Source: Coriobacteriaceae bacterium AF45-21 (lineage in GTDB: Bacteria > Actinomycetota > Coriobacteriia > Coriobacteriales > Coriobacteriaceae). From it: a stretch of 64,000 bases of DNA. Under the pieces are notes generated by a model. It ran no database searches, was not told the origin of the DNA, and saw only the letters and a program-made list of their open reading frames with translations. The DNA is taken from the NCBI GenBank assembly GCA_027682925.1, contig JAQCYU010000004.1, positions 1 to 64,000 on the forward strand, in the 5' to 3' direction. A program made the position numbers and the translations under genes. The stretch's first letter is position 1. Every line of letters begins with the position of its first letter. Shown here piece by piece: positions 1-64,000 of the stretch.

Positions 1-4
1 ATGG

Positions 5-51
5 TGGGGAGGGGTGGGGGAAGGGGTGGGGAAAGGTGTTGAAAAATGGGG
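5..51 (+). promoter_or_regulatory. Putative MraZ operator: repeated TGGGG boxes
   Basis: TGGGG occurs at 5-9, 15-19, 27-31 and 47-51, with a degenerate TGTTG at 37-41, so the boxes recur about every 10-12 bases (one helical turn). MraZ is known to autoregulate its operon by binding short direct repeats of TGGG type spaced about 10 bp apart. The boxes lie just upstream of and inside the promoter at 39-67, which suits repression. The assignment is inference from motif and position; the 5' end may extend outside the window. Confidence 0.5.
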
Positions 52-67
52 CGGTTCCCCATATTAT
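39..67 (+). promoter_or_regulatory. Promoter of the dcw operon
   Basis: TTGAAA at 39-44 and TATTAT at 62-67 are separated by 17 bases, a good sigma-70-type match. The predicted transcript starts near 74 and contains a small GC hairpin (83-88 pairs with 94-99) before the mraZ ribosome-binding site at 121-130. Confidence 0.55.
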
Positions 68-135
68 TGATGACGTCGACAGGCGGGGTGGTTCCCCGCG
101 TACGTGCCATCTGAGTAACCGAGGGGAGGGCGCAC

Positions 136-569
136 ATGGGAATGACGGGTGCATACGAGCGCAATCTCGATGCAAAAGGTCGTCTGTCCCTGCCTGCACC
201 CCTTCGTGAGGAGCTTGGAGAGCACGTTCGCGTGTTTAAAGCCCTGGATGTCGATGCTCTGTACGTGTTCTCTGCCGAGGCCTCGATAAGTGGGTCGAAG
301 GACTCTTCGCGGGTCGTGAGGGCCACGAGGGTTTTAACCCGCGTGACATCAACGACCAGAAGCTCATGAGGGCGATCAACAAGCGCACCACGTCGATGGA
401 TGTGGACAGCGCGGGTCGTATCGGTCTTTCTGAGTCTCTCCGCAAGCAGGCGAACCTCGACCGCGAGGTCACGGTTGTGGGCAACTACGACCACCTTGAG
501 GTTTGGGACCGCGCTACGGCCGATGAGGACGATGATGACGAGGCCCTGCTGGACCTCTTCTTCTCGTAA
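136..569 (+). CDS. mraZ: Transcriptional regulator MraZ (frame broken by a 1-base deletion)
   Basis: MraZ is a DNA-binding regulator made of two SpoVT/AbrB-like swapped-hairpin domains and usually opens the dcw cluster. The first copy of its DxKGR signature is visible at residues 12-16 (DAKGR) and the second in the C-terminal half (DSAGRIGL). A strong GAGGGGAGGG ribosome-binding site at 121-130 supports the ATG at 136. The first frame runs to 369; the conserved protein continues in the frame opening before 366. Restoring one T at about 282-283 gives a normal protein of about 144 residues ending in an acidic tail. The break is probably a sequencing error. It is followed by rsmH as in most bacteria. 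Confidence 0.9.
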
Positions 570-589
570 GGGCAAGGCACGAGTAACGG

Positions 590-1554
590 ATGGAGCGTGG
601 GATCTTGACACAAGAATATCGGCATGAACCTGTCATGCTCGGCGAAGTGCTTGAGTCGCTGCAGCTAAAGAGCGGCTCCGTCGTCTGCGACTGCACCCTT
701 GGCGGTGCCGGCCATTCGGTAAAGATGGCCGCGCAGGTGGGGGAGACCGGCCTTTTGCTCGGCGTCGATCAGGACGACATGGCCCTCGAGGCCGCTGGCG
801 CCCGTCTGGACCGCGAGGTCCCGGCGTACCGCACCAGCTGCTGAAGGGCAACTTCGGCGACTTGGACGAGCTGCTTTGCTCGGCCGAGGTGCCCGGGGTC
901 GATGGCTTCCTGTTCGACTTGGGCGTTTCGTCGCCGCAACTCGATATCCCTGGCAGGGGCTTTTCGTACAACGAGGACGCCCCATTGGACATGCGGATGG
1001 ATCCGGGTAACAACACCTTAAACGCAGCTGAGGTCATCAACACCTATAACGAACACGACCTCGCCCGGATTCTACGCGTCTACGGCGAAGAGAAGTTCGC
1101 CTCGCAGATCGCGCGTGAGATCGTGCGCCGCCGCGAGCATGAGCCGATCGAAACCACCGGTCAGTTTGTCGAGATCATCAAGGCTGGTATCCCCGCTGCC
1201 GCTCGTCGGCATGGCGGACACCCAGCCAAGAAAAGTTTCCAGGCCATTCGCATCGAGGTCAATCACGAACTCGATGTGCTCGAGCGAGGGCTAGACGCCG
1301 CCACAAGGTGGCTCAACCCGGGCGGACGCATCTGCGTCATCTCGTATCACTCGCTCGAGGACCGTATCGTAAAGAACCACTTTAAGGAGATGAGCCAGGG
1401 GTGCACGTGTCCGCCGGAGATTCCGGTGTGCGTGTGCGGCAACGTGCCGATACTCAAGGTCATCACCCGCAAACCCCTGGTTGCCCAACCCGATGAGGTT
1501 GCGCGCAACCCTCGGGCGAGATCAGCCAAGATCCGCGTGGCGCAGCGTCTGTAG
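590..1554 (+). CDS. rsmH: 16S rRNA m4C1402 methyltransferase RsmH (1-base deletion)
   Basis: RsmH (MraW) is a SAM-dependent methyltransferase acting on 16S rRNA in the ribosomal decoding site. The SAM-binding segment DCTLGGAGHS lies near the N-terminus. Downstream are FLFDLGVSSPQLD, the conserved FQAIRIEVNHEL block and ISYHSLEDR. The frame breaks at about 822-824 (GGG read as GG); restoring one G joins the pieces into about 320 residues, the usual length. The ATG at 590 has no good ribosome-binding site. A TTG at 605 sits 9 bases after GGAG and gives the typical TQEYRHEPVM start, so the true start may be 605. Confidence 0.92.
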
Positions 1555-1644
1555 ACGCGACCGCGCGATATTGGACCTCCCGCTCGCACCATAAACGAAG
1601 CTTAAACACACTACCAACGTACTCGGGATGGGAGGCGGCATATC

Positions 1645-2115
1645 ATGGGCTACAACACTTCAAACGCAGCACTCGCCTATGATATGAGCGCCATGCCCGC
1701 CTATCGTGAGACACCGCAGGCTCCCGCTGCTCCCCGCGAGCAGCGCACGCCGCGCTTTGATGTCTACACGGGCGCGGGCCGTCAGGCAAACCAGGCGGTA
1801 AGCCCGGTTTTCATGAGCGTTCTTAAAACGTTTTGCATCATTGCGGCCATCTTCATGACGATCGGTGTCGCCCGTGTGGCGCTCGCCGGCGTTACGGCCC
1901 AGGTGCTCAACAGCAATGCCGCGCTTACCAACACGCTCGAGAAGGCGACCGATGAGAGCTCCGACCTGGAGGTCATGCATTCGGTCTATGGTGCCGACAC
2001 GCGCATTCGCGACCTTGCAGGCGCTTATGGCATGGTGGAGCCCAGCGAGAGCGTTACACTTGATTTTTCGCAGGATGCAGCCGCGGGCGCTAGCTCGACC
2101 GCGACCGCTCAGTAA
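1645..2115 (+). CDS. FtsL/DivIC-like septum protein
   Basis: The 156-residue protein has a cytoplasmic N-terminal tail of about 55 residues, one membrane segment at roughly 58-82, and a short helical extracytoplasmic part, which is the FtsL/DivIC topology. Sequence similarity within that family is typically very low, so the call rests mainly on topology and position between rsmH and ftsI, where ftsL is normally found. GGAGG lies just before the ATG. Such proteins form a complex with FtsQ that activates FtsW-FtsI during septal wall synthesis. The C-terminal Ala/Ser/Thr-rich tail looks disordered. Confidence 0.65.
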   Translation: MGYNTSNAALAYDMSAMPAYRETPQAPAAPREQRTPRFDVYTGAGRQANQAVSPVFMSVLKTFCIIAAIFMTIGVARVALAGVTAQVLNSNAALTNTLEKATDESSDLEVMHSVYGADTRIRDLAGAYGMVEPSESVTLDFSQDAAAGASSTATAQ

Positions 2116-2132
2116 CAAGACGGTAGCTGAGT

Positions 2133-3998
2133 ATGACAAATGACTATCGCCGCGGCTCCGACCGGGGTCGCGGTTCTGGACGTCCCTCATCGCGGGGACG
2201 TTCTGGTTATCAAGGAACGGGTCGGCCATCTTACAACGCGAGGCCGTCCTATGGCAACGACCCTGCGTCGCGTCTCCGTGGCTCGAGTGGCCCTCAAATG
2301 CATAACACCAGATCGCGCAAGGGCTCGTCGACCGAATGGCTCACGGGCACGCCGCTGCCCCGTCGCAAAGCCGTCATGGGCTTCATCGGGTTTGGCTTGG
2401 GCTTGGGCGTCCTTCGCCTTGCCGACTATCAAATCGTGGAAGCCGATAAGTTACGCGACCGTGCCGATGCACGTCGCTTGCTTGCGCAGACGCTGTATGC
2501 CAAGCGCGGTACCATCTACGACCGTAACGGCAACGTGCTGACGTCGTCGGTCGAATGCCGCAACATCGCCGTGAATCCTCAGCTTATCGAGGACGTTGAC
2601 AAGACGGTCTCGGCACTGGTCAAAGCTACGGGCATCGATAAGAAAACCTGTCGTGATCTCGTTATGTCCGATGGCACCTGGGTGTATATCAAACGCCAGG
2701 TGGACGAGGACGATGCTGCGGCGCTGGAGAAGAAGAATCTGCCCGGCGTGCTCTTTGAGCAGGCCATGAAGCGCGTATATCCTTATGGCAACCTGGCATC
2801 GCAGGTGCTTGGCGTGGTAAACGTGGACAACGACGGTCTGACGGGCCTTGAGAAGCAGTACAACAAGCTTTTGACCGGAACGAACGGCTCGCTGGTGCGC
2901 GAGCGGGCGAGGGACGGTAGCTATATCGCGGGCGGCGCCTATAAAAAGGTTGCCGCGGTGGACGGCGTGGACATCGTGACGACACTCGATGTCAATATCC
3001 AGCGTGCCGCCGAGGACGCCCTGGCCGAGGCGGTCGAAAAGACCAAGGCCAAGAATGGCTCGGCCCTGGTCACCGATCCCACGACGGGCGAGATTCTGGC
3101 GGCATGCTCGTATCCGACATATGACCAGACCGATCTGGAAAACGCCAAGACCGAGGACATGAACTTGCGCCTGGTTACCGATGCCTACGAGCCCGGCTCG
3201 GTCTTTAAGACACTTGTGGCCGGTGCCGGCTTCGACTTGGGCGCCGTGCGTTCGAGCACGTCGTTTGAGGTGCCGGCGAGCATTAAGGTCGGCGACGACA
3301 CCGTTACCGACGCCGATAAGCGCGACTACACCATGACCATGGACGTGCGTGAGATGATGCGCCGTTCGTCCAATGTGGGCTTTGTCCTGGTGGGACGCAA
3401 GATCGGTGCCGATGATTTTGCCACCTATGTGGACAAGTGGGGCATTGGTCATAGCTCCGGTGTCGATTTTCCGGGTGAGAGTCTGGGTATCGTCAAGGAG
3501 CGCGACCAGTACGACGGCGCCACGCTGGGCTCGATGAGCTTTGGCCAGGCGCTGTCCGTCTCGCCGATTGAGGTCGCACGTGCCGTGGGCGGCATCGCGA
3601 ACGGCGGCGTGATGATGACTCCGCACTTCTATAAGTCCAGCAAGGGCGATGAGAAGGACTGGGGCGAAGGCGAGCGTGCGATATCGGACGACGCTGCCGC
3701 CCAGGTGACATCGTGCATGCAGACGGTCGTGTCCGAAGGCACGGGCGTTGGCGGTGCGGTCGATGGCTATGACGTGGCGGGCAAGACCGGTACGGCCGAG
3801 CGTGCTGACGAGAACGGGGGTTACCTCAAGGAGAACTATATGTCGTCCTTTATGGGCTTTGCGCCGGCACAATCGCCCAAGGTGCTGTGCTATATCACAC
3901 TCGATGGAACACCGAGCGGCTCTGATGCCGCCGCGGTGCCATTCCAGTCCATTATGGCCAACGCGCTCGACGTGCTGGGTATCCCGCGCACGAAGTAG
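2133..3998 (+). CDS. ftsI: Penicillin-binding protein, septal transpeptidase FtsI
   Basis: This is a class B PBP that cross-links septal peptidoglycan outside the membrane. A 78-residue Arg/Gly-rich cytoplasmic tail precedes a membrane anchor at about 80-97, followed by a pedestal domain and the transpeptidase domain. The three active-site motifs are intact: SVFK at 356-359 (catalytic Ser356), SSN at 412-414 and KTGT at 551-554. Its 621 residues fit the family. It follows the FtsL-like gene by 17 bases. In many bacteria murE follows ftsI, but here only 125 bases separate it from murF. Confidence 0.93.
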   Translation: MTNDYRRGSDRGRGSGRPSSRGRSGYQGTGRPSYNARPSYGNDPASRLRGSSGPQMHNTRSRKGSSTEWLTGTPLPRRKAVMGFIGFGLGLGVLRLADYQIVEADKLRDRADARRLLAQTLYAKRGTIYDRNGNVLTSSVECRNIAVNPQLIEDVDKTVSALVKATGIDKKTCRDLVMSDGTWVYIKRQVDEDDAAALEKKNLPGVLFEQAMKRVYPYGNLASQVLGVVNVDNDGLTGLEKQYNKLLTGTNGSLVRERARDGSYIAGGAYKKVAAVDGVDIVTTLDVNIQRAAEDALAEAVEKTKAKNGSALVTDPTTGEILAACSYPTYDQTDLENAKTEDMNLRLVTDAYEPGSVFKTLVAGAGFDLGAVRSSTSFEVPASIKVGDDTVTDADKRDYTMTMDVREMMRRSSNVGFVLVGRKIGADDFATYVDKWGIGHSSGVDFPGESLGIVKERDQYDGATLGSMSFGQALSVSPIEVARAVGGIANGGVMMTPHFYKSSKGDEKDWGEGERAISDDAAAQVTSCMQTVVSEGTGVGGAVDGYDVAGKTGTAERADENGGYLKENYMSSFMGFAPAQSPKVLCYITLDGTPSGSDAAAVPFQSIMANALDVLGIPRTK

Positions 3999-4123
3999 GG
4001 GGTTACAATCTTGAGCGTGGTCTGCCGTTTGATCTGAAGGGTGTTCACATGCCCTGCACCACGCGCGCATGGCACTGGGATACAATACGCCGATAGCATT
4101 ATTAGGTTTACAGGGGAGCTGCA

Positions 4124-5547
4124 ATGATAGAGATCGCCGTCAACAACCTCGCGGCCTCAACGGGGGCCCGAACCGTGACGGAAGAAGTCGATCGAGTATG
4201 CCGCGGGTGCGTTATCGACTCGCGTCAGGTCGAGGAGGGGACGATCTTTGTCGCCTTCCCCGGCGAAAAGGTCGACGGCAATGATTTTGCCTCCCGTGCC
4301 ATCGAGTCGGGTGCCGGTGCCGTCGTGATGACGCGCGAGCCCGATGCCGAGCTGGTTTCGCTGGCGCAGGACAAGGGATGCGCCATCTTGCTGACCGACG
4401 ACCCCGAGGAGTTCTTGCTGCGCCTGGCGCATGTATATCGCTTGGAGCTTGGCTGCCTGGTCGTCGGCATTACCGGGTCGATTGGCAAGACGACGACCAA
4501 AGACGTGCTCGCCGCCGTGCTCGCCAAGCGTTATCGCGTCTGGGCCACGAAGGGCAATTTCAACAACTTGATCGGCATGCCGCTCACGGTGCTTTCCGCT
4601 CCGGCCGATACCGAGGTTCTGGTGCTCGAGATGGGTATGAACCATTTTCATGAGATTGAGCGCCTGTCCCAGTCTGCCAACCCCAATCTTGCCATTGTGA
4701 GCAAGATCGGAACCTCCCACATCGGTATCCTGGGCAGCCGCGAGAACATCGCCCGCGCCAAGTCCGAGATTGTCCAGGGCATGTGCGCCGCCGGCGACTT
4801 CTCGCCGTTGCTGGTTTTGGGCGGCGAGGACGACTTTACGCCGTTCATTCGCGATACGTTCGCCCAGCCTGCGGGTATTGACGTGATGCTGGCCGGTGTC
4901 TCGGACGACGACGAGGTCCGCGCACGCGACATTCGCGTCGACGACGAGGGCCATCCGGTCTTTACGCTCGACTTTGGTCAGGGCGACACGGTCGATACCA
5001 TGCTGGCCATTCCCGGTGTGCAGTCCGTGCCCAATGCCGTCAAGGCGCCGCGGTCGCCTATCGTCTGGGCGTGACGCCCGAGCAGATCGATGCTGCCTTT
5101 AGGGGCCTTACGATCACCGGCCACCGTCAGGAGATCAAGCGCGCCAAGAGCGGAGCACGCATCATCGACGACTCCTACAACGCCAGTGCCGAGTCTATGG
5201 CTGCCGGCCTCGATTTGCTGTGCTCGCTTATCTGTGACGGTTCGCGCATGGCGATCTTGGGCGAGATGGGCGAGATGGGCGACGAGGCTCCCCGCATGCA
5301 TGAACTCGTGGGCGCCTATGCCGCCGCCAAAAAGCTCGACATGCTCGCGTGCGTCGGCGGCGAGCTGGCTCAGCTCATGGCCGATGCCGCACGTATGATG
5401 GGTATGGATGAGGACCGCATCCAGGTGTTCTCCGATTATCAGCAGGTGCTCGACCGCATGGGCGGCGCGCTTGAAAATCATGATGTTGTATTGGTCAAGG
5501 GTTCCCGTTTTGTTGAGCTCGACCGCTTTGTGGAAGGTGTGTGCTAG
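4124..5547 (+). CDS. murF: UDP-MurNAc-tripeptide:D-Ala-D-Ala ligase MurF (1-base deletion)
   Basis: MurF adds the D-Ala-D-Ala dipeptide to the UDP-MurNAc-tripeptide in the cytoplasm using ATP. The P-loop GITGSIGKTTT is at residues 115-125, followed by the LEMGMNHFHEIERLS segment typical of MurF and a C-terminal domain with IIDDSYNASAESM. The frame changes at about 5044-5048, where GCGGCC appears to have lost a G; restoration gives about 474 residues, a normal size. GGGGAG precedes the ATG. The stop is 3 bases before mraY, so the two genes are probably co-translated. Confidence 0.92.
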
Positions 5548-5550
5548 CCC

Positions 5551-6570
5551 ATGTTCGGCAATCCCTCGTATCCTACGTATCAGGCCTTTTTGGGACTTGG
5601 CATCGCTGCTGCCATTGGGTTGCTGCTTATGCCGTGGTGGATCAAGCTGCTGAAGGTCGAGGGTATCGGCCAACAGGTCCGAGCCGACGGCCCCAAGCGT
5701 CATTTGATTAAACAGGGTACGCCCACCATGGGCGGCGTCATCATCCTTGTCGCGATCTCGCTGACCTGCCTGCTGATGGGCAAGCTCACCACCGAGCTCG
5801 TGCTCGTGCTGCTTGCCACGCTGGCCACCGGCGTCCTGGGTCTCATCGACGACCTGACCTCCGTCACGCATGGTCGCTCGCTCGGTCTGACGCCTCACGC
5901 CAAGATGATCGGTCTGACCATCATCTGCGTCACTTTTACCGTGCTCGCTGTCAATTGGTGCGGCGTCGCCCCCGAGATTCGTTTTCCCGGCGGCCTGACG
6001 ATTGACCTCGGTGTTCTTTCGACCACCATCTGCGGCCTTTCGTTCCCGTGGCTCTACATTGTATTTTGCTGGCTGATGATCGCCGGTCTTTCCAATGCCG
6101 TGAACCTGACCGATGGTCTGGACGGTCTTGCCGGCGGCACTTCCATGATCGCCATGCTCGCCATGGCCGCCATGGCGTTTTTGCACGGTGACGTGAACCT
6201 GTCCATCTTCTGCACGGCGTGCGCCGGTGCCTGCCTGGGCTTTTTGTGGTTCAATTGCTACCCGGCGAGCATCTTTATGGGCGATACCGGCTCGCTTGCC
6301 CTGGGTGCCGCGTTTGCCTGCACCTCCATCATGACCAACACCGAAGTCGTTTCCCTCATCATCGGCGGTCTGTTTATCGTCGAGACTCTGTCGGTCATGA
6401 TCCAGGTCGTCTATTTCCACTTTACGCACAAGCGCGTCTTCCTTATGGCGCCCATTCATCATCATTTCGAAAAGAAGGGCTGGGCCGAGACCAAGGTCGT
6501 TATCCGTTTTTGGATTATCGCCGCGGCCTTTGGCGCCGTTGGCCTCGCCCTGTTCTTCCAGTTGGGATAG
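5551..6570 (+). CDS. mraY: Phospho-MurNAc-pentapeptide transferase MraY
   Basis: MraY is the integral membrane enzyme that transfers phospho-MurNAc-pentapeptide to undecaprenyl phosphate, making lipid I. The 339-residue frame is intact and carries the family signatures: GTPTMGGVI, the Asp pair in LIDDLTS, NLTDGLDGLAGG, GDTGSLALG and HHHFEKKGW. About ten hydrophobic segments alternate through the protein. It starts 3 bases after murF and is followed 9 bases later by murD, in the usual dcw order. Confidence 0.97.
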   Translation: MFGNPSYPTYQAFLGLGIAAAIGLLLMPWWIKLLKVEGIGQQVRADGPKRHLIKQGTPTMGGVIILVAISLTCLLMGKLTTELVLVLLATLATGVLGLIDDLTSVTHGRSLGLTPHAKMIGLTIICVTFTVLAVNWCGVAPEIRFPGGLTIDLGVLSTTICGLSFPWLYIVFCWLMIAGLSNAVNLTDGLDGLAGGTSMIAMLAMAAMAFLHGDVNLSIFCTACAGACLGFLWFNCYPASIFMGDTGSLALGAAFACTSIMTNTEVVSLIIGGLFIVETLSVMIQVVYFHFTHKRVFLMAPIHHHFEKKGWAETKVVIRFWIIAAAFGAVGLALFFQLG

Positions 6571-6579
6571 TGGTCTTTC

Positions 6580-7984
6580 ATGCCTCTTGCTGATGTCTTT
6601 AGCCTGCTCGTTTTGGGGCAGGGTAAATCCGGTCTCGATGTCGCCCGTTGGGCGCTGGCTCACCCCGAGCGCGTGAGCGCCACGACCGTATATGGCGGCG
6701 GTACCTCCGAGCCCAATGACGCCACACGTGCGCTCGAGGCGCAGGGCGCGTCGTTTGTCTACGGCACCGAGCAGGTCGAGGGTGCCTATGACGTGTGCGT
6801 GACATGCCCGGGAATCTCGGAGTTCTCGGCTTTCTTTAAGGCCGGGCGTGAGCATGCCGCTCAGATTATGGGCGAGCCCGAGTTTGCCTATCGCCTGTCT
6901 CCCCAAAATTGGATCGCCATCACGGGCACCAACGGCAAGACAACTACCACGTCGCTGACCGATTATCTGCTCAAGGCGCCGGTGAAGCCAGCGTGGCCGT
7001 CGGCAATATCGGTGAGCCGCCGGTGAACGAGATCGACGGCCGCGCACACAATGAGTGGTTTGTGGCTGAGCTGTCGAGTTATCAGATTGCTACGACCGCC
7101 GAGCTTCATCCTCGCGTGGCGGTGCTGCTCAACATCACGCCCGACCACCTGGGCTGGCACAAGAGCCACAAGAACTATGCGCTTGCCAAGATCAAGTTGT
7201 TCGAGAATATGGTCGACGACGACCTCGTGGTTATCGACGTTGAGGATGCCGGCATCCATGAGTTCGATGAGTACATCTACACACCGGGCCGCCGCATCTG
7301 CAAGGTCGCTTTTGACGAGCCCGAGGGTGCAGACGCCGCCTTCGTGCGCGACGGCAAGATGATCGTGCGCCTGAAAGGCGTCGAGACTCAGCTTGTCGCC
7401 ACATCCGAGCTCAAGATCTCGGGCCATCACAATGTCATCAATGCCCTATGTGCCGCCACGGCTGCTCTGGCCGTCGGTGCCGATCCCGAGGCATTTGCCG
7501 CGGTTTGGCATCGTTCCAGCCGCTCGAACACCGCGTGGAACCCTGCGGCGAGATCGATGGCGTGCGCTACGTCAACGATTCCAAGGCAACGAACACCGAT
7601 GCGGTCGAAAAGGCCCTGACGGCGTTTTCCGACGACGATGTGATTTTGCTGCTCGGCGGCCACGATAAGGGCACACCGCTTGCGGACTTTGCCCGCGTCG
7701 TTATGGACAACGTGCGTTCAGTCGTTTGCTTTGGCGATGCGCGCGAGCGCTTTACCGCTGCTATGGACGAGGCCGATGTCGATGGTGACGTGGATATCGC
7801 CCAGGCCGATGACCTGCGCGATGCCGTTGACGTTGCCCGCTCGCTCTCGAGCCGCGGCGACGTGATCCTGCTTTCGCCCGCTTGTTCTTCGTTCGACGAG
7901 TTCTCGGGCTACGAGGAGCGCGGTCGCGTGTTTAAGGACTACGTGGCCCAGCTTGCCGCAGCAGCGAAATCGCAAACGGAATAG
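6580..7984 (+). CDS. murD: UDP-MurNAc-L-Ala:D-Glu ligase MurD (two 1-base deletions)
   Basis: MurD adds D-glutamate to UDP-MurNAc-L-Ala. The N-terminal nucleotide-binding domain begins LLVLGQGKSGLD. The P-loop ITGTNGKTTTTSL and the ELSSYQ segment follow, and the C-terminal domain contains VNDSKATNTDA and LLLGGHDKG. Three frames must be joined: a G is missing at about 6978-6980 (GCGGCC read as GCGCC) and another at about 7501-7503 (GGG read as GG). With both restored the protein has about 468 residues, the normal length. Two independent losses in an essential gene argue for sequence error, not decay. Confidence 0.92.
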
Positions 7985-7987
7985 GGG

Positions 7988-9512
7988 TTGCCGGTGAGAG
8001 AGGAGAGCCCCCGAAGTGATATGAGGAGGCCCGACTCGGACCGTGCTTCCTCGCTGCGTAGCACGACGCGTTCCGGATGCGGCGGGCAGACGTTCGGTGA
8101 GCGCTATATTGCCGGCGTCCCCGCCCGCATCATGCGCCCCCGTTTGATATTTATGGCCTGCCTGTTTAGCTTGGTTTGCTTCGGCTTGCTGATGGTGTAC
8201 TCGGCATCTTCGGTCGAGGCGCTGCACGAGAACGGTTCGGCGACGTTTTTCCTATTTCGACAGGCCGCGTTTGCCGGAGTTGGCGTGCTGGCTATGGTTG
8301 CCATCGTGCGCATCTTACCGGACAGTTGGTTTGGGGAAGACGTGCTCAGGATCTTCCTCATGGGCATGATGGGGCTACTGGTTCTGGTGTTCTTTATGGG
8401 TAGCGGCAGTCGTGGCGCCACGCGTTGGCTCAACATCGCCGGTATTCAGTTTCAGCCGTCTGAGTTTTTAAAGCCGTTCGCCATCGCGTATTCGGCAATC
8501 ATGCTCGACCGTATCTTTTCGCCCGGCGGCAACATCAACGAGTTTCTTCGCAAGATGGGCGGCTACCTGGGAATTTCGCTCTTCCTGATCTTTGTTCAGC
8601 CCGATTTCGGTACCGTTCTGATCATTTTGTTGACCCTCATATGCATGGCGTTGTTTGCGGGATTGGACCCCAAATATATCGTTTGGACGGTTGTTGCCGG
8701 CATCGCCGTCATTGCGATTGCTCTTATCGCCGAGCCGTATCGTATGACGCGTGTCCAGGTTGCTTGGAATCCTTGGGCAGACGAATATGGTGACGCTATC
8801 AGGCCACGCTTGCCATCATGGCGTTTGCCTCGGGCGGACTGTTCGGCCGTGGTATCGGCAACTCCACCATGAAGTACTCGTATTTGCCCGAGGCGCACAA
8901 CGACTACATCTTGGCTATTATCGGCGAGGAAGTTGGCTTTATCGGAACCGTGCTGTTCTTCTTGGTGTTTGCGATGCTGATTTACTCGGCGTTTCGCATT
9001 GCTGAGCAGGCGACCGATCGTCGCGGAGCACTTATGGCATCGGGTTCCGCGGTCATCCTGCGGTGCAGTTTTTGATCAACGCGCTGGGCATTCTCAATGT
9101 GTTTCCCATGACGGGTAAGCCGCTGCCGTTTATTAGCTACGGCGGCTCGTCGATTATTGTGTCGCTTATGCTTGCCGGTCTGATCCTGCGCGTTTCGTAT
9201 GAGAGCGCCCGTCGCGATGAGTACGACCGTCGCCGCGAGAGCTTTGCCGTTATGGATGAGAGTACCGCCGGCGTGCCCCATGTGCGCGGCGAGCGATCTT
9301 CGCGTAACGGCTTTACCGTTCTGGATGGCTCTGCGACCGAGCCGGCGGCCCGTCCGCGTCAGCGAACAGCGCCGCAAGGTCGTCCGCAGCGCCCCACTCC
9401 TCGCAATGCGGGCGGCGGATATAATCGAATCGATTTGAATTCGGACCCGTCGGCGCGTTTGCGCACCGATGACCAGGGGCCGCGTGTACGAAGGGATTAC
9501 CATGACCGATAA
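7988..9512 (+). CDS. ftsW: Lipid II polymerase FtsW (two 1-base deletions)
   Basis: FtsW is the SEDS-family septal glycosyltransferase that works with FtsI. A Ser/Arg-rich N-terminal tail of about 45 residues precedes roughly ten membrane segments. Conserved stretches include the NIAGIQFQPSEFLK block, QPDFGT, the SYLPEAHNDYI loop and PFISYGGSS near the end. Frames are joined by restoring one G at about 8793-8795 and one at about 9060, giving about 508 residues with a disordered, basic C-terminal tail. The start is uncertain: TTG 7988, GTG 7994 and ATG 8021 are all in frame. The end overlaps murG by 11 bases. Confidence 0.9.
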
Positions 9513-10616
9513 GATGACCGTTGCTATTGCAGCTGGCGGCACGGCAGGACATATCAACCCCGCGCTCGCCTTGGCCGAGGAACTGCGTGACCGCGGTCAT
9601 CACGTTGTGTTCGTGGGCCAATCGCGCAAGCTCGAGGGTCGTCTGGTTCCCGAGGCCGGATTCGATTTTGTGCCCATCACAGTTACGGGCTTCGATCGCT
9701 CCCGTCCCTGGACGGCGCTGACCTCGCTGTGGCGCGTCAACAAGGCGAAGCGTGCGCTTGCCAGTCACTTCTCGAGGTCGGTAAGCCCGATGCCGCTATC
9801 GGCTTTGGTGCTTACGTTGAGGTCCCGCTGCTGGGTTGGTGCAAGGACGCCGGCGTTCCGTATCTGCTGCACGAGCAGAACTCTGTTCCGGGTCTGGCCA
9901 ATAAGATGATGAACTCGCATGCCGCCCGCGTGTGCATTTCGGTACCTGCGGCCCGCACGGTCTTTGAGCGTGAGGGCGACCCCGACCATGTGCTCATGAC
10001 GGGCAATCCTGTGCGTCGTTCGGTGATCGAGGGCGATCGCACCCGCGGTCGCAAGACGCTCGGCGTGCCCGAGGATGCGACGCTTCTGCTCGTCTTTGGC
10101 GGTTCACTTGGTGCACAGCATCTCAACGAGCGCGTTGCCTCGCTCAAGGGTGAGCTGCTGACCCGCGAGAATCTCTACATTTTGCATTCGACGGGTGCCG
10201 ACGGCTTTGAGGAGACCGAGCGCGCTTTGGCGCTGACGCCCGAGGAGGCGCAGCGCTATCGTGTCCAGCCCTATATCGACAACATGGGCGATATGCTGGC
10301 TGCGGCCGATCTGGTGCTCTCGCGTTCCGGTGCCTCGAGCGTGGCTGAGATCGCCGCGCTTGCCGTGCCCTCGGTACTCGTGCCGTACCCGCACGCCACG
10401 GCCGACCACCAAACCACCAATGCCCGTTATCTGGTCGACGCCGGGGCCGGCGTGCTCTGCGCCGATGCCGATATCGACGGTTCTGCCTTTGCCGATGAGC
10501 TGCTGCACCTGGTCGATGACGCGGCGGCGCGCGACGCCATGCGTCAGGCGGCGCGTGGTCTGGCTCAGGATAGAGCCGCCGCTCTTCTGGCGGATGCAGT
10601 AGAGGGTTTGCGTTAG
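9502..10616 (+). CDS. murG: UDP-GlcNAc transferase MurG (1-base deletion)
   Basis: MurG adds GlcNAc to lipid I on the inner face of the membrane, producing lipid II. The glycine-rich loop GGTAGHINPALALAEEL is near the N-terminus, LHEQNSVPGLANK marks the acceptor-side domain, and the UDP-binding half contains SRSGASSVAEIAAL and VPYPHATADHQ. A C is missing at about 9770-9772 (CC read as C); restored length is about 371 residues, normal for the family. The ATG at 9502 lies inside the end of ftsW, a translational-coupling arrangement. Confidence 0.93.
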
Positions 10617-10713
10617 TTAGACGGGATATCTTCGGTCGCCCTCGCGCTGATGCGGTAGGTGCGGTACAGTTAACGGGTTACAGGCAGTGTTTACGCAAGG
10701 AGTACACGAGCAC

Positions 10714-12132
10714 ATGGCTGATTCCCAGACTGCAACCTCCGCGCCCGAGTTTAAGAGCGCCCACTTTATCGGTATCGGCGGCGCCGGCATGAGCGGCATC
10801 GCCCTCGTTCTGCACGAGCGCGGTTATGCCGTTACCGGCTCCGACCTTAAGACGTCACGTTATATCCGCCAGCTTACCCGCGCTGGTGTGAAGGTGCATG
10901 TGGGCCATGAGGCCGCCACGATCGACGAGGTCAAGCCCGACGTGGTTGTTGTCTCCACCGCTATTCCGGAGTCCAACCCTGAACTCGTGCGCGCTCGCGA
11001 GCTTGGTATTCCCGTGTGGCCCCGTGCCAAGATGCTCTCTGCTTTGGGTCACGGCTACACCACCGTCGCTGTTGCCGGCACGCATGGCAAGACCACCACG
11101 TCTTCGATGTGTGCCACCATGCTCGACCGCATGGGTCTGGATCCGAGCTTCCTGATCGGTGGCATCGTCGAGGGCTATGACACGAACGGCAAGAACGGCT
11201 CGGGCGACTACTTTGTCGCCGAGGCCGACGAGTCCGACAGCTCCTTCCTGTTCCTGAACCCCAACGTAGTCATTGTGACCAACGTCGAGGCCGACCACCT
11301 CGATCACTACTCGGGTATCGAGGAGATCGAGGCAACTTTCGCCAAATTCATGAGCCTGGTGGGCGAGGACGGCACCGTCATCGTCTGCGGTGAGGACCCG
11401 CATCTGGTCGAGCTCGCCAAGTCGACGGGCCGTCACGTGCTTTCCTACGGCTTTGCCGAGAGCAACGACATCGTCTGCATGCACCCGGATGTCAAGGGCA
11501 TCCAGAGTGACTTTATCGTTCGCTTTGAGGACGGCACTGAGCGCGCTGTGGAGATCAAGAGCAATCCCGGTCGCCACAACATGCTCAACGCCACGGCGGT
11601 GCTCACCGTCGCCCATGTCCTGGGCCTTGACATCGACGCCGCCGCCAAGGCGCTCTCGAGCTTTGAGGGCGTCCGCCGTCGCTTTACCCACGTGGGCGAT
11701 ATCGATGGCATCACCGTGGTCGATGATTACGGCCATCACCCCACCGAGATCAAGGCGACGCTTGCTGCCGCTTCGTCGCTGGGTTACAAGCACGTCGACG
11801 TCGTGTTCCAGCCGCACCGCTATTCGCGCCTGCAGGCCCTGTGCGACGACTTTGCCGATGCATTTGCCAATGCCGATAAACTGCTGCTGATTGATGTGTT
11901 CTCGGCTGGCGAGATGCCCATTCCGGGTGTCACCTCTAAGATGCTCGCCGATACCGTGCGCGCCAAGCATCCTGGCAAGGAGGTCGTGTACTGCTCCAGC
12001 CGTCTTGAGCTCAATCAGGAGCTCGAGCAGATGGTGGGCGAGGGCGACCTGCTGCTCACCATGGGTGCCGGCGACGTTACGACCGTCGGTCCCGAGTTCA
12101 TTGAGTATCTGACTGCCAAGAAAGACGCTTAA
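10714..12132 (+). CDS. murC: UDP-MurNAc:L-alanine ligase MurC
   Basis: MurC starts stem-peptide synthesis by adding L-Ala to UDP-MurNAc. The intact 472-residue frame shows the N-terminal Rossmann motif HFIGIGGAGMSGIA, the P-loop GTHGKTTTSSM, EADESDSSFL, and the C-terminal VVDDYGHHPTEI and FQPHRYSR blocks. AAGGAG 11 bases upstream supports the ATG at 10714; an in-frame GTG at 10687 is less likely. A 97-base gap separates it from murG. murB starts 5 bases downstream. Confidence 0.96.
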   Translation: MADSQTATSAPEFKSAHFIGIGGAGMSGIALVLHERGYAVTGSDLKTSRYIRQLTRAGVKVHVGHEAATIDEVKPDVVVVSTAIPESNPELVRARELGIPVWPRAKMLSALGHGYTTVAVAGTHGKTTTSSMCATMLDRMGLDPSFLIGGIVEGYDTNGKNGSGDYFVAEADESDSSFLFLNPNVVIVTNVEADHLDHYSGIEEIEATFAKFMSLVGEDGTVIVCGEDPHLVELAKSTGRHVLSYGFAESNDIVCMHPDVKGIQSDFIVRFEDGTERAVEIKSNPGRHNMLNATAVLTVAHVLGLDIDAAAKALSSFEGVRRRFTHVGDIDGITVVDDYGHHPTEIKATLAAASSLGYKHVDVVFQPHRYSRLQALCDDFADAFANADKLLLIDVFSAGEMPIPGVTSKMLADTVRAKHPGKEVVYCSSRLELNQELEQMVGEGDLLLTMGAGDVTTVGPEFIEYLTAKKDA

Positions 12133-12137
12133 GTCTA

Positions 12138-13049
12138 ATGGGTCTGTTTAACGCCGTCATGGCGCTCTCGGGCATGATCGACACGGATGTGATCGAGGAC
12201 GAGCGCCTTGCGCGTCATACGAGCTATCGTATCGGCGGCAAGGCCGACCTCTTTGTGACGTGCCATAGCTATCATGCCCTCCGCCGCGCCGTGGCGGTGC
12301 TCGATCGCGAGCAGGTGCCGTGGGTCATCATCGGCAAGGGCTCCAATCTGCTGGTTGCCGATGGCGGTTATCGCGGTGCCGTCATTTCGCTCGGACGTGA
12401 GTTCCAGCGCACGGTTGTTGCCGATGACGGTTGTACGCTGACGGTCGGTGCGGGCGTGATGTTTGCGCGCCTGGTCAACGATGCCCTGTCGCGTAGCCTC
12501 TCGGGCCTTGAGTTTGCCGTTGGCATTCCTGGTTCGGTCGGCGGTGCGATATCTATGAATGCCGGCACGCGGACCGAGTGGATTGGCTCGCTGGTTGAGG
12601 ATGTCGTAACGTTTGACCCGGCATCCGGTATCAAGCATTATGCGGGGTCCGAGATCTCTTGGGGCTACCGCGAATGTAGCCTTCCCCGCAATGAGATCAT
12701 CCTCGAGTGCGTGCTCAAGCTTAAACCGGCGCCCAAGGCCGACATTCGTGAGCGCATGGAGCGGTACCTTACAAGGCGCAAGCGTACGCAGCCCATGGGT
12801 CGCGCATCCTGCGGGTCTGTCTTTCGCAACCCGCCCGATGCGAGTGTGGGCAAGCTTATCGAGGATTGTGGATTAAAGGGTTTTTCGATTGGCGGCGCGG
12901 AAGTTTCGCCCGTTCACGCTAATTTTATCGTTAATAACGGAACTGCCTCGGCCGATGACGTTGCCGCGGTTATCAGACATGTGCACGGAAAGGTGAGGGA
13001 GGCGTATGGCATCGAGCTCAGACCGGAAGTTAAATTCCTCGGCTTCTAG
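12138..13049 (+). CDS. murB: UDP-N-acetylenolpyruvoylglucosamine reductase MurB
   Basis: MurB is the FAD-dependent enzyme that reduces UDP-GlcNAc-enolpyruvate to UDP-MurNAc with NADPH. The 303-residue frame is intact. TSYRIGGKADLF and the FAD-binding WVIIGKGSNLLVADGGYRG segment lie in the N-terminal half, with GLEFAVGIPGSVGGA and MNAG in the middle. The catalytic-serine region PMGRASCGSVFRNP and SPVHANFIVN are near the C-terminus. It follows murC by 5 bases and overlaps the ftsQ start by 44 bases. Confidence 0.95.
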   Translation: MGLFNAVMALSGMIDTDVIEDERLARHTSYRIGGKADLFVTCHSYHALRRAVAVLDREQVPWVIIGKGSNLLVADGGYRGAVISLGREFQRTVVADDGCTLTVGAGVMFARLVNDALSRSLSGLEFAVGIPGSVGGAISMNAGTRTEWIGSLVEDVVTFDPASGIKHYAGSEISWGYRECSLPRNEIILECVLKLKPAPKADIRERMERYLTRRKRTQPMGRASCGSVFRNPPDASVGKLIEDCGLKGFSIGGAEVSPVHANFIVNNGTASADDVAAVIRHVHGKVREAYGIELRPEVKFLGF

Positions 13050-14261
13050 AGCATCGAAACCCACCTTCCGCCGCGCCGGAGGGCGTTCCGGCGCGCCTGC
13101 CAAACCTCAACGCAATACCGTCGCGCACTCTAAGTCTGTCGGGCATGCTCGACAGACCAGTCGTCCGGTCGTCGGCTCGCAGCTCGGTAATCGTCCGGCC
13201 GCAAAAAAGTCCTCGCGTCCCTCGACGACGTCAAAGCCTGTTATGGGCGCCAAGCCTGCCCGTCCCATGGCAGCTCCCAAGCCCTCGACGGGAACTAAAG
13301 CGGCGCGTCCAGGTCGCACGCTGGGCGCATCGAAACCGCGCTCGCTGACATCGGTGCCGGCTACCGCCAAGAAGCCTTCGAGTAAAAAAGGTTTCAACCC
13401 GTTATCTTCACTTGGAGCGATGGCAAATAAAACATCAGACGCCGCTTCTGTCGTCACAGGCAAAGGCAAAATCGTGGGCGGCGTTCTGGCCGTCTTGGCC
13501 GTGCTCGTCGTCGTTGCCACCGTGGTGATCAACTCTGGACTGTTTACTGCCACTGATATTCAGATTCAAGGCAGCGAGCATGTGACGAAGCACGATGCTA
13601 TCCAGCTGATCGACTTGCCCGAGGGAACGTCGCTTTTTAACGTCGATCCCGACCAGATTACCGAGGATCTCAAGCAGAACCCGTGGGTTTCGGGCGTGGA
13701 TGTCCAGCGCCAGTTTCCCCATACGCTTATCATCACGCCGACGGAGCGTAAAGTTATCGCCATTGCGTATATCAGCTCCGATGACCTTGCCTGGGCTATC
13801 GGAGACGATGACACCTGGATCGCCCCGCTGTCGACGTCGGTCGAAGTGGACGACCAGGCAACGTCATCACGACAGGGCAGGGCTCAAATACCTTGACCGG
13901 AATCGATGCCGCGCTGGCGCTCGCCAAGCATTATGGCGCGGTGTTGTTGACTGATGTCTCGGCGGATGTCGCTCCGGTTTCCGGCCAGGCGGTGAACTCC
14001 AAGGCCGTTAAGGCCGGCCTGGATTATGTGCGTGGTTTTTCGAGCGAGTTCTTGGGACAAGTCAAGGATATCTCCACGCCTTCGGTCGAAGCCATCTCGG
14101 CAAACCTCAATAACGGCATTGAGGTGTCGCTGGGCGATTCGGACGATATCGCCAAGAAGGAACGCGTAGTCACCAAGTTGCTTTCGCAGGTAGAGGGCGT
14201 AACGTATATCAATGTGCGCTCTCCAGGCAACTACACATTTAGGAATGCTCCGACCTCGTAG
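13006..14261 (+). CDS. ftsQ: Division protein FtsQ (1-base deletion)
   Basis: FtsQ links FtsL/DivIC to the septal synthase complex. The protein has an unusually long basic, Ser/Pro/Lys-rich cytoplasmic tail of about 150 residues, one membrane segment (VGGVLAVLAVLVVVATVVI) and a POTRA domain beginning IQIQGSEHVTKHDAIQL, followed by the FtsQ beta domain. A G is missing at about 13861-13863 (ACGGTC read as ACGTC); the joined length is about 418 residues. The start codon lies 44 bases inside murB. Its position between murB and ftsZ is typical for Gram-positive clusters. Confidence 0.88.
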
Positions 14262-14460
14262 CGCTGGTTGATGCTTTGTTGAGGGGCCATACCACGCCGT
14301 TTATCTGGTTTGTTTGGTTTTCACGGTCAATTATTTGACTGATACGTTCATAATGTGCAAACATAATACGGTTTACCTTTGCATTTACTTTCAACCTGAA
14401 GGTTAATGTGCGCAGGGGTCGACCCATGCTATGGCTATAACCTTTGTTCGGAGGACCGAC
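14262..14460 (+). promoter_or_regulatory. AT-richer ftsZ leader region
   Basis: This 199-base gap is clearly more AT-rich than the flanking genes. It contains TTGACT at 14335-14340 and several TAAT-type hexamers (for example CATAAT at 14362-14367), but the spacing to the best -10 candidates is poor (21 bases), so I cannot fix the promoter. A separate ftsZ promoter is likely because the gene is preceded by its own GGAGG site at 14450-14454. Confidence 0.3.
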
Positions 14461-15615
14461 ATGCACGAGACAGAGATCAACAACTACCTTGCCGTCATTA
14501 AGGTGGTCGGCGTCGGCGGCGGCGGTACCAACGCGGTCAATCGAATGATCGAAGAGGGCATCCGCGGCGTCGAGTTTGTTGCCATCAACACCGACGCTCA
14601 GGCACTCGCGATCTCTGATGCCGATATCAAGGTGCACATCGGCACCGACCTTACCCGCGGCCTGGGCGCCGGCGCCAACCCCGAGGTTGGCCGCAAGGCT
14701 GCCGATGAGTCCCGTGACGACATTGCCGAGGCGCTCGCTGGCGCCGACATGGTGTTTATCACCTGCGGTGAGGGCGGTGGCACCGGTACCGGCGCTGCTC
14801 CCATCGTTGCTGATATCGCGATGAACGAGGTCGGCGCACTGACCGTCGCCGTCGTGACCAAGCCCTTCACCTTCGAGGGCCGCAAGCGCAAGAAGAGCGC
14901 CGAGGAGGGCATCAAGACCCTCTCCGATTGCGTCGACACCATGATCGTCATCCCTAACGATAAGCTGCTCGACATCGCCGAGAAGAAGACCACCATGCTC
15001 GAGGCCTTCGCGATTGCCGATGGCGTCCTTTCCCAGGGCACCCAGGGCATCACCGACCTCATCACCGTCCCCGGTATCATCAACCTGGACTTCGCCGATG
15101 TTAAGACCATCATGAAGCAGGCCGGTACCGCCATGATGGGTATCGGTACCTCTTCTGGGGATACCCGTGCCGTCGACGCTGCCCAGCAGGCCATCTCCAG
15201 CCCGCTGCTCGAGAGCTCCATCGATGGTGCCACGCGCGTGCTGCTCTCCATCGCCGGTTCCAAGGACCTGGGCATCCAGGAGATCAGCGACGCCGCCGAC
15301 GTTGTCGCCAACGCCGTCGACCCCGAGGCCAACATCATCTTCGGTACCGTTGTCGACGAGTCCCTGGGCGATCAGGTGCGTATCACCGTTATCGCTACGG
15401 GCTTCTCCGACTCCAACGTCAACCGTCAGGATGAGCTCTTTGCTGCTCAGCAGTCTCAGAGCAAGGCCACTGCCTCCGCTGAGCCGCAGCGCACCGCTCC
15501 GGCTGCCAGCCCGGCTCAGGCCGCTCCGACCCGCAACGTCGGTGGTACCGAGCTGCCCAACTTTGGCAACGACCAGTTCGAGCTTCCCGACTTCCTGAAG
15601 CGCGGTAGCTTCTAG
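14461..15615 (+). CDS. ftsZ: Cell division GTPase FtsZ
   Basis: FtsZ polymerises into the Z ring at mid-cell. The 384-residue frame is intact: [13 protein letters not shown] near residues 17-29, the tubulin signature GGGTGTG at 105-111, NTDAQAL, and the T7 loop region [11 protein letters not shown]. The C-terminal linker is Ala/Gln/Pro-rich and ends in [11 protein letters not shown], matching the conserved tail that binds membrane tethers such as SepF. GGAGG at 14450 sets the start at ATG 14461. ftsA is absent, and sepF lies 6.4 kb downstream, as expected for actinobacteria. Confidence 0.98.
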
Positions 15616-15637
15616 TTCGTTTTTCTCAACGACCTGC

Positions 15638-15672
15638 ACGGGGTGTGTCCATTTGGATGCACCCCGTTTTGT
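15638..15672 (+). terminator. Rho-independent terminator after ftsZ
   Basis: ACGGGGTG (15638-15645) pairs with CACCCCGT (15660-15667), with an extra TCCA/TGGA pair inside the loop, and a T-rich run TTTTGTTT follows. Confidence 0.8.
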
Positions 15673-15825
15673 TTCTCGTTTGTAAACGAAAGCCTCCAAT
15701 CTCCTTACGTTCCCTTTACGTTTGGTTCCTACCGCTGCGGGTATCCTTTTAAGGAAGTATGACAGCCGTATAAACGCGGACTGCGCGGCGACGCCGCGGT
15801 ACTTGTGTTATTAGGAGGCTTTAGT

Positions 15826-16626
15826 ATGGCAGCACGTGCGGACAACGTTTCGCGTGTCGACCATGATGGAGTTACGTTGGTGGAGGGCGCGACATCCGAT
15901 GTCCGCTTTGCCTTTACCGAGCGCACCGGTGGCGTTTCTGAAGATGCGTACTCCTCGCTCAACCTGGGCTCGCATGTAGGCGATGACCCCTTTGCTGTTC
16001 AAGAAAATCGTCGTCGAGCGCTCGAAGCTATGGGCGCCACTGAGTGCGAGCACAACCTGCTCGTTCCCAATCAGGTCCATGGTGACCATATCGTTGCGGT
16101 GACCTCGAACGGCGCCGATGACCTTGAGGACGTCCGCGAGCAGATTGCCGAGGGCTGCGATGCCATCGTCTGTACGGCCCATGACGTGCCCGTGCTGCTC
16201 TGCTTTGCCGACTGCGTTCCCGTGGTGCTGATGGCCCCCGGCGGGTTTGCCGTGGTGCACTCCGGTTGGAAGGGCACGATTGCACGTATTTCTGCCAAGG
16301 CGTGCCAGGCGCTTTGCGATGCTGCCGGCTGCGATGCGAGCGACGTTTCCGCCTATATCGGCCCCCATATCTTGGCTGACGAATATGAGGTATCCCAGGA
16401 ACTCATGGACCGCTTTGCCGCCGAGTTTTCGTGCATCGATGCGGGCGCTTCTCGCATGCTCGATCTATCTGCCGCCATTCGTGAGGCGTTGGTAGATATC
16501 GGTGTGGACGCGGATAATATCGTGGATACCCAGCTTTCGACTGTGCGTCAGAACGACCGCTTTTATTCCTACCGTAACGAGGACGGCACCTGTGGGCGCC
16601 ATGCCGCGATTGGCGTGATGCTATGA
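15826..16626 (+). CDS. pgeF: Polyphenol oxidase/laccase-domain protein PgeF (YfiH)
   Basis: The 266-residue protein belongs to the YfiH/PgeF (Cu-oxidase_4) family. Members are variously reported as purine nucleoside phosphorylases or peptidoglycan-editing factors and commonly sit beside ftsZ. Typical stretches are PNQVHGD with its metal-ligand His, CFADCVPVVL, AVVHSGWKGT, IGPHI and YSYRNEDGTCGRHAA. GGAGG 8 bases before ATG 15826 fixes the start. The stop overlaps the pstS start as ATGA, so pgeF is translationally coupled to the phosphate operon. That partnership is unusual, since yggS is the expected next gene. Confidence 0.85.
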   Translation: MAARADNVSRVDHDGVTLVEGATSDVRFAFTERTGGVSEDAYSSLNLGSHVGDDPFAVQENRRRALEAMGATECEHNLLVPNQVHGDHIVAVTSNGADDLEDVREQIAEGCDAIVCTAHDVPVLLCFADCVPVVLMAPGGFAVVHSGWKGTIARISAKACQALCDAAGCDASDVSAYIGPHILADEYEVSQELMDRFAAEFSCIDAGASRMLDLSAAIREALVDIGVDADNIVDTQLSTVRQNDRFYSYRNEDGTCGRHAAIGVML

Positions 16627-17459
16627 GAAAGATCGTATCGGTCCTGAGCGCCGCTGTGCTTACGCTTACGCTGTGTGCCTGTTCTTCGGGATCTTCTACC
16701 TCTTCCATTACCGTGGCCGGCTCCACGACCTGCCTTCCTATCGCCGAGATTGCGGCAGAGGGCTTTAAGGAGGAGACCGGCATCGACGTGCTCGTTTCCG
16801 GTTTGGGCTCTTCCGCTGGCATCGAAGCCGTCAGCGCTGGCACGGCCGACATCGCCAGCTCCTCCCGTGGACTCAATGCCGACGAACAGGATCTGGGCCT
16901 GACTCCCATCGTCATTGCCCACGACGGTATCGCGGTCATCGTGAACGACGATAACCCGGTCGATAACCTCTCGACCGAGCAGCTCCGCGATATCTATGCC
17001 GGCAAGATTACTAATTGGAAAGAGGTCGGTGGCGAGGACCTGAAGATTCAGGTCATCAACCGAGACGAGGCATCCGGCACGCGTGAAGCATTCCGCACCA
17101 TCGTGATGGACGGCACCCCGTTCGATCGCCGCTCGGCCGTTCTTTCGGGCACGGGCCAGGTGCGCGACGTGGTATCTCGTTCGCACGGTGCCATTGGCTA
17201 CATTTCGCTGGGCTTCGTCGATAGCCTCAACGCCAAGACCTCGGTCAAGGCCGTCTCGGTCAATCATGTTGAGGCGTCCGAGAAGACGGTCGCGAGCGGC
17301 GGCTATCCCATCTCACGCGACCTTTACTTCTTTGTGAAGGGTGCGCCTTCGCATCAGGCGCAGGATTACATCGACTACGTGACGTCCGAAAAGATGGACA
17401 AGCAGATTCGCGAGGCGGGCTTTATCCCCGTCACCAACGACGAGAAGGGGAGTGAGTAG
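16623..17459 (+). CDS. pstS: Phosphate ABC transporter substrate-binding lipoprotein PstS
   Basis: PstS captures phosphate outside the membrane for the PstCAB importer. The N-terminus is a lipoprotein signal with lipobox LCAC, giving a lipidated Cys20 after processing. Phosphate-binding segments VAGSTTCLPIAE, GLGSSAGIEAV, TADIASSSR and RDEASGTREAF are present. The 278-residue length fits the compact PstS subfamily. It overlaps pgeF by 4 bases and is followed one base later by pstC. Confidence 0.95.
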   Translation: MRKIVSVLSAAVLTLTLCACSSGSSTSSITVAGSTTCLPIAEIAAEGFKEETGIDVLVSGLGSSAGIEAVSAGTADIASSSRGLNADEQDLGLTPIVIAHDGIAVIVNDDNPVDNLSTEQLRDIYAGKITNWKEVGGEDLKIQVINRDEASGTREAFRTIVMDGTPFDRRSAVLSGTGQVRDVVSRSHGAIGYISLGFVDSLNAKTSVKAVSVNHVEASEKTVASGGYPISRDLYFFVKGAPSHQAQDYIDYVTSEKMDKQIREAGFIPVTNDEKGSE

Positions 17460-17460
17460 C

Positions 17461-18386
17461 ATGGAAGCACAGGAAAACTCCCAGACTGAGCAGAATGGTC
17501 AGGCGCCCAAGAAGCGCGAGCTGGCGCTCGTATCGCGCAGCACCTATATCAAGGAGAAGGCGCTGCAGTGGATCTTCTTTGCCTGCGCGTTCTTGGCGGT
17601 TGTTACCGTCATCCTGATTTTTGTCTTTACCACGTACTCGGCGCTGCCCGTCTTTACCGACATCGGTCTGGCGGACTTCTTTAGCTTTACGTGGGCGCCC
17701 TCTGAGGGTCGCTACGGCATCGTGTCGCTGCTTGCCGGCTCGGGTCTGGTGACCGTCGGTGCGCTCGCCATGGGTGTGCCCCTAGGCGTGGGCACGGCCG
17801 TGTATCTGGTCGAGATCGCCAGCAAGCGCGTGCGCAAGCTCATCAGCCCTGCCGTTGACCTGTTGGCCGGCATCCCTTCTATCATCTATGGCTTCTTTGG
17901 CATGATCATCATCCGTCCGTTTATCGCGCAACTGACCGGTGGTCTTGGTTTGGTGCGCTGACGGCGTGGTTCGTGCTTGCCATCATGATCGTCCCTACCA
18001 TCACCACGCTCACCATCGATGCCCTCAATTCCATTCCCATGGGTATTCGCGAGGCATCGTATGCCATGGGTGCTACTAAGTGGCAGACCATCTATAAGGT
18101 CGTGCTACCTGCCGCCAAGCTGGGTATCGTGGATGCGATCGTGCTGGGTATGGGCCGTGCCATCGGCGAGACCATGGCCGTGCTCATGGTCGTGGGTAAC
18201 GCTCCGGTCATTCCGGATAGCATCTCGAGCCCTATCTCGACGCTCACGAGTCAGATCGCGCTCGATATGAGTTACTCCTCGGGCTTGCACCGCTCGGCGC
18301 TCTTTGGCATGGGCGTGGTCCTGTTTATCATCTCCGCCACGCTGGTGGGCGTCGTTCGTCTGATTTCCAAGAAGAAGAGGGGGTAG
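17461..18386 (+). CDS. pstC: Phosphate ABC transporter permease PstC (1-base deletion)
   Basis: PstC is one of the two membrane subunits of the Pst importer. A short cytoplasmic tail precedes about six membrane segments; LAGIPSIIYGFFG and the coupling-helix region NSIPMGIREASYAMGATKWQT are diagnostic. The frame breaks at about 17950-17953, where a run of four Ts is read as three; restoring it gives FGALTAWFVLAIM and about 308 residues. GGGGAG upstream favours ATG 17461 over GTG 17452. pstA follows after 3 bases. Confidence 0.93.
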
Positions 18387-18389
18387 GCT

Positions 18390-19295
18390 ATGTCCGATTC
18401 CGTTGACACGACGGTCGATACGACCTCGTCGCGCGAGCGCATCAAGCGTGCCCTTTCCCACGGCAAGAAGGGTCGTATCAATAAGGACCTGTCCAACAGG
18501 ATCATGCTCGGCGTATTCCGTGCGGCTGCCTACATCACCACGCTGGTGCTGGTCGCCATCATCGCCTACGTGGTCATTAACGGCCTGCCGCATATCTCGC
18601 TCGACTTTATCTTCGGTTGGCCCCAGGGCGTCAACGCCGAGGGTGGCATTTGGCCGACGATCGTCTCGACCGTCTATGTGACGGCGCTCGCCATGCTTAT
18701 CTGCACGCCGATCGCTGTGCTGGCAGCCGTCTATCTGGCCGAGTACGCCAAGCAGGGCAAGGTTGTCGAGCTCATTCGCTACGCTGCTGACGCTTTGGCC
18801 TCGGTGCCCTCCATCGTTATGGGCCTGTTTGGCTACGCCTTGTTTGTCGAGGCCATGGGCCTGGGTCTTTCGATGGTCTCTGCCGCTCTGGCACTTGCGC
18901 TCTTGATGCTTCCCATCGTCATGCGCACCACCGAGGAAGCCATCCGCGCCGTTCCGCGCTATATCCGTTGGGGCGCATATGGTCTGGGCGCCACCAAGTG
19001 GCAGGTCGTCTCCAAGATCGTGCTTCCTTCTGCCTTTGGCCGCATCGCCACCGGCATTGTCCTTGCCATCGGCCGCGCCATCGGCGAGACCGCCGTGGTG
19101 CTCTACACCATGGGTCAGGCCATCAACCTGCCTATTTCGCCGCTCGATTCCGGTCGTCCCATGACCGTTCACCTTTATCTGCTTGCCAACGACGGCATCA
19201 ACATGAACGCAGCCTACGGCACTGCGCTTTTGCTGATGGCGATTATTCTGGCCTTCAACCTGTTTGCGCGCTATCTGTCGCGCAAGCGCCGCTAG
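18390..19295 (+). CDS. pstA: Phosphate ABC transporter permease PstA
   Basis: PstA is the second Pst permease subunit. The intact 301-residue protein has a basic N-terminal tail, about six hydrophobic segments, the LASVPSIVMGLFGYALF stretch and the cytoplasmic loop RAVPRYIRWGAYGLGATKWQV that contacts PstB. It lies 3 bases after pstC and 12 before pstB, in the canonical operon order. Confidence 0.95.
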   Translation: MSDSVDTTVDTTSSRERIKRALSHGKKGRINKDLSNRIMLGVFRAAAYITTLVLVAIIAYVVINGLPHISLDFIFGWPQGVNAEGGIWPTIVSTVYVTALAMLICTPIAVLAAVYLAEYAKQGKVVELIRYAADALASVPSIVMGLFGYALFVEAMGLGLSMVSAALALALLMLPIVMRTTEEAIRAVPRYIRWGAYGLGATKWQVVSKIVLPSAFGRIATGIVLAIGRAIGETAVVLYTMGQAINLPISPLDSGRPMTVHLYLLANDGINMNAAYGTALLLMAIILAFNLFARYLSRKRR

Positions 19296-19307
19296 TTAAG
19301 GAGTCCC

Positions 19308-20111
<804 letters not shown>

Positions 20112-20203
20112 TCGGTGCGACTAGTCCCAAGCCAATCGGACCTGGTCCGGTGCGTATTCACCGTGCGGGCGGCATGACCGCACCCAACTGATTGGAGTGA
20201 ACC

Positions 20204-21061
20204 ATGCGCAAACTGTTTTCCCGTCAGCTCATTGAGGCCCGTCACGAGATGCTGAGCATCTATGAGGCCGTCGATCTGGCCCTCCACGATGCCGTAAAGG
20301 CCTATGTGACCGACGACCGCAAGCTCGCCACCAAGACCAAAAAGCGCACGCTTTCGATTGACGCGCGCTGCGTCAACTTGGAGGCCGTGTGCTACAACCT
20401 GATCGCCACGCAGTCGCCGGTCGCCTCCGACTTCCGCTTACTGCAGACGATCATCTATGTCGACTTTAACCTGCAGCGCATGACCGATAAGGTCCGTCAG
20501 ATCTGCCGTGCCACGCGTCATATGATCAAGGCCGACATCTCGCTGCCCCAGGAGCTCGTCGGTACGGTTGAGGCCGAGGCCGAAGCTGTTTACCAGGTGC
20601 TGGGCTCTTCGCTTTCTGCGCTCGTCACCAATGACATGTCCATCATCTGCAACTTGGCCGTCGAGGACGAGCCGGTGCACGCCGCCTACGAGAAGTTCTT
20701 CCGCACCTTTAACCGTATGGATACGGGCGACTTTATGGACGACGACAGCAACTATGACGACCTGCGCCGCGCTATCATGATTTCGCGCTACCTCGATCGC
20801 ATCGCTTCGATTTCCATCGATGCCGCTTGCCGTCTGACCTTCCTGTTGACTGGTCAGCGTATGAACGCCGGCGATATCGCCCGTGTGGACGAGGATGAGC
20901 TCGAGAGCATGCGCGTGCCTTCGGGCGAGGGTGTTATCATGAGGCCCGCCGTCGACGCTCGCTACGTTGCCAAGGTGCCCGCTAACGAGGTCAGCGAGGG
21001 TCTCCGCTACCTGCTCGATCATCTTGAGGACGAGGACGATGGCGAGGATGACGAGGAGTAA
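20204..21061 (+). CDS. phoU: Phosphate-signalling protein PhoU, C-terminally extended
   Basis: PhoU is a helical metal-binding protein that links Pst activity to phosphate-responsive regulation. Two PhoU repeats are visible, including ATQSPVASDFRLLQT and DLRRAIMISRYLDRIASISIDAA. At 285 residues it is about 60 longer than usual: the extra C-terminal part ends in a strongly acidic run of Asp and Glu. Family membership is clear; the role of the tail is unknown. The 92-base gap after pstB holds partial dyads but no clear terminator. Confidence 0.92.
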   Translation: MRKLFSRQLIEARHEMLSIYEAVDLALHDAVKAYVTDDRKLATKTKKRTLSIDARCVNLEAVCYNLIATQSPVASDFRLLQTIIYVDFNLQRMTDKVRQICRATRHMIKADISLPQELVGTVEAEAEAVYQVLGSSLSALVTNDMSIICNLAVEDEPVHAAYEKFFRTFNRMDTGDFMDDDSNYDDLRRAIMISRYLDRIASISIDAACRLTFLLTGQRMNAGDIARVDEDELESMRVPSGEGVIMRPAVDARYVAKVPANEVSEGLRYLLDHLEDEDDGEDDEE

Positions 21062-21098
21062 GTAGCCCCGTTCGTCGAAAGATTGTAAATACCTAAGT

Positions 21099-21130
21099 GA
21101 GCGCGGCCTTGCACATGCGAGGCCGCGCTC
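21099..21130 (+). terminator. GC-rich hairpin after phoU
   Basis: An 11-bp perfect stem (21099-21109 with 21120-21130) has a 10-base loop and only a weak T run afterwards (TTGCGTT). It is placed where a terminator of the pst-phoU operon would be expected. Confidence 0.6.
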
Positions 21131-21180
21131 TTGCGTTAGCATGGGACTACTTGTATGGCTGTCAGCGGAGGCGATTGGCA

Positions 21181-21918
21181 ATGGATAACTATTTGGAATT
21201 GATGCGCGCTCGCCGCGAGCAGATTCTGGAGCGTTTTTATGCGGCACTCGATCGCGCGGACCGTCCCCACGATGCCGCGCGCCTCATTGCCGTCTCCAAG
21301 ACTGTTGGCGTCGATGAGACCGTTGCCGCCATCCAGGCGGGGTATCGCCATTTTGCCGAGAACCGCCCGCAGGAGCTCGTTCGCAAGCTTGCGGGCCTCG
21401 CAGAGCATCCGGAGCTACCCGAGGTGCGCTTCGATATGATCGGCAACCTGCAGACCAACAAGATCAATGCGGTTCTGGGCTCGGCCGAGCTGATTCATTC
21501 GGTAAGCTCGCTGCATTTGGCTCAGGCCATCTCGAGCCGTGCGGTCCGCAAGATTGAGGCGGGCGAGCTTGCCGGCCCCCAGCGCGTGCTGCTCGAGGTC
21601 AATGTGAGCGGCGAGGAGTCCAAGGGCGGCTTTTCGCCCGACGAGGTTCGCGACGCCGCAGGCGAGCTTGCGGAGCTTGAGGGAATTTGTGTGCAGGGCC
21701 TTATGACTATGGCGCCCCGGGGGAACAAGGATGTGGCGCGCCGCACCTTTGCCGGACTTCGCGAGCTAAGAGATGAGCTTGAGGCGACGCACTCCGACCT
21801 GAGGCTGCCCGAGCTTTCCTACGGCATGAGCGAGGACTTTGAGCCTGCCCTTGAGGAAGGCTCTACGCTCGTTCGCCTGGGCAGGGTAGTATTTAGCCCG
21901 GAGTTTGCAGTAAAATAA
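21181..21918 (+). CDS. yggS: PLP homeostasis protein YggS/PROSC family
   Basis: YggS-family proteins bind pyridoxal phosphate and help balance vitamin B6 pools; in Gram-positives the gene usually lies between pgeF and sepF. LIAVSKT with the PLP lysine (Lys40), FAENRPQEL, the FDMIGNLQTNKI segment, VNVSGEESKGGF and LSYGMSEDFEPAL are all recognisable. CGGAGG precedes ATG 21181, giving 245 residues. A longer in-frame start at 21097 would run through the phoU-side hairpin and is unlikely. Confidence 0.92.
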   Translation: MDNYLELMRARREQILERFYAALDRADRPHDAARLIAVSKTVGVDETVAAIQAGYRHFAENRPQELVRKLAGLAEHPELPEVRFDMIGNLQTNKINAVLGSAELIHSVSSLHLAQAISSRAVRKIEAGELAGPQRVLLEVNVSGEESKGGFSPDEVRDAAGELAELEGICVQGLMTMAPRGNKDVARRTFAGLRELRDELEATHSDLRLPELSYGMSEDFEPALEEGSTLVRLGRVVFSPEFAVK

Positions 21919-21978
21919 GGCTCTGAAGTGCGCACTGATTATCGGAGCGCCTGCACTAAACCGCGAGAGGACACAACC

Positions 21979-22704
21979 ATGGGCTTCCTTGACGAGATTA
22001 AAAATAAGATGCACCTGGGCGGCCAGCAGGGTTACGACCAGGGTTATGGTCAGGACGACGACTACGGCTACGATGACGGCTATGACGACGGCTACCAGAA
22101 CAATGGCTACAGCGGCGCCTCGGGCGATGGCTTCTACACCCAGGACGAGCCGAGCAACGGCCTGTTGGGTCAGACGCGCCGCGGCGAGGCCGAGTCGGTG
22201 GCCGTGTACACACGCTCCGGTCAGCTGGTCGGCGACGATTCTCGCCACGCTACGACCTACAACCCGCCATCGCGCTCGCAGGAGACGGTTGCGGGCGGTT
22301 ATCGTCCCGGCGCCTACGACACGCCGTCGAGCTATGCCGAGAGCACGCGTGCCCGCGCTGCTGCCCCCGCGCCCGCTCCCTCATCGAGCGATGCCTCGGC
22401 GTATGCGAGTAACATCATCAACTCTACGCCGCAGCTGCCGGCCTATGTCCTGCGCCCCGAGAGCTATGACGACGTGGAGACCGTCGTGCGCCGCGTGCGC
22501 ACCAAGCAGCCTGTCGCGCTGATTTTTGTGGGCGTTCGTACCGAGGTCGCCAAGCGCGTCCTGGACTTCTCTTACGGCTTTGCCTGCGGCCTGGGTGCCA
22601 CGGTCAAAGAGGTGGGCGACCGCGTGTTTATGGTGCTTCCCGCCGGCTGCGAGGTCAAGGATTCCGACCTCAAGAAGCTCCGTGCCGACGGCTACCTTAA
22701 GTAA
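21979..22704 (+). CDS. sepF: Cell division protein SepF
   Basis: SepF tethers FtsZ to the membrane and is essential where FtsA is missing. An N-terminal amphipathic helix (MGFLDEIKNKMHLGG) is followed by a Gly/Tyr/Asp repeat region at about residues 18-45, a disordered Ala/Pro/Ser linker, and the conserved SepF domain (LRPESYDDVETVVRRVRTKQPVAL through VFMVLPAGCEV). The 241-residue length is longer than many SepF proteins because of the linker. GAGAGG supports ATG 21979. The stop is followed at once by yggT in the same frame. Confidence 0.93.
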   Translation: MGFLDEIKNKMHLGGQQGYDQGYGQDDDYGYDDGYDDGYQNNGYSGASGDGFYTQDEPSNGLLGQTRRGEAESVAVYTRSGQLVGDDSRHATTYNPPSRSQETVAGGYRPGAYDTPSSYAESTRARAAAPAPAPSSSDASAYASNIINSTPQLPAYVLRPESYDDVETVVRRVRTKQPVALIFVGVRTEVAKRVLDFSYGFACGLGATVKEVGDRVFMVLPAGCEVKDSDLKKLRADGYLK

Positions 22705-22725
22705 AAACAAGACGAGGAGATTCTC

Positions 22726-23007
22726 ATCAACATCTACACCATTGTCCAGCTGGTCAATACGCTGTTCAACTTTTACTCCACGCTCATCGTGGTCTATTGC
22801 TTTATGACGTGGATTCCCATGAAGCAGGGCGGCCTGCTGCAGGATATCGCTGCAGTGCTCGATAGCGTCTGCGGCCCGTGGCTCAACCTCTTTCGTCGGT
22901 TTATCCCGCCGATGGGCGGCGTTGATTTTTCGCCGGTCGTTGCGATTATTGCGTTGCAGTTGGTGCAGAGGCTGATTCTGCAGCTTCTTATAGGTATACT
23001 CGTATAG
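22726..23007 (+). CDS. yggT: YggT family membrane protein (start codon unclear)
   Basis: YggT proteins are small membrane proteins of unclear function that follow sepF in many Gram-positives. Two hydrophobic segments and the WIPM and VDFSPVVAIIALQLVQR stretches support the family. The frame opens directly after the sepF stop, but the first ATG, GTG or TTG is GTG 22789, which would remove the first membrane segment. GAGGAG at 22714-22719 lies 6 bases before ATC 22726, so initiation there at a rare AUC codon, or an ATG misread as ATC, is the best explanation. The length from 22726 is 93 residues. Confidence 0.7.
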   Translation: MNIYTIVQLVNTLFNFYSTLIVVYCFMTWIPMKQGGLLQDIAAVLDSVCGPWLNLFRRFIPPMGGVDFSPVVAIIALQLVQRLILQLLIGILV

Positions 23008-23068
23008 AACTGACTTAGTAACTTACGTCGGGCGTGTAGCGCCGAGGCGATGAAAAAGGAGACTTGTT

Positions 23069-23745
23069 ATGGCTATTACCCCTGCAGACATCCAGGCTCA
23101 GACTTTCTCTGAGGCCAAGCGTGGCTACGATCCTGCCGAGGTCGACGTCTTCTTGGAGACGCTGTCCTCCGAGGTTGACGCTATGCTTGCCAAGATCGTT
23201 GATCTTAAGGGTCGCCTGACCGCCACCGAGCAGCAGCTTGCCGACGCGCAGGCTCAGCTTGCCCAGGCCCAGGATACCGCCGCTCAGGCCGTTCCCGCTG
23301 CTCCTGTGGCCGCTCCCGCACCCGACTTCTCCGCTCAGGAGCGTCAGATCTCCGCGGCCCTGATCGCTGCCCAGCAGACCGCCGAGGCAATTGTCAACGA
23401 CGCCAACGAGAACGCTGATCGCATCCGCAACGAGGCTGACGCCAAGCCCGCGAGGTTATCCGCCAGGCTCTGACCGAGAAGCAGGCCGAGCTCGAGGAAA
23501 TCGACCGTCTGAAGGCTTCCCGCGAGGAGTTCAAGGCCGAGTATCTCAAGCTCATCCAGCACTTTATGGACGACGCCCAGAACTCCTTCCCGGCCGACCT
23601 CATGGCCTCCACGCCGGTCGGTTCTGCCGCTTCTCCCGCGGTGACCGTTCCCGCCGCCGAGCCGCTGCCCGTCGCCGATCCGGTTGTCCCCGTGGCCGAT
23701 CCCTTCGCCCCGATCGACAACTTTGCCGCCGACGACCTGGACTAA
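23069..23745 (+). CDS. divIVA: DivIVA/Wag31-type cell-pole protein (1-base deletion)
   Basis: DivIVA forms coiled coils at curved membranes and organises polar growth and division. The N-terminal lipid-binding signature MAITPADIQAQTFSEAKRGYDPAEVDVFL is unmistakable, followed by a Gln/Ala-rich coiled coil, an Ala/Pro hinge and a second coiled coil. A G is missing at about 23445-23446 (AAGGCC read as AAGCC); joining the frames gives about 225 residues ending at the TAA at 23743-23745. It closes the division block begun by ftsZ. Confidence 0.88.
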
Positions 23746-23775
23746 CACCAGAACTACAATCTAGTGTCCGTAAGA

Positions 23776-23803
23776 GGAGCTCGCACCTGCGGGCTCCTTT
23801 TTT
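23776..23803 (+). terminator. Terminator after divIVA
   Basis: GGAGC...GCTCC hairpin with about 9 bp of stem including one G-T pair, followed by a run of six Ts. Confidence 0.85.
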
Positions 23804-23821
23804 GTGGCTGTATACGGGTTG

Positions 23822-23867
23822 GGAAACAAAACGCCGAGCTCTGCATGCGATAGGACAGAACTCGGCG
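23822..23867 (-). terminator. Terminator of the nitroreductase gene
   Basis: A 12-bp arm (23832-23843 with 23856-23867, one mismatch) is followed on the minus strand by TTTTGTTT. It faces the divIVA terminator between the two convergent genes. Confidence 0.7.
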
Positions 23868-23910
23868 AAGGGCGCGTGGTAAAAGGTAGATTTTAAGGTA
23901 TGTCTAAAAA

Positions 23911-24441
23911 CTACTTGAGGAGGAAGTTGGAGAGGGGAATAGTGCGGGCCTCGCGATGCTCGGGATCGGCGATGTGGTCGGCGGGATAGCCACAGACGAG
24001 CATGTGATAGGGATAGACGCCCTTGGGCAGATTGAACTGCTCCTGTGCCACCTCAGGCTTAAAATGGCATACCCAGCACGTTCCCAGGCCCTGCTCGGTG
24101 GCCTCCATCATCATCTGGTCGCACACGATGGACGTATCGATTTCACTGGAATTCATCTGGTCATACGGGCGCACCCAAGCATCATCGGTAACGCTGCAAA
24201 TAAGGAAGACAAGCGGAGCTCCAAAGATAGACCCATCACGAGCAAACCGAGGCTGACAAGCAGCAGCCTTCTCCAACAGCTCAGGCGTATCCAGCACCAT
24301 CACACGGGCTGGATGATTATTACAAGCAGAAGGAGCAATACGCCCAGCCTCAACAATGGCATCCACCACAGCCTGCTCAACAGAACGGTCCTCAAACTCG
24401 CGACAAGAATACCGACCACGAGCCAGATCCAAATAAGACAT
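23911..24441 (-). CDS. Nitroreductase family protein
   Basis: The 176-residue protein begins YLDLARGRYSCREFEDRSV, the FMN-binding R-x-S-x-R-x-F start of the nitroreductase superfamily, followed by GRIAPSACNNHPARVMV and a C-terminal GLGTCWVCHF and MLVCGYP. These proteins use FMN to reduce nitroaromatics, quinones or flavins; the substrate cannot be told from sequence. AGGAGGG before ATG (complement of 24439-24441) sets the start; the longer reading frame upstream is untranslated. Composition in the N-terminal third is less GC-rich than neighbouring genes. Confidence 0.88.
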   Translation of the reverse strand: MSYLDLARGRYSCREFEDRSVEQAVVDAIVEAGRIAPSACNNHPARVMVLDTPELLEKAAACQPRFARDGSIFGAPLVFLICSVTDDAWVRPYDQMNSSEIDTSIVCDQMMMEATEQGLGTCWVCHFKPEVAQEQFNLPKGVYPYHMLVCGYPADHIADPEHREARTIPLSNFLLK

Positions 24442-24727
24442 ACAAGCCCTCCTAAAATTAAAAATCAAACAAACCAAAAGTAACCCAAAGAGTACCCAAA
24501 GCAGCAATCAGCCAAACGCTCATCAAGGGCCAAAGTGTCCGAACGGATACCAAAGGTCCCTTCAGCCAAACCCCCATCGCGCTAAATCTATCAGCCAAAG
24601 TTCCCAATGGTGGTGCATAAGGGAGCGGGCCCGGCCACTAATAACCTTTTGAACGACTCTGCTTGCAGCCGGAGTGAAAAAGGTTATTAGTGGCCGGGCC
24701 CGCGACCGGTGGGACATGTACCCCCAA
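24442..24727. repeat. Intergenic region with a 26-bp perfect palindrome
   Basis: No gene is visible. The part from 24481 to 24600 is C/A-skewed and carries three copies of TCAGCCAAA plus several CCAAAG words. At 24625-24650 and 24678-24703 there is a perfect 26-bp inverted repeat with a 27-base loop; its core is GCCCGGCCACTAATAACC. It stands between the DUF47 gene end and the nitroreductase start, so it could act as a terminator for the phosphate operon on the minus strand. Confidence 0.75.
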
Positions 24728-25351
24728 TTAACTGTTCTTCATGACAATCGAATCCACGACATCGGCCACATTCTCGCAGCAGTCGGCGCAGTACTCCAGG
24801 AAGGCGTACACGTCACGCCAAGCGATGACCTCGAGCGGGTCCTTGCCGTTAACGTGCAGGTTACGCATGGCGTTGATATAGAGCTCGTCGGCCTCGGACT
24901 CGATGGTGTTGATCTGGATGACGAGCTCGCGCAGCGTCTTGGACTTGCGGTAGTTAGGCAGCTCGACCATCAGGTCCTTCATGGCGCGGCAGGCGTCGGT
25001 CACCTTGTGGGCGATGACGATGGCGTCGGGATGGATGCTCTGGATGTTGGTGAAGTAGACGCGCTGCACGACGCCCTCGATACGGTCGAGCACGGTGTCG
25101 AGCGAGCAGCTCATCAGGTCCAGGTCCTCGCGCTCAAGCGGGGTGATAAAGGCGGTGAGCAAGGCGTCTTCGAGCTCGTGGTGCTTCTTGTCGGCCGCAT
25201 GCTCGATCGCGTGCATCTTGTCGAGCATATCGTGAATCTTTGCAGGATCGAAGTTCTCGAAAATCTTGGTGAGCAGCTCGGCGGCCTGGACGGCAAGGTC
25301 GGCGCAGGCGACGTAGTTGTCAAAGTAGAACGAATCGGGTTTCTTTGCCAT
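24728..25351 (-). CDS. DUF47 / PhoU-like phosphate transport regulator
   Basis: The 207-residue all-helical protein belongs to the DUF47 (TIGR00153, PhoU-related) family found beside Pit transporters; segments AAELLTKIFENFD, MHAIEHAADKKHHEL and REDLDLMSCSLDTVLDRIEGV fit. It probably controls the Pit transporter encoded 67 bases upstream on the same strand. It contains no transmembrane segment and is presumably cytoplasmic. Confidence 0.88.
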   Translation of the reverse strand: MAKKPDSFYFDNYVACADLAVQAAELLTKIFENFDPAKIHDMLDKMHAIEHAADKKHHELEDALLTAFITPLEREDLDLMSCSLDTVLDRIEGVVQRVYFTNIQSIHPDAIVIAHKVTDACRAMKDLMVELPNYRKSKTLRELVIQINTIESEADELYINAMRNLHVNGKDPLEVIAWRDVYAFLEYCADCCENVADVVDSIVMKNS

Positions 25352-25418
25352 GAGTGGGTCCTTTCGAGGCGAAGACGGGTGGGCGAGGTGTTACGGTCCG
25401 GATGGACGTTCGGTTTGA

Positions 25419-26468
25419 CTAGATGAACATCATGAACAGCTTGGCCATGACAAAGCTGATGAGTCCGCAGGCGGGGAAGGTGAAGAACCAGGTGAACATC
25501 ATGTCCTTGACGACGCCGAAGTTGATGGCCGAGAGGCGCTTGACGGCACCGACGCCCATGATGGCGCAGGTCTTGATGTGTGTGGAGGACACGGGGATGC
25601 CGGTAAGGGTGGCAAGCAGCAGGTTCGCGGCGCCCGCCAGGTCGGCGGAGAAGCCCTGGTACTTTTCGAGCTTGACCATGCTCTGGCCAACGGACTTGAT
25701 GATGCGCTCGCCGCCCACGCTGGTGCCGATGCCCATGGTGGCCGAGCATAGCAGCATAATCCAGATGGGGATGCCGGCATCGCCGACGCTCGTCTGGCCG
25801 CTGGCAAAGGCCACGCCTAAAAAGAGCACGCCGATGAACTTCTGTCCATCCTGCGCGCCGTGCATGAAGCTCATGGCCGCGGCACTCGCGATCTGAGCGT
25901 ATTTAAAGAAGACGTTGGCACGTCGCCTGTTGGCGGCGGCGAAAAGAATCGAGACGAGCTTGCACAGGACCCAGCCCATGACAAAGCCCAGGCCGATGGA
26001 GAGCGCCAGGCCGTAGATGACCTTCATCCACTCGTGGACGTTGACGCTGCTCGCGCCGCCGAGGGCGATAGCGGCACCGGTCAGGCCGGCGATAAGGCTG
26101 TGGCTTTGCGAGGTGGGGATGCCAAAACGCGATGCCGTGGCGCCGTAGACGACGATGGAGAAGAGCGCCGCGCACAGGCAGGCGAGCGCCATGGTGCTGT
26201 TTCCGCCAAAGTCAACGATATGCGAGATGGTATTGGCGACGCTCGCGTTAAAGTGCGTCATGATGAGCACGCCGAGGAAGTTGAATGCGGCGCTCATGAG
26301 AATGGCGGCGCGGGCGGGCATGCAACGCGTAGTGACGCAGGTCGCGATGGCGTTGGGCGCGTCGGTCCATCCGTTGACGAAGATGGCGCCCAACGCGAGG
26401 ATCACGGTGACGGCAAGGACTGGGTTCGACACAATTTGGCCGAGGAAGGTTGAGAACGTTACGTCCAT
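25419..26468 (-). CDS. pit: Inorganic phosphate transporter, PiT family
   Basis: PiT proteins are low-affinity secondary transporters of metal-phosphate. The 349-residue protein has around ten membrane segments and both PiT repeats: FVNGWTDAPNAIATCVTTR near the N-terminus, the SQSHSLIAGLTGAAIA segment, and FMHGAQDGQKF plus PVSSTHIKTCAIMGVGAVKR in the second half. It is expressed with the downstream DUF47 gene. With pstSCAB-phoU at 16.6-21.1 kb, the window encodes both a high- and a low-affinity phosphate route. Confidence 0.93.
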   Translation of the reverse strand: MDVTFSTFLGQIVSNPVLAVTVILALGAIFVNGWTDAPNAIATCVTTRCMPARAAILMSAAFNFLGVLIMTHFNASVANTISHIVDFGGNSTMALACLCAALFSIVVYGATASRFGIPTSQSHSLIAGLTGAAIALGGASSVNVHEWMKVIYGLALSIGLGFVMGWVLCKLVSILFAAANRRRANVFFKYAQIASAAAMSFMHGAQDGQKFIGVLFLGVAFASGQTSVGDAGIPIWIMLLCSATMGIGTSVGGERIIKSVGQSMVKLEKYQGFSADLAGAANLLLATLTGIPVSSTHIKTCAIMGVGAVKRLSAINFGVVKDMMFTWFFTFPACGLISFVMAKLFMMFI

Positions 26469-26718
26469 ATATGGGCTTTCTCGAAGTTTGCAGACACGTT
26501 ACAAAAACATGATAAATCGTATCACCTCCTGCGGGTTTCTTTGCCGAGTTCTGATGGGAGAAGTAATTTTTTGGCACTAAAATTGAATATTAGCCCTGTT
26601 GACCGTGGGTGTTCTTTTTGCTATCACGCCATGCGGACACGCGCGATTGCTACGACACTCCAAAAACCACAGTCTGTTCGCTTTACAACATGCAAACATG
26701 CGTTCGATAATAGGGGGC

Positions 26719-27057
26719 ATGGAATATCGACAGACAGATGGCAAAACTCGACGCGTGCACAAGCAGTATGTGGACGTCGTGGCTCGCATCCTCGCGGGCG
26801 GACAGGTTGTGCCGGTCACCGTCTGCTGGGTCGACGGTCGTTGCTTTACGATTGACGAGATTGTCTCGACCACTGGGTTTGGCCTGACGGTTCACGGCAT
26901 TCGTACGGCAACCTATAGGGTCCGTTTTGGCGGTCATGCGACCGAGTTGTATCTGGAGGACCAGACGCGCGAACGACCAGATGGCTCGCAGGCCCATCTG
27001 ATGCGTTGGTGGGTGTGGGCATTCGACCGTACGCTCGAGGGCGAGCGCCGTGGGTAA
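26719..27057 (+). CDS. Hypothetical protein, small beta-rich
   Basis: I do not recognise this 112-residue protein with certainty. The pattern of a short basic N-terminus, V-P-V-T-V-C-W-x-D-G-R, RVRFGG and a closing aromatic-rich strand (MRWWVWAF) resembles small DUF6504-like proteins, but this is only a resemblance. A candidate promoter (TTTACA 26681-26686, GATAAT 26706-26711, spacing 19) would put the transcript start almost on the ATG, preceded by AGGGGG. It is divergent from pit and followed by a Bax-inhibitor gene. Confidence 0.55.
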   Translation: MEYRQTDGKTRRVHKQYVDVVARILAGGQVVPVTVCWVDGRCFTIDEIVSTTGFGLTVHGIRTATYRVRFGGHATELYLEDQTRERPDGSQAHLMRWWVWAFDRTLEGERRG

Positions 27058-27141
27058 GGACGTACGGCATTCGGGTACAATGACAGGAATCTTGTCAGCT
27101 GCTGCGCCGTTATTTGTGGCGCTTTTTGAAAGGACGAACCT

Positions 27142-27837
27142 ATGAACGATATCCAGGGCTATCAGAACGGCCCCGTCGAGACCGGCGCAAGCCGCGCCAA
27201 GGAGATGTCGCCGCGCGCGTACAATCTCGCCATGTCTGCCCTGATCTTCTTGGGCTTTTGCGCCATGGGCGCCGGCGCCTACTTTACGAGCACCATGTCG
27301 TTTGCGCGCATGATGATGAGCGGCGCCGCCTTGCCGCTGGTCTTTGGCTCGTTTATTTTGACCATCGTCGGCATGGTCATGATGTCGGCCGCCGCCAGCA
27401 AGCAGTCCGTGGGCTTGTCCCTTGTGGGCTACGTAATCTTTGCGAGTACCTTTGGCCTGACCGCGTCGTTTGGCCTTGCCAACTACGACCTGCCCACCAT
27501 CAACACTGCCTTTATCGCCACGGCCGCTATCACCTTTGTCTTTGGCGCTTTGGGCGTGACGTTCCCCAAGTTTTTCCAGCGCGTATATGGCATCGGTTTT
27601 GGCATTCTGCTCGCCACTATTCTGGTTGAGATCGTGCTGATGTTCATGGGCGTCTCGCAGACCATCACCGATCTGATCGTGATCGTGGTGTTCGCCGGCT
27701 TTATTGGCTACGACACCTATGTTGCCACGACGGTGCCGCCTACGCTGCCCAACGCCGTGCTCATGGCGTCCAATCTGTTCGTGGACATTATCAACGTGTT
27801 CCTGCGCATCCTGAACATCCTTGGCCGTCGCGATTAG
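27142..27837 (+). CDS. Bax inhibitor-1/YccA family membrane protein
   Basis: The 231-residue protein has about seven hydrophobic segments after a polar N-terminus, and the GFIGYDTYVA-x-x-N-x-FVDIINVFLRIL region near the C-terminus is characteristic of the Bax inhibitor-1 (UPF0005) family. Bacterial members act as membrane leak channels or protease modulators; a specific role cannot be assigned. GAAAGGACG precedes ATG 27142 and a terminator follows. Confidence 0.88.
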   Translation: MNDIQGYQNGPVETGASRAKEMSPRAYNLAMSALIFLGFCAMGAGAYFTSTMSFARMMMSGAALPLVFGSFILTIVGMVMMSAAASKQSVGLSLVGYVIFASTFGLTASFGLANYDLPTINTAFIATAAITFVFGALGVTFPKFFQRVYGIGFGILLATILVEIVLMFMGVSQTITDLIVIVVFAGFIGYDTYVATTVPPTLPNAVLMASNLFVDIINVFLRILNILGRRD

Positions 27838-27883
27838 TGGCGAATTGCGGCGGTGCTTGCCGTGCGTGCAAATCGATGCGAAA

Positions 27884-27909
27884 GGCGGTCCTTCGGGGCC
27901 GTCTTTTTT
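27884..27909 (+). terminator. Terminator after the Bax inhibitor-1 gene
   Basis: An 8-bp stem with G-T pairs and a TTCG tetraloop is followed by a run of six Ts. Confidence 0.8.
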
Positions 27910-27974
27910 GTACGCGGCGGGGTATCATGGATGGGAAAAGCCGATAGCGGCAGCGACAGGAAAGGTGGCCACGT

Positions 27975-29105
27975 ATGGCAGACGTCGACAACAGGAACCG
28001 TAACCGCAGGTCCAACCGAGCGGGTCAGCCCAATCCCAAGCGCGAGGCCCGTGCTAAGGCCGCCGAGCGTCACGTGGCAACTGTGTCCGAAGCGTGCGCC
28101 AAGGATATCGAGCGTTCGCTTGCCGGTGTTCGCGAGTTTGACGGTATGCCTGCCGGCTTTGTCGCGGCGATGAAGGCCAAGGCCCAAGCGGCTGCGGCTG
28201 CCGAGGAGCCGGTTGCCGAGGAGTCTGAGTCCGTCGAGGTCGAGGCCGCTGAGGTTGCGTCCGTCGAGACCGAGGTCACGGACGAGTCTGCGCCTGCCGA
28301 GAAACCCGCAGAGACCGAGTCCGCGCCTGCCGAGGAGCCCGCTCCGACCCTGCCCGAGGTCACCGTGCTTGATGCCTCCGCCACGCAGGCCATTCTGGAC
28401 AACGGCCGTGGCTATGCGCAGTTCTGCGACATGGCAGTGCTCGCCTTTGCCTCGTTCACCAACCCGGGTGGCGGCTACATCCAGGGCTATCTGGGCCAGG
28501 AGGCTACGCTCTGCGCCGATTCGTATCTGTACAACGTGCTCGACAAGCAGCGCAAGTGGTATGGCGAGAACCGTCGCCGCAATATCAACTGCGAGCTCTA
28601 CCGCAACCGTGCGCTGGTAGTGCCTGCGGTGCGTTTTGACCGCAACCACGTGCATGCGTATGCCGATGTGATCGTGGCCGCCGCGCCCAATGCCAAGCGC
28701 GCACGCCAGGAGTACCGCGTGAGCGACGATGCGCTGCTGGACGCGCTGCGCGACCGTATCCGCTTTGTGCTCGCCATCTGCGACGAGCTGGGTCGCGAGA
28801 AGCTCGTACTGGGCGCTTGGGGCTGCGACAACAACGGTTTTGATGCCGAGGCCGTGGCCGAGATTTTCCGCAAGGAGCTCGCATCGGGCGACTTCAAGGT
28901 CAAGCAAGTCTTCTTTGCCGTGCCTTCTACGCGCTGGGATGAGGATTTTGCCAAGTTCGAGCACGTGCTGGCAAACTTCCCCGAGCGCAACGAGGAGTCC
29001 TATGCCCAGGTTGCCGCTCGCGCTGCGGCAGCTCGCGCCGCCGAGCAGGCCCAGGCTGCTACCGAGGATGATGAGGACGAGGACGATTGGCGCAAGTACC
29101 TGTAA
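27975..29105 (+). CDS. TIGR02452 / microbial PARG-like protein with altered active site
   Basis: The 376-residue protein matches the TIGR02452 (bacterial PARG, macrodomain-like) family: a helical N-terminal part (about 20-70), then VLDASATQAILDNG, VLAFASFTNPGGGYIQG, ALVVPAVRFDR, VIVAAAPNA and VLGAWGCDNNGFDAEAVAEIF. PARG enzymes release ADP-ribose from proteins. Two features are odd. The catalytic loop GGG-x(7)-QEE is here GGG (165-167)...Q175-E176-A177, so the second, catalytic glutamate is replaced by alanine. In addition a Glu/Ala/Val-rich disordered stretch of about 55 residues (75-128) separates the helical part from the core. ADP-ribose binding may persist without hydrolysis. Confidence 0.8.
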   Translation: MADVDNRNRNRRSNRAGQPNPKREARAKAAERHVATVSEACAKDIERSLAGVREFDGMPAGFVAAMKAKAQAAAAAEEPVAEESESVEVEAAEVASVETEVTDESAPAEKPAETESAPAEEPAPTLPEVTVLDASATQAILDNGRGYAQFCDMAVLAFASFTNPGGGYIQGYLGQEATLCADSYLYNVLDKQRKWYGENRRRNINCELYRNRALVVPAVRFDRNHVHAYADVIVAAAPNAKRARQEYRVSDDALLDALRDRIRFVLAICDELGREKLVLGAWGCDNNGFDAEAVAEIFRKELASGDFKVKQVFFAVPSTRWDEDFAKFEHVLANFPERNEESYAQVAARAAAARAAEQAQAATEDDEDEDDWRKYL

Positions 29106-29130
29106 TCGGTACGTGCTGACAGATAGGTCG

Positions 29131-29165
29131 AGCCGACGGGAGAGGCTGCTTCCGTCGGCTTTTTA
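29131..29165 (+). terminator. Terminator after the PARG-like gene
   Basis: AGCCGACGG (29131-29139) pairs perfectly with CCGTCGGCT (29152-29160) and is followed by TTTT; it ends 19 bases before the next start codon. Confidence 0.8.
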
Positions 29166-29183
29166 CTGAGCGAGGGGCTTACG

Positions 29184-29843
29184 ATGAAAAACGTTCTATG
29201 CTTTGGCGACAGCAACACCTATGGTTACGATCCGGCGGGCATGCGCGACGGCACCGCGGTGCGCTATGCGCAGGATGTGCGCTGGTGCGGCGTGGCCCAA
29301 CGTGACTTAGGCGAGGGCTGGCATGTAATTGAAGAAGGCCTCAACGGCCGCACGACGGTACGCGACGACATGTGCCATCTGGACACCAATCTTAACGGCA
29401 TCCGCGCACTTCCGATGCTGCTCGAGGCCCATAAGCCGCTGGACGCCATTGTGATCATGCTGGGCACCAACGACTGTAAGACGGTCTTTGGCGTGACAGC
29501 TTCCGATATCGCCCGTGGTGCCATGGCGTTGATTCGCGCCGTCCGTGCGTTTGCCTGGACCGATGCCGCGCCCTGCCCACGGATTCTGCTGATGGCACCT
29601 ATCAAGATTAAGCCGCAGATCGCCGATGTATATATGACCGACTTTGACGAGCATTCCGTAGAAGCCTCGGAACATTTTGGTGAGTACTACGCGCATGTGG
29701 CTGAGCAGTTTGGCTGCGACTTTTTGAATGCCGCCGATTATGCCGAGCCGGGCGATATCGACTATCTGCATATGATGCCCGAAAGCCACGAGAGCTTGGG
29801 ACATGCCGTGGCAGCCAAGCTCCAAGAGATGCTCGGTGAGTAG
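29184..29843 (+). CDS. SGNH/GDSL hydrolase, arylesterase-like
   Basis: The 219-residue protein shows SGNH blocks in order: FGDSNTYG with nucleophile Ser10, EGLNGRTT, MLGTNDCK, and DYLHMMPESH carrying the Asp193 and His196 pair. This pattern fits arylesterase/acyltransferase-type SGNH enzymes. There is no signal peptide, so it is presumably cytoplasmic. Substrate is unknown. The gene is followed directly by the palindrome array. Confidence 0.85.
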   Translation: MKNVLCFGDSNTYGYDPAGMRDGTAVRYAQDVRWCGVAQRDLGEGWHVIEEGLNGRTTVRDDMCHLDTNLNGIRALPMLLEAHKPLDAIVIMLGTNDCKTVFGVTASDIARGAMALIRAVRAFAWTDAAPCPRILLMAPIKIKPQIADVYMTDFDEHSVEASEHFGEYYAHVAEQFGCDFLNAADYAEPGDIDYLHMMPESHESLGHAVAAKLQEMLGE

Positions 29844-29854
29844 CGCGAGCCCAA

Positions 29855-30167
29855 GCCACCGCAAAGGTGCCTGCCCCCTTTGCGGTGGTTTTGGATCGTT
29901 TGTTTGTCTTGATCTGTAACAGTTGTAAGGTCGAAAACGGGCTAGATGTTACAGATTGAGATTATTTAGGTCGATATCGGTCGTTTGTCTCGATCTGTAA
30001 CATCTAGGGTCGATTTTGCCGAGTTACTGTTACAGATTGAGATTATCTTCTCAGCGGAATTTGAATGTCTCGATCTGTAACAGGTGGGCCGAAAAATGGG
30101 CTCTAACTGTTACAGATCGAGATGTTTGTGGGAGCCACCGCAAAGGTGCCTGCCCCCTTTGCGGTGG
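29855..30167. repeat. Palindrome array between flanking 34-bp direct repeats
   Basis: Two identical 34-base copies (29855-29888 and 30134-30167), each itself a hairpin with a 12-bp stem CCACCGCAAAGG/CCTTTGCGGTGG, bracket a core. The core holds six copies of the 15-mer TCTCGATCTGTAACA in alternating orientation: 29907-29921 (+), 29947-29961 (-), 29988-30002 (+), 30028-30042 (-), 30068-30082 (+), 30108-30122 (-). Intervening spacers are 25, 26, 25, 25 and 25 bases, so the core is three hairpins of 55 bases repeating every 80-81 bases. The loops share a GGTCGAAAA-like word. It lies between convergent genes and contains no ORF. Confidence 0.9.
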
Positions 30168-30183
30168 CTCTGGGCTGTGAATC

Positions 30184-31012
30184 TTAATACTGCCACATGT
30201 GGTTGACGGGGCCGGAACCTTTGCCCATGTCAAAGCCAGCGGCGAGAGCGCCGGTCAGGTAGGCCTTGCCGGCGTTGATGGCGTCGGCAAGTTCCATGCC
30301 CTGGGCCAGCGCGCAAGCGATGGCGGATGAGAGCGTACAGCCGGTGCCGTGCGTGTTGCTGGTCTCAATGCGCTTGTGGCGAAACCACGTAGTGAGCGGA
30401 TCGCCAGATGGTTGCCCTCGTCATCGAGTGGCGCGGGCTCGGCCAATACATCGTTAGCCTCGTTGACAAGATGCCCACCCTTAACGAGGGATGCGCAACC
30501 AAAGCGGCGGGTGAGGAGCATGGCAGCATTTTGCTGTGTGCGCTCGGAGTCGACCTCGTAGTCAAGCAGGGCCATGGCTCGGGAATATTGGGCGTGATGA
30601 CGGTTGCTAGTGGGAACAGGCGGCGGGTGAGTGCCTCGGAGGCATCCTCGGCAATCAAGCGCGCGCCCGAGGTGGCGACCATGACGGGGTCGACGACCAC
30701 GTTCGTTGCGTTCCAGGCGCTCAAGCGGTCGGCGATGACTTCGATAATCTCGACAGAAGAAACCATGCCGATCTTGACGGCGCTTGGGCGGATATCGTCA
30801 AAGACAGCGTCAATTTGCGCGGCTACGATATCTGGCGAGATATCCTGCACGGCGGTGACGCCCAGTGTGTTTTGCGCTGTAATGGCGGTTATGGCCGTCT
30901 CGGCATACAGGCGGTGCGCCGTGATGGTCTTGATGTCGGCCTGAATGCCGGCACCGCCGCTGGAATCGGATCCCGCGATGGATAGAACGGCGGGTACCTT
31001 ACTGCGATCCAT
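30184..31012 (-). CDS. thiD: HMP/HMP-P kinase ThiD (two 1-base deletions)
   Basis: ThiD phosphorylates hydroxymethylpyrimidine (and its phosphate) for thiamin synthesis. LSIAGSDSSGGAGIQADIKT at the N-terminus, VVVDPVMVATSGARL in the middle and TSNTHGTGCTLSSAIA near the end are diagnostic of this ribokinase-fold family. Three frames must be joined: sense-strand G losses fall at about 30577-30579 and 30404-30405. The restored protein is about 276 residues and ends KGSGPVNHMWQY. GGGAG supports the ATG at 31012-31010. It lies downstream of thiC on the same strand. Confidence 0.92.
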
Positions 31013-31190
31013 GCTCACTCCCTTGTCCGGTCGGATTCAAATGGGTCTTTAAGTCTGCATTATAAAGATGCCCGGGCCGGCTGTATTCCGAACCCGGGCG
31101 GGCGATGCAATCTTTACGCAAATGTAAGCAAATGTTCACATGTCAACAATTGACGAACACCATGTTACCGATTGCGGCTCCGGTGACGCG

Positions 31191-32524
31191 TTAATCCTCC
31201 ATGCCGAGGTCGATCGTTGTGCCTTCGAACACCTTGTTAACGGTACGGACGGCGCACATCTTGCCACACATGGTGCAAGTGCCCTCGGTGGCGGCGGGAG
31301 ACTCCTCGTAGCGCTTCTTGCCCGTAACTGGGTCGAGCGCGCACTTCCACATGGCGTCCCAGTCGAGCTTGCGGCGTGCCTGGCCCATCTTGTCGTCCAT
31401 GTCGCGGGCGTGCGGCACCTTCTTGGCGATATCGGCGGCGTGTGCGGCGATCTTGGTAGCATGAGGCCATCGAGCACGTCCTGGGCGTTGGGCAGGCACA
31501 AGTGTTCGGCCGGCGTCACGTAGCACAGGAAGTCGGCACCGGAGCTGGCGGAGATAGCGCCGCCGATGGCAGCGGTGATGTGGTCGTAGCCCACGCCGAT
31601 ATCGGTCACCAGCGGCCCCAGCACATAGAACGGGGCGTTGTGGCACAGGCGCTTCTGTAGCTTCATGTTGGCGGCGATCTCGTCGAGCGCCATGTGACCC
31701 GGGCCCTCGACCATGACCTGGACGCCGGCAGCCCAAGCGCGCTTGCACAGCTTGCCCAGCTCGATCATCTCGGCAGTCTCTGTGGCGTCGTTGGAGTCGT
31801 AGAGGCAGCCCGGGCGGCAGGAGTCGCCGAGCGAAATCGTCACGTCGTACTCGTGGCAGATCTCGAGCAGCTCGTCAAAGTACTCGTAGAAGGGGTTTTC
31901 GTTGCCGGTGACCTCCATCCAGCCAAACAGCAGCGAGCCGCCGCGGCTCACGATGTTCATGAGGCGGCCGGTCTCCTTAAAGGTCTTGGTGACCGACTTG
32001 TTGATGCCGCAGTGGATGGTCATAAAGTCCACGCCGTCCTCGGCGTGCGCGCGCACGACCTCGAACAGGTCATCCTTGGTAAGCTTGACCAGCGGCTTTT
32101 CCATGTAGCCGATGGCGTCGTACATGGGGACGGTGCCCACCATGAGCGGCGTCTCGTCGATGAGCTGCTGGCGGAACTGGCGCGTCTTGCCCGAGTTGGA
32201 GAGGTCCATGATGGCGTCGGCGCCAAAGTCCTCGGCGATCTTGACCTTCTTCCATTCCTCGGCGGCATCGGCCTTGTCGCCCGAGATGCCCAAGTTCACG
32301 TTGACCTTGGTGGACAGGCCCTCACCGACGCCAAAGGCGCGCATGCCTTTTTTGATGTGCACGATGTTGGCGGGAATGGCGATGCGGCCGTCGGCCACGC
32401 GCTCGCGGATGTACTCGGGGTCGCGATGCTCGCGCTCGGCGACTTCCTTCATCTGCGGTGTGATTTGCCCGGCGCGGGCGAAGTCGATTTGCGTGACGAG
32501 CTTGGGCTCGGTCTGTGTGCTCAT
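31191..32524 (-). CDS. thiC: HMP-P synthase ThiC (1-base deletion)
   Basis: ThiC is a radical-SAM enzyme that converts aminoimidazole ribotide to HMP phosphate, the pyrimidine half of thiamin. Conserved segments include [59 protein letters not shown] and the C-terminal cluster region [11 protein letters not shown], which binds the 4Fe-4S cluster. A sense-strand G is lost near 31460 (ATGGCT read as ATGCT), after which the frame ending at 31191 continues; restored length is about 444 residues, the short anaerobe-type ThiC. GGGAG precedes the ATG at 32524. Expression is expected to be governed by the TPP riboswitch upstream. Confidence 0.95.
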
Positions 32525-32531
32525 TGGCACG

Positions 32532-32626
32532 GCTCCCTTCGTTGGCATTACCCATATCAGGTTTGCGGGTCAGGGCGGGCGCGCCCAATCTCAGCCTGCC
32601 GTCTTGTCCTGCAAGCTCCCCGTTAT
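32532..32626 (-). promoter_or_regulatory. TPP riboswitch (THI element) controlling thiC
   Basis: On the minus strand the conserved THI-box words appear in order: GGGGAGC, GGCTGAGAT, the CCCTGACCC region, AACCTGATATGGGTAAT and GCCAACGAAGGGAG. The last part overlaps the thiC ribosome-binding site, so ligand binding would most simply hide it and block translation. This is established biology for thiC leaders; no separate terminator is visible between the aptamer and the start codon. Confidence 0.93.
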
Positions 32627-32694
32627 GTCATGGGCTCAAGTATAGCCTGAATGGGTACGATTGGGCCAACGAGCGTGCCTGTGGGGAGGCGAAC

Positions 32695-33210
32695 ATGGAA
32701 GACAAGCATCTATATCGAGAGACGCAATGGGACGTATCGGCCGAGGAAAGCCGTGCGCACCATGGCCTTGTCGCGATTGGTTTTGCGGTGCTTGCCGTGT
32801 TGGTGATTGCCTTTTGTATTTGGACGTTCGGCGGTCATGGCGGCGCCACCTGGGGGTTTGAAGCCGACGAGGGCCTGCCGATTATGACCATGAAAGTTTC
32901 TGGTGGCAACACGGTTGCCGCACCGGGTGACTATTGGTATCCGCGCGACGAGTTTGTGCAGCTGCAGCTGAGCGGCGGGTCTATTCCGGGCGAAGAAATC
33001 GAACGCGTGACGTTTGATGCGACGCTCAAAACGCTGACGGTGGAGCTCAAAGATCAGGGAGACGTGCCCACGACCATGGACATTGCGCTGACGGAATGGC
33101 GCTTGGAGCCCCCGGCGGGCGCTGCGGTATCCGAGGTGGAGCACGTTAAGATTACCTACCAAGATGGCTCGACGAGCGAGATTGCAAAGGCCGATGGCTT
33201 GGCGGAGTAA
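32695..33210 (+). CDS. Hypothetical membrane-anchored protein
   Basis: I do not recognise the family. The 171-residue protein has a cytoplasmic N-terminus of about 22 residues, one membrane segment (GLVAIGFAVLAVLVIAFCIWTF, about 24-45) and an extracytoplasmic beta-rich domain with repeated acidic turns and no cysteines. GGGGAGG at 32682-32688 fixes ATG 32695. It is divergent from thiC and convergent with yaaA, so it is probably a single-gene unit. Confidence 0.65.
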   Translation: MEDKHLYRETQWDVSAEESRAHHGLVAIGFAVLAVLVIAFCIWTFGGHGGATWGFEADEGLPIMTMKVSGGNTVAAPGDYWYPRDEFVQLQLSGGSIPGEEIERVTFDATLKTLTVELKDQGDVPTTMDIALTEWRLEPPAGAAVSEVEHVKITYQDGSTSEIAKADGLAE

Positions 33211-33233
33211 CGGGGTGTTTGGAAACGGCGGGC

Positions 33234-34043
33234 CTATTGTGCCTGCGCGTTCATGAAAACCAGGGTGTTTTTGTCTGAAAGCTCGGGGATGTGCCGATAG
33301 CCGATGTTGAATGCGGTAAGTTCGCTTGCATCCTCGAGCTTGTTTTCTGCCATCCACCGCACCATGGAGCCGCGCGCCTTTTTGCTGGCGGTCGACCGTT
33401 GGGTGGGCTTCCCGTTGCGGATACCCTCGCCAAAGAGGCATGTGACGGCCGTGGCGTCGCCCGCGAGGTGGGGCAGAACGGTTTTGGCATACTCTACGCT
33501 GGCGAGGTTGACGATCGTAGCGTTGGAGCCCGCCGGAGCGATGGCCCGCGCGAGCTTGTCGTTCCAAAACGCGTAGAGGTCTCGGGCATCGTCAACGGCG
33601 AGCTTCGCGCCCATCTCCAGCCGATACGGTTCGACGGCATGAAAGGGACGAACGCACCCGTAGAGGCCGGAGAGGATCCACAGATGGTCTTGCAGCCAGG
33701 CGAGCTGCGCGGAATCCATCACCTCGGGTGCCATACTCTGGTATTGAATGCCGTGATAGGACATGACGGCAGGGGAGAGGTGACGGGCGAGTGCGGGATT
33801 GTCGAGATCGCCGCTTTTCAGGATGGGCCCGAACTCATGCAGGGTGTTGAGGCAAGGTCCCAGCAGTTTGTCACTCACGTTCCATAGCGCTTGCAGGCCG
33901 CCGCTGCCTTCATTTCGTTCGATATCTAGCAGTGCGCGGTGGAGGCGAGCCGTCTCGTGCGCAAAAGGTGGAATGCCCAGGACTTCAAAAGCATCTTGTG
34001 CCGCGCGCATCTGCTTGGCGGGCGAAATGATGACCTGCAGCAT
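33234..34043 (-). CDS. yaaA: Peroxide stress protein YaaA (DUF328)
   Basis: YaaA limits intracellular iron damage under hydrogen peroxide stress in E. coli. The 269-residue frame begins with the family hallmark MLQVIISPAKQM and has SYHGIQYQSM, LSGLYGCVRPFHAVEPYRLEMG and the C-terminal SKKARGSMVRWMAENK. Length fits the family. It is transcribed towards the hypothetical membrane gene and starts about 100 bases from the aminopeptidase stop. Confidence 0.92.
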   Translation of the reverse strand: MLQVIISPAKQMRAAQDAFEVLGIPPFAHETARLHRALLDIERNEGSGGLQALWNVSDKLLGPCLNTLHEFGPILKSGDLDNPALARHLSPAVMSYHGIQYQSMAPEVMDSAQLAWLQDHLWILSGLYGCVRPFHAVEPYRLEMGAKLAVDDARDLYAFWNDKLARAIAPAGSNATIVNLASVEYAKTVLPHLAGDATAVTCLFGEGIRNGKPTQRSTASKKARGSMVRWMAENKLEDASELTAFNIGYRHIPELSDKNTLVFMNAQAQ

Positions 34044-34068
34044 GGACTCTCCTCTGCCAAAAAGGAAG

Positions 34069-34131
34069 TTGCGGTGGAATACGGTCTGTTTGGGCTATTG
34101 AAAGACCAAATCAATCCGTATTCCACCGCAA
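34069..34131. terminator. Intergenic palindrome, TTGCGGTGGAATA family
   Basis: A perfect 16-bp arm (34069-34084 with 34116-34131) encloses a 31-base loop. It lies after the aminopeptidase stop (minus strand) and closely resembles the palindrome at 55170-55244, including the flanking TTATGGG; this suggests a dispersed terminator-like repeat. Confidence 0.65.
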
Positions 34132-34148
34132 GTTATGGGTGGGGTGGA

Positions 34149-35546
34149 TTAGGCGCGCTCGATGAAGGCCTTGTAGCCGCGGTAGGCCTCGTAGATATCG
34201 GCCTTGTTGGCGACCTCCCACAGGGCGTGCATGGACAGGACGGCAACGCCGGAGTCGATGACGTTCATGCCGTACTTGGCCATGATGTAGGCGATGGTGC
34301 CGCCGCCGCCCGCGTTGACGCGACCGAGCTCGCAGGTCTGGAAGTTCACGCCGGCCTCGTCCATGATGTCGCGGACGAGGGCCACATACTCGGCGTCGGC
34401 GTCGTTAGAGCCGCCCTTGCCGCGGCTGCCCGTGTACTTGTTAAAGCACAGGCCGCGACCCATAAAGGCGGCGTTCTTGGTCTCGAACTTGCCGGCGTAG
34501 CCCGGGTCAAAGCCGGCGGACACGTCAGAGGAGAGCATGCGGCTGCGGGCGAGTGCGCGGCGCAGGGCCAGCGGGCGGCTCTCGCCGGCGAGCGTCATGA
34601 TCTCGGCGACGGTGTTCTCGAAGAAACGACTCGTCATGCCGGTGGCGCCCACGGAGCCGATCTCCTCCTTGTCGACGATGAGCGTGATGCTCGTGCGCTC
34701 GACGTCTGCCACGTTGATCTGAGCGAGCATGGAGGGGTAGGCGCAGACGCGGTCGTCGTGGCCATAGCCCAAGATCATGGAGCGGTCGAGACCCATGTCG
34801 CGGGCGGGGCCGGCGGGCACGACCTCGATCTCGGCAGAGAGGAAGTCCTCCTCCTCGACGTCGTACTGTTCCTTGAGGATGTCCAGGAACATCTGTTTGA
34901 CGGGCTCCTTGGGGGCGTCCTTGTCGTCCTCGTCAAACTTGACGGGGCGGCCGCCCACGATCACGTCGAGGATCTCGGCGTCGACGGCGTCCTTGGCGGG
35001 CTTGGACATCTGCTCGCTCGAGAGGTGGATCAGCAGGTCGGAGATGGTAAAGACCGGGTCGTCCGCCTTGTCGCCGATGTTGATGTCGACGGTGGTGCCG
35101 TCCTTTTTGCAGATGACGCCCACAAGCGCGAGCGGGGAGGCTACCCAGTGGTAGCTCTTGACGCCGCCGTAGTAGTGCGTGTCGAGGTAGGCCATGTCGC
35201 CGGCCTCGAAGGCGGGATTCTGCTTGAGGTCCAGGCGCGGCGAGTCCACGTGGGCACCCAGGATGTTAAAGCCCTGCTCGAGCGGGGCGGTACCCAGGTT
35301 GACGAGCATGAGGTCTTTGCCGTGGTTGGCGGCGTACACCTTGTCGCCGGCCTTGAGCGCGCGGCCCTCGGCGATCACGGTCTCCAGGTTGACGTAGCCC
35401 GCCTCCTCGGCCATCTTGATACCGGTCTTGACGCACAGACGCTCGGTCTTATTCTCGCTCAAAAACTGCTTATAGCCGCGGCAAAGCTCCTCGAGCTCCT
35501 CGACTTGCTGTGGCGTGTACTTTTTCCATGCGCAGGGACGCTCCAT
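34149..35546 (-). CDS. M18 family aminopeptidase
   Basis: The 465-residue protein is a zinc aminopeptidase of family M18 (aspartyl aminopeptidase-like), releasing N-terminal residues from peptides in the cytoplasm. Metal and catalytic segments are visible: GAHVDSPRLDL, LDTHYYGGVKSYHW, DKEEIGSVGATGM, and the C-terminal VNAGGGGTIAYIMAKYG followed by SMHALWEV. AGGAG before the ATG at 35546 sets the start; the reading frame continues open for nearly 600 bases upstream, but that part overlaps polA antisense and is not coding. Confidence 0.93.
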   Translation of the reverse strand: MERPCAWKKYTPQQVEELEELCRGYKQFLSENKTERLCVKTGIKMAEEAGYVNLETVIAEGRALKAGDKVYAANHGKDLMLVNLGTAPLEQGFNILGAHVDSPRLDLKQNPAFEAGDMAYLDTHYYGGVKSYHWVASPLALVGVICKKDGTTVDINIGDKADDPVFTISDLLIHLSSEQMSKPAKDAVDAEILDVIVGGRPVKFDEDDKDAPKEPVKQMFLDILKEQYDVEEEDFLSAEIEVVPAGPARDMGLDRSMILGYGHDDRVCAYPSMLAQINVADVERTSITLIVDKEEIGSVGATGMTSRFFENTVAEIMTLAGESRPLALRRALARSRMLSSDVSAGFDPGYAGKFETKNAAFMGRGLCFNKYTGSRGKGGSNDADAEYVALVRDIMDEAGVNFQTCELGRVNAGGGGTIAYIMAKYGMNVIDSGVAVLSMHALWEVANKADIYEAYRGYKAFIERA

Positions 35547-35712
35547 GACGCAGGCTCCTTTCGGATCGATCGTGCTGGTTAATGTACCGTGAGCCATCGT
35601 ATCACGCGCGGGCGCGCGGTGGCGGAGGAGCTTGATGTGCGGTGGCCGCGAGGCGGGGAGCGTGTAAACTGGTGGGAGCAAATCGTGCCCAGCCCAAAGC
35701 GAGGTATTCAAT

Positions 35713-38456
35713 ATGTCTGACAAGCGCCGCACCTTTGCCGTTATCGACGGCAACTCGCTCATGCACCGCGCCTTCCACGCGGTGCCGCCCACCATGAACG
35801 CGCCGGACGGTCGCCCCACCAACGCGATCTTTGGCTTTCTGAACATGTTTCTTAAGATGATCGACGCCTTTAACCCCGACGGTGTGGTCGTGGCGTTTGA
35901 TAAGGGCAAGCCGCGCGTGCGCATGGAGATGCTGCCGCAGTATAAGGCGCAGCGCCCGCCCATGGACCCCGACCTGCACGCGCAGTTCCCCATGATTAAG
36001 GAGCTGCTCGCCGCACTCAACGTGCCGATTTTGCAGTCCGAGGGCTGGGAGGGCGACGATATCCTGGGCACCATGGCGCGCCTGGGTGAGGAAGCCGGCT
36101 GCGACATGCTGCTGGTGACCGGCGACCGCGACATGTATCAGCTCGTGACCGAGCACGTCAACGTGGTCTCGACCCGCAAGGGCCTGTCCGACGTGGCGAT
36201 CATGACGCCCGAGAGCGTGGACGACCTGTATCACGGCATTACGCCGGCGCTCGTGCCCGATTTTTACGGCCTGAAGGGCGATACGTCGGACAACATTCCC
36301 GGCGTGCCGGGCATCGGCCCCAAAAAGGCGAGCGCGCTCATCGCACAGTACGGCAGCCTGGACGAGGTCATCGCGCATGCCGACGAGGTCAAGGGCAAGA
36401 TGGGCGAGAACTTGCGTGCTCATATCGACGATGCGCTGCTGAGCCGCAAGGTCGCAACCATTCGCACCGATGCGCCTGTCGAGCTCGACTTTGACGCGAC
36501 GTCTTTCCCGGCGTTTTCTGCCGACGAGGTGTCTGCGGCGCTGGGCACGCTTGGTATCACCGCCATGCAGAACCGTTTCTTGGCGCTGATCGGCGGCGAG
36601 GGCGGGGTTGCTGCTAGAACGTTGGAGATGCCCGCGATTGAGCGCACCGCTGCCGGCGATGCCGAGGCGCTTGCTGCCGTGGCGTCCGAGGTTTCGCGCG
36701 CGATTGATGCCGGCGAGTGGGTCGCCACCGTGGTGGACGACGACAAGGAAGAGGGCGCGCTCTTTGGACTGACGCGCACGCTTTGGTTGGCGACGTCCAA
36801 GGGCCTGTTCGCGCTCGAGGAGGGCGACGGCAGTGCGGCGGCTGAGGTTGAGGGCTTTAACTTCGCCCACGGCGTGATCGCCGGCGTGCTCGCGCGCCTG
36901 TTTATGGAGGGCCGCGTGGCGAGCCCGGACATGAAGGCGCTGCTGCACGAGCTTTCGCCCATCGATTCCTCTGAGCCCGAGCTCATGGATCCGCTGGCCG
37001 TCGATTCCACGCGCATCTTCGATACTGTGGTCGCCGCCTATCTGTTGGATTCCGACCGCTCCGAGTTTGATGAGGCGTATCTGGCCGATACCTATCTGCA
37101 GATGACGCTGCCTGCGGCGCGCGGCGCGGAGGGTGCCGGTGAGGACGCTCCTGCCCCTGCTGCCCGCACTGCGGCCCTGACGCTGGCGCTCGTGGCGCCG
37201 CTGCGCGACCGCATGGCCCGCGAGAACGCCGCCAACGTGTTCGATGGCATCGAGATGCCGCTCGTGCCGGTGCTTGCCAAGATGGAGCGCGCGGGCATGC
37301 TCGTGGACCCCGACCGCCTGCATAGTCTGTCCGAGGGTCTGGCGACCCAGATTGCCGAGGTCGAGCGGAGCATTCGCGATCTGGCCGGCGACGAGACCTT
37401 TAACATCGGCAGTCCCATGCAGCTCTCGCACGTGCTCTTTGACGTGATGGGCCTTCCGACCAAGGGCCTCAAAAAGACCAAGCGCGGCTATTATTCGACC
37501 AACGCCAAGGTTCTGAGCGACCTTGCCCGTGACCACGAAATCGTGCGTCTGATCTTGGACTGGCGTGAGAAGTCCAAGATCAAGTCCACCTATCTGGACA
37601 CGCTGGGCCCGTTGCGTCGTGGTGACGGTCGCGTGCACACCACGTACAACCAGACCATCACGGCGACGGGTCGTCTGTCCTCGAGTGACCCGAACCTTCA
37701 GAACATCCCGACGCGCTCGGAGCTGGGCCGTACTGTCAAGACGGCGTTTTCGGCAGGCGAGGGAAGCGTCTTTTTGGCGGTGGACTACTCGCAGATCGAG
37801 CTGCGTCTGCTGGCGCATCTCTCGGGTGACGAGCATCTGGTGCGCGCCTTTAACGAGGGCGAGGACTTCCATGCCGAGACGGCCGCGCGCGTGTTTGGCG
37901 TGCCGGTGTCCGAGGTGACGCCCGACCTGCGCAGCCGCGCCAAGGCCGTGAACTTTGGCATCGTGTATGGTCAGCAGGCTTACGGCCTATCGCAGTCGCT
38001 GCATATCTCGATGGCCGAGGCACGCGACATGATCGACCGCTACTACGAGGCCTACCCGGGCGTGCGTACGTTCCTCGACAACGTGGTGGCGCGTGCCAAG
38101 CAGACGGGCTATGCCGAGACCATGTACGGCCGCCGTCGCCATATTCCTGAGCTCAAGGCCAAAAACCCGCAGCTCCGCGGCTTTGGTGAGCGCACGGCCA
38201 TGAACCACCCCATGCAGGGCACCGCCGCCGACATCATCAAGATCGCCATGGCCCGCGTAAGCCGTCGCTTGGAAGAAGAAGCTTTGCCGCCCACATGATC
38301 CTGCAGGTACACGACGAACTGGACTTTGAGTGCCCCGTCGACGAAGTCGAGCGCCTCACCGCCATGGTCCGCGACGTCATGGAACACGTAGTAGACCTCC
38401 GCGTACCGTTGATCGCCGAAGCCAGCACCGGCATAACCTGGGCCGACGCGAAATAG
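35713..38456 (+). CDS. polA: DNA polymerase I (1-base deletion near the end)
   Basis: PolA fills gaps and removes primers. The N-terminal 5' nuclease domain (IDGNSLMHRAFHA, VTGDRDMYQLV, GIGPKKA) is followed by a degenerate 3'-5' exonuclease-like domain in which I cannot find the DxE catalytic motif, so proofreading is probably absent. The polymerase domain has motif A DYSQIELR starting at Asp691, motif B RSRAKAVNFGIVYG and motif C QVHDELDFE. A G is missing at about 38280-38281 (GAAGGC read as GAAGC), after which motif C continues in another frame to the TAG at 38454-38456. Full length is about 914 residues. Confidence 0.95.
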
Positions 38457-38801
38457 GGAAGCACTCCGTAAGGCAAGCTCGCCCAAGACGCAAGCCCCCA
38501 CATACTTAAGATTTGGGACAAACACTACTGATTAATTTGTCCCACAGTAACCAAAACAGAGGGGAGCCCCTTCCAACAAGGGGCTCCCCTCTGCTCAAAT
38601 CATTTCAGCTAAGTATCTAGACACTCAAGACGCCATCTTGGCGGCAGGAAAGTAAACCTAGGACCTGGCCGGGCGGCGCGGATTAGTTTTTCGTAGATTC
38701 CGCACGAGCCGGAAAGCACTTAATGTGCTTTCCGAGCGAGCCCAGGACCTGACCGAACGAAAAACTAATCCGCGCCGCCCGGCCAGGTCCGACGAGCCAC
38801 G
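38457..38801. repeat. Convergent intergenic region with three palindromes
   Basis: No gene is visible. A 9-10 bp dyad GGGACAAA...TTTGTCCC lies at about 38513-38543. A 16-bp perfect hairpin with a 5-base loop is at 38557-38593 and is the likely polA terminator. A 33-bp perfect inverted repeat (38661-38693 with 38758-38790) encloses a second hairpin (GGAAAGCAC/GTGCTTTCC, 38711-38733). The large palindrome could terminate transcription from both sides, since polA and the HAD gene converge here. Confidence 0.85.
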
Positions 38802-39629
38802 TTACCGAGCCGCCAGGATGGCGTCGATGAGCGTCAGTACGCCCCCGTCGTTGTTACTCGGAATGCGCCACTTGGCATGCGCGTTCATGTGCTCCTCTGC
38901 ATTGTCCACGATAAAGCTATGCCCGACGCGCTCGAGCATGGGAATATCGTTGTAGGTGTCGCCCACGGCGGCGGCATCGGCGATACCAATGCCCAGGTGC
39001 TCGCACAGGTGCGCGACGCCGGCGCCCTTGTCGACGCCCAGGTTCATGAAGTCGATCCACTCGCGCCCGGCGTTGGTGACGTAGAGCTTGTCCGAGAACT
39101 CGGGGCTATAGGTCTCGCGGAATGCAGGCTCGGCATCATAGGCGGGGAAGAAGATCGAGATCTTATTGGACTCGATATCGATGCCCTCAAAGCTATCGAC
39201 GTAGTTGATTGTGTTGTAGTAGACGCTGATCTCGTCGTGGTATTGGTGGTCGCGGGCAAGCACGTAGAACTCGTCGAAGCAGCACAGGACGGGAACGGCG
39301 CGCGGGTCCTCCGAGGCACGAGCGAGCACCTGCTGATACAGCGCCACATCGATGTTGCTCTTATAGATATAGCTGCCGCGATAGATGACGCAGGCTCCGT
39401 TGTCGGGACAAAAAGCAAGGCGGTTCTTAATACCCTCGAACATCTCCTCGAGCTTGGGGGCAGGGCGTCCGCTTGCGGGGCAGAACACGATGCCAGCCTC
39501 GGCGAGCTTGTCCAGGCGCTCGTCGAGGCCCTGGGGTAGTACACGCTCGTCGGTGAGAAGCGTCTTGTCCATATCAACGGCGAGAATCTTAATGCTGCCG
39601 ATATTGGTGTCCGATTCGTAAGTTTGCAT
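38802..39629 (-). CDS. HAD family hydrolase, Cof-like
   Basis: The 275-residue protein has the HAD phosphatase motif DMDKT (Asp19 nucleophile, Asp21) in LAVDMDKTLLTDE, motif II/III region and the C-terminal AAVGDTYNDIPMLERVG, with a large cap between. This is the Cof/type IIB subfamily, whose members dephosphorylate sugar phosphates and cofactors; the substrate is unknown. It is convergent with polA and divergent from argG. Confidence 0.88.
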   Translation of the reverse strand: MQTYESDTNIGSIKILAVDMDKTLLTDERVLPQGLDERLDKLAEAGIVFCPASGRPAPKLEEMFEGIKNRLAFCPDNGACVIYRGSYIYKSNIDVALYQQVLARASEDPRAVPVLCCFDEFYVLARDHQYHDEISVYYNTINYVDSFEGIDIESNKISIFFPAYDAEPAFRETYSPEFSDKLYVTNAGREWIDFMNLGVDKGAGVAHLCEHLGIGIADAAAVGDTYNDIPMLERVGHSFIVDNAEEHMNAHAKWRIPSNNDGGVLTLIDAILAAR

Positions 39630-39772
39630 AAAAGCGCGCCTTTCGTTTCGAAATTGTTTCAGACGTTATAACCATCAACCAGTAACCGAGCGTATTGTCG
39701 CAGGAACGGAGCGTATTTGCACTGCAATTCACAAAGTAATGAAAAAAAATTTCAGAAATTTGAATTTGTCGC

Positions 39773-39800
39773 TTGCGCTGTAGGCACTTTAGCGTAATAT
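39773..39800 (+). promoter_or_regulatory. Candidate argG promoter
   Basis: TTGCGC (39773-39778) and TAATAT (39795-39800) are 16 bases apart. The predicted start near 39807 gives a leader of about 375 bases before argG. Confidence 0.5.
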
Positions 39801-39903
39801 AGCGACCATCGAAAACGGAGACGGAAAAACAACCGCTTACCGAGGAAAAGGTACCGTTTACGATATTAGAATTGCGCCCGGCGGTAGGTGAAAGGAGAGG
39901 CAG

Positions 39904-39978
39904 ATGCAGTTCGTAAAGATCATCACTACTGCAGACAATGCCATCCGACGCCAGCGCGCAATTTCCCGACGACGATAA
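39904..39978 (+). CDS. Putative arginine-rich leader peptide (argG attenuator)
   Basis: A 24-codon ORF starts at ATG 39904, 5 bases after an excellent AAGGAGAGG site, and ends at TAA 39976-39978. Six of the last ten residues are arginine (RRQRAISRRR), and the final three codons before the stop are CGA CGA CGA, a codon that appears scarce in the surrounding genes, which mostly use CGC and CGT. It lies between the promoter and a terminator upstream of argG. This is the layout of ribosome-mediated attenuation: scarce Arg-tRNA would stall the ribosome at these codons. Sequence and position are directly visible; the regulatory role is inference. Confidence 0.6.
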   Translation: MQFVKIITTADNAIRRQRAISRRR

Positions 39979-39985
39979 CAATCGT

Positions 39986-40019
39986 CTCTGTCCGTATGGG
40001 GCTAAATGCCCCAACAGAG
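39986..40019 (+). promoter_or_regulatory. Hairpin directly after the leader ORF
   Basis: CTCTGT (39986-39991) pairs with ACAGAG (40014-40019), and inside it TGGGGC (39997-40002) pairs with GCCCCA (40008-40013). A smaller hairpin GACGAT-AACA-ATCGTC (39971-39986) overlaps the last Arg codons. A ribosome stalled on those codons would cover the 5' arms of both. Confidence 0.55.
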
Positions 40020-40042
40020 TCATTTTGAGGTCGTTGGGTTTT

Positions 40043-40088
40043 AGCACGACATAGACGCATGTTTCTAGGGCATGTTGTGCTGCTTTTT
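40043..40088 (+). terminator. Putative attenuator terminator before argG
   Basis: AGCACGACAT (40043-40052) pairs with ATGTTGTGCT (40072-40081), 10 bp with one G-T pair, followed by GC and five Ts. An upstream GTCGT (40030-40034) could instead pair with ACGAC of the left arm, and a 13-bp long-range pairing (40020-40032 with 40118-40130, one G-T) would enclose it. Intrinsic termination so close before argG implies read-through control. Confidence 0.65.
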
Positions 40089-40182
40089 GCTATTTAACCT
40101 GATATTGCACGGTTTTTGACCTCGAAATGACTTGCAACTGACCGATGTTCTAACTAGCTACCAAGGGCGAAAGGAAACAGCC

Positions 40183-41409
40183 ATGAGCAAGGAAAAAGTC
40201 GTTCTCGCATATTCCGGTGGTCTTGATACATCCGTATGTGTCAAGTGGCTTCAGGACGAGAAGAATCTTGATGTCGTTTGCGTCTGCGGTAACGTGGGCC
40301 AGGAGGAGACCGGCCTGGATGCCAAGAAGCAGAAGGCGCTCGACCTGGGCGTTCTGGATTGTCAGGTGCTCGACTTGCGCGACGAGTTCTCCGATGAGTT
40401 CCTGACCAAGGCCATCGCGGCCAACTCCATGTACGAGAACAAGTACCCGCTGCTCTCCGCCCTGTCCCGCCCGCTGCTCGCCAAGAAGCTCGTCGAGGTT
40501 GCTCACGAGTTTGGCGCGACCTACGTCGCCCACGGCTGCACCGGCAAAGGTAACGACCAGGTCCGTTTTGAGGCTGCCGTCAAGGCGCTCGACCCCGAGC
40601 TCAAGGTTATCGCCCCGGTTCGCGAGTGGGATCTGAAGTGCCGTCCGGACGAGGTCGCCTACGCCCACGCCCACAACGTGCCGGTTCCCGAGGGTGCCAA
40701 CGACAACCCCTATTCCATCGACGACAACCTGTGGGGTCGCGCCATTGAGTGCGGTCACCTGGAGGATCCCTGGAACGAGCCGCTCGACGACGCCTGGGTT
40801 ATGACCAAGAACCCCGAGGATACGCCCGACGCCCCGACCTACACCGAGATTGAGTTTGAGGCGGGCAAGCCCGTCGCCGTCGACGGCAAGAAGATGAAGC
40901 TCTCCGAGATCGTCATCGCTCTCAACAAGATTTCCGGCGACAATGGCTTTGGTCGCCTGGACCTGGTCGAGGACCGTCTGGTGGGCCTCAAGAGCCGCGA
41001 GTGCTATGAGGTCCCCGGCGCCCTGACGCTTATCACCGCCCACAAGGCGCTCGAGGACATTTGCGTTGAGGGCGACCTGCTCAAGGAGAAGATTAAGCTT
41101 GAGCAGGATTGGGCCACCGCCGTGTATAACGGCCAGTGGTACAGCCCGCTCAAAAACGCGCTCGATGCCTTTATGGCCGACACCCAGAAGTTCGTGACCG
41201 GCACCGTCCGTCTGAAGTTCTTTAAGGGCAACTGCCATGTCGTCGGCCGCAAGAGCCCCTTCAGCCTCTACGATTACGGCCTGGCCACCTACGACCGCGA
41301 CACCACGTTTGATGAGAAGGCCAGCGCCGGCTTTATCGAGATCGATACGCTGTCGCTCAAGACGTGGGCTAAGGTCCAGGGTCCCAGCTCCGCTGCAGCC
41401 CAGGCCTAA
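40183..41409 (+). CDS. argG: Argininosuccinate synthase
   Basis: ArgG joins citrulline and aspartate using ATP to give argininosuccinate in arginine synthesis. The N-terminal ATP loop VLAYSGGLDTSVCVKWL and later ATYVAHGCTGKGNDQVRFE are diagnostic, with SIDDNLWGRAIECG and the citrulline-binding region following. The frame is intact at 408 residues. AAAGGA precedes ATG 40183; an upstream in-frame start at 40132 is unlikely. argH follows after a 520-base gap with its own terminator, so the two genes need not share a transcript. Confidence 0.97.
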   Translation: MSKEKVVLAYSGGLDTSVCVKWLQDEKNLDVVCVCGNVGQEETGLDAKKQKALDLGVLDCQVLDLRDEFSDEFLTKAIAANSMYENKYPLLSALSRPLLAKKLVEVAHEFGATYVAHGCTGKGNDQVRFEAAVKALDPELKVIAPVREWDLKCRPDEVAYAHAHNVPVPEGANDNPYSIDDNLWGRAIECGHLEDPWNEPLDDAWVMTKNPEDTPDAPTYTEIEFEAGKPVAVDGKKMKLSEIVIALNKISGDNGFGRLDLVEDRLVGLKSRECYEVPGALTLITAHKALEDICVEGDLLKEKIKLEQDWATAVYNGQWYSPLKNALDAFMADTQKFVTGTVRLKFFKGNCHVVGRKSPFSLYDYGLATYDRDTTFDEKASAGFIEIDTLSLKTWAKVQGPSSAAAQA

Positions 41410-41562
41410 GGCTTCTCTTCCTTGGTATCCGCGCGGCCCATCCGCGTGATACATAACGGGCGCACGGGGTCCCTACCTTTCGTTATGCTTGCTGACACTT
41501 CTTAACATCGGTGGCCCCTACGTTCCGCCCGCATATATGATGCCGCATCTGCGGCTGAGTCC

Positions 41563-41597
41563 GAGCCCCGCCGGGGTTGTCCGGCGGGGCTCTTTCT
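41563..41597 (+). terminator. Terminator after argG
   Basis: A perfect 10-bp GAGCCCCGCC/GGCGGGGCTC stem (41563-41572 with 41583-41592) is followed by TTTCT. Confidence 0.8.
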
Positions 41598-41642
41598 ATC
41601 AATTTGGCGGCTCTGTGCCTATATATATGAGGAGTATCCATT

Positions 41643-41858
41643 ATGCTCAATGCTATCGCGCATGCTTTACTTGCCCTTGCGCCCGAGTTCGATGCTGCAA
41701 AGGTCGAGGACGTTCCCATGAGCCTGAGGCTGGATCGATGGTTCGCAGGGCAACATCCGGAGGGAGACGTTGGGCGCCAAGTGCATGGCGCGTCACTTCT
41801 TTGCAAATTAGCTACATGGCCCCGCGCACGGTGGGGAATGTGTAAAACTAGCGGTTGA
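41643..41858 (+). CDS. Possible small protein, 71 residues
   Basis: An ORF of 71 codons begins at ATG 41643, 8 bases after GAGGAG, and is preceded by TATATATATG, a possible -10 region. The product resembles nothing I know. Its composition (His-, Trp- and Arg-containing C-terminal half) is not typical of a conserved protein, so only the translation signal argues for it. It may be spurious, or a leader for argH 72 bases downstream. Confidence 0.25.
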   Translation: MLNAIAHALLALAPEFDAAKVEDVPMSLRLDRWFAGQHPEGDVGRQVHGASLLCKLATWPRARWGMCKTSG

Positions 41859-41929
41859 TAAATCGCTTTAGCGACAGGGCGCATTGCTTTGGGCGCTTGT
41901 TTTGGTATTTGGAGAAAGGGGACGGTTCC

Positions 41930-43360
41930 ATGGCTCTTTGGGGCGGTCGTTTTGAGGCGGGCGTGGCCGAGGTCACGCAGGAGTTTGGCGCGTCGCTGCC
42001 GGTCGACAAACATCTCTATAAGCAGGATATCGCCGGCTCTAAGGCGCATGCCAAGATGCTGGCGGCTCAGGGCATCATCAGTGCCGAGGATGAGCAGGCG
42101 ATTGCCAAGGGCCTGACCGGAATCGAACAGGATATCGATGCCGGTAACTTCACCTTCGATATCAACGACGAGGACATTCATATGTCCATCGAGAGCGAGC
42201 TGACGCGTCGCATCGGCGAGGCCGGTAAGCGCTTGCATACCGGGCGTTCGCGCAACGACCAGGTGGCGACCGACACACGCCTGGGCGTCAAGGCGCTGGC
42301 CAAGGAGCTCATGGAGGCCAATCTTGAGCTGCGTCATGTGCTGGTGGATGCGGCCAAGAAGTACGACAAGGTGATTCTGCCGGGCTACACGCACATGCAG
42401 CACGCTCAGCCCGTGCTGCTGTCGCATCATCTGCTGGCGTATTCCTGGATGTTCGCGCGCGACTTTACGCGCCTGAAGGCCGCCTTTGATGCCGCCGACA
42501 ACTGCCCGTTGGGTGCTGCCGCGCTTGCCGGTACGAGCTATCCGCTCGATCGTCAGATGACGGCTGCCGAGCTTGGCTTTGCGGGTGTGATTCCCAACTC
42601 GCTCGATGCGGTTTCCGACCGTGATTTCCTGCTCGATCTGCATTACGCCGGCTCCGTCATGGCCATGCACCTGTCGCGTCTTTCCGAGGAGATCGTGCTG
42701 TGGTCGAGCTCCGAATTCGGCTTTATCACGCTTTCCGACTCGTATTCCACCGGCTCGTCTATCATGCCGCAGAAGAAGAACCCCGACTTTGCTGAGCTTA
42801 TCCGCGGCAAGAGCGGTCGCGTGTACGGCAACCTGGTGCAGCTGCTCGTGACCATGAAGGGCCTGCCGCTTGCTTATAACAAGGACTTGCAGGAGGACAA
42901 GGAGGGTGCGCTCGATACCGCCCATACGCTCATGCAGTGCCTGTCGGTTATGGCCGGCATGATCTCGACCTGGACTGTCAACGAGGACGCCATGGCGCGC
43001 GAGTGTGGTGTGGGCCACTTGGCAGCCACTGATGTTGCCGATTACCTGGCAAAGCGCGGCCTGCCGTTCCGCGAGGCACATGCCGTGGTGGGTCATCTTG
43101 TCCTGATGTGTGAGAAGCGCGGCTGCAATCTTGAGGACCTGCCGTTTGAGGTGTTTCAGGAGGCAAGTCCGCTCTTTGAGCGCGACATTACCGAGGCACT
43201 CGACATCCCGTCGATTGTCGCCGCGCGCACGACCGAGGGTGGTACCGCCCCTGCTGCCGTTGCCGTGCAGTTGGGAAGCGCCGAGGCGCAGCTCGCGGCC
43301 GATGAGGGTGTGTTTGGCTCGTTATCCAAGGTCGTCGAGATGGGCCACGGAGCTAATTAG
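41930..43360 (+). CDS. argH: Argininosuccinate lyase
   Basis: ArgH splits argininosuccinate into arginine and fumarate. The 476-residue frame is intact and shows the superfamily signature GSSIMPQKKNPDFAELIRGK with the catalytic Ser loop, TGRSRNDQVATDTRL and GYTHMQHAQPV. GGAGAAAGGGG precedes ATG 41930; a longer in-frame start at 41855 lacks support. With argG it provides the last two steps of arginine synthesis; no other arg genes are in the window. Confidence 0.96.
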   Translation: MALWGGRFEAGVAEVTQEFGASLPVDKHLYKQDIAGSKAHAKMLAAQGIISAEDEQAIAKGLTGIEQDIDAGNFTFDINDEDIHMSIESELTRRIGEAGKRLHTGRSRNDQVATDTRLGVKALAKELMEANLELRHVLVDAAKKYDKVILPGYTHMQHAQPVLLSHHLLAYSWMFARDFTRLKAAFDAADNCPLGAAALAGTSYPLDRQMTAAELGFAGVIPNSLDAVSDRDFLLDLHYAGSVMAMHLSRLSEEIVLWSSSEFGFITLSDSYSTGSSIMPQKKNPDFAELIRGKSGRVYGNLVQLLVTMKGLPLAYNKDLQEDKEGALDTAHTLMQCLSVMAGMISTWTVNEDAMARECGVGHLAATDVADYLAKRGLPFREAHAVVGHLVLMCEKRGCNLEDLPFEVFQEASPLFERDITEALDIPSIVAARTTEGGTAPAAVAVQLGSAEAQLAADEGVFGSLSKVVEMGHGAN

Positions 43361-43737
43361 CTTATTGGATGCGTCTGTCTGGTGTGTTCATCATATTTTG
43401 CCTTTACGGGTGCCCGCTACGGTGGGCACCCGTTTTGTTATAGAGAAGAAAGGAGCTTGTCGAGAACTTCTGTAGGACATTTGCGCAGGTTGTGAAGGGG
43501 GTGCGTTCACGGGCGACAATCGACCGCCCGTTCTGTTCGTTGCAGTTGAAAGTGGGACGGATGGTACTCTAGTCGGGCTTCGAAACAGAAGTGACACATA
43601 TGGAGCGCTTTAATAAATAATAACGCTTCAATAAACGGCTTTTTGTTTAACTGCAGCTAGAACTCTGTTACGATGCAGTCCAGGCGGGTGCCGGAATGGG
43701 ACTTGGGCACGCGCGAACCTACTTGAAAGGCTACCTT
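43361..43737. other. argH-ndk intergenic region
   Basis: Apart from the argH terminator (43406-43437), this 377-base stretch has no gene that I can support. A weak promoter for ndk may be TTTAAC...TACGAT with 17-base spacing around 43650-43673, and an AT-rich dyad GAGCG...CGCTTC lies at about 43603-43630. Confidence 0.4.
43406..43437 (+). terminator. Terminator after argH
   Basis: Perfect 10-bp stem ACGGGTGCCC/GGGCACCCGT with an 8-base loop, then TTTTGTT. Confidence 0.85.
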
Positions 43738-44142
43738 ATGGCTATCGAGAAGACCTTCATCATGATTAAGCCCGACGCCGTGCGCGATCGCAAGATCGGC
43801 GAGATCGTTGCTCGCATTGAGCGCAGCGGCCTTGTTATCGAGCGCATGGAGATGACCACGCTCGAGCGCGCTACCGTCGAGGAGCACTACGCCCATCTGG
43901 CCGACAAGCCCTTCTTTGGCGGTCTCTGCGACTTTATGACGAGCGGTCCGGTCGTCAAGATGGTCGTTTCCGGCCTCTCCGCTGTCTCCAAGATGCGCAC
44001 CCTTATGGGCGCCACCAACCCGCTTGATGCTGCCCCCGGCACCATTCGCGGCGACTTTGCTGTCGATGTCAACGCCAACGTGATCCACGGCTCCGACTGC
44101 CTGGAGAACGCCGAGATCGAGATCAAGCGCTTTTTTGGCTAA
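43738..44142 (+). CDS. ndk: Nucleoside diphosphate kinase
   Basis: Ndk exchanges phosphate between nucleoside di- and triphosphates through a phosphohistidine. The 134-residue frame begins AIEKTFIMIKPDAV and has the active-site segment NVIHGSD with His117; both are family hallmarks. GAAAGG precedes ATG 43738. It appears to be a single-gene unit with its own strong terminator. Confidence 0.97.
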   Translation: MAIEKTFIMIKPDAVRDRKIGEIVARIERSGLVIERMEMTTLERATVEEHYAHLADKPFFGGLCDFMTSGPVVKMVVSGLSAVSKMRTLMGATNPLDAAPGTIRGDFAVDVNANVIHGSDCLENAEIEIKRFFG

Positions 44143-44180
44143 ACCAGCTTTGACTCCTTAAAGCTGTTAGCGTGTGGCTT

Positions 44181-44215
44181 GGGCGCCGCGGAACTTCATC
44201 CGCGGCGCCCTTTTT
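44181..44215 (+). terminator. Terminator after ndk
   Basis: Perfect 12-bp stem GGGCGCCGCGGA/TCCGCGGCGCCC (44181-44192 with 44199-44210) followed by five Ts. Confidence 0.9.
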
Positions 44216-44253
44216 ATTCCAGTAGACTTTTGGTAAACCCCCACAAATCTACT

Positions 44254-44292
44254 AAAGAGCCCCCGTCCGGATGTTTCTTCCGGGCGGGGGCT
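44254..44292 (-). terminator. Terminator of rpiB
   Basis: A 14-bp arm (44258-44271 with 44279-44292) with one G-T pair; on the minus strand it is followed by CTCTTTAG. Confidence 0.7.
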
Positions 44293-44322
44293 GGCGTTAG
44301 CGTCGTATGGCTTTGTGAATCT

Positions 44323-44790
44323 TTAGGCCTCGTCGACGATCTTAAGGCCGCGCGTGTGGTCGATCTCGTTGAGGAGGTTAACGCGACGCTCGTGACGGCC
44401 GCCCTCAAACTCGGCGTCGAGCCACTCGTCGACGATCATCTTGGCGAGCTCGGAGCCCACGACGCGGGCGCCAAAGGCGAGCACGTTGGTGTTGTTGTGC
44501 ATGCGCGAGAGCTTGGCGCTGAAGGGCTCGGAGCACACGACGGCACGAACGCCCTCGACCTTGTTGGCGGCCAGGCTGATTCCGACGCCGGTGCCGCAGA
44601 TCAGGATGCCCAGGTCGACGTCGCCGTTGGCAACTGCCTTGCCCACCTTGTAGCCGGCGATGGGGTAATCAAAGCTCTCGGAGGTGTCGGTGCCAAAGTT
44701 CACGACCTCGCATCCGCGCTCCTTCAGGTGCTCGGAAATGATGTTCTTGAGCTCGACGGCGGCGTGGTCGTTACCGATACCAATCTTCAT
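44323..44790 (-). CDS. rpiB: Ribose-5-phosphate isomerase B
   Basis: RpiB interconverts ribose 5-phosphate and ribulose 5-phosphate in the pentose phosphate pathway. MKIGIGNDHAAVELK, the CGTGVGISLAANKV loop with the catalytic Cys65 and HNNTNVLAFGARV are characteristic of the RpiB/LacA family. The frame is intact at 155 residues; AGAGGA before the ATG at 44790 sets the start. It is convergent with ndk and divergent from cyuA. Confidence 0.95.
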   Translation of the reverse strand: MKIGIGNDHAAVELKNIISEHLKERGCEVVNFGTDTSESFDYPIAGYKVGKAVANGDVDLGILICGTGVGISLAANKVEGVRAVVCSEPFSAKLSRMHNNTNVLAFGARVVGSELAKMIVDEWLDAEFEGGRHERRVNLLNEIDHTRGLKIVDEA

Positions 44791-44994
44791 GAGTGGTTCC
44801 TCTCTGGTCCGTGCGGCGGAATTGCTAAAGGTTTTACCGCGTTCGACTGCATGATAGCGCGACTTTTGCGTAAACACTCGGGCGTTTTTTGGTCAAACGC
44901 TTTAGCATGCAACAAGACCGGCTTCTCATGAATAATTCCGCCAATTTGTGCTCGAGCGCCGTCCGCCGGAACCATGGTTGCGGTTTTTGATGCA

Positions 44995-45024
44995 TTGTTA
45001 TCAAATAAAAGAACTAACTATTTT
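44995..45024 (+). promoter_or_regulatory. Candidate cyuA promoter
   Basis: TTGTTA (44995-45000) and TATTTT (45019-45024) are 18 bases apart in an AT-rich stretch that precedes the GTAGGAG ribosome-binding site of cyuA. Confidence 0.4.
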
Positions 45025-45060
45025 TGAGAGCCCAGCCCGTTATACAAGTAGGAGATACCT

Positions 45061-46379
45061 ATGTCTGCCGATTCCCTTCGTGATACCGCGTTTTGCGATG
45101 TTTTGAACCGCGAGCTTGTCTGTGCGCTCGGCTGCACCGAGCCCATTGCCGTTGCCTATGCAGCGGCGCTGGCGAGCCAGACGCTCGGTTGCGAACCCGA
45201 TCATATGGACGTTGCCTGCTCGGGCAACATCATCAAGAACGTCAAGAGCGTGACCGTGCCCAACTCGGGCGGAATGCATGGCATCGAAGCCGCGGCTGTG
45301 CTGGGTGCCGTGGGCGGAGACGCTAAGAGCGCGCTCGAGGTGCTCGAGAGCGTTGACGATGAAGACCGTGCTCGCGTGGCCGAGCTCCTCGCCGACGCCG
45401 GCTACTGCGATGTGTCGCTTGTCGAGGGTGTTCCCAACCTCTACATCAAGGTGACTGCCACGGCCGGAGGCCATACCGCGGTCGTCGAGATTACCGACCA
45501 CCACACCAACGTCACATGCCATACGCTCGACGGTATCCCGGTATGCGGTAAGTCGGCGGGGGAGTGTGCCGCCTGCGCGGAGCGCGTGGTGGCCGAGCGC
45601 GCGGCGGATAACGCCGACACCCCTATGAGCATTGAGTCTATCATCGACTTTATCGAGGACGGTGACATTGAGGACGCCCGCGCTGCCGTTGAGCGTCAGA
45701 TTGAGCTGAACGGTGCGATCAGTGCCGAGGGCCTGGCGCACGCTTGGGGCGCCGAGGTGGGCCGTACGCTGCTGGGTGCACGTGCCGATGACGTCGCCTG
45801 CCGTGCCCGCGCCCGTGCAGCCGCCGGGTCCGACGCCCGCATGAACGGCTGCGCGCTGCCGGTCGCCATTGTGTGCGGCTCGGGCAATCAGGCATTACCT
45901 GCGCGCTGCCCGTTATGGAGTATGCCGAGTATCTGCGCTGCGACCACGATCGCCTGGTGCGCGCCGTGATGCTGTCCGATCTTATCGCTGTGCATATCAA
46001 GAGCTATATTGGTGCGCTCTCGGCGTTTTGCGGTGCTATTTGTGCCGCGTGCGGCGCCGGCGCTGCGATTACCTGGCTGTGCGGTGGTACGCGCGAGCAG
46101 ATTGGCGCGACGGTCTCGAACACGCTCGGCAACGTTGGCGGCATCGTGTGCGATGGCGCCAAGGCAAGCTGTGCCGCCAAGATTTCCGCTGCCGTCGATG
46201 CGGCGATTTTGGGCCACGATATGGCCATGCAGGGCCGTGGCTTCCGTGCCGGCGAGGGCCTGATCCAGGATACCGTCGAGCAGACAATCGCCAGCATGGG
46301 CTACGTGGGCCGTGTGGGCATGAAGGACACCGACGTCGAAATCCTCAACATCATGATCGGCAAAACCCAAGTTTGCTAG
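45061..46379 (+). CDS. cyuA: L-cysteine desulfidase CyuA/YhaM family (1-base deletion)
   Basis: Proteins of this family (UPF0597, YhaM/CdsB) are 4Fe-4S enzymes that split L-cysteine into pyruvate, ammonia and sulfide in anaerobes. ALGCTEPIAVAYAAA with Cys25, SGNIIKNVKSVTVPN, GINQ-like GSGNQGITCALPV and VGGIVCDGAKASCAAKI are recognisable. One G is lost at about 45891 (GGG read as GG); restored length is about 439 residues. A distantly related serine dehydratase alpha-type activity cannot be excluded. It is probably a single-gene unit between rpiB and a HAD gene. Confidence 0.88.
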
Positions 46380-46386
46380 TTCGTTA

Positions 46387-46414
46387 GTTACGCGGGTTTA
46401 CCAACCCGCGTAAC
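46387..46414 (+). terminator. Hairpin after cyuA
   Basis: Perfect 12-bp stem GTTACGCGGGTT/AACCCGCGTAAC with a 4-base loop, 7 bases after the stop; no T run follows. Confidence 0.6.
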
Positions 46415-46418
46415 GGCT

Positions 46419-46552
46419 CGACGCTGCAAACTCGCCAGAGCGGCAATCTGCCTTTCAACTTCGGCGGCATGATCAAAAGATCAATGCCGCCTCGTTTCAA
46501 GGCACCTTGCTCGCTCTGGCGGGTTTTCGCTGACTTTGCCTAAACATCGGGG
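46419..46552. repeat. Nested palindromic intergenic element, copy 1
   Basis: Three concentric stems fold together: 46431-46442 with 46512-46523 (12 bp, one G-T), 46449-46454 with 46499-46504 (6 bp), and 46463-46474 with 46479-46491 (12 bp with one bulged base), then TTTT at 46524-46527. Its flanks (GACGCTGC at the left; TCGCTG...TTTGCCT...CATCGG at the right) and the internal TTTCAAGGCACCTTGCTCG recur at 49553-49760. Confidence 0.7.
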
Positions 46553-46608
46553 TAGTCGTTGGGGACGTTCTTAAATGACTAGTCAAACAAGAACGTCCCC
46601 AACGACTA
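46553..46608. repeat. 20-bp perfect palindrome before the HAD gene end
   Basis: Arms 46553-46572 and 46589-46608 pair perfectly over 20 bp; the 16-base loop contains the palindrome TGACTAGTCA. It lies between convergent genes and may terminate the HAD gene. Confidence 0.75.
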
Positions 46609-46621
46609 TTAAGTCTGAACG

Positions 46622-47380
46622 TTAGCTCAGTTCGTCGGCTACTTGGTGTTCGTAGAAGGCTTCTACTACGGCGTTAAAGTCGCGGGCGAAGTCTTCCATG
46701 GTTCCGTGCCAGGTGGCTCGGCCGGGTTTTCCCTGGCCAACATAGGCAGTTTGAATGCCGCAGGCGGGACTGGGGAAGTCGCGCTTGGGATCGTTGCCCA
46801 CCATAAGGACCTCGTGCGGCTCGAGTCCCATTACCTGAAGCTGCTCTAGATAGTAGGTGGCATCGGGCTTGCAGCGGGTGGTGTTTCCCATGTGCGTGAC
46901 GAGCTCAAAGGGGGCGTCGCCCAAGTCGCCCCAACCCATGCGGCACTCGATGGCCCCCTGGGGAAAGCTGGGGTTGGTAAAGAGCGCGCAACGCAGTCCA
47001 GCGTCCTGTACGGCCTGGAGCGCGGCGTGTGCACCCGGCATGGCGTGGGCGTTAATGACATCGTCGTTCTTGTATGGAAGAACTTCGCGGTCGTAGTAGG
47101 TAAACGCCTCGTAGATGAGGGGATCGGAGAGGCAGATGCCGCATCGGCGCTCGACCTCGGTGCGGTAAAACTCAAGATTGGTGCGGTTGTCCGTGCCGCT
47201 GCGGCGATTGGCATTGAGGTCGACCAGGATGGTGCCGAGGCGTGCCATCGTGCCACCGCGGCTGCGGCGTCCGATATCCGCGAGCATCGACGAGACATCC
47301 TTAAAATAGCGAAGGATGAACGCGTTGAGGTTGATGCTAAGAAGCGTCTCGTCCATATCGAAAACGACTGCTTTGAGCAC
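46622..47380 (-). CDS. HAD family hydrolase
   Basis: The 252-residue protein begins LKAVVFDMDETLLSIN with the HAD nucleophile Asp8 and Asp10, has CALFTNPSFP (motif II region) and a C-terminal MVGNDPKRDFPSPACGIQTAYV (motifs III/IV). The substrate is unknown. The start chosen is GTG 47380, 6 bases after GAAAGG on the minus strand; a longer in-frame start at 47551 would add residues that do not resemble the family. Confidence 0.85.
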   Translation of the reverse strand: MLKAVVFDMDETLLSINLNAFILRYFKDVSSMLADIGRRSRGGTMARLGTILVDLNANRRSGTDNRTNLEFYRTEVERRCGICLSDPLIYEAFTYYDREVLPYKNDDVINAHAMPGAHAALQAVQDAGLRCALFTNPSFPQGAIECRMGWGDLGDAPFELVTHMGNTTRCKPDATYYLEQLQVMGLEPHEVLMVGNDPKRDFPSPACGIQTAYVGQGKPGRATWHGTMEDFARDFNAVVEAFYEHQVADELS

Positions 47381-47695
47381 GCGGGCACCTTTCTCGAAAA
47401 ATCGTTCCAGAATCGTTGGCTCCGGATACTTTACCCCAAAGCCGAATGCCTGGCTGGTTATCGTCAAGTTGCGGAGACGTGTGTTCATAAGATTACGAAA
47501 AAGTCTCCACACGAGTAAAAAATCGCAGTTCACGCTTGAAATCGAACTCATTTCCCCGTAACCTATACGAACGTGATTGCATAAGCGTCACATTAGTATC
47601 TGTCGGCTCCCGAGTGTTCCTAAACGTTGTGTGCTTGTCGCACCCTTCTGTAGGTCCTAGCAATCGGGGCCCCGTAGTTCGAAAGGGGTCCACCT
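47381..47695. other. HAD-rpsA divergent intergenic region
   Basis: No gene is visible in 315 bases. A possible rpsA promoter is TTGAAA (47536-47541) with TAACCT (47559-47564), spacing 17. A GGGGCCCC self-complementary word lies about 20 bases before the rpsA start region. Confidence 0.35.
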
Positions 47696-48862
47696 TTGAG
47701 TGAGATTCAGAACTCGTCCATTTTCTCTCTTGACGATGTCAACGAGGAGGAGATGAACAACCTCATCGACGGTACGATTACCGACTTTGATGAGGGCGAT
47801 CTCGTTAACGGCACTGTCGTTAAGATCGAGCATGACGAGGTGCTCGTTGACATCGGATTCAAGTCCGAGGGCGTTATCCCGGTCCGCGAGCTGTCCATCC
47901 GCAAGGACGCTAACCCTGCAGACATCGTTGCACTCGGTGATCCCATCGAGGCTCTGGTTCTCCAGAAGGAGGACAAGGACGGTCGTCTGGTCCTGTCCAA
48001 GAAGCGTGCCGAGTACGAGCGTGCTTGGAACCGCATCGAGGAGAAGTTCAACTCCGGCGAGAACGTCGAGGGCGAGGTTATCGAGGTTGTCAAGGGCGGC
48101 CTGATCCTCGACATCGGCCTGCGTGGCTTCCTGCCCGCTTCCCTCGTCGACCTCCGTCGCGTCAAGGACCTCACCTCCTACATGGGCACCCGCATCGAGG
48201 CCCGCGTCATCGAGATGGACCGCAACCGCAACAACGTTGTCCTCTCCCGTCGCGTCGTGCTCGAGGAGTCCCGTAAGGCCGAGCGCTCCGAGATCCTGTC
48301 CAAGCTCAAGTCTGGCATGCGTCTCCAGGGCACCGTTTCCTCCATCGTCGACTTCGGCGCCTTCGTCGACCTCGGCGGTATCGACGGCCTCATCCACATC
48401 TCCGAGCTCTCCTGGAACCACGTCAACCATCCTTCCGAGGTTGTCAAGGTCGGCCAGGAGGTCGAGGTCGAGGTTCTCGACGTCGACCTCAACCGCGAGC
48501 GCATCTCCCTGGGTCTCAAGCAGACCACCGAGGATCCGTGGCGCGCACTGGTCAAGAAGTACCCCGTCGGCGCTATCGTCGAGGGCACGGTGACCAAGCT
48601 TGTCCCGTTCGGCGCTTTCGTCGACCTGGGCGAGGGCATCGAGGGCCTGGTGCACATCTCCGAGATGGCCAACAAGCACGTGGACCAGCCTTCTCAGGTC
48701 ACCCACGTTGGCGACAAGGTTCAGGTCAAGGTCATGGAGATCGACCTCGACCGTCGTCGTATCTCCCTGTCCATGAAGTCTGCTGCTGAGACTCTGGGCG
48801 TCGAGATCGAGGTTACCCCGCTGCCTTCCGAGAAGAAGGACGAGGAGACCGACGCCGAGTAA
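47696..48862 (+). CDS. rpsA: Ribosomal protein S1 homologue
   Basis: S1 binds mRNA and helps initiate translation. Four S1 (OB-fold) repeats are visible: GTVVKIEHDEVLVDIGFKSE, GEVIEVVKGGLILDIGLRG, GTVSSIVDFGAFVDLGGIDGLIHISELSW and GTVTKLVPFGAFVDLGEGIEGLVHISEMA. The 388-residue length fits the four-domain Gram-positive type. The start is an unusual TTG at 47696, 7 bases after AAAGGGG, with an acidic N-terminal tail. A strong terminator follows. Confidence 0.95.
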   Translation: MSEIQNSSIFSLDDVNEEEMNNLIDGTITDFDEGDLVNGTVVKIEHDEVLVDIGFKSEGVIPVRELSIRKDANPADIVALGDPIEALVLQKEDKDGRLVLSKKRAEYERAWNRIEEKFNSGENVEGEVIEVVKGGLILDIGLRGFLPASLVDLRRVKDLTSYMGTRIEARVIEMDRNRNNVVLSRRVVLEESRKAERSEILSKLKSGMRLQGTVSSIVDFGAFVDLGGIDGLIHISELSWNHVNHPSEVVKVGQEVEVEVLDVDLNRERISLGLKQTTEDPWRALVKKYPVGAIVEGTVTKLVPFGAFVDLGEGIEGLVHISEMANKHVDQPSQVTHVGDKVQVKVMEIDLDRRRISLSMKSAAETLGVEIEVTPLPSEKKDEETDAE

Positions 48863-49181
48863 ATCGGTTTGACGATCACTTGTTTAAGGGATCCGTCCGT
48901 AATGGACGGGTCCCTTTTTGCATTTGGCACCGAGATGCGCAATGCTGCCGGGCTGTCCACAGGCTATTGGATTGTCGGTGCATGAAAAAAGCCGACATCC
49001 CGCCTCGGGGAGGAGGCGGGAACACACCGAGTAGACGGAGGGGTGCGGAGCGCGGTCGCGTCTCGACTGACGACGTTGCCCATCGACAGGATCATTGTAA
49101 CGCATGGCGGTTCTTGGTTTATCGTGTCGAGCGTTTGCGTTGTGCCATTGCCTGCGGTAACGGTGTGTTACACTCTTGCAC
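48863..49181. other. rpsA-rnpB intergenic region
   Basis: After the rpsA terminator (48887-48918) I see no gene. An 8-bp hairpin CCCGCCTC/GAGGCGGG (48999-49006 with 49013-49020) follows a run of six As. A possible rnpB promoter is TTGCCT (49148-49153) with TACACT (49169-49174), spacing only 15. Confidence 0.4.
48887..48918 (+). terminator. Terminator after rpsA
   Basis: A 12-bp stem AGGGATCCGTCC/GGACGGGTCCCT with one G-T pair and a 5-base loop is followed by five Ts. Confidence 0.85.
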
Positions 49182-49545
49182 TGCTGAGTGGGCCAGACGG
49201 TCGCGCGATGTGCTGCTTGCAGTACGCGTGAGGAAAGTCCGGGCTCCAGAGGGCGGGATGCCGGCTAACGGCCGGGCGGAGTGATCCGACGGAAAGCGCC
49301 GCAGAAAAGAAGACTCCCACCTGCGCCGCAAGGCGTAAAGGGAAAAGCTGAAACGGTGGTGTAAGAGACCACCAGCGTCGTGGCAACATGGCGGCTTGGC
49401 AAGCCCCATCCGGAGCAAGCGCGAATAGGAACGCTATGGGCCGGCCCGGTCCGCGTTCGGGTAGCGTGCGTGGAGCTGCACGGTAACGTGCAGACAAGAT
49501 AAATGACCGTTCACGACAGAACCCGGCTTACAAGCCCACTCAGCT
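49182..49545 (+). ncRNA. rnpB: RNase P RNA, bacterial type A
   Basis: RNase P RNA is the ribozyme that matures tRNA 5' ends. The P1 helix is formed by GCTGAGTGGGC (49183-49193) and GCCCACTCAGC (49534-49544). Between them are the conserved CR-I word GAGGAAAGTCCGGGCTCC, the CR-II/III region with AGGGTGAAA-like GGGAAAAGCTGAAACGGTG, and the closing ACAGAACCCGGCTTACA (CR-V). The length of about 364 bases fits type A. Confidence 0.95.
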
Positions 49546-49552
49546 TTCTTGT

Positions 49553-49760
49553 TGACGCTGCGACGGCGTCAGCTGGCCGATTTGGCGCTCATTCGTCGGT
49601 CGCCGCCATAAGGCGTGCTCCCTCCTCTTTCGGGCCAAATCGACTCAGCTGACGCCGTCTCGCTGTTTTTGCCTGGTCATCGGCGGCCCCATTTTTGTCG
49701 CAAACTTGTCTTTCAAGGCACCTTGCTCGTGCTGACGGGTTCTCGCTGTTGGTGACGGAT
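49553..49760. repeat. Nested palindromic intergenic element, copy 2, plus partial copy
   Basis: GACGGCGTCAGCTGGCC...TTTGGC (49562-49586) pairs with 49634-49659 over about 25 bp with a small internal loop, followed by TCGCTG and five Ts, so it can serve as the rnpB terminator. The right flank TCGCTG...TTTGCCT...CATCGG and the following segment TTTCAAGGCACCTTGCTCG (about 49721-49739) match the element at 46419-46552. No gene lies between 49546 and 49854. Confidence 0.7.
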
Positions 49761-49854
49761 TCATCGGCGTTGCCATTCTTTTCGCCGGGGTTATCGGTGC
49801 GGGCTTTGCCGTATTATTGAGACTGTTTGTTGCTTTGCTTGTTGTTGAGGGGCT

Positions 49855-50493
49855 TTGTTGGACAGCTATTTTACTCTGCAATCGAATATTGAGGCTACGG
49901 GTGAGTTCGTCGATCGTAAGAGTCGGTTTATTGCCCAGCTGGTCCATATTGAGTCCGAAGATGAGGCAAATGCCTTTATCGAGACGGTTCGAAAGCGCCA
50001 TTACGACGCTCGACACAATGTTCCCGCGTGGATTTTGGTCGATGGACGCGAGCGCCAGAGCGATGACGGTGAGCCGAGCCGTACGAGCGGCATGCCGACG
50101 CTCGAGGTGCTGCGCGGCGCAGGACTCAAAAATGTTTGCTGCGTGGTGACGCGCTATTTTGGCGGCACGCTGCTGGGGCCCGGAGGCTTGGTACGCGCCT
50201 ATACCGCGGCGACGCAGGCGGCGGTGGCCGCGGCTCAGGATGCCGGGCAGATCGTCGAGATGACGAGCGTCGTGCCCGTTGACGCGCATGTGGCCTATCC
50301 GCAGTATGAGCAGGTGCTTCGTTTGGCGCAGGATTGCGGTGCCAAGGTTGCGGATGCCGATTACGCGGACGCCGTGACGATTCATTTGGTGTTTAAGGCG
50401 GGGGAGCAGGAACCGTTTTGCGCTAAGATGCGCGAGCTTATGGCGGGGCGCGAGCAGATTGAGGCCGGCGCCCCCGAATTTGCCGAGTTCTAA
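49855..50493 (+). CDS. IMPACT/YigZ family protein
   Basis: The 212-residue protein belongs to the YigZ/IMPACT (UPF0029) family: KSRFIAQLVHIESEDEANAFIE, a YDARHNVPAWIL segment, DGEPSRTSGMPTLEVL, VVTRYFGGTLLGPGGLVRAYTAA and a C-terminal ferredoxin-like domain. Bacterial members may affect translation or protein turnover; function is not firmly known. The start is TTG 49855 or TTG 49858 after GAGGGG. Confidence 0.88.
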   Translation: MLDSYFTLQSNIEATGEFVDRKSRFIAQLVHIESEDEANAFIETVRKRHYDARHNVPAWILVDGRERQSDDGEPSRTSGMPTLEVLRGAGLKNVCCVVTRYFGGTLLGPGGLVRAYTAATQAAVAAAQDAGQIVEMTSVVPVDAHVAYPQYEQVLRLAQDCGAKVADADYADAVTIHLVFKAGEQEPFCAKMRELMAGREQIEAGAPEFAEF

Positions 50494-50560
50494 CGACGAG
50501 GGCCGGCGTGCTTTTGGATGGATCCCAAGCGCGCCGGTCGTCGTTTTATGTCGCTGCCGT

Positions 50561-51007
50561 TTACTCGGCGAGCTGCTTTAGCACATCGCAGGCGATCTCG
50601 ACCGCATCGTCGATGCAGCCGGGGCAGCTGCGCAGCGGTCCCTTATCCGATCCGATGCCCTTGAGCGTGCCGCAGATGGTCGTCGTGTTTTTCTCGCCAA
50701 AACGCTTGGCGACCTCGCGCGACAGCTTGTAGGTCTGGCCCTTGGTCTTGGGGTTTTCCATGCCGTCGCTCATCACGAAGCCCATGATGGCCACGGCGCC
50801 CGAGATGGCGCCGCAGGTTTCGGTCATGCCGCCCATGCCGGCGCCAAAGCCCTCGGTGAGGGTGAAGGCAATCTGGGGATCGAGGCCGACGGCTGGCGCG
50901 AGCGTACAGGCGACGGCCTGGGCACAGTTAAAGCCACGGGCGTGGTATTCGGCAGCCTGAGCCTGACAAGCGGTGGTGTCGAGCTGGGTCGTATCGATGT
51001 GCTTCAT
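50561..51007 (-). CDS. C_GCAxxG_C_C family (redox-associated) protein
   Basis: The 148-residue protein matches the C_GCAxxG_C_C (TIGR01909, DUF5714-like) family common in anaerobes: FNCAQAVACTLAPAVGLD, GFGAGMGGMTETCGAISGAVAIMG and CPGCIDDAVEIACD with the spaced cysteines. These are probably redox or metal-binding proteins of unknown specific role. AAGGAGAC before the ATG at 51007 sets the start. It is divergent from the sulfhydrylase gene. Confidence 0.85.
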   Translation of the reverse strand: MKHIDTTQLDTTACQAQAAEYHARGFNCAQAVACTLAPAVGLDPQIAFTLTEGFGAGMGGMTETCGAISGAVAIMGFVMSDGMENPKTKGQTYKLSREVAKRFGEKNTTTICGTLKGIGSDKGPLRSCPGCIDDAVEIACDVLKQLAE

Positions 51008-51236
51008 CGTTGTCTCCTTGGTTGCGGTGTACCCGCCTATGGTACCCTTGCCGACGCATTCGTTCATCGAGAGCTTTGTGCATATCTCGCCGTTATTGTC
51101 GTACCAATACCTAAGTGTGGGGCAAATGAGCCCGATGCATCTGTCCAATAACCTACCTTGAGGATGGGTTGAGAGGGGTGCGGGGTAGCGGTATCGTGAA
51201 CCGAATAAAAATGTAACCCAGGCAAGGGAGCTAAAT

Positions 51237-52520
51237 ATGAGCGAGCAGACCATCGGTACCACGTGTGTTCAGGGCGGCTATCGCCCGGGCGATGCGGAGC
51301 CGCGCCAGGTGCCCATCTACCAGTCCACCACGTGGAAGTACGACACGTCCGAGCACATGGGCAAGCTGTTTGACTTGGAGGAGTCGGGCTACTTCTACAG
51401 CCGCCTGCAGAATCCCACGTGCGACCTGGTTGCCGCCAAGATCTGCGAGATGGAGGGCGGTACCGCGGCGATGCTCACGAGCTCGGGCATGGCTGCGAAC
51501 TTCCTGGCGATCTTTAATGTGGCCGGTGCCGGCGATCACGTGGTCGCAAGCTCCGCTATCTACGGCGGTACCTACAACCTGCTCGCCCACACCATGGGCC
51601 GCATGGGCGTTACCTGCACGTTCGTTGCCCCCGACTGCACCGATGAGGAGCTCGAGGCAGCCTTTGAGCCCAACACCAAGCTCGTCTTTGGTGAGACCAT
51701 CGCCAACCCCGCTCTTGCCGTGCTCGATATCGAGCGCTTTGCCAAGGCCGCGCATGACCACGGTGTGCCGCTGATGGTCGATAACACCTTCCCGACGCCC
51801 GTGATGTGCCGTCCCTTTGAGTGGGGCGCCGACATCGTTACGCACTCCACCACCAAGTACATGGATGGCCACGCGGCCTACCTGGGCGGCGTGATCGTCG
51901 ACCACGGCCAGTTTGACTGGATGGCCCATGCGGACAAGTTCCCGGGTCTCACCACGCCCGACGAGAGCTATCACGGCGTGACCTATGCCGAGAAGTTTGG
52001 CCGCGAGGGCGCCTTCATTACCAAGGCCACCGCACAGCTCATGCGCGATCTTGGCCCCATGCAGAACCCGCAGGCGGCGTTTTTCCTGAACAGCTCGCTC
52101 GAGAGCCTGCATGTGCGCATGCCGCGTCATTGCGAGAACGGCCTGGCGGTCGCCAAGTTCCTGCAGAGCCATCCCAAGGTGCGCTTTGTGAGCTATCCGG
52201 GCCTGGAGGGCGACAAGTACTATGACATGGCTCAAAAGTACATGCCCAACGGTACGTGCGGCGTCGTGAGCTTTGGCTTTAACGGTGGTCGCGCGGCGGC
52301 CGAGACCTTTATGAAGAGCCTCAAGCTCGCCCAGATCGCCACGCATGTCGCAGATGCCCGCACCTGCTGCCTGCATCCTGCTAACGCCACGCACCGCCAG
52401 ATGAACGACGAAGAGCTCATCGCCTGCGGCATCTCGGCCGACATGGTGCGCTTGTCGTGCGGCCTCGAGGACACGGCCGATCTGATTGCCGACCTTGAGC
52501 AGGCGCTCGAGCAGTGCTAG
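51237..52520 (+). CDS. metY: O-acetylhomoserine aminocarboxypropyltransferase (sulfhydrylase)
   Basis: The 427-residue protein is a Cys/Met metabolism PLP enzyme. GTTCVQGGYRPGD, PIYQSTTWKYD, YSRLQNPT and the PLP-lysine segment HSTTKYMDGHAAYLGG (Lys207) point to the MetY branch, which makes homocysteine from O-acetylhomoserine and sulfide. A methionine gamma-lyase role is possible, since the branches are close and no met operon partners are present. AGGGAG precedes ATG 51237. Confidence 0.85.
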   Translation: MSEQTIGTTCVQGGYRPGDAEPRQVPIYQSTTWKYDTSEHMGKLFDLEESGYFYSRLQNPTCDLVAAKICEMEGGTAAMLTSSGMAANFLAIFNVAGAGDHVVASSAIYGGTYNLLAHTMGRMGVTCTFVAPDCTDEELEAAFEPNTKLVFGETIANPALAVLDIERFAKAAHDHGVPLMVDNTFPTPVMCRPFEWGADIVTHSTTKYMDGHAAYLGGVIVDHGQFDWMAHADKFPGLTTPDESYHGVTYAEKFGREGAFITKATAQLMRDLGPMQNPQAAFFLNSSLESLHVRMPRHCENGLAVAKFLQSHPKVRFVSYPGLEGDKYYDMAQKYMPNGTCGVVSFGFNGGRAAAETFMKSLKLAQIATHVADARTCCLHPANATHRQMNDEELIACGISADMVRLSCGLEDTADLIADLEQALEQC

Positions 52521-52639
52521 GCTAGCTTTCGCACAAGGCGCCGATACGGGCAGATTGCCTCGGCGACCTTTAGTTCCGATTCCGTAGGCGGGACCCCGAT
52601 CGCGACTGTTTGTAGGCGATTGGGCCCCGTTTTTGCGTT

Positions 52640-53944
52640 ATGCCACTCGAAAGGATGGATATGGAGAAAACTGCAGAGCAGCTGCGCCGCGAGCACATTG
52701 CCCTTGAGGGCGATACCCATGGCAAGAACAAATGGGCGATTCTGTTTACCGTGCTCATCATGACGTTTATGGTGTGTCTGGATTCGACCGTCGTGACCGT
52801 GGCGCTGCCCGTGATGCAAAAAGAGCTGGGTGTGGGCCTCGATCGCATTCAGCTGGTAAGCTCTGTGTATCTGCTTGCGACGTGCGTGGCTATGTTGCCG
52901 TTTGGCCGTCTGGGCGACGTGCGCGGCAAGGTGAATGTGTTTCAGCTGGGCGTCATCGTCTTTTCGGTCGGTTCGCTGCTGTGCGGCCTTTCGGCCTCGC
53001 TCGAGGTTCTTATCCTGGCACGCATTGTTCAGGGCGTCGGTTGCGCGGCGGCCATGGCTAACAACATGGGTATCATCACCGAGTCGTTTCCGGCGCGCGA
53101 ACGAGGCCGTGCCATGGGCATTCTCGCGACCTTTGTGGCCCTCGGCATGATGTGTGGCCCCGTGCTCGGCGGCATGCTGGTGGCAAGCTTTCCTTGGGAG
53201 AGTATCTTCCTCATCAACCTGCCCATTGGCGTCATCTCGTTTATCGTGGGGCTCTACACGCTGCCGCATGTTAAGCCGGAGGCCGGCGAGCGCTCCATGT
53301 CGCTGGCGGAGGCCGCGCGTCGCTGCTTTGCAAATTCGGCCTTCACCATCAATCTTGCCTGCATGCTCATCGTGTTTGTTGGCATTGGCGCATCTGAGTT
53401 TATCCTGCCGTTTTATTTTCAGGACGCCCACGGCTTTGGTTCCGACATTTCCGGACTGCTCTTTTTGGCGCTTCCGATGGTGAATGCTTTTATCGGCCCG
53501 CTTTCGGGCACGATTTCCGATCGTATTGGTTGCGAGGGCCCCACGGCCGTTGGCCTGGGCGTGTACGTGTGCGGGCTCTTTGCAGTGAGCACGCTCGACG
53601 AGCATTCATCGATCCCTGTGATCGTGTGCTGCGTCGCATTTATGTCGTGCGGTACGTCGATTTTCCAGAGTCCCAACAACTCGCTGTACATGGGCTCGGC
53701 TCCGCGCGAGGCACTTGGCTTTGCAGGTAGCTTGGGCAGCTTGGCGCGCTATGCGGGCATGGCGCTGGGTATTACGGCAGGTTCGCATATCCTCTATGGG
53801 CAGATGAGCGTGGCGATGGGCGAGGCCGTGACCAGTTTTGTTGCAGGCCGTCCGGATGTATTCCTATTCGGCTTTCGCTCGGTGTTCTATGTGTTGATGG
53901 CCGTGGCCGCTGTGGGCTTTGCGCTTGCATGGTGCGTTTGGTGA
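52640..53944 (+). CDS. MFS transporter, DHA2 (EmrB/QacA)-like
   Basis: The 434-residue integral membrane protein has at least twelve hydrophobic segments. VCLDSTVVTVALPVMQKELG is the DHA2 family motif in the first helix, FGRLGDVRGK is motif A, and GPVLGGML is motif C of drug:proton antiporters. It is probably an exporter of unknown substrate. It may start at ATG 52640, 52655 or 52661; AAAGGA is best placed for 52661. Confidence 0.85.
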   Translation: MPLERMDMEKTAEQLRREHIALEGDTHGKNKWAILFTVLIMTFMVCLDSTVVTVALPVMQKELGVGLDRIQLVSSVYLLATCVAMLPFGRLGDVRGKVNVFQLGVIVFSVGSLLCGLSASLEVLILARIVQGVGCAAAMANNMGIITESFPARERGRAMGILATFVALGMMCGPVLGGMLVASFPWESIFLINLPIGVISFIVGLYTLPHVKPEAGERSMSLAEAARRCFANSAFTINLACMLIVFVGIGASEFILPFYFQDAHGFGSDISGLLFLALPMVNAFIGPLSGTISDRIGCEGPTAVGLGVYVCGLFAVSTLDEHSSIPVIVCCVAFMSCGTSIFQSPNNSLYMGSAPREALGFAGSLGSLARYAGMALGITAGSHILYGQMSVAMGEAVTSFVAGRPDVFLFGFRSVFYVLMAVAAVGFALAWCVW

Positions 53945-54121
53945 AGATGCGCGCCCGTCATTAGCGTGTTGGGAGGCTGTCTGCCACGAATCGCGCCGTC
54001 CCAAAAAGACTGGTTTGTGGTGCGATGCGGCTTGTGGGACAGGCGGGGGTCGGTCCGTGGTAGACTATCGAACAACGTTTATTAATCGCGCGGTATCGTT
54101 GCCGCGAGAAGGGGTTGCGCC

Positions 54122-54699
54122 ATGCAGGAGCTTGAGGATCGTATTCGCCATGACGGCATCGTAAAGGCCGGTAACGTCCTTAAGGTTGATGCCTTCCTCA
54201 ACACCAGTGCGACGTTGAGCTGTTCGACCACATGGGCGCCGAGTGGGCCCGTCTGTTCAAGAATGTCGAGATCAACAAGATCCTGACGATTGAGGCTTCG
54301 GGCATTGGTATGGCTTGCATTGCAGCCCAGCACTTTGGCGGCGTGCCGGTGGTCTTTGCCAAGAAGGCCCAGTCCATCAACCTCGACGGCGAGCAGTATG
54401 CCACGACCATCTACTCCTTTACCAAGCAGAAGGAGTACCCGGTCATCGTTGGCAAGCGCTTCCTGTCCGAGGGCGACAAGGTCCTGATCATCGACGACTT
54501 CTTGGCCAACGGCTGCGCGCTCGAGGGTCTTATCAAGATCTGCGAGGCTGCGGGTGCCGAGGTGTCCGGTATTGGCATTGCGGTGGAGAAGGGCTTCCAG
54601 GGCGGCGGTGATAAGCTCCGCGAGCGCGGCTTCCGCGTTGAGAGCCTGGCCCGTATCGCCGATATGGACTGCGAGACCGGCGAGATCACCTTCGCCTAA
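54122..54699 (+). CDS. xpt: Xanthine phosphoribosyltransferase (1-base deletion)
   Basis: Xpt converts xanthine and PRPP into XMP for purine salvage. [29 protein letters not shown] at the N-terminus, [25 protein letters not shown] and the PRPP loop [16 protein letters not shown] are diagnostic. A C is lost at about 54202 (AACCACC read as AACACC), so the first 27 residues lie in another frame; full length is about 192 residues. GAGAAGGGG precedes the ATG. No guanine riboswitch is visible upstream. Confidence 0.92.
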
Positions 54700-54726
54700 G
54701 CGCGCAACACAAGCGATTGGTATGCG

Positions 54727-54763
54727 ATGTGACAAAGGGACCGTCCCTTTGTCACATTTTTTG
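54727..54763 (+). terminator. Terminator after xpt
   Basis: A perfect 14-bp stem (54727-54740 with 54744-54757) with a 3-base loop is followed by six Ts. Confidence 0.9.
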
Positions 54764-54782
54764 TATGAGGGGAGGTGTTGAT

Positions 54783-55163
54783 ATGGATGAGAACAAGATG
54801 GGATGGCGCGAGTATGCACGCTATGCCGAGATGTCGGTCGAGGAGTTGGCGCGCGATTGCGAGGTGCAGGTGTTTCGCGCGACGGGTCCGGGCGGACAAG
54901 GCGTCAACACGACGGACTCGGCGGTGCGCATGAAACATATCCCTTCGGGAATTACCGTGACGGCGCGCGAGAGCCGCAGTCAGTTCCAAAACCGTAGTAG
55001 CTGCCTGCGTAAGCTGCGCGCTGAGCTTGAGCGTCGCGGGCGTCCACCGCGCCGACGCGTAAAGACCAAGGTGCCCCAGTGCTCTCGCCAGCGCAGGCTC
55101 AATGACAAGCACTTCAACGCCATAAAAAAGGCCAACCGTCGCAAACCGGGCAGCGACGAATAG
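54783..55163 (+). CDS. Release-factor-like protein with GGQ motif
   Basis: The 126-residue protein consists essentially of an RF-1 domain: [24 protein letters not shown] contains the GGQ tripeptide that triggers peptidyl-tRNA hydrolysis, and the C-terminus is highly basic ([13 protein letters not shown] and KKANRRK), as in ribosome-rescue factors of the ArfB/RF-H type. It lacks any codon-recognition domain. The residues after GGQ read GVNTTDS where release factors usually have HVNxTxS. GGAGG supports ATG 54783. The gene lies between two strong terminator-like palindromes. Confidence 0.8.
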
Positions 55164-55169
55164 CTTCCT

Positions 55170-55244
55170 CATAAGTTGCGGTGAAATAGGGACTGTTTTT
55201 CGGCTTTAGCTGAATAAACAGTCCCTATTCCACCGCAACTTATG
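55170..55244. terminator. Bidirectional palindrome, TTGCGGTGGAATA family
   Basis: A 29-bp arm with a single mismatch (55170-55198 with 55216-55244) plus an inner 6-bp stem folds into one long hairpin between convergent genes. The sequence is related to the palindrome at 34069-34131, including the TTATGGG flank. Confidence 0.8.
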
Positions 55245-55250
55245 GGGTGG

Positions 55251-56211
55251 CTAGCGGGTGGGGCGCCAGATGTGGAGGGCGCCGGCAAGGATGTCGACCT
55301 CGATGCGCGAGGCGACAACGGGCTCGCCGTCGGCCTGGATGGGGAAGTCGGGCTCCTCGAACGTGAGCTCGGCATGGCGGCAGCGGCGCATGCGAATCGG
55401 CGGCAGTTTGGTATGGTGGCCGTCTTTGGCCGAAAGGAACATGGGCAGGGCAACCGCGCGTGGGACGGGGCCGCAGGCGTAGCAGACGTCGAGTATGCCG
55501 TCGCAGGGATCGGCATCGGGACAGATGCGATAACCCGAGCCATAGGTGGGGCCCAGCTGAATTGCATGATGATCGCCCTCACGCGCTCGGCGGGCGCGCC
55601 GTCAAAGCTGACCGTCATGGGGTAGTTGCGATAGCGCAGGCCGAACTGCTCAAGTCCCGAGAGGGTGTAGAGCGGAGTGCCCGTTAAGCCGGTCTGTTTG
55701 CGCAGCTCGGTGGTGCCCAGGCCGATGGCGGCATCGAGGCCGACTGAAAGCGTCTGGTCGTAGTACTCGACGGATGCCTCGCCGCTACCGCTTGCGGGGT
55801 TCCATGAGCGAATGCGTCCGATATCCTGGTGCTGCAGCTCGCAGGTGAGCAGCGCGCCAAAATCCTTGCCGGAGAAATCTTCGATACCGAGCGTTTGGGC
55901 AAAATCGTTGCCGGAGCCAACGGGCAGGACGGCAAGGGCGGGACGGACCGCTTCTTCTTGCGCCATCAAGCCATTGACGACCTCGTGGATCACGCCGTCG
56001 CCGCCAAGGGCGATAACGGTACGGTAGCCTGGGCCTGTGCGGCAAGCTCCTTGGCGTGCCCCGTGCGTTCGGTCAGCACCAAGTCAAACTGAGATGCGCG
56101 CGCGGTCATATCCAAAAAGCGCTGCAGGCGCTCGGCAACCTCGCGCGCGGCGCCCGACTGGGCGGCAGGATTGGCGATGATGAGCGTGCGACCAAAATCA
56201 GTTGCGTGCAT
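55251..56211 (-). CDS. Diacylglycerol kinase-family lipid kinase (two 1-base deletions)
   Basis: The protein belongs to the DAGK_cat/YegS/BmrU family, which phosphorylates lipids or sphingoid substrates. GRTLIIANPAAQSG begins the ATP-binding domain; IALGGDGVIHEVVNG and VLPVGSGNDFAQTLGI follow, and the C-terminal beta domain contains FEEPDFPIQADGEPV. Three frames must be joined: sense-strand losses fall at about 56028 (GGG read as GG) and about 55559 (CC read as C). Full length is about 320 residues from ATG 56211 (GGGAG upstream). The physiological substrate is not known. Confidence 0.88.
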
Positions 56212-56298
56212 GGGGCGACTCCCGGCGTATGGCATGACGGTGCGGTCACGCTCGGGTCGAATTGCCCCCGATTGTGGCTGCACGGCGAATACTTACGT

Positions 56299-57719
56299 CT
56301 ACTGTATCAGGTCGTTGTGGCGCTCGATAGCATCCGCCACCGTACCACCCTCGTCCACGATAAGCGAGCGGCGCTTGGGTGAGATGATGCGCTGGGCGGG
56401 GTACACGCCGCGGTGTCCGCCGACGAGATAGCTGATAAACGAAACGATGACAAAGAAGCCCGCGGCCGTGCCGTGGAACAGGTCGATGGCCATCATGCAG
56501 GTGGTGATGGGCACGTTGAGGCCGGCGCAGAACACGCCGAGCATGCCGAGAGCCGCCAGAAAACTGGGGTCAAGCCCGGTAAGGCAACCGATCCAGCCAC
56601 CGAGTGCCGCACCGATGCCAAACAGGGGCGTGACCTCGCCGCCTTGGAAGCCCGCGCCCAGGGTAAGCGCTGTGACGACCAACTTGATGGCTGCGTCCGC
56701 CAGGGTGGTGTTGCCGGCATATCCGGCGCCGGAAAGCCACGTGGAAAGGCCGGCGTAGTCCCAGGCGTCGAGGAGGGCATAGGCGGCCAAAACCACGAGT
56801 GCGCCTATGAGTGCGCGGACGAGGTAATTGGTGATAAAGCGACCGTACAGGCTCTTGACGGTTCGAACGACCAGGCAAAGAGGCGTGCCGTCAGGCCGAA
56901 GATAATGGCGCTGATAACAACGATGGCAACCGTCCGTGGTGTCATGTTGGGAACGCTGGCGATGACATTCGCCTCGTACTCGGTTCCCAAGGCGAGCGAT
57001 GTAAAGTAGCCGGTAAATGAGGCGACGAGGCAGTAGATGCCCGCGGTGTAGTCGATCTTTCCGATAAAGCACATCTCCATGCCAAAGAAAGCTCCGGCAA
57101 GGGGCGAACCGAATACGGCGCCAAAGGCCGACGAGATGCCGGCGAGCATGAGGTCGTGGTGGTCATGCTTTTTGAGGTGGGCGAGGCTCGAGATGTTGCT
57201 GGCGATGGTGCCACCAATCTGCACCGCGGCACCCTCGCGACCGGCCGACCCGCCCGTTAGGTGCGTGAGCGTGGAACAGACGAAGGTGAGGACGGCCATG
57301 CGCATATGGATGAGGCGTGTGCCCAGAGCGGAGTCGATGACCAGGTTGTTGCCTCGTTTGGCGGCAAGACCGTGGTTTTTGTACACCCATGCGGTGGCAA
57401 CGCCCACAACGGGAAACAGCGCGTAAATCCATGCATGGTGCTCGCGATAGTCGGTCGCGATATTCAGCGAGGCCAAAAACGCCCAAGCGGCAACGCCCAT
57501 GGCAAGCGAGACGATAACGACGAGAACGAGCAACTTGGCGCTCGCGAGTAGGTTACGGGCGTTGCGGCGCGTGTCGGCAGCCAAGAGGTGCTCGGAGCGG
57601 GTGAGCTGTTGCCTGCCTGCCATGATGACGTCATTAAGGGAGAAAAAGCCGCCGTCGTCGAGCGACTGAGAATGATCCTGCGCCTCGTTTGCGCTTTCGG
57701 GTTTGTCGGTAAAAGCCAT
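56299..57719 (-). CDS. CLC-F-type fluoride/chloride transporter (1-base deletion)
   Basis: This CLC family protein has about twelve hydrophobic segments after a 55-residue cytoplasmic tail. The gating-glutamate motif GSAGREGAAVQIGG (Glu162) is present, but the anion-filter motif GSGIP of ordinary CLCs is GNNLV at residues 123-127; a GNNL-type filter marks the CLC-F fluoride/proton antiporter clade. The second half has GGEVTPLFGIGAALGG. A sense-strand C is lost at about 56864-56865; restored length is about 473 residues. Fluoride specificity is inferred from the motif. Confidence 0.87.
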
Positions 57720-57748
57720 ACGTTCCTCTTTTTGGTTGCAACAGGAGC

Positions 57749-57775
57749 ATTATAGAACGTGCCATACGTGACAAA
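57749..57775 (-). promoter_or_regulatory. Candidate promoter of the CLC-F gene
   Basis: On the minus strand a perfect TATAAT (complement of 57749-57754) is preceded 17 bases upstream by GGTTTG, a weak -35. It is the only strong -10 in the divergent gap to moeA. Confidence 0.4.
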
Positions 57776-57930
57776 CCGGCAGGTTGGTTTTGGTTTTGTT
57801 TCGCGGCTTGCGGCCGACAGATGTATTCGCGGCCGCGGGCCAGGTCTTGAGCAGGCGGCGAGGGATTATACTGAGATAAACATAAAGAATCGGCGCTTTT
57901 GTTGCGCGCCGCAGCATGCTAGAGGTGCAT

Positions 57931-59193
57931 ATGGCTGAGAAACTCATTCCGTTGGAGGACGCACAGGCGATCGTCTTGTCGCACGTGAATCGCACCGAAG
58001 TCGTCGAGATTCCCGTGTGGCAGGCCGTCGGTCTTCCCTTGGCCGAGGATGCGGTGGCCGATATCGACATCTCGCCGTTTGCCAACAGCGCTATGGACGG
58101 ATATGCCGTGCGCTCGTCGGACTTGGCGCGGGCATCTGGCGAAGCGCCGGTGACGCTCGACGTTATCGGACACGAGGCCGCGGGCCGTGTGTTTGAGGGC
58201 GCAATCGGCGCGGGTGAGACGGTCCGCATCATGACGGGCGCGCCGGTACCCGAAGGTGCCGATGCCGTGGTGAAGTATGAGATCGTCGAGGTGCTCGTCG
58301 GTGACGGCAACGAGGGTTCGCGTGTGAGGTTCTCGGCGCCTGCCAAGGTAGGGGAGAACGTTCGCTCTGCCGCCGAGGAGGCCCATGCCGGCGATGTTGC
58401 GATGCACGCCGGCGAGGTCGTGGCTCCGGCGGGCGCCGGCTTGTTGGCGAGCGCCGGGTATGCGAGCGTGAAGGTGCATGCCGCGCCGCGTGTGGGCATT
58501 ATCTCGCTGGGCACGGAGCTGGTCGCGCCGGGTGAGCTGCCGGCGCGCGGGCAGATTCGCGACTCCAACTCGTCGGCGTTGATGGCCGAAGCGCTCGATG
58601 CAGGAGCCGAGCCCGTGTTCTACGGCATTGCGCCCGATGATGAGCAGGCGATTGCCGAGCTGGTGCATCGCGCCGTGCTGGAGTGCGATTTTGTCATTAC
58701 GAGCGGCGGTGCCTCGGCGGGCGATTACGACTATGTGACGGCGCTCGTCCGGCGCGAGGGCGAGGTACTCTTCGACCGCATCTCGATGCGTCCCGGCAAA
58801 GCCATCACGTTTGGCCTGCTTGGGGGCAAGCCGTATTTGGGGCTTTCGGGCAATCCCGCGGCGGCGTATGTGGGCTTTGAGATGCTCGCCCGCCCCGCGA
58901 TCCGCAAGATGCGCGGCTTTGCCGAGGGTACGCGCCCCGTGCAGCAGGCGATATTGACGCACGGCGTAAAGAAGCGCCAGGACCGACGCTTCTTCGATCG
59001 CGCCACGGTTTTGCGTGACCCCGAGACCGGTGAGCTGTTGGTGACCGAGGCTAAGACGCAGAATTCGGCGCTGCTCGGCACGATGCAGCGTGCGAACTGC
59101 CTGTTGCGTGTTGACGAAGGACCGTGCGACCTCAAGGTGGGCGATGTCGTGGACGTTGTTCGCGTCGACCTGCCCGAGGACGCCGTGTTGTAG
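57931..59193 (+). CDS. moeA: Molybdopterin molybdenumtransferase MoeA
   Basis: MoeA inserts molybdate into adenylated molybdopterin in the last step of Mo-cofactor synthesis. DISPFANSAMDGYAVR, RIMTGAPVPEGADAVVKYE, SLGTELVAPGE, TSGGASAGDYDYV, RPGKAITFG and GLSGNPAAAYVGFE follow the MoeA domain order, and the protein ends with domain IV. The frame is intact at 420 residues from ATG 57931 (AGAGG upstream). A candidate -10 TATACT lies at about 57869-57874. moaB and the mod genes follow. Confidence 0.95.
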   Translation: MAEKLIPLEDAQAIVLSHVNRTEVVEIPVWQAVGLPLAEDAVADIDISPFANSAMDGYAVRSSDLARASGEAPVTLDVIGHEAAGRVFEGAIGAGETVRIMTGAPVPEGADAVVKYEIVEVLVGDGNEGSRVRFSAPAKVGENVRSAAEEAHAGDVAMHAGEVVAPAGAGLLASAGYASVKVHAAPRVGIISLGTELVAPGELPARGQIRDSNSSALMAEALDAGAEPVFYGIAPDDEQAIAELVHRAVLECDFVITSGGASAGDYDYVTALVRREGEVLFDRISMRPGKAITFGLLGGKPYLGLSGNPAAAYVGFEMLARPAIRKMRGFAEGTRPVQQAILTHGVKKRQDRRFFDRATVLRDPETGELLVTEAKTQNSALLGTMQRANCLLRVDEGPCDLKVGDVVDVVRVDLPEDAVL

Positions 59194-59203
59194 GAGGAAT
59201 GCT

Positions 59204-59683
59204 ATGGAGCTGAAGATATCGATCGTGACGTGCTCGGATACGCGCGATCTTGCCCAGGACGAGGCTGGAGCCGCACTCGAGGAACTTATCGAGGCGCAGG
59301 GCTGGATGGTCGCCTCACATGTGGTTGTGCGCGACGACGTCAGCGAGATCGGTGATGCCATTGTGGAAGCCGCCGATGAGTGCCACGCCAATGTCGTGCT
59401 CACCTGCGGCGGCACGGGGCTTTCGATGCGCGATGTGACGCCCGAGGCGACGCGTGCCGTCTGCGACCGCGATGTGCCGGGTATTGCAGAGGCGATCCGT
59501 GCGTACTCCATGACCAAGACGCACCGCGCTATGCTCTCGCGCGCTATTTGCATGCAACGAGGTCATACACTTGTCGTAAACTTTCCCGGTTCTACGAAGG
59601 CCGCCCGCGAAAGCTGGGAGGCCATAGCGGACCAGCTGGAGCATGCAGCCCAAATGACAGCGGGCGGCGGACATACCAACTAA
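59204..59683 (+). CDS. moaB: Molybdopterin adenylyltransferase MogA/MoaB
   Basis: The 159-residue protein is the single-domain MogA/MoaB type that adenylates molybdopterin, preparing it for MoeA. LTCGGTGLSMRDVTPEATRAV carries the GGTG and TPE signature, and LVVNFPGSTKAARES is the conserved C-terminal block. TAGGAGGAA precedes ATG 59204, 10 bases after moeA, so the pair is co-expressed. MoaB and MogA cannot be separated by inspection. Confidence 0.9.
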   Translation: MELKISIVTCSDTRDLAQDEAGAALEELIEAQGWMVASHVVVRDDVSEIGDAIVEAADECHANVVLTCGGTGLSMRDVTPEATRAVCDRDVPGIAEAIRAYSMTKTHRAMLSRAICMQRGHTLVVNFPGSTKAARESWEAIADQLEHAAQMTAGGGHTN

Positions 59684-59776
59684 GCGGTTTACCTGCGGCG
59701 GGGCGACCTGAACGGCTGCTCCGCCTATTATTTGCGCCCAAGGGAACGGCATTCTGTAGGCATGCCTGAAACTATA

Positions 59777-59827
59777 TTCTCAGACGAGAATAATTTCTCA
59801 GAACCATTATTCGCACCGAAGTATAAT
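59777..59827 (+). promoter_or_regulatory. modA promoter and repeated operator-like words
   Basis: TATAAT at 59822-59827 has no good -35. Upstream, TTCTCAGA occurs twice (59777-59784 and 59795-59802, 18 bases apart), and GAATAAT (59788-59794) is inverted as ATTATTC (59806-59812). A transcription factor, possibly molybdate-responsive, could bind here; this is inference. Confidence 0.4.
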
Positions 59828-59887
59828 CTAATTACAGAATAAAGCCTGCGGCGAGGTGCCCGGGTGTACCGTTCGAAAGGGTTGAAC

Positions 59888-60759
59888 ATGTTCGATATGG
59901 TTTCTCGCCGCGGATTCGTCTCGCTCTCTGCTGTCGCCGCTGCCGGCCTTGGCCTTGCCGGCTGCTCCGGCAACAAGACGTCTGAGCCGACTGGCTCCGA
60001 TGCCGGTTCTGCTAAGGCATCTTCCAAGAAAGCTGTCGAGCTTCAGTCTTCGCTGCCAACTCTCTCGAGAAGGCCCTGCCCGAGGTCCAGGAGCTCTACA
60101 CCGATCAGACCGGCACCACCTTTGCCGACACGCAGTTTAAGGCCTCCGGCGACCTCGTCGAGCAGATGCGTGCCGGCGCCACGGCCGATGTGCTCATCAC
60201 TGCTTCCAATGGCACTATGGATGACGCCGAGGCCTTCGAGCTCGTCGATACCGACACGCGAGAGGATATGTTCATCAACGACCTTGTGATCGTTCGCGCC
60301 GAGGGCTCCGACACCAAGGTCGAGGCCATTGCCGACGTCGCGAATCTGGACGGCAAGATCGCCATTGGCGACGCCAAGACCGTTCCCGCCGGCAAGTACG
60401 CCAACCAGGCCCTGGCCTCCGTGGGCCTCTATACCGGCGCCGAGGGCGACGACGGCGAGTACGCTCCCGAGATCGCCGACAAGGTAGCGCTGGCCGACAA
60501 AGTTGGTACCGCCGCCGCCTATGTGTCCACAGGCGACTGCGTAGCCGGTTTTGTCTACAGCTCTGACATCTACCGCTACGACGGTATCGAGGAGGCCTTC
60601 GTGTGCCCCGAGGATTCGCACAAGCCCATCGTGTATCCGGGTGCCGTTGCCGAGAGCTCCGAGCACGCCGACGAGGCCAAGGCGTTCATCGACTTCTGTC
60701 TGACCAACAAGAAGGCGCAGAAGATTTGGGCTAAGTACGGCTTTGAGCTTTCCGAGTAG
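59888..60759 (+). CDS. modA: Molybdate-binding lipoprotein ModA (1-base deletion)
   Basis: ModA captures molybdate outside the membrane. The signal reads SRRGFVSLSAVAAAGLGLAGC, with a twin-arginine pair and a lipobox LAGC (Cys26), so Tat-dependent export of a lipoprotein is likely. The mature part contains FAANSLEKALPEVQELY, FKASGDLVEQMRAGATADVLITASN, VPAGKYANQAL and YPGAVAESS, typical of ModA. A G is lost at about 60046 (CAGGTC read as CAGTC); restored length is about 290 residues. It is followed closely by modB. Confidence 0.92.
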
Positions 60760-60827
60760 TGCGGCTTGGCGCGATAATTCCATCGTTTTGTCTTTTGCCC
60801 TGTCCTCGTCTTTCCTTGGAGCGTTTC

Positions 60828-62261
60828 GTGCGTAATAGATTTCGCATTCTTGTCGCCTGTGCTTTGACGCTCACGCTTTGCTGGGTGCCGGGATTTGCGT
60901 TTGCTGGGGACGGGGCCCAGGTTGCTGCGACCGCTCATGGGCTTTCCTATGGGATCGAGGGTTTTGAGCGGTTGGCCAAGGGGACCGCTCGTGCCATGGA
61001 GGGCCAGCCTGAGGGCTACCGGTTTCCCGTTGACGAGGACGTGGACCTTGTGGTGGCGCCCGCTGCCGATCGCGTTGTGGTATGGATATCGCCCAAGGCG
61101 GTCGAGAAGTATGGACTGGATCCGCAGGACAACGAGTGCGTATCGGGTCTCAAGGCCCTCGTCTGCAAGCTCGACAGCGCAAACTGCATGGGAGGTGCGC
61201 AGCTGGGGGACGTGGATCTTCCTTGGTATGTCACGGCGGAAACAACGTTTGATACCGGCGGGTATACCTATAACTTTGATGAGCGCGGTGCGGATGGGGA
61301 CCGCTATGTGGTGATTGCATCAGCCTCGGGTGATGCCAAGGGCGGCGCGCGTTGGCTTGATAGCGCTCAAATGGTAGAAGCGTCGTCTGTTGTGTTGCGG
61401 GATGAGCAGGGGCCCTTGACCTCTCTGACCTCCTTTTTAGGCGACATCGACTATCGCCCGTTTTGGGTGTCCATAAAAACGAGCGGCCTTGCCCTGCTGG
61501 TCTCCTTTGCGCTGGGCCTGTTCGCTGCATGGAAGACTATGGGTACCTCGAGTCGCATCAAGGGCCTGCTCGATTCGGTCTTTACGATTCCCATGGTGCT
61601 GCCGCCCACGGTCTGCGGCTTTCTGCTCCTCATGCTGTTTGGCCGCTCGACCGGGGTGGGTCGGTGGCTCATCGCGCATGGCGTCTCGATCGTCTTTACG
61701 TGGCCCGCGGCGGTCATTTCGGCCGTCGTTGTGTCGTTTCCGCTGGTCTACCGCACGGCGCTCGGAGCCTTCGAGAGCCTTGACACGCAGATGCTCGATG
61801 CCGCGCGAACCCTGGGATGGTCTGAGCATCGCATCTTTACCAAGCTTATGATGCCGCTTGGCTGGCCCTCGATTGCCGCCGGCACGGTGCTCGCCTTTGC
61901 CCGCGCGATGGGCGAGTTCGGTTGCACCCTGTTCTTTGCGGGCAACTACGCTGGCATTACCCAGACCATCCCCATCGCCATCTACTTTGAGTGGATGGGC
62001 GGCAACACGTCGGTGGCGCTCTTTTGGGTCATCGTCGTAATCGTGTTCAGCTTCCTGGTCATTCTGTTCATCAATATGTACACGGCGCATTCGCAAAAGT
62101 ACCGTGAGCGCGGCCTGTCCCGCGCGGAGCGCAAGCAGGCCAAGCAGCTGGGCGGCCAGACCGATTCGCTCGACCCAGTCGGCGGCGATGCACTGCGTAT
62201 CGATCGCGAGGCGCTGGCCGAGCTTATGCGCGATGACACGGTCGCAAAGGGAGGTCGATAA
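60828..62261 (+). CDS. modB: Molybdate permease ModB with an extra N-terminal extracytoplasmic domain
   Basis: The C-terminal half (about residues 200-425) is a ModB permease: around five to six membrane segments, FTIPMVLPPTVCGFLLL, and the coupling loop ESLDTQMLDAARTLGWSEHRIFTKLMMPL. ModB proteins usually have about 220-250 residues; this one has 477. The extra N-terminal part starts with a signal-like segment (residues about 4-28, ending FAFAGD) and about 170 residues of soluble domain of unknown fold containing three cysteines. A basic and acidic cytoplasmic tail follows the last helix. GTG 60828 follows GGAG by 6 bases; GTG 60759 is an alternative start. Confidence 0.87.
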   Translation: MRNRFRILVACALTLTLCWVPGFAFAGDGAQVAATAHGLSYGIEGFERLAKGTARAMEGQPEGYRFPVDEDVDLVVAPAADRVVVWISPKAVEKYGLDPQDNECVSGLKALVCKLDSANCMGGAQLGDVDLPWYVTAETTFDTGGYTYNFDERGADGDRYVVIASASGDAKGGARWLDSAQMVEASSVVLRDEQGPLTSLTSFLGDIDYRPFWVSIKTSGLALLVSFALGLFAAWKTMGTSSRIKGLLDSVFTIPMVLPPTVCGFLLLMLFGRSTGVGRWLIAHGVSIVFTWPAAVISAVVVSFPLVYRTALGAFESLDTQMLDAARTLGWSEHRIFTKLMMPLGWPSIAAGTVLAFARAMGEFGCTLFFAGNYAGITQTIPIAIYFEWMGGNTSVALFWVIVVIVFSFLVILFINMYTAHSQKYRERGLSRAERKQAKQLGGQTDSLDPVGGDALRIDREALAELMRDDTVAKGGR

Positions 62262-62264
62262 GCC

Positions 62265-63334
62265 ATGTCGCTTGTTCTGGATATCAAAAAGCGCTATCCG
62301 GGGTTCACTCTCGACATGCAGCTTGAGGCCGGCGAGGAGCGCGTGGCGCTGCTGGGCGCCTCGGGTTGTGGCAAGAGCTGCACCTTGCGTTGCATTGCCG
62401 GCGTGGAGACGCCCGACAAGGGCAAGATCGTCGTCAACGGCGTAACCTTCTTTGACTCGGACGCGGGCATCAATCTGTCGCCCCAGGAGCGCAAGTGCGC
62501 CCTGTTGTTCCAAAACTATCAGCTGTTTCCCAACATGACGGTGGCCGATAACGTGTGCGCCGGCGTTGAGGGTGCAGGCGACGTCGCGGCGCGCAGGCAA
62601 CTTGCCGAGCGCTACCTGGGCATCTTTGGACTGGCCGATTTCGCCGACCGCTATCCCGCGCGCCTCTCGGGCGGCCAGCAGCAGCGTGTGGCGCTTGCTC
62701 GCATGGTGGCGGCGCACCCGGGCATTTTTATGTTCGACGAGCCCATGAGCGCGCTCGATGCGTATCTTAAGAGCGCTCTCGAACAGAACATGCTCGACCT
62801 GTTCGACGTCTGTAACCGTACCGTGCTCTACGTAAGTCACGACATCGACGAGGCGTGCCGCCTGTGCGAGCGCATCTGTGTGATGCATAACGGGCATGTG
62901 GAGGAGATCGGCTCCGTCGAGGACGTGGTCCGCCGTCCACAGACGCTGGCGGCGCTGCGCCTGACGGGCTGCAAGAATACAAGCCGAGCGCGCAAGATTG
63001 ACGACGAAGAAGTTGTGGCCCTCGACTGGGGCATGACCTTTAACGTGGGACACGAGGTTCCCAATGACGTGGCGTACCTGGCATTCGCGCAAGCTACTTC
63101 CATGTTGACAATCGCGCTGAGCGGGGCCGCAACAGCTATGACTTGCATGTGGCCCGTGTGAGTGATTCGCGCTTTGAGCGGCTGGTGTTGCTGAACGTGC
63201 CGCGCGTTGATGCGCCCACGCGTCTGCAGTGGAAGGTCAACAAGGTGAGCGTGCCTGTAGAGGAGTTGCCACAGGCGGGGGAGACCTTGCGCATGCATTT
63301 TGATGCGAGCAGGATTCATTTGGTTTGTCGATAG
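62265..63334 (+). CDS. modC: Molybdate ABC transporter ATPase ModC (1-base deletion)
   Basis: ModC is the ATPase subunit of the molybdate importer. Walker A GASGCGKS is at residues 31-38, the signature is [13 protein letters not shown], Walker B is FMFDEPMSALDAYLK, and the switch is VSHDIDEACRL. The C-terminal TOBE-like domain continues after a single-base loss at about 63128-63130, giving about 356 residues. GGGAGG precedes ATG 62265, 3 bases after modB. A terminator follows. Confidence 0.92.
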
Positions 63335-63345
63335 CGCCGGGTAAT

Positions 63346-63382
63346 GCCGTCGGGGGATATAAGCCTCGGCGGCTTTGTTTTT
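63346..63382 (+). terminator. Terminator after modC
   Basis: A 10-bp stem with two G-T pairs (63346-63355 with 63364-63373) is followed by TTTGTTTTT. Confidence 0.8.
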
Positions 63383-63537
63383 GCCGTTCACCGAATGAGG
63401 GATGACAAACTCTTATCAATCAAGATAATAATTTATTGAATGTCGGAACACGACGCTGTCGTACGAATGTCAACGGTGTTCGCATGGTAGATGACCGTTG
63501 ATATAGTTGACCTCAACTTGTAAAGGAGGGCGCGCAC

Positions 63538-63606
63538 ATGCCGCAGACGACATACATTCGCCGCGTTGCCGCGCGCGCCCTATATATGGCTCGGAGCCGC
63601 ATATGA
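63538..63606 (+). CDS. Possible 22-residue leader or small protein
   Basis: ATG 63538 is 7 bases after AAGGAGGG, the best ribosome-binding site in this part of the window, and the ORF ends at TGA 63604-63606. The product is basic, with five arginines. It lies 160 bases before the 2-hydroxyacyl-CoA dehydratase-type gene. It could be a regulatory leader or a small protein; there is no homology evidence. Confidence 0.35.
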   Translation: MPQTTYIRRVAARALYMARSRI

Positions 63607-63765
63607 GCAGGTATGTTCACGGCTCCGGGAGAGACGACGCACAGCTAAATAACCGAACGCAAGGCAGGTTCCCCAAAATTCCGGGTTTAGGCGCGGCTGG
63701 GTTTTCGCCACCCACCGTGCAGCAATACCGTAGCTATTCATATTTGGTTCGAGAGGGGAACCGTC

Positions 63766-64000
63766 ATGGCTGAAGAATTTGATTTCCATCCGATGTGGCA
63801 GAGCCTGGGCATGAATCTTGCCGACCACGACATGCTGCTGGGCGCCGTGGGCCAGATGTATGGCGATATGTTCTTGACGCAGAACAACCGCCCCAAGTCC
63901 ACGTCCTATCTGGACTTTGTGGCCACCAACATCCATAGCGGCCGCATTAAGGAGATGCTCGACAAGAAGGAGGCCGGCGAGGCCACCAAGATCGTGGGCT
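63766..64000 (+). CDS. 2-hydroxyacyl-CoA dehydratase / double-cubane-cluster reductase family (5' part)
   Basis: Only the first 78 codons are inside the window. The N-terminus (FHPMWQSLGMNLADHDMLL, then DMFLTQNNRP and SYLDFV) resembles anaerobe proteins of the BcrC/BadD/HgdB family, the 2-hydroxyacyl-CoA dehydratase D-component or double-cubane-cluster ATP-dependent reductases. The cluster-binding cysteines would lie beyond the edge, so the call is provisional. GAGAGGGG precedes ATG 63766. Confidence 0.65.
   Translation, partial: MAEEFDFHPMWQSLGMNLADHDMLLGAVGQMYGDMFLTQNNRPKSTSYLDFVATNIHSGRIKEMLDKKEAGEATKIVG

Follow-up and report, generated by a model that had tools for sequence, protein, structure and literature searches.

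The argG gene in this 64,000-nucleotide stretch of a Coriobacteriaceae genome (the whole stretch is referred to as the window) is preceded by a 5' leader which, in the reading that we consider rather probable, is a ribosome-mediated attenuator that responds to the supply of arginyl-tRNA and has its switch strand in the last codons of a short open reading frame (ORF). Put in general terms, a short arginine-rich peptide gene probably lets the progress of the ribosome report arginine supply and switch argG. Judged from the sequence, the locus shows what attenuators are recognized by, that is, a putatively translatable short ORF with codons for the product amino acid of the pathway, situated directly before a gene of that pathway. 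The original prediction had proposed an arginine attenuator at this site: the conserved ORF, its codons and the conserved RNA structure support that proposal, whereas the mechanism as it was then written, with respect to both the sensor and the terminator, lacks such support. The features on which our reading is based are collected in Table 1.

Table 1. Features of the argG leader region (positions refer to the window)
Feature	Positions	Strand	Basis or remark
Candidate sigma-70-type promoter, TTGCGC, 16 nt, TAATAT	39773..39800	+	read by eye; putative
Shine-Dalgarno region of the leader ORF, AAAGGAGAGG	39891..39900	+	sequence
Leader ORF, 24 codons, MQFVKIITTADNAIRRQRAISRRR-stop, ending CGA CGA CGA TAA	39904..39978	+	C-terminus kept in 47 further genomes
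Proposed sensor codons CGA CGC CAG CGC (RRQR), the first two above all	39946..39957	+	codon conservation, fold test
Putative switch strand (region 1), TCC CGA CGA CGA TAA	39964..39978	+	the three CGA invariant; complementary to region 3
Hairpin P1, 39971-39976 with 39981-39986, over the last codons and stop	39971..39986	+	conserved pairing
Hairpin P2, basal 39986-39991/40014-40019, apical 39998-40002/40008-40012	39986..40019	+	changes on both sides, arm-swap test
Long-range helix P4, 5' arm	40018..40032	+	predicted folds, arm-swap tests
Region 3, GTCGTTGGG, partner of 39965-39973	40030..40038	+	best of the windows tested in 41/41 leaders
P5, 5' arm, GTTGGGTT, overlapping region 3	40033..40040	+	predicted folds
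Weak terminator-like hairpin and T run	40043..40088	+	present in the window; some close relatives have lost the T run
P5, 3' arm, AACCTGAT	40096..40103	+	predicted folds
Long-range helix P4, 3' arm	40118..40132	+	predicted folds, arm-swap tests
argG (argininosuccinate synthase), presumed regulated gene	40183..41409	+	NCBIfam NF001770 and TIGR00032 above cut-off

Much of the predicted anatomy is indeed present in the sequence: the 24-codon ORF ending in RRQRAISRRR with CGA CGA CGA as its last sense codons, the two hairpins, which we locate as P1 and P2 in the raw sequence, and all of the alternative pairings then listed. The long-range helix likewise exists, with a length of 15 bp instead of the 13 bp first noted, which lie inside it. 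Absent from the original prediction was the pairing of CCCGACGAC (39965-39973) with GTCGTTGGG (40030-40038), that is, of region 1 with region 3, which we denote P13. The argG start is the ATG at 40183, and its position behind the leader is conserved; argH follows argG after a gap of ~520 bases, both genes being confirmed by family models (the gap, positions 41410-41929 of the forward strand, was covered by the window-wide Rfam scan only). A consensus scan listed no promoter upstream of the leader; a stretch resembling the candidate promoter, CACTTTAGCGTATAGTAGCGACC, recurs in the leaders L040 and L043. Within positions 39780-40200 no Rfam family matched the leader beyond a sub-threshold hit to mir-310 (40059-40130, forward strand; 25.6 bits versus a cut-off of 48 bits), which we take to be due to chance, and the leader is not assigned to the T-box or any other known RNA family. 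Elsewhere, the window contains a TPP riboswitch (32516-32632, reverse strand), with a score just above the gathering threshold, and a class A RNase P RNA (49185-49546, forward strand).

The same leader is found upstream of argG in 58 relatives and in further members of the genus, and the peptide end, RR(Q/R)RAISRRR followed by the stop codon, is almost invariant. Codons were compared in 24 cluster representatives drawn from 28 leaders, the downstream leaders being at most 80% identical to the first members of other clusters. Codons CGA1, CGC2, CGA8, CGA9 and CGA10 of the peptide end are unchanged in all 24 representatives, and codon 4 specifies Arg in each of them; codon 3 specifies Q in 20 and R in four. 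Ala (23/24), Ile (24/24) and Ser (22/24) are kept with several synonymous codons. Synonymous variation is seen in the codons for these three residues and in the fourth codon, and none in CGA8-10. CGA accounts for 25 of the 565 Arg codons in 25 hand-picked ORFs of the window, and the chance of encountering at least four CGA among six Arg codons is ~5e-5, a value uncorrected for the choice of this particular ORF. Conservation of the ORF and its Arg codons across relatives, by which the original prediction was to be judged, is thus observed, with three terminal CGA codons in 24 of 24 clusters.

A covariance model of the leader end and hairpins, run over 395 genomes of the order, yielded 47 strong matches (E below 1e-12), at most one per genome; all 47 sequences were read, and each lies directly before argG. 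The next match (E ~9e-4) looks like noise. Strong matches are present in 39 of the 43 genomes of Collinsella, the genus of the window (39 of the 40 that bear argG), and in all eight genomes of two sister genera (5/5 of g24 and 3/3 of g25). Three of the Collinsella genomes without the leader, G020, G023 and G027, are also without an argG match (G023 and G027 being 87% and 72% complete, respectively), and in a fourth, G025 (L064), argG is present with neither leader nor ARG-box-like site. That the leader is shared by other arginine genes was rejected, since no second strong match was obtained in any of the 395 genomes under filters by which weak matches may be missed. A scan for the leader pattern in one genome per species (84,980 genomes) returned 42 stretches, all of them titled Collinsella, Enorma, Coriobacteriaceae or Candidatus Limicola. 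Divergent leaders, in which the switch pairing is weaker, end with RICALPRRR in G212 and G213 of genus g22 (without an ARG-box-like site) and with HAMLRRR in G217. At the G217 locus (L118), the argG match begins at residue 97, its start apparently missing, and yet the upstream RRR-ending leader persists. As judged by these sequence comparisons, the leader ORF is real and conserved far beyond chance.

The last codons and stop codon, CGACGACGAUAA, have a complement 40-82 nt beyond the stop. In each of 41 distinct leaders, 15 of which are close relatives of the window, region 1 pairs better with region 3 than with every control window tested (9 to 26 windows per leader, located further downstream, with the P1/P2 part not among them), the win being narrow in L023 (-11.2 vs. 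-10.3). Length and place of the pairing vary by lineage: it is CCCGACGAC:GTCGTTGGG in the window, CCCGACG:CGTCGGG in L017-L020, TCTCGACGA:TCGTCGAGG in leaders with the Ser codon TCT (L021, L027 and L062), and GACGACGATAA:TTGTCGTCGTT in g24 (L096 and L097). Modeled in this manner, the terminal CGA CGA CGA and the stop codon look like a switch strand that would be masked by a ribosome finishing the leader.

Fold energy alone is weak evidence for structure in the leader (z-score -1.70, with 8 of 200 shuffles folding as well). When 23 sequences were aligned, 89.8% of the cells of the P1/P2 structure turned out to be paired and 25 cells showed changes on both sides; none of 500 shuffles scored as high for paired cells, both-side cells or the covariation score, and 34 and 111 of them did so for the measures counting pairs and types. 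Of the two hairpins for which compensatory pairs had been sought, P2 carries changes on both sides and P1 none: 96.4% of the P1 cells are paired in the same sequences, and this hairpin, conserved but nearly invariant, is uninformative with regard to covariation. In an arm-swap test, own arms were compared with foreign ones among the 24 representatives (5000 trials), a within-clade version providing a partial correction for relatedness. Uncorrected, swaps as good as the own arms were found in 0/5000 trials each for P2, P4 and P13, in 63 for P5/terminator and in 829 for P1; in this uncorrected comparison, 8 of the 24 representatives have a P4 arm that does not exceed the mean of the foreign ones. 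Within clades, the numbers are 0/5000 for P2, 5 for P4, 207 for P13 (marginal, with relatedness only partly removed) and 823 for P5/terminator (not significant). The comparisons suggest that mutually exclusive structures, P13 on the one hand and P4/P5 or a terminator on the other, are conserved across species, with P13 being marginal and P5 unsupported within clades.

We suggest that the switch may operate as follows. When arginine is short, the ribosome would stall at the first Arg codons of the leader and, with its front edge ~12 nt past the start of the A-site codon, would leave CGACGACGAUAA free; this strand could then capture region 3, so that P13 would form together with P2. With ample arginine, the ribosome would reach the stop codon and mask the switch strand, and region 3 would be left to join P4/P5 or, in some relatives, a strong terminator, by which argG expression would be lowered. 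For the last step in the window, termination, RNA decay and translation may all be considered, the fold test opposing the direction required for termination. The role of sensor, which had been assigned to the terminal CGA CGA CGA, would rather pass to the upstream RR codons, which are better placed: in the fold test, the switch strand becomes free with stalls at codons 1-3 only.

Simulations of ribosome masking show to what extent the RNA could follow this scheme. In full leaders with region 1 free, P13 attains at least 5 expected pairs in 19 of 41, and nine of these 19 also attain at least 8 pairs of P4 once the ribosome is at the stop; the remaining 22 leaders stay under 5 pairs of P13. The full-length window RNA, when folded at equilibrium, shows no P13 (0.0), and P4 is present whatever the ribosome state; among transcripts ending at the U tract, 12 of 13, the window included, attain 5 or more pairs of P13 in one or more unmasked states. 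In four leaders (L021, L026, L027 and L062), region 3 doubles as the 5' arm of a strong terminator. The probability of the L026 terminator is 0.01 or below with a stall at codon 1 or 2 versus 0.95 with the ribosome at the stop, and that of the L062 terminator is 0.14 with a codon-2 stall, 0.70 with a codon-1 stall and 0.90 at the stop; a codon-4 stall leaves the terminator high in all four (0.95 in L026 and 0.78 in L062). L021 exhibits no switch, and in L027 P13 forms only in the absence of any ribosome, with the terminator unchanged when a ribosome is on the leader. No competition with P13 is seen for the terminators of L024, L030 and L034, and those of L002 and L003 do not respond to ribosome position. 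The window terminator, with 0.83 for a codon-1 stall and 0.19 for a ribosome at the stop, runs opposite to the model, as do those of L008 and L063; for this reason we commit ourselves to control by the leader peptide, with the switch strand in the last codons, and not to a particular output step in the window.

The terminator of the original prediction, ending at 40088, is weak and cannot be regarded as firm. Its stem (40043-40050/40074-40081) encloses a long imperfect loop and is followed by the T run at 40084-40088; it was found neither by a consensus scan (confined to loops of 3-8) nor by a second scan for hairpins with a T run, and 4 of 15 distinct close relatives (L001, L007, L057 and L060) have an interrupted T run. 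In the close relatives L002, L004, L006 and L014, the second scan detected a TTTTT preceded by a hairpin of ~-14 kcal/mol. Clear intrinsic terminators occur in other Collinsella lineages, in just 9 of the 41 distinct leaders, and a universal intrinsic terminator is thus rejected; weaker or longer-looped ones are listed in others, among them L002, L003, L004, L006, L014, L040 and L061.

As an alternative, control might act via P4 on the translation of argG or the decay of its RNA, termination playing no part. Lineages that lack a clear terminator are likewise predicted to form P4, and a parallel exists in Salmonella orf34-speF, where pausing at Arg codons is reported to result in a change of RNA structure and decay by RNase G (PMC6386406). 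A replacement of P13 or P2 by P4 opens the Shine-Dalgarno (SD) region of argG in 6 of 41 leaders; it does so, however, by at least 0.15 with the ribosome at the stop, against the proposed direction, and in the other 35 a codon-1 stall and a ribosome at the stop differ in SD accessibility by less than 0.15 (0.86 and 0.97, respectively, in the window). Occlusion of the SD region by GGGCTCRTCC, although attractive in some species, was rejected on the basis of the swap test, which is not significant (488/5000). Taken together, we regard control by P4 without termination as unlikely.

A stall on the terminal CGA CGA CGA, which would open P1/P2 and prevent the terminator at 40088, appears improbable to us: these codons are rare and invariant, P1 overlaps them, and the value of 0.19 for the window terminator with the ribosome at the stop agrees with it, but masking CGA8-CGA10 leaves that terminator at 0.82-0.84, a ribosome at this place favors the terminator in L026 and L062, and some close relatives lack an intact T run. 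Nascent-chain arrest is known for TnaC, SpeFL and the fungal arginine attenuator peptide, and it is conceivable, at a comparably low level of probability, that the peptide RR(Q/R)RAISRRR brings about a ribosome stall at the stop codon, with arginine as its possible ligand. Such an arrest might account for the Ala-Ile-Ser segment, which is kept through synonymous changes and is unexplained by the switch model, and it is consistent with the divergent leaders ending in ALPRRR and AMLRRR. The argG leaders of a second family, however, have RRQxRR followed by variable ends, so that the C-terminus is not general, and an arginine-induced arrest would need to lower argG. That the ORF arose by chance between conserved flanks and has no regulatory role is, finally, very improbable: only its small size would speak for it, and against it stand a peptide end that is nearly invariant across 24 clusters and strong matches that occur at most once per genome and always at argG. 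Ribosome-mediated attenuation with a switch strand in the last codons thus remains our preferred reading.

The second family with such leaders, f5, is probably Atopobiaceae. Of 30 argG loci fetched, 25 were inspected, the genomes having been chosen partly for weak model matches and not at random; 18 have an RRQxRR leader, one has a variant (L175) and six have none. These leaders (L161-L181 and L188) are built differently from those of Collinsella, many with strong terminators. In 13 of 17 leaders tested (two of 19 being without a hairpin by the pattern, and the L164 hairpin being without a T run), the pairing of the leader end with the hairpin before argG beats that with all control windows, and compensating changes are found in it, e.g., CAATATCG with CGATATTG in L166. 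Eight leaders share the hairpin GCCCCGCGACGTCGGGGC: its terminator probability is 0.03 or below with a stall at R1-R6 and, in seven of the eight, at 0.50-0.80 with the ribosome at the stop, which is the classical response; it is also low without any ribosome. L171 likewise shows the classical response, the terminator is kept in every ribosome state in L161, L162, L180, L181 and L188, and the response of L169 is reversed. These masking values leave out L164 and L175, for which none were obtained, as well as L166 and L168, with hairpins other than those in the pairing test. As modeled, the f5 leaders would fit the same switch logic as the Collinsella leaders.

The leaders of the trp, his, leu and ilv operons are the classical ribosome-mediated attenuators, with which the argG leader shares a short ORF rich in codons for the product amino acid, alternative RNA structures and a cognate biosynthetic gene and, in family f5, often an intrinsic terminator next to the gene. 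It differs from them in that (i) the amino acid is arginine, (ii) the putative Collinsella switch strand consists of the last codons of the ORF itself and the stop, and (iii) in Collinsella, region 3 serves as an arm of a terminator in some lineages only, and the long-range helix P4 encloses the terminator site. The fungal arginine attenuator peptide, which acts on the carbamoyl-phosphate synthetase mRNA, likewise combines a short ORF with a response to arginine, but is eukaryotic and works by nascent-chain arrest. SpeFL is the E. coli counterpart of the Salmonella orf34 leader. Going by the part of the publication available, orf34-speF has in common with the argG leader the Arg codons in the leader ORF, a hairpin just past the stop and the use of ribosome position as a readout of arginine; it differs in its unrelated peptide, its target (ornithine decarboxylase instead of argG) and its use of Rho, masking of the ribosome-binding site and RNase G (PMC6386406). 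A comparison by eye with the conserved SpeFL/orf34 core given there revealed no homology of the leader peptides (PMC6386406).

Leader peptides before amino-acid genes have been described in the same phylum: in the portion available of their survey of Actinobacteria, Seliverstov et al. (2005) report leader elements for Trp, Cys and branched-chain amino acids, and no conserved RNA structures before arginine operons, with no Coriobacteriia among the genomes listed there (PMC1262725). Histidine attenuators are described in Firmicutes in the accessible sections of PMC9413887, and those of PMC8632094 contain no arginine leader like that of argG. Among the open-access titles listed, none reports an arginine attenuator of argG, most subscription papers being outside this scope. 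It is tempting to speculate, though we would give this little credence as a whole, that the leader represents a new class of arginine-sensing attenuators of Coriobacteria without an ArgR-box-like site at argG, in which the terminal Arg codons would serve as both code and antiterminator strand and RRxRAISRRR would also act as an arrest peptide, so that charged tRNA and nascent chain would both be read. The natural variation among the leaders provides a ready set of tests for the importance of each pairing.

In bacteria, the ArgR repressor frequently governs the synthesis of arginine. The original prediction had named ArgR repression as the common mechanism, and the ARG-box-like sites of leaderless sister genera are in line with this. 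In genera g21 and g22, 8 of 11 leaderless argG loci possess TATGCA-N6-YGCATA with no more than one mismatch, a further two match it with two mismatches and one has no such site, whereas none of the 41 distinct leader-bearing regions, over 235-400 nt above the Arg codons, has such a site with at most one mismatch (five do with two), a comparison that is descriptive since the motif was read from the same leaderless loci. The two modes of control have arginine genes as targets in common, ArgR being a DNA-binding repressor and the leader-bearing argG being devoid of a site at this threshold. Loss of ArgR as the reason for the leader was rejected, as an ArgR-family gene is still encoded in 34 of the 35 Collinsella genomes examined. 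A task performed by a repressor protein in many bacteria appears to be carried out at argG by a leader peptide in a lineage of common gut bacteria, and the leader at argG versus the ArgR-box-like site in sister genera makes a swap of repressor and attenuator traceable along the family tree. In family f5, three of the six leaderless argG loci have, as read by eye, an ArgR-like coding sequence directly upstream.
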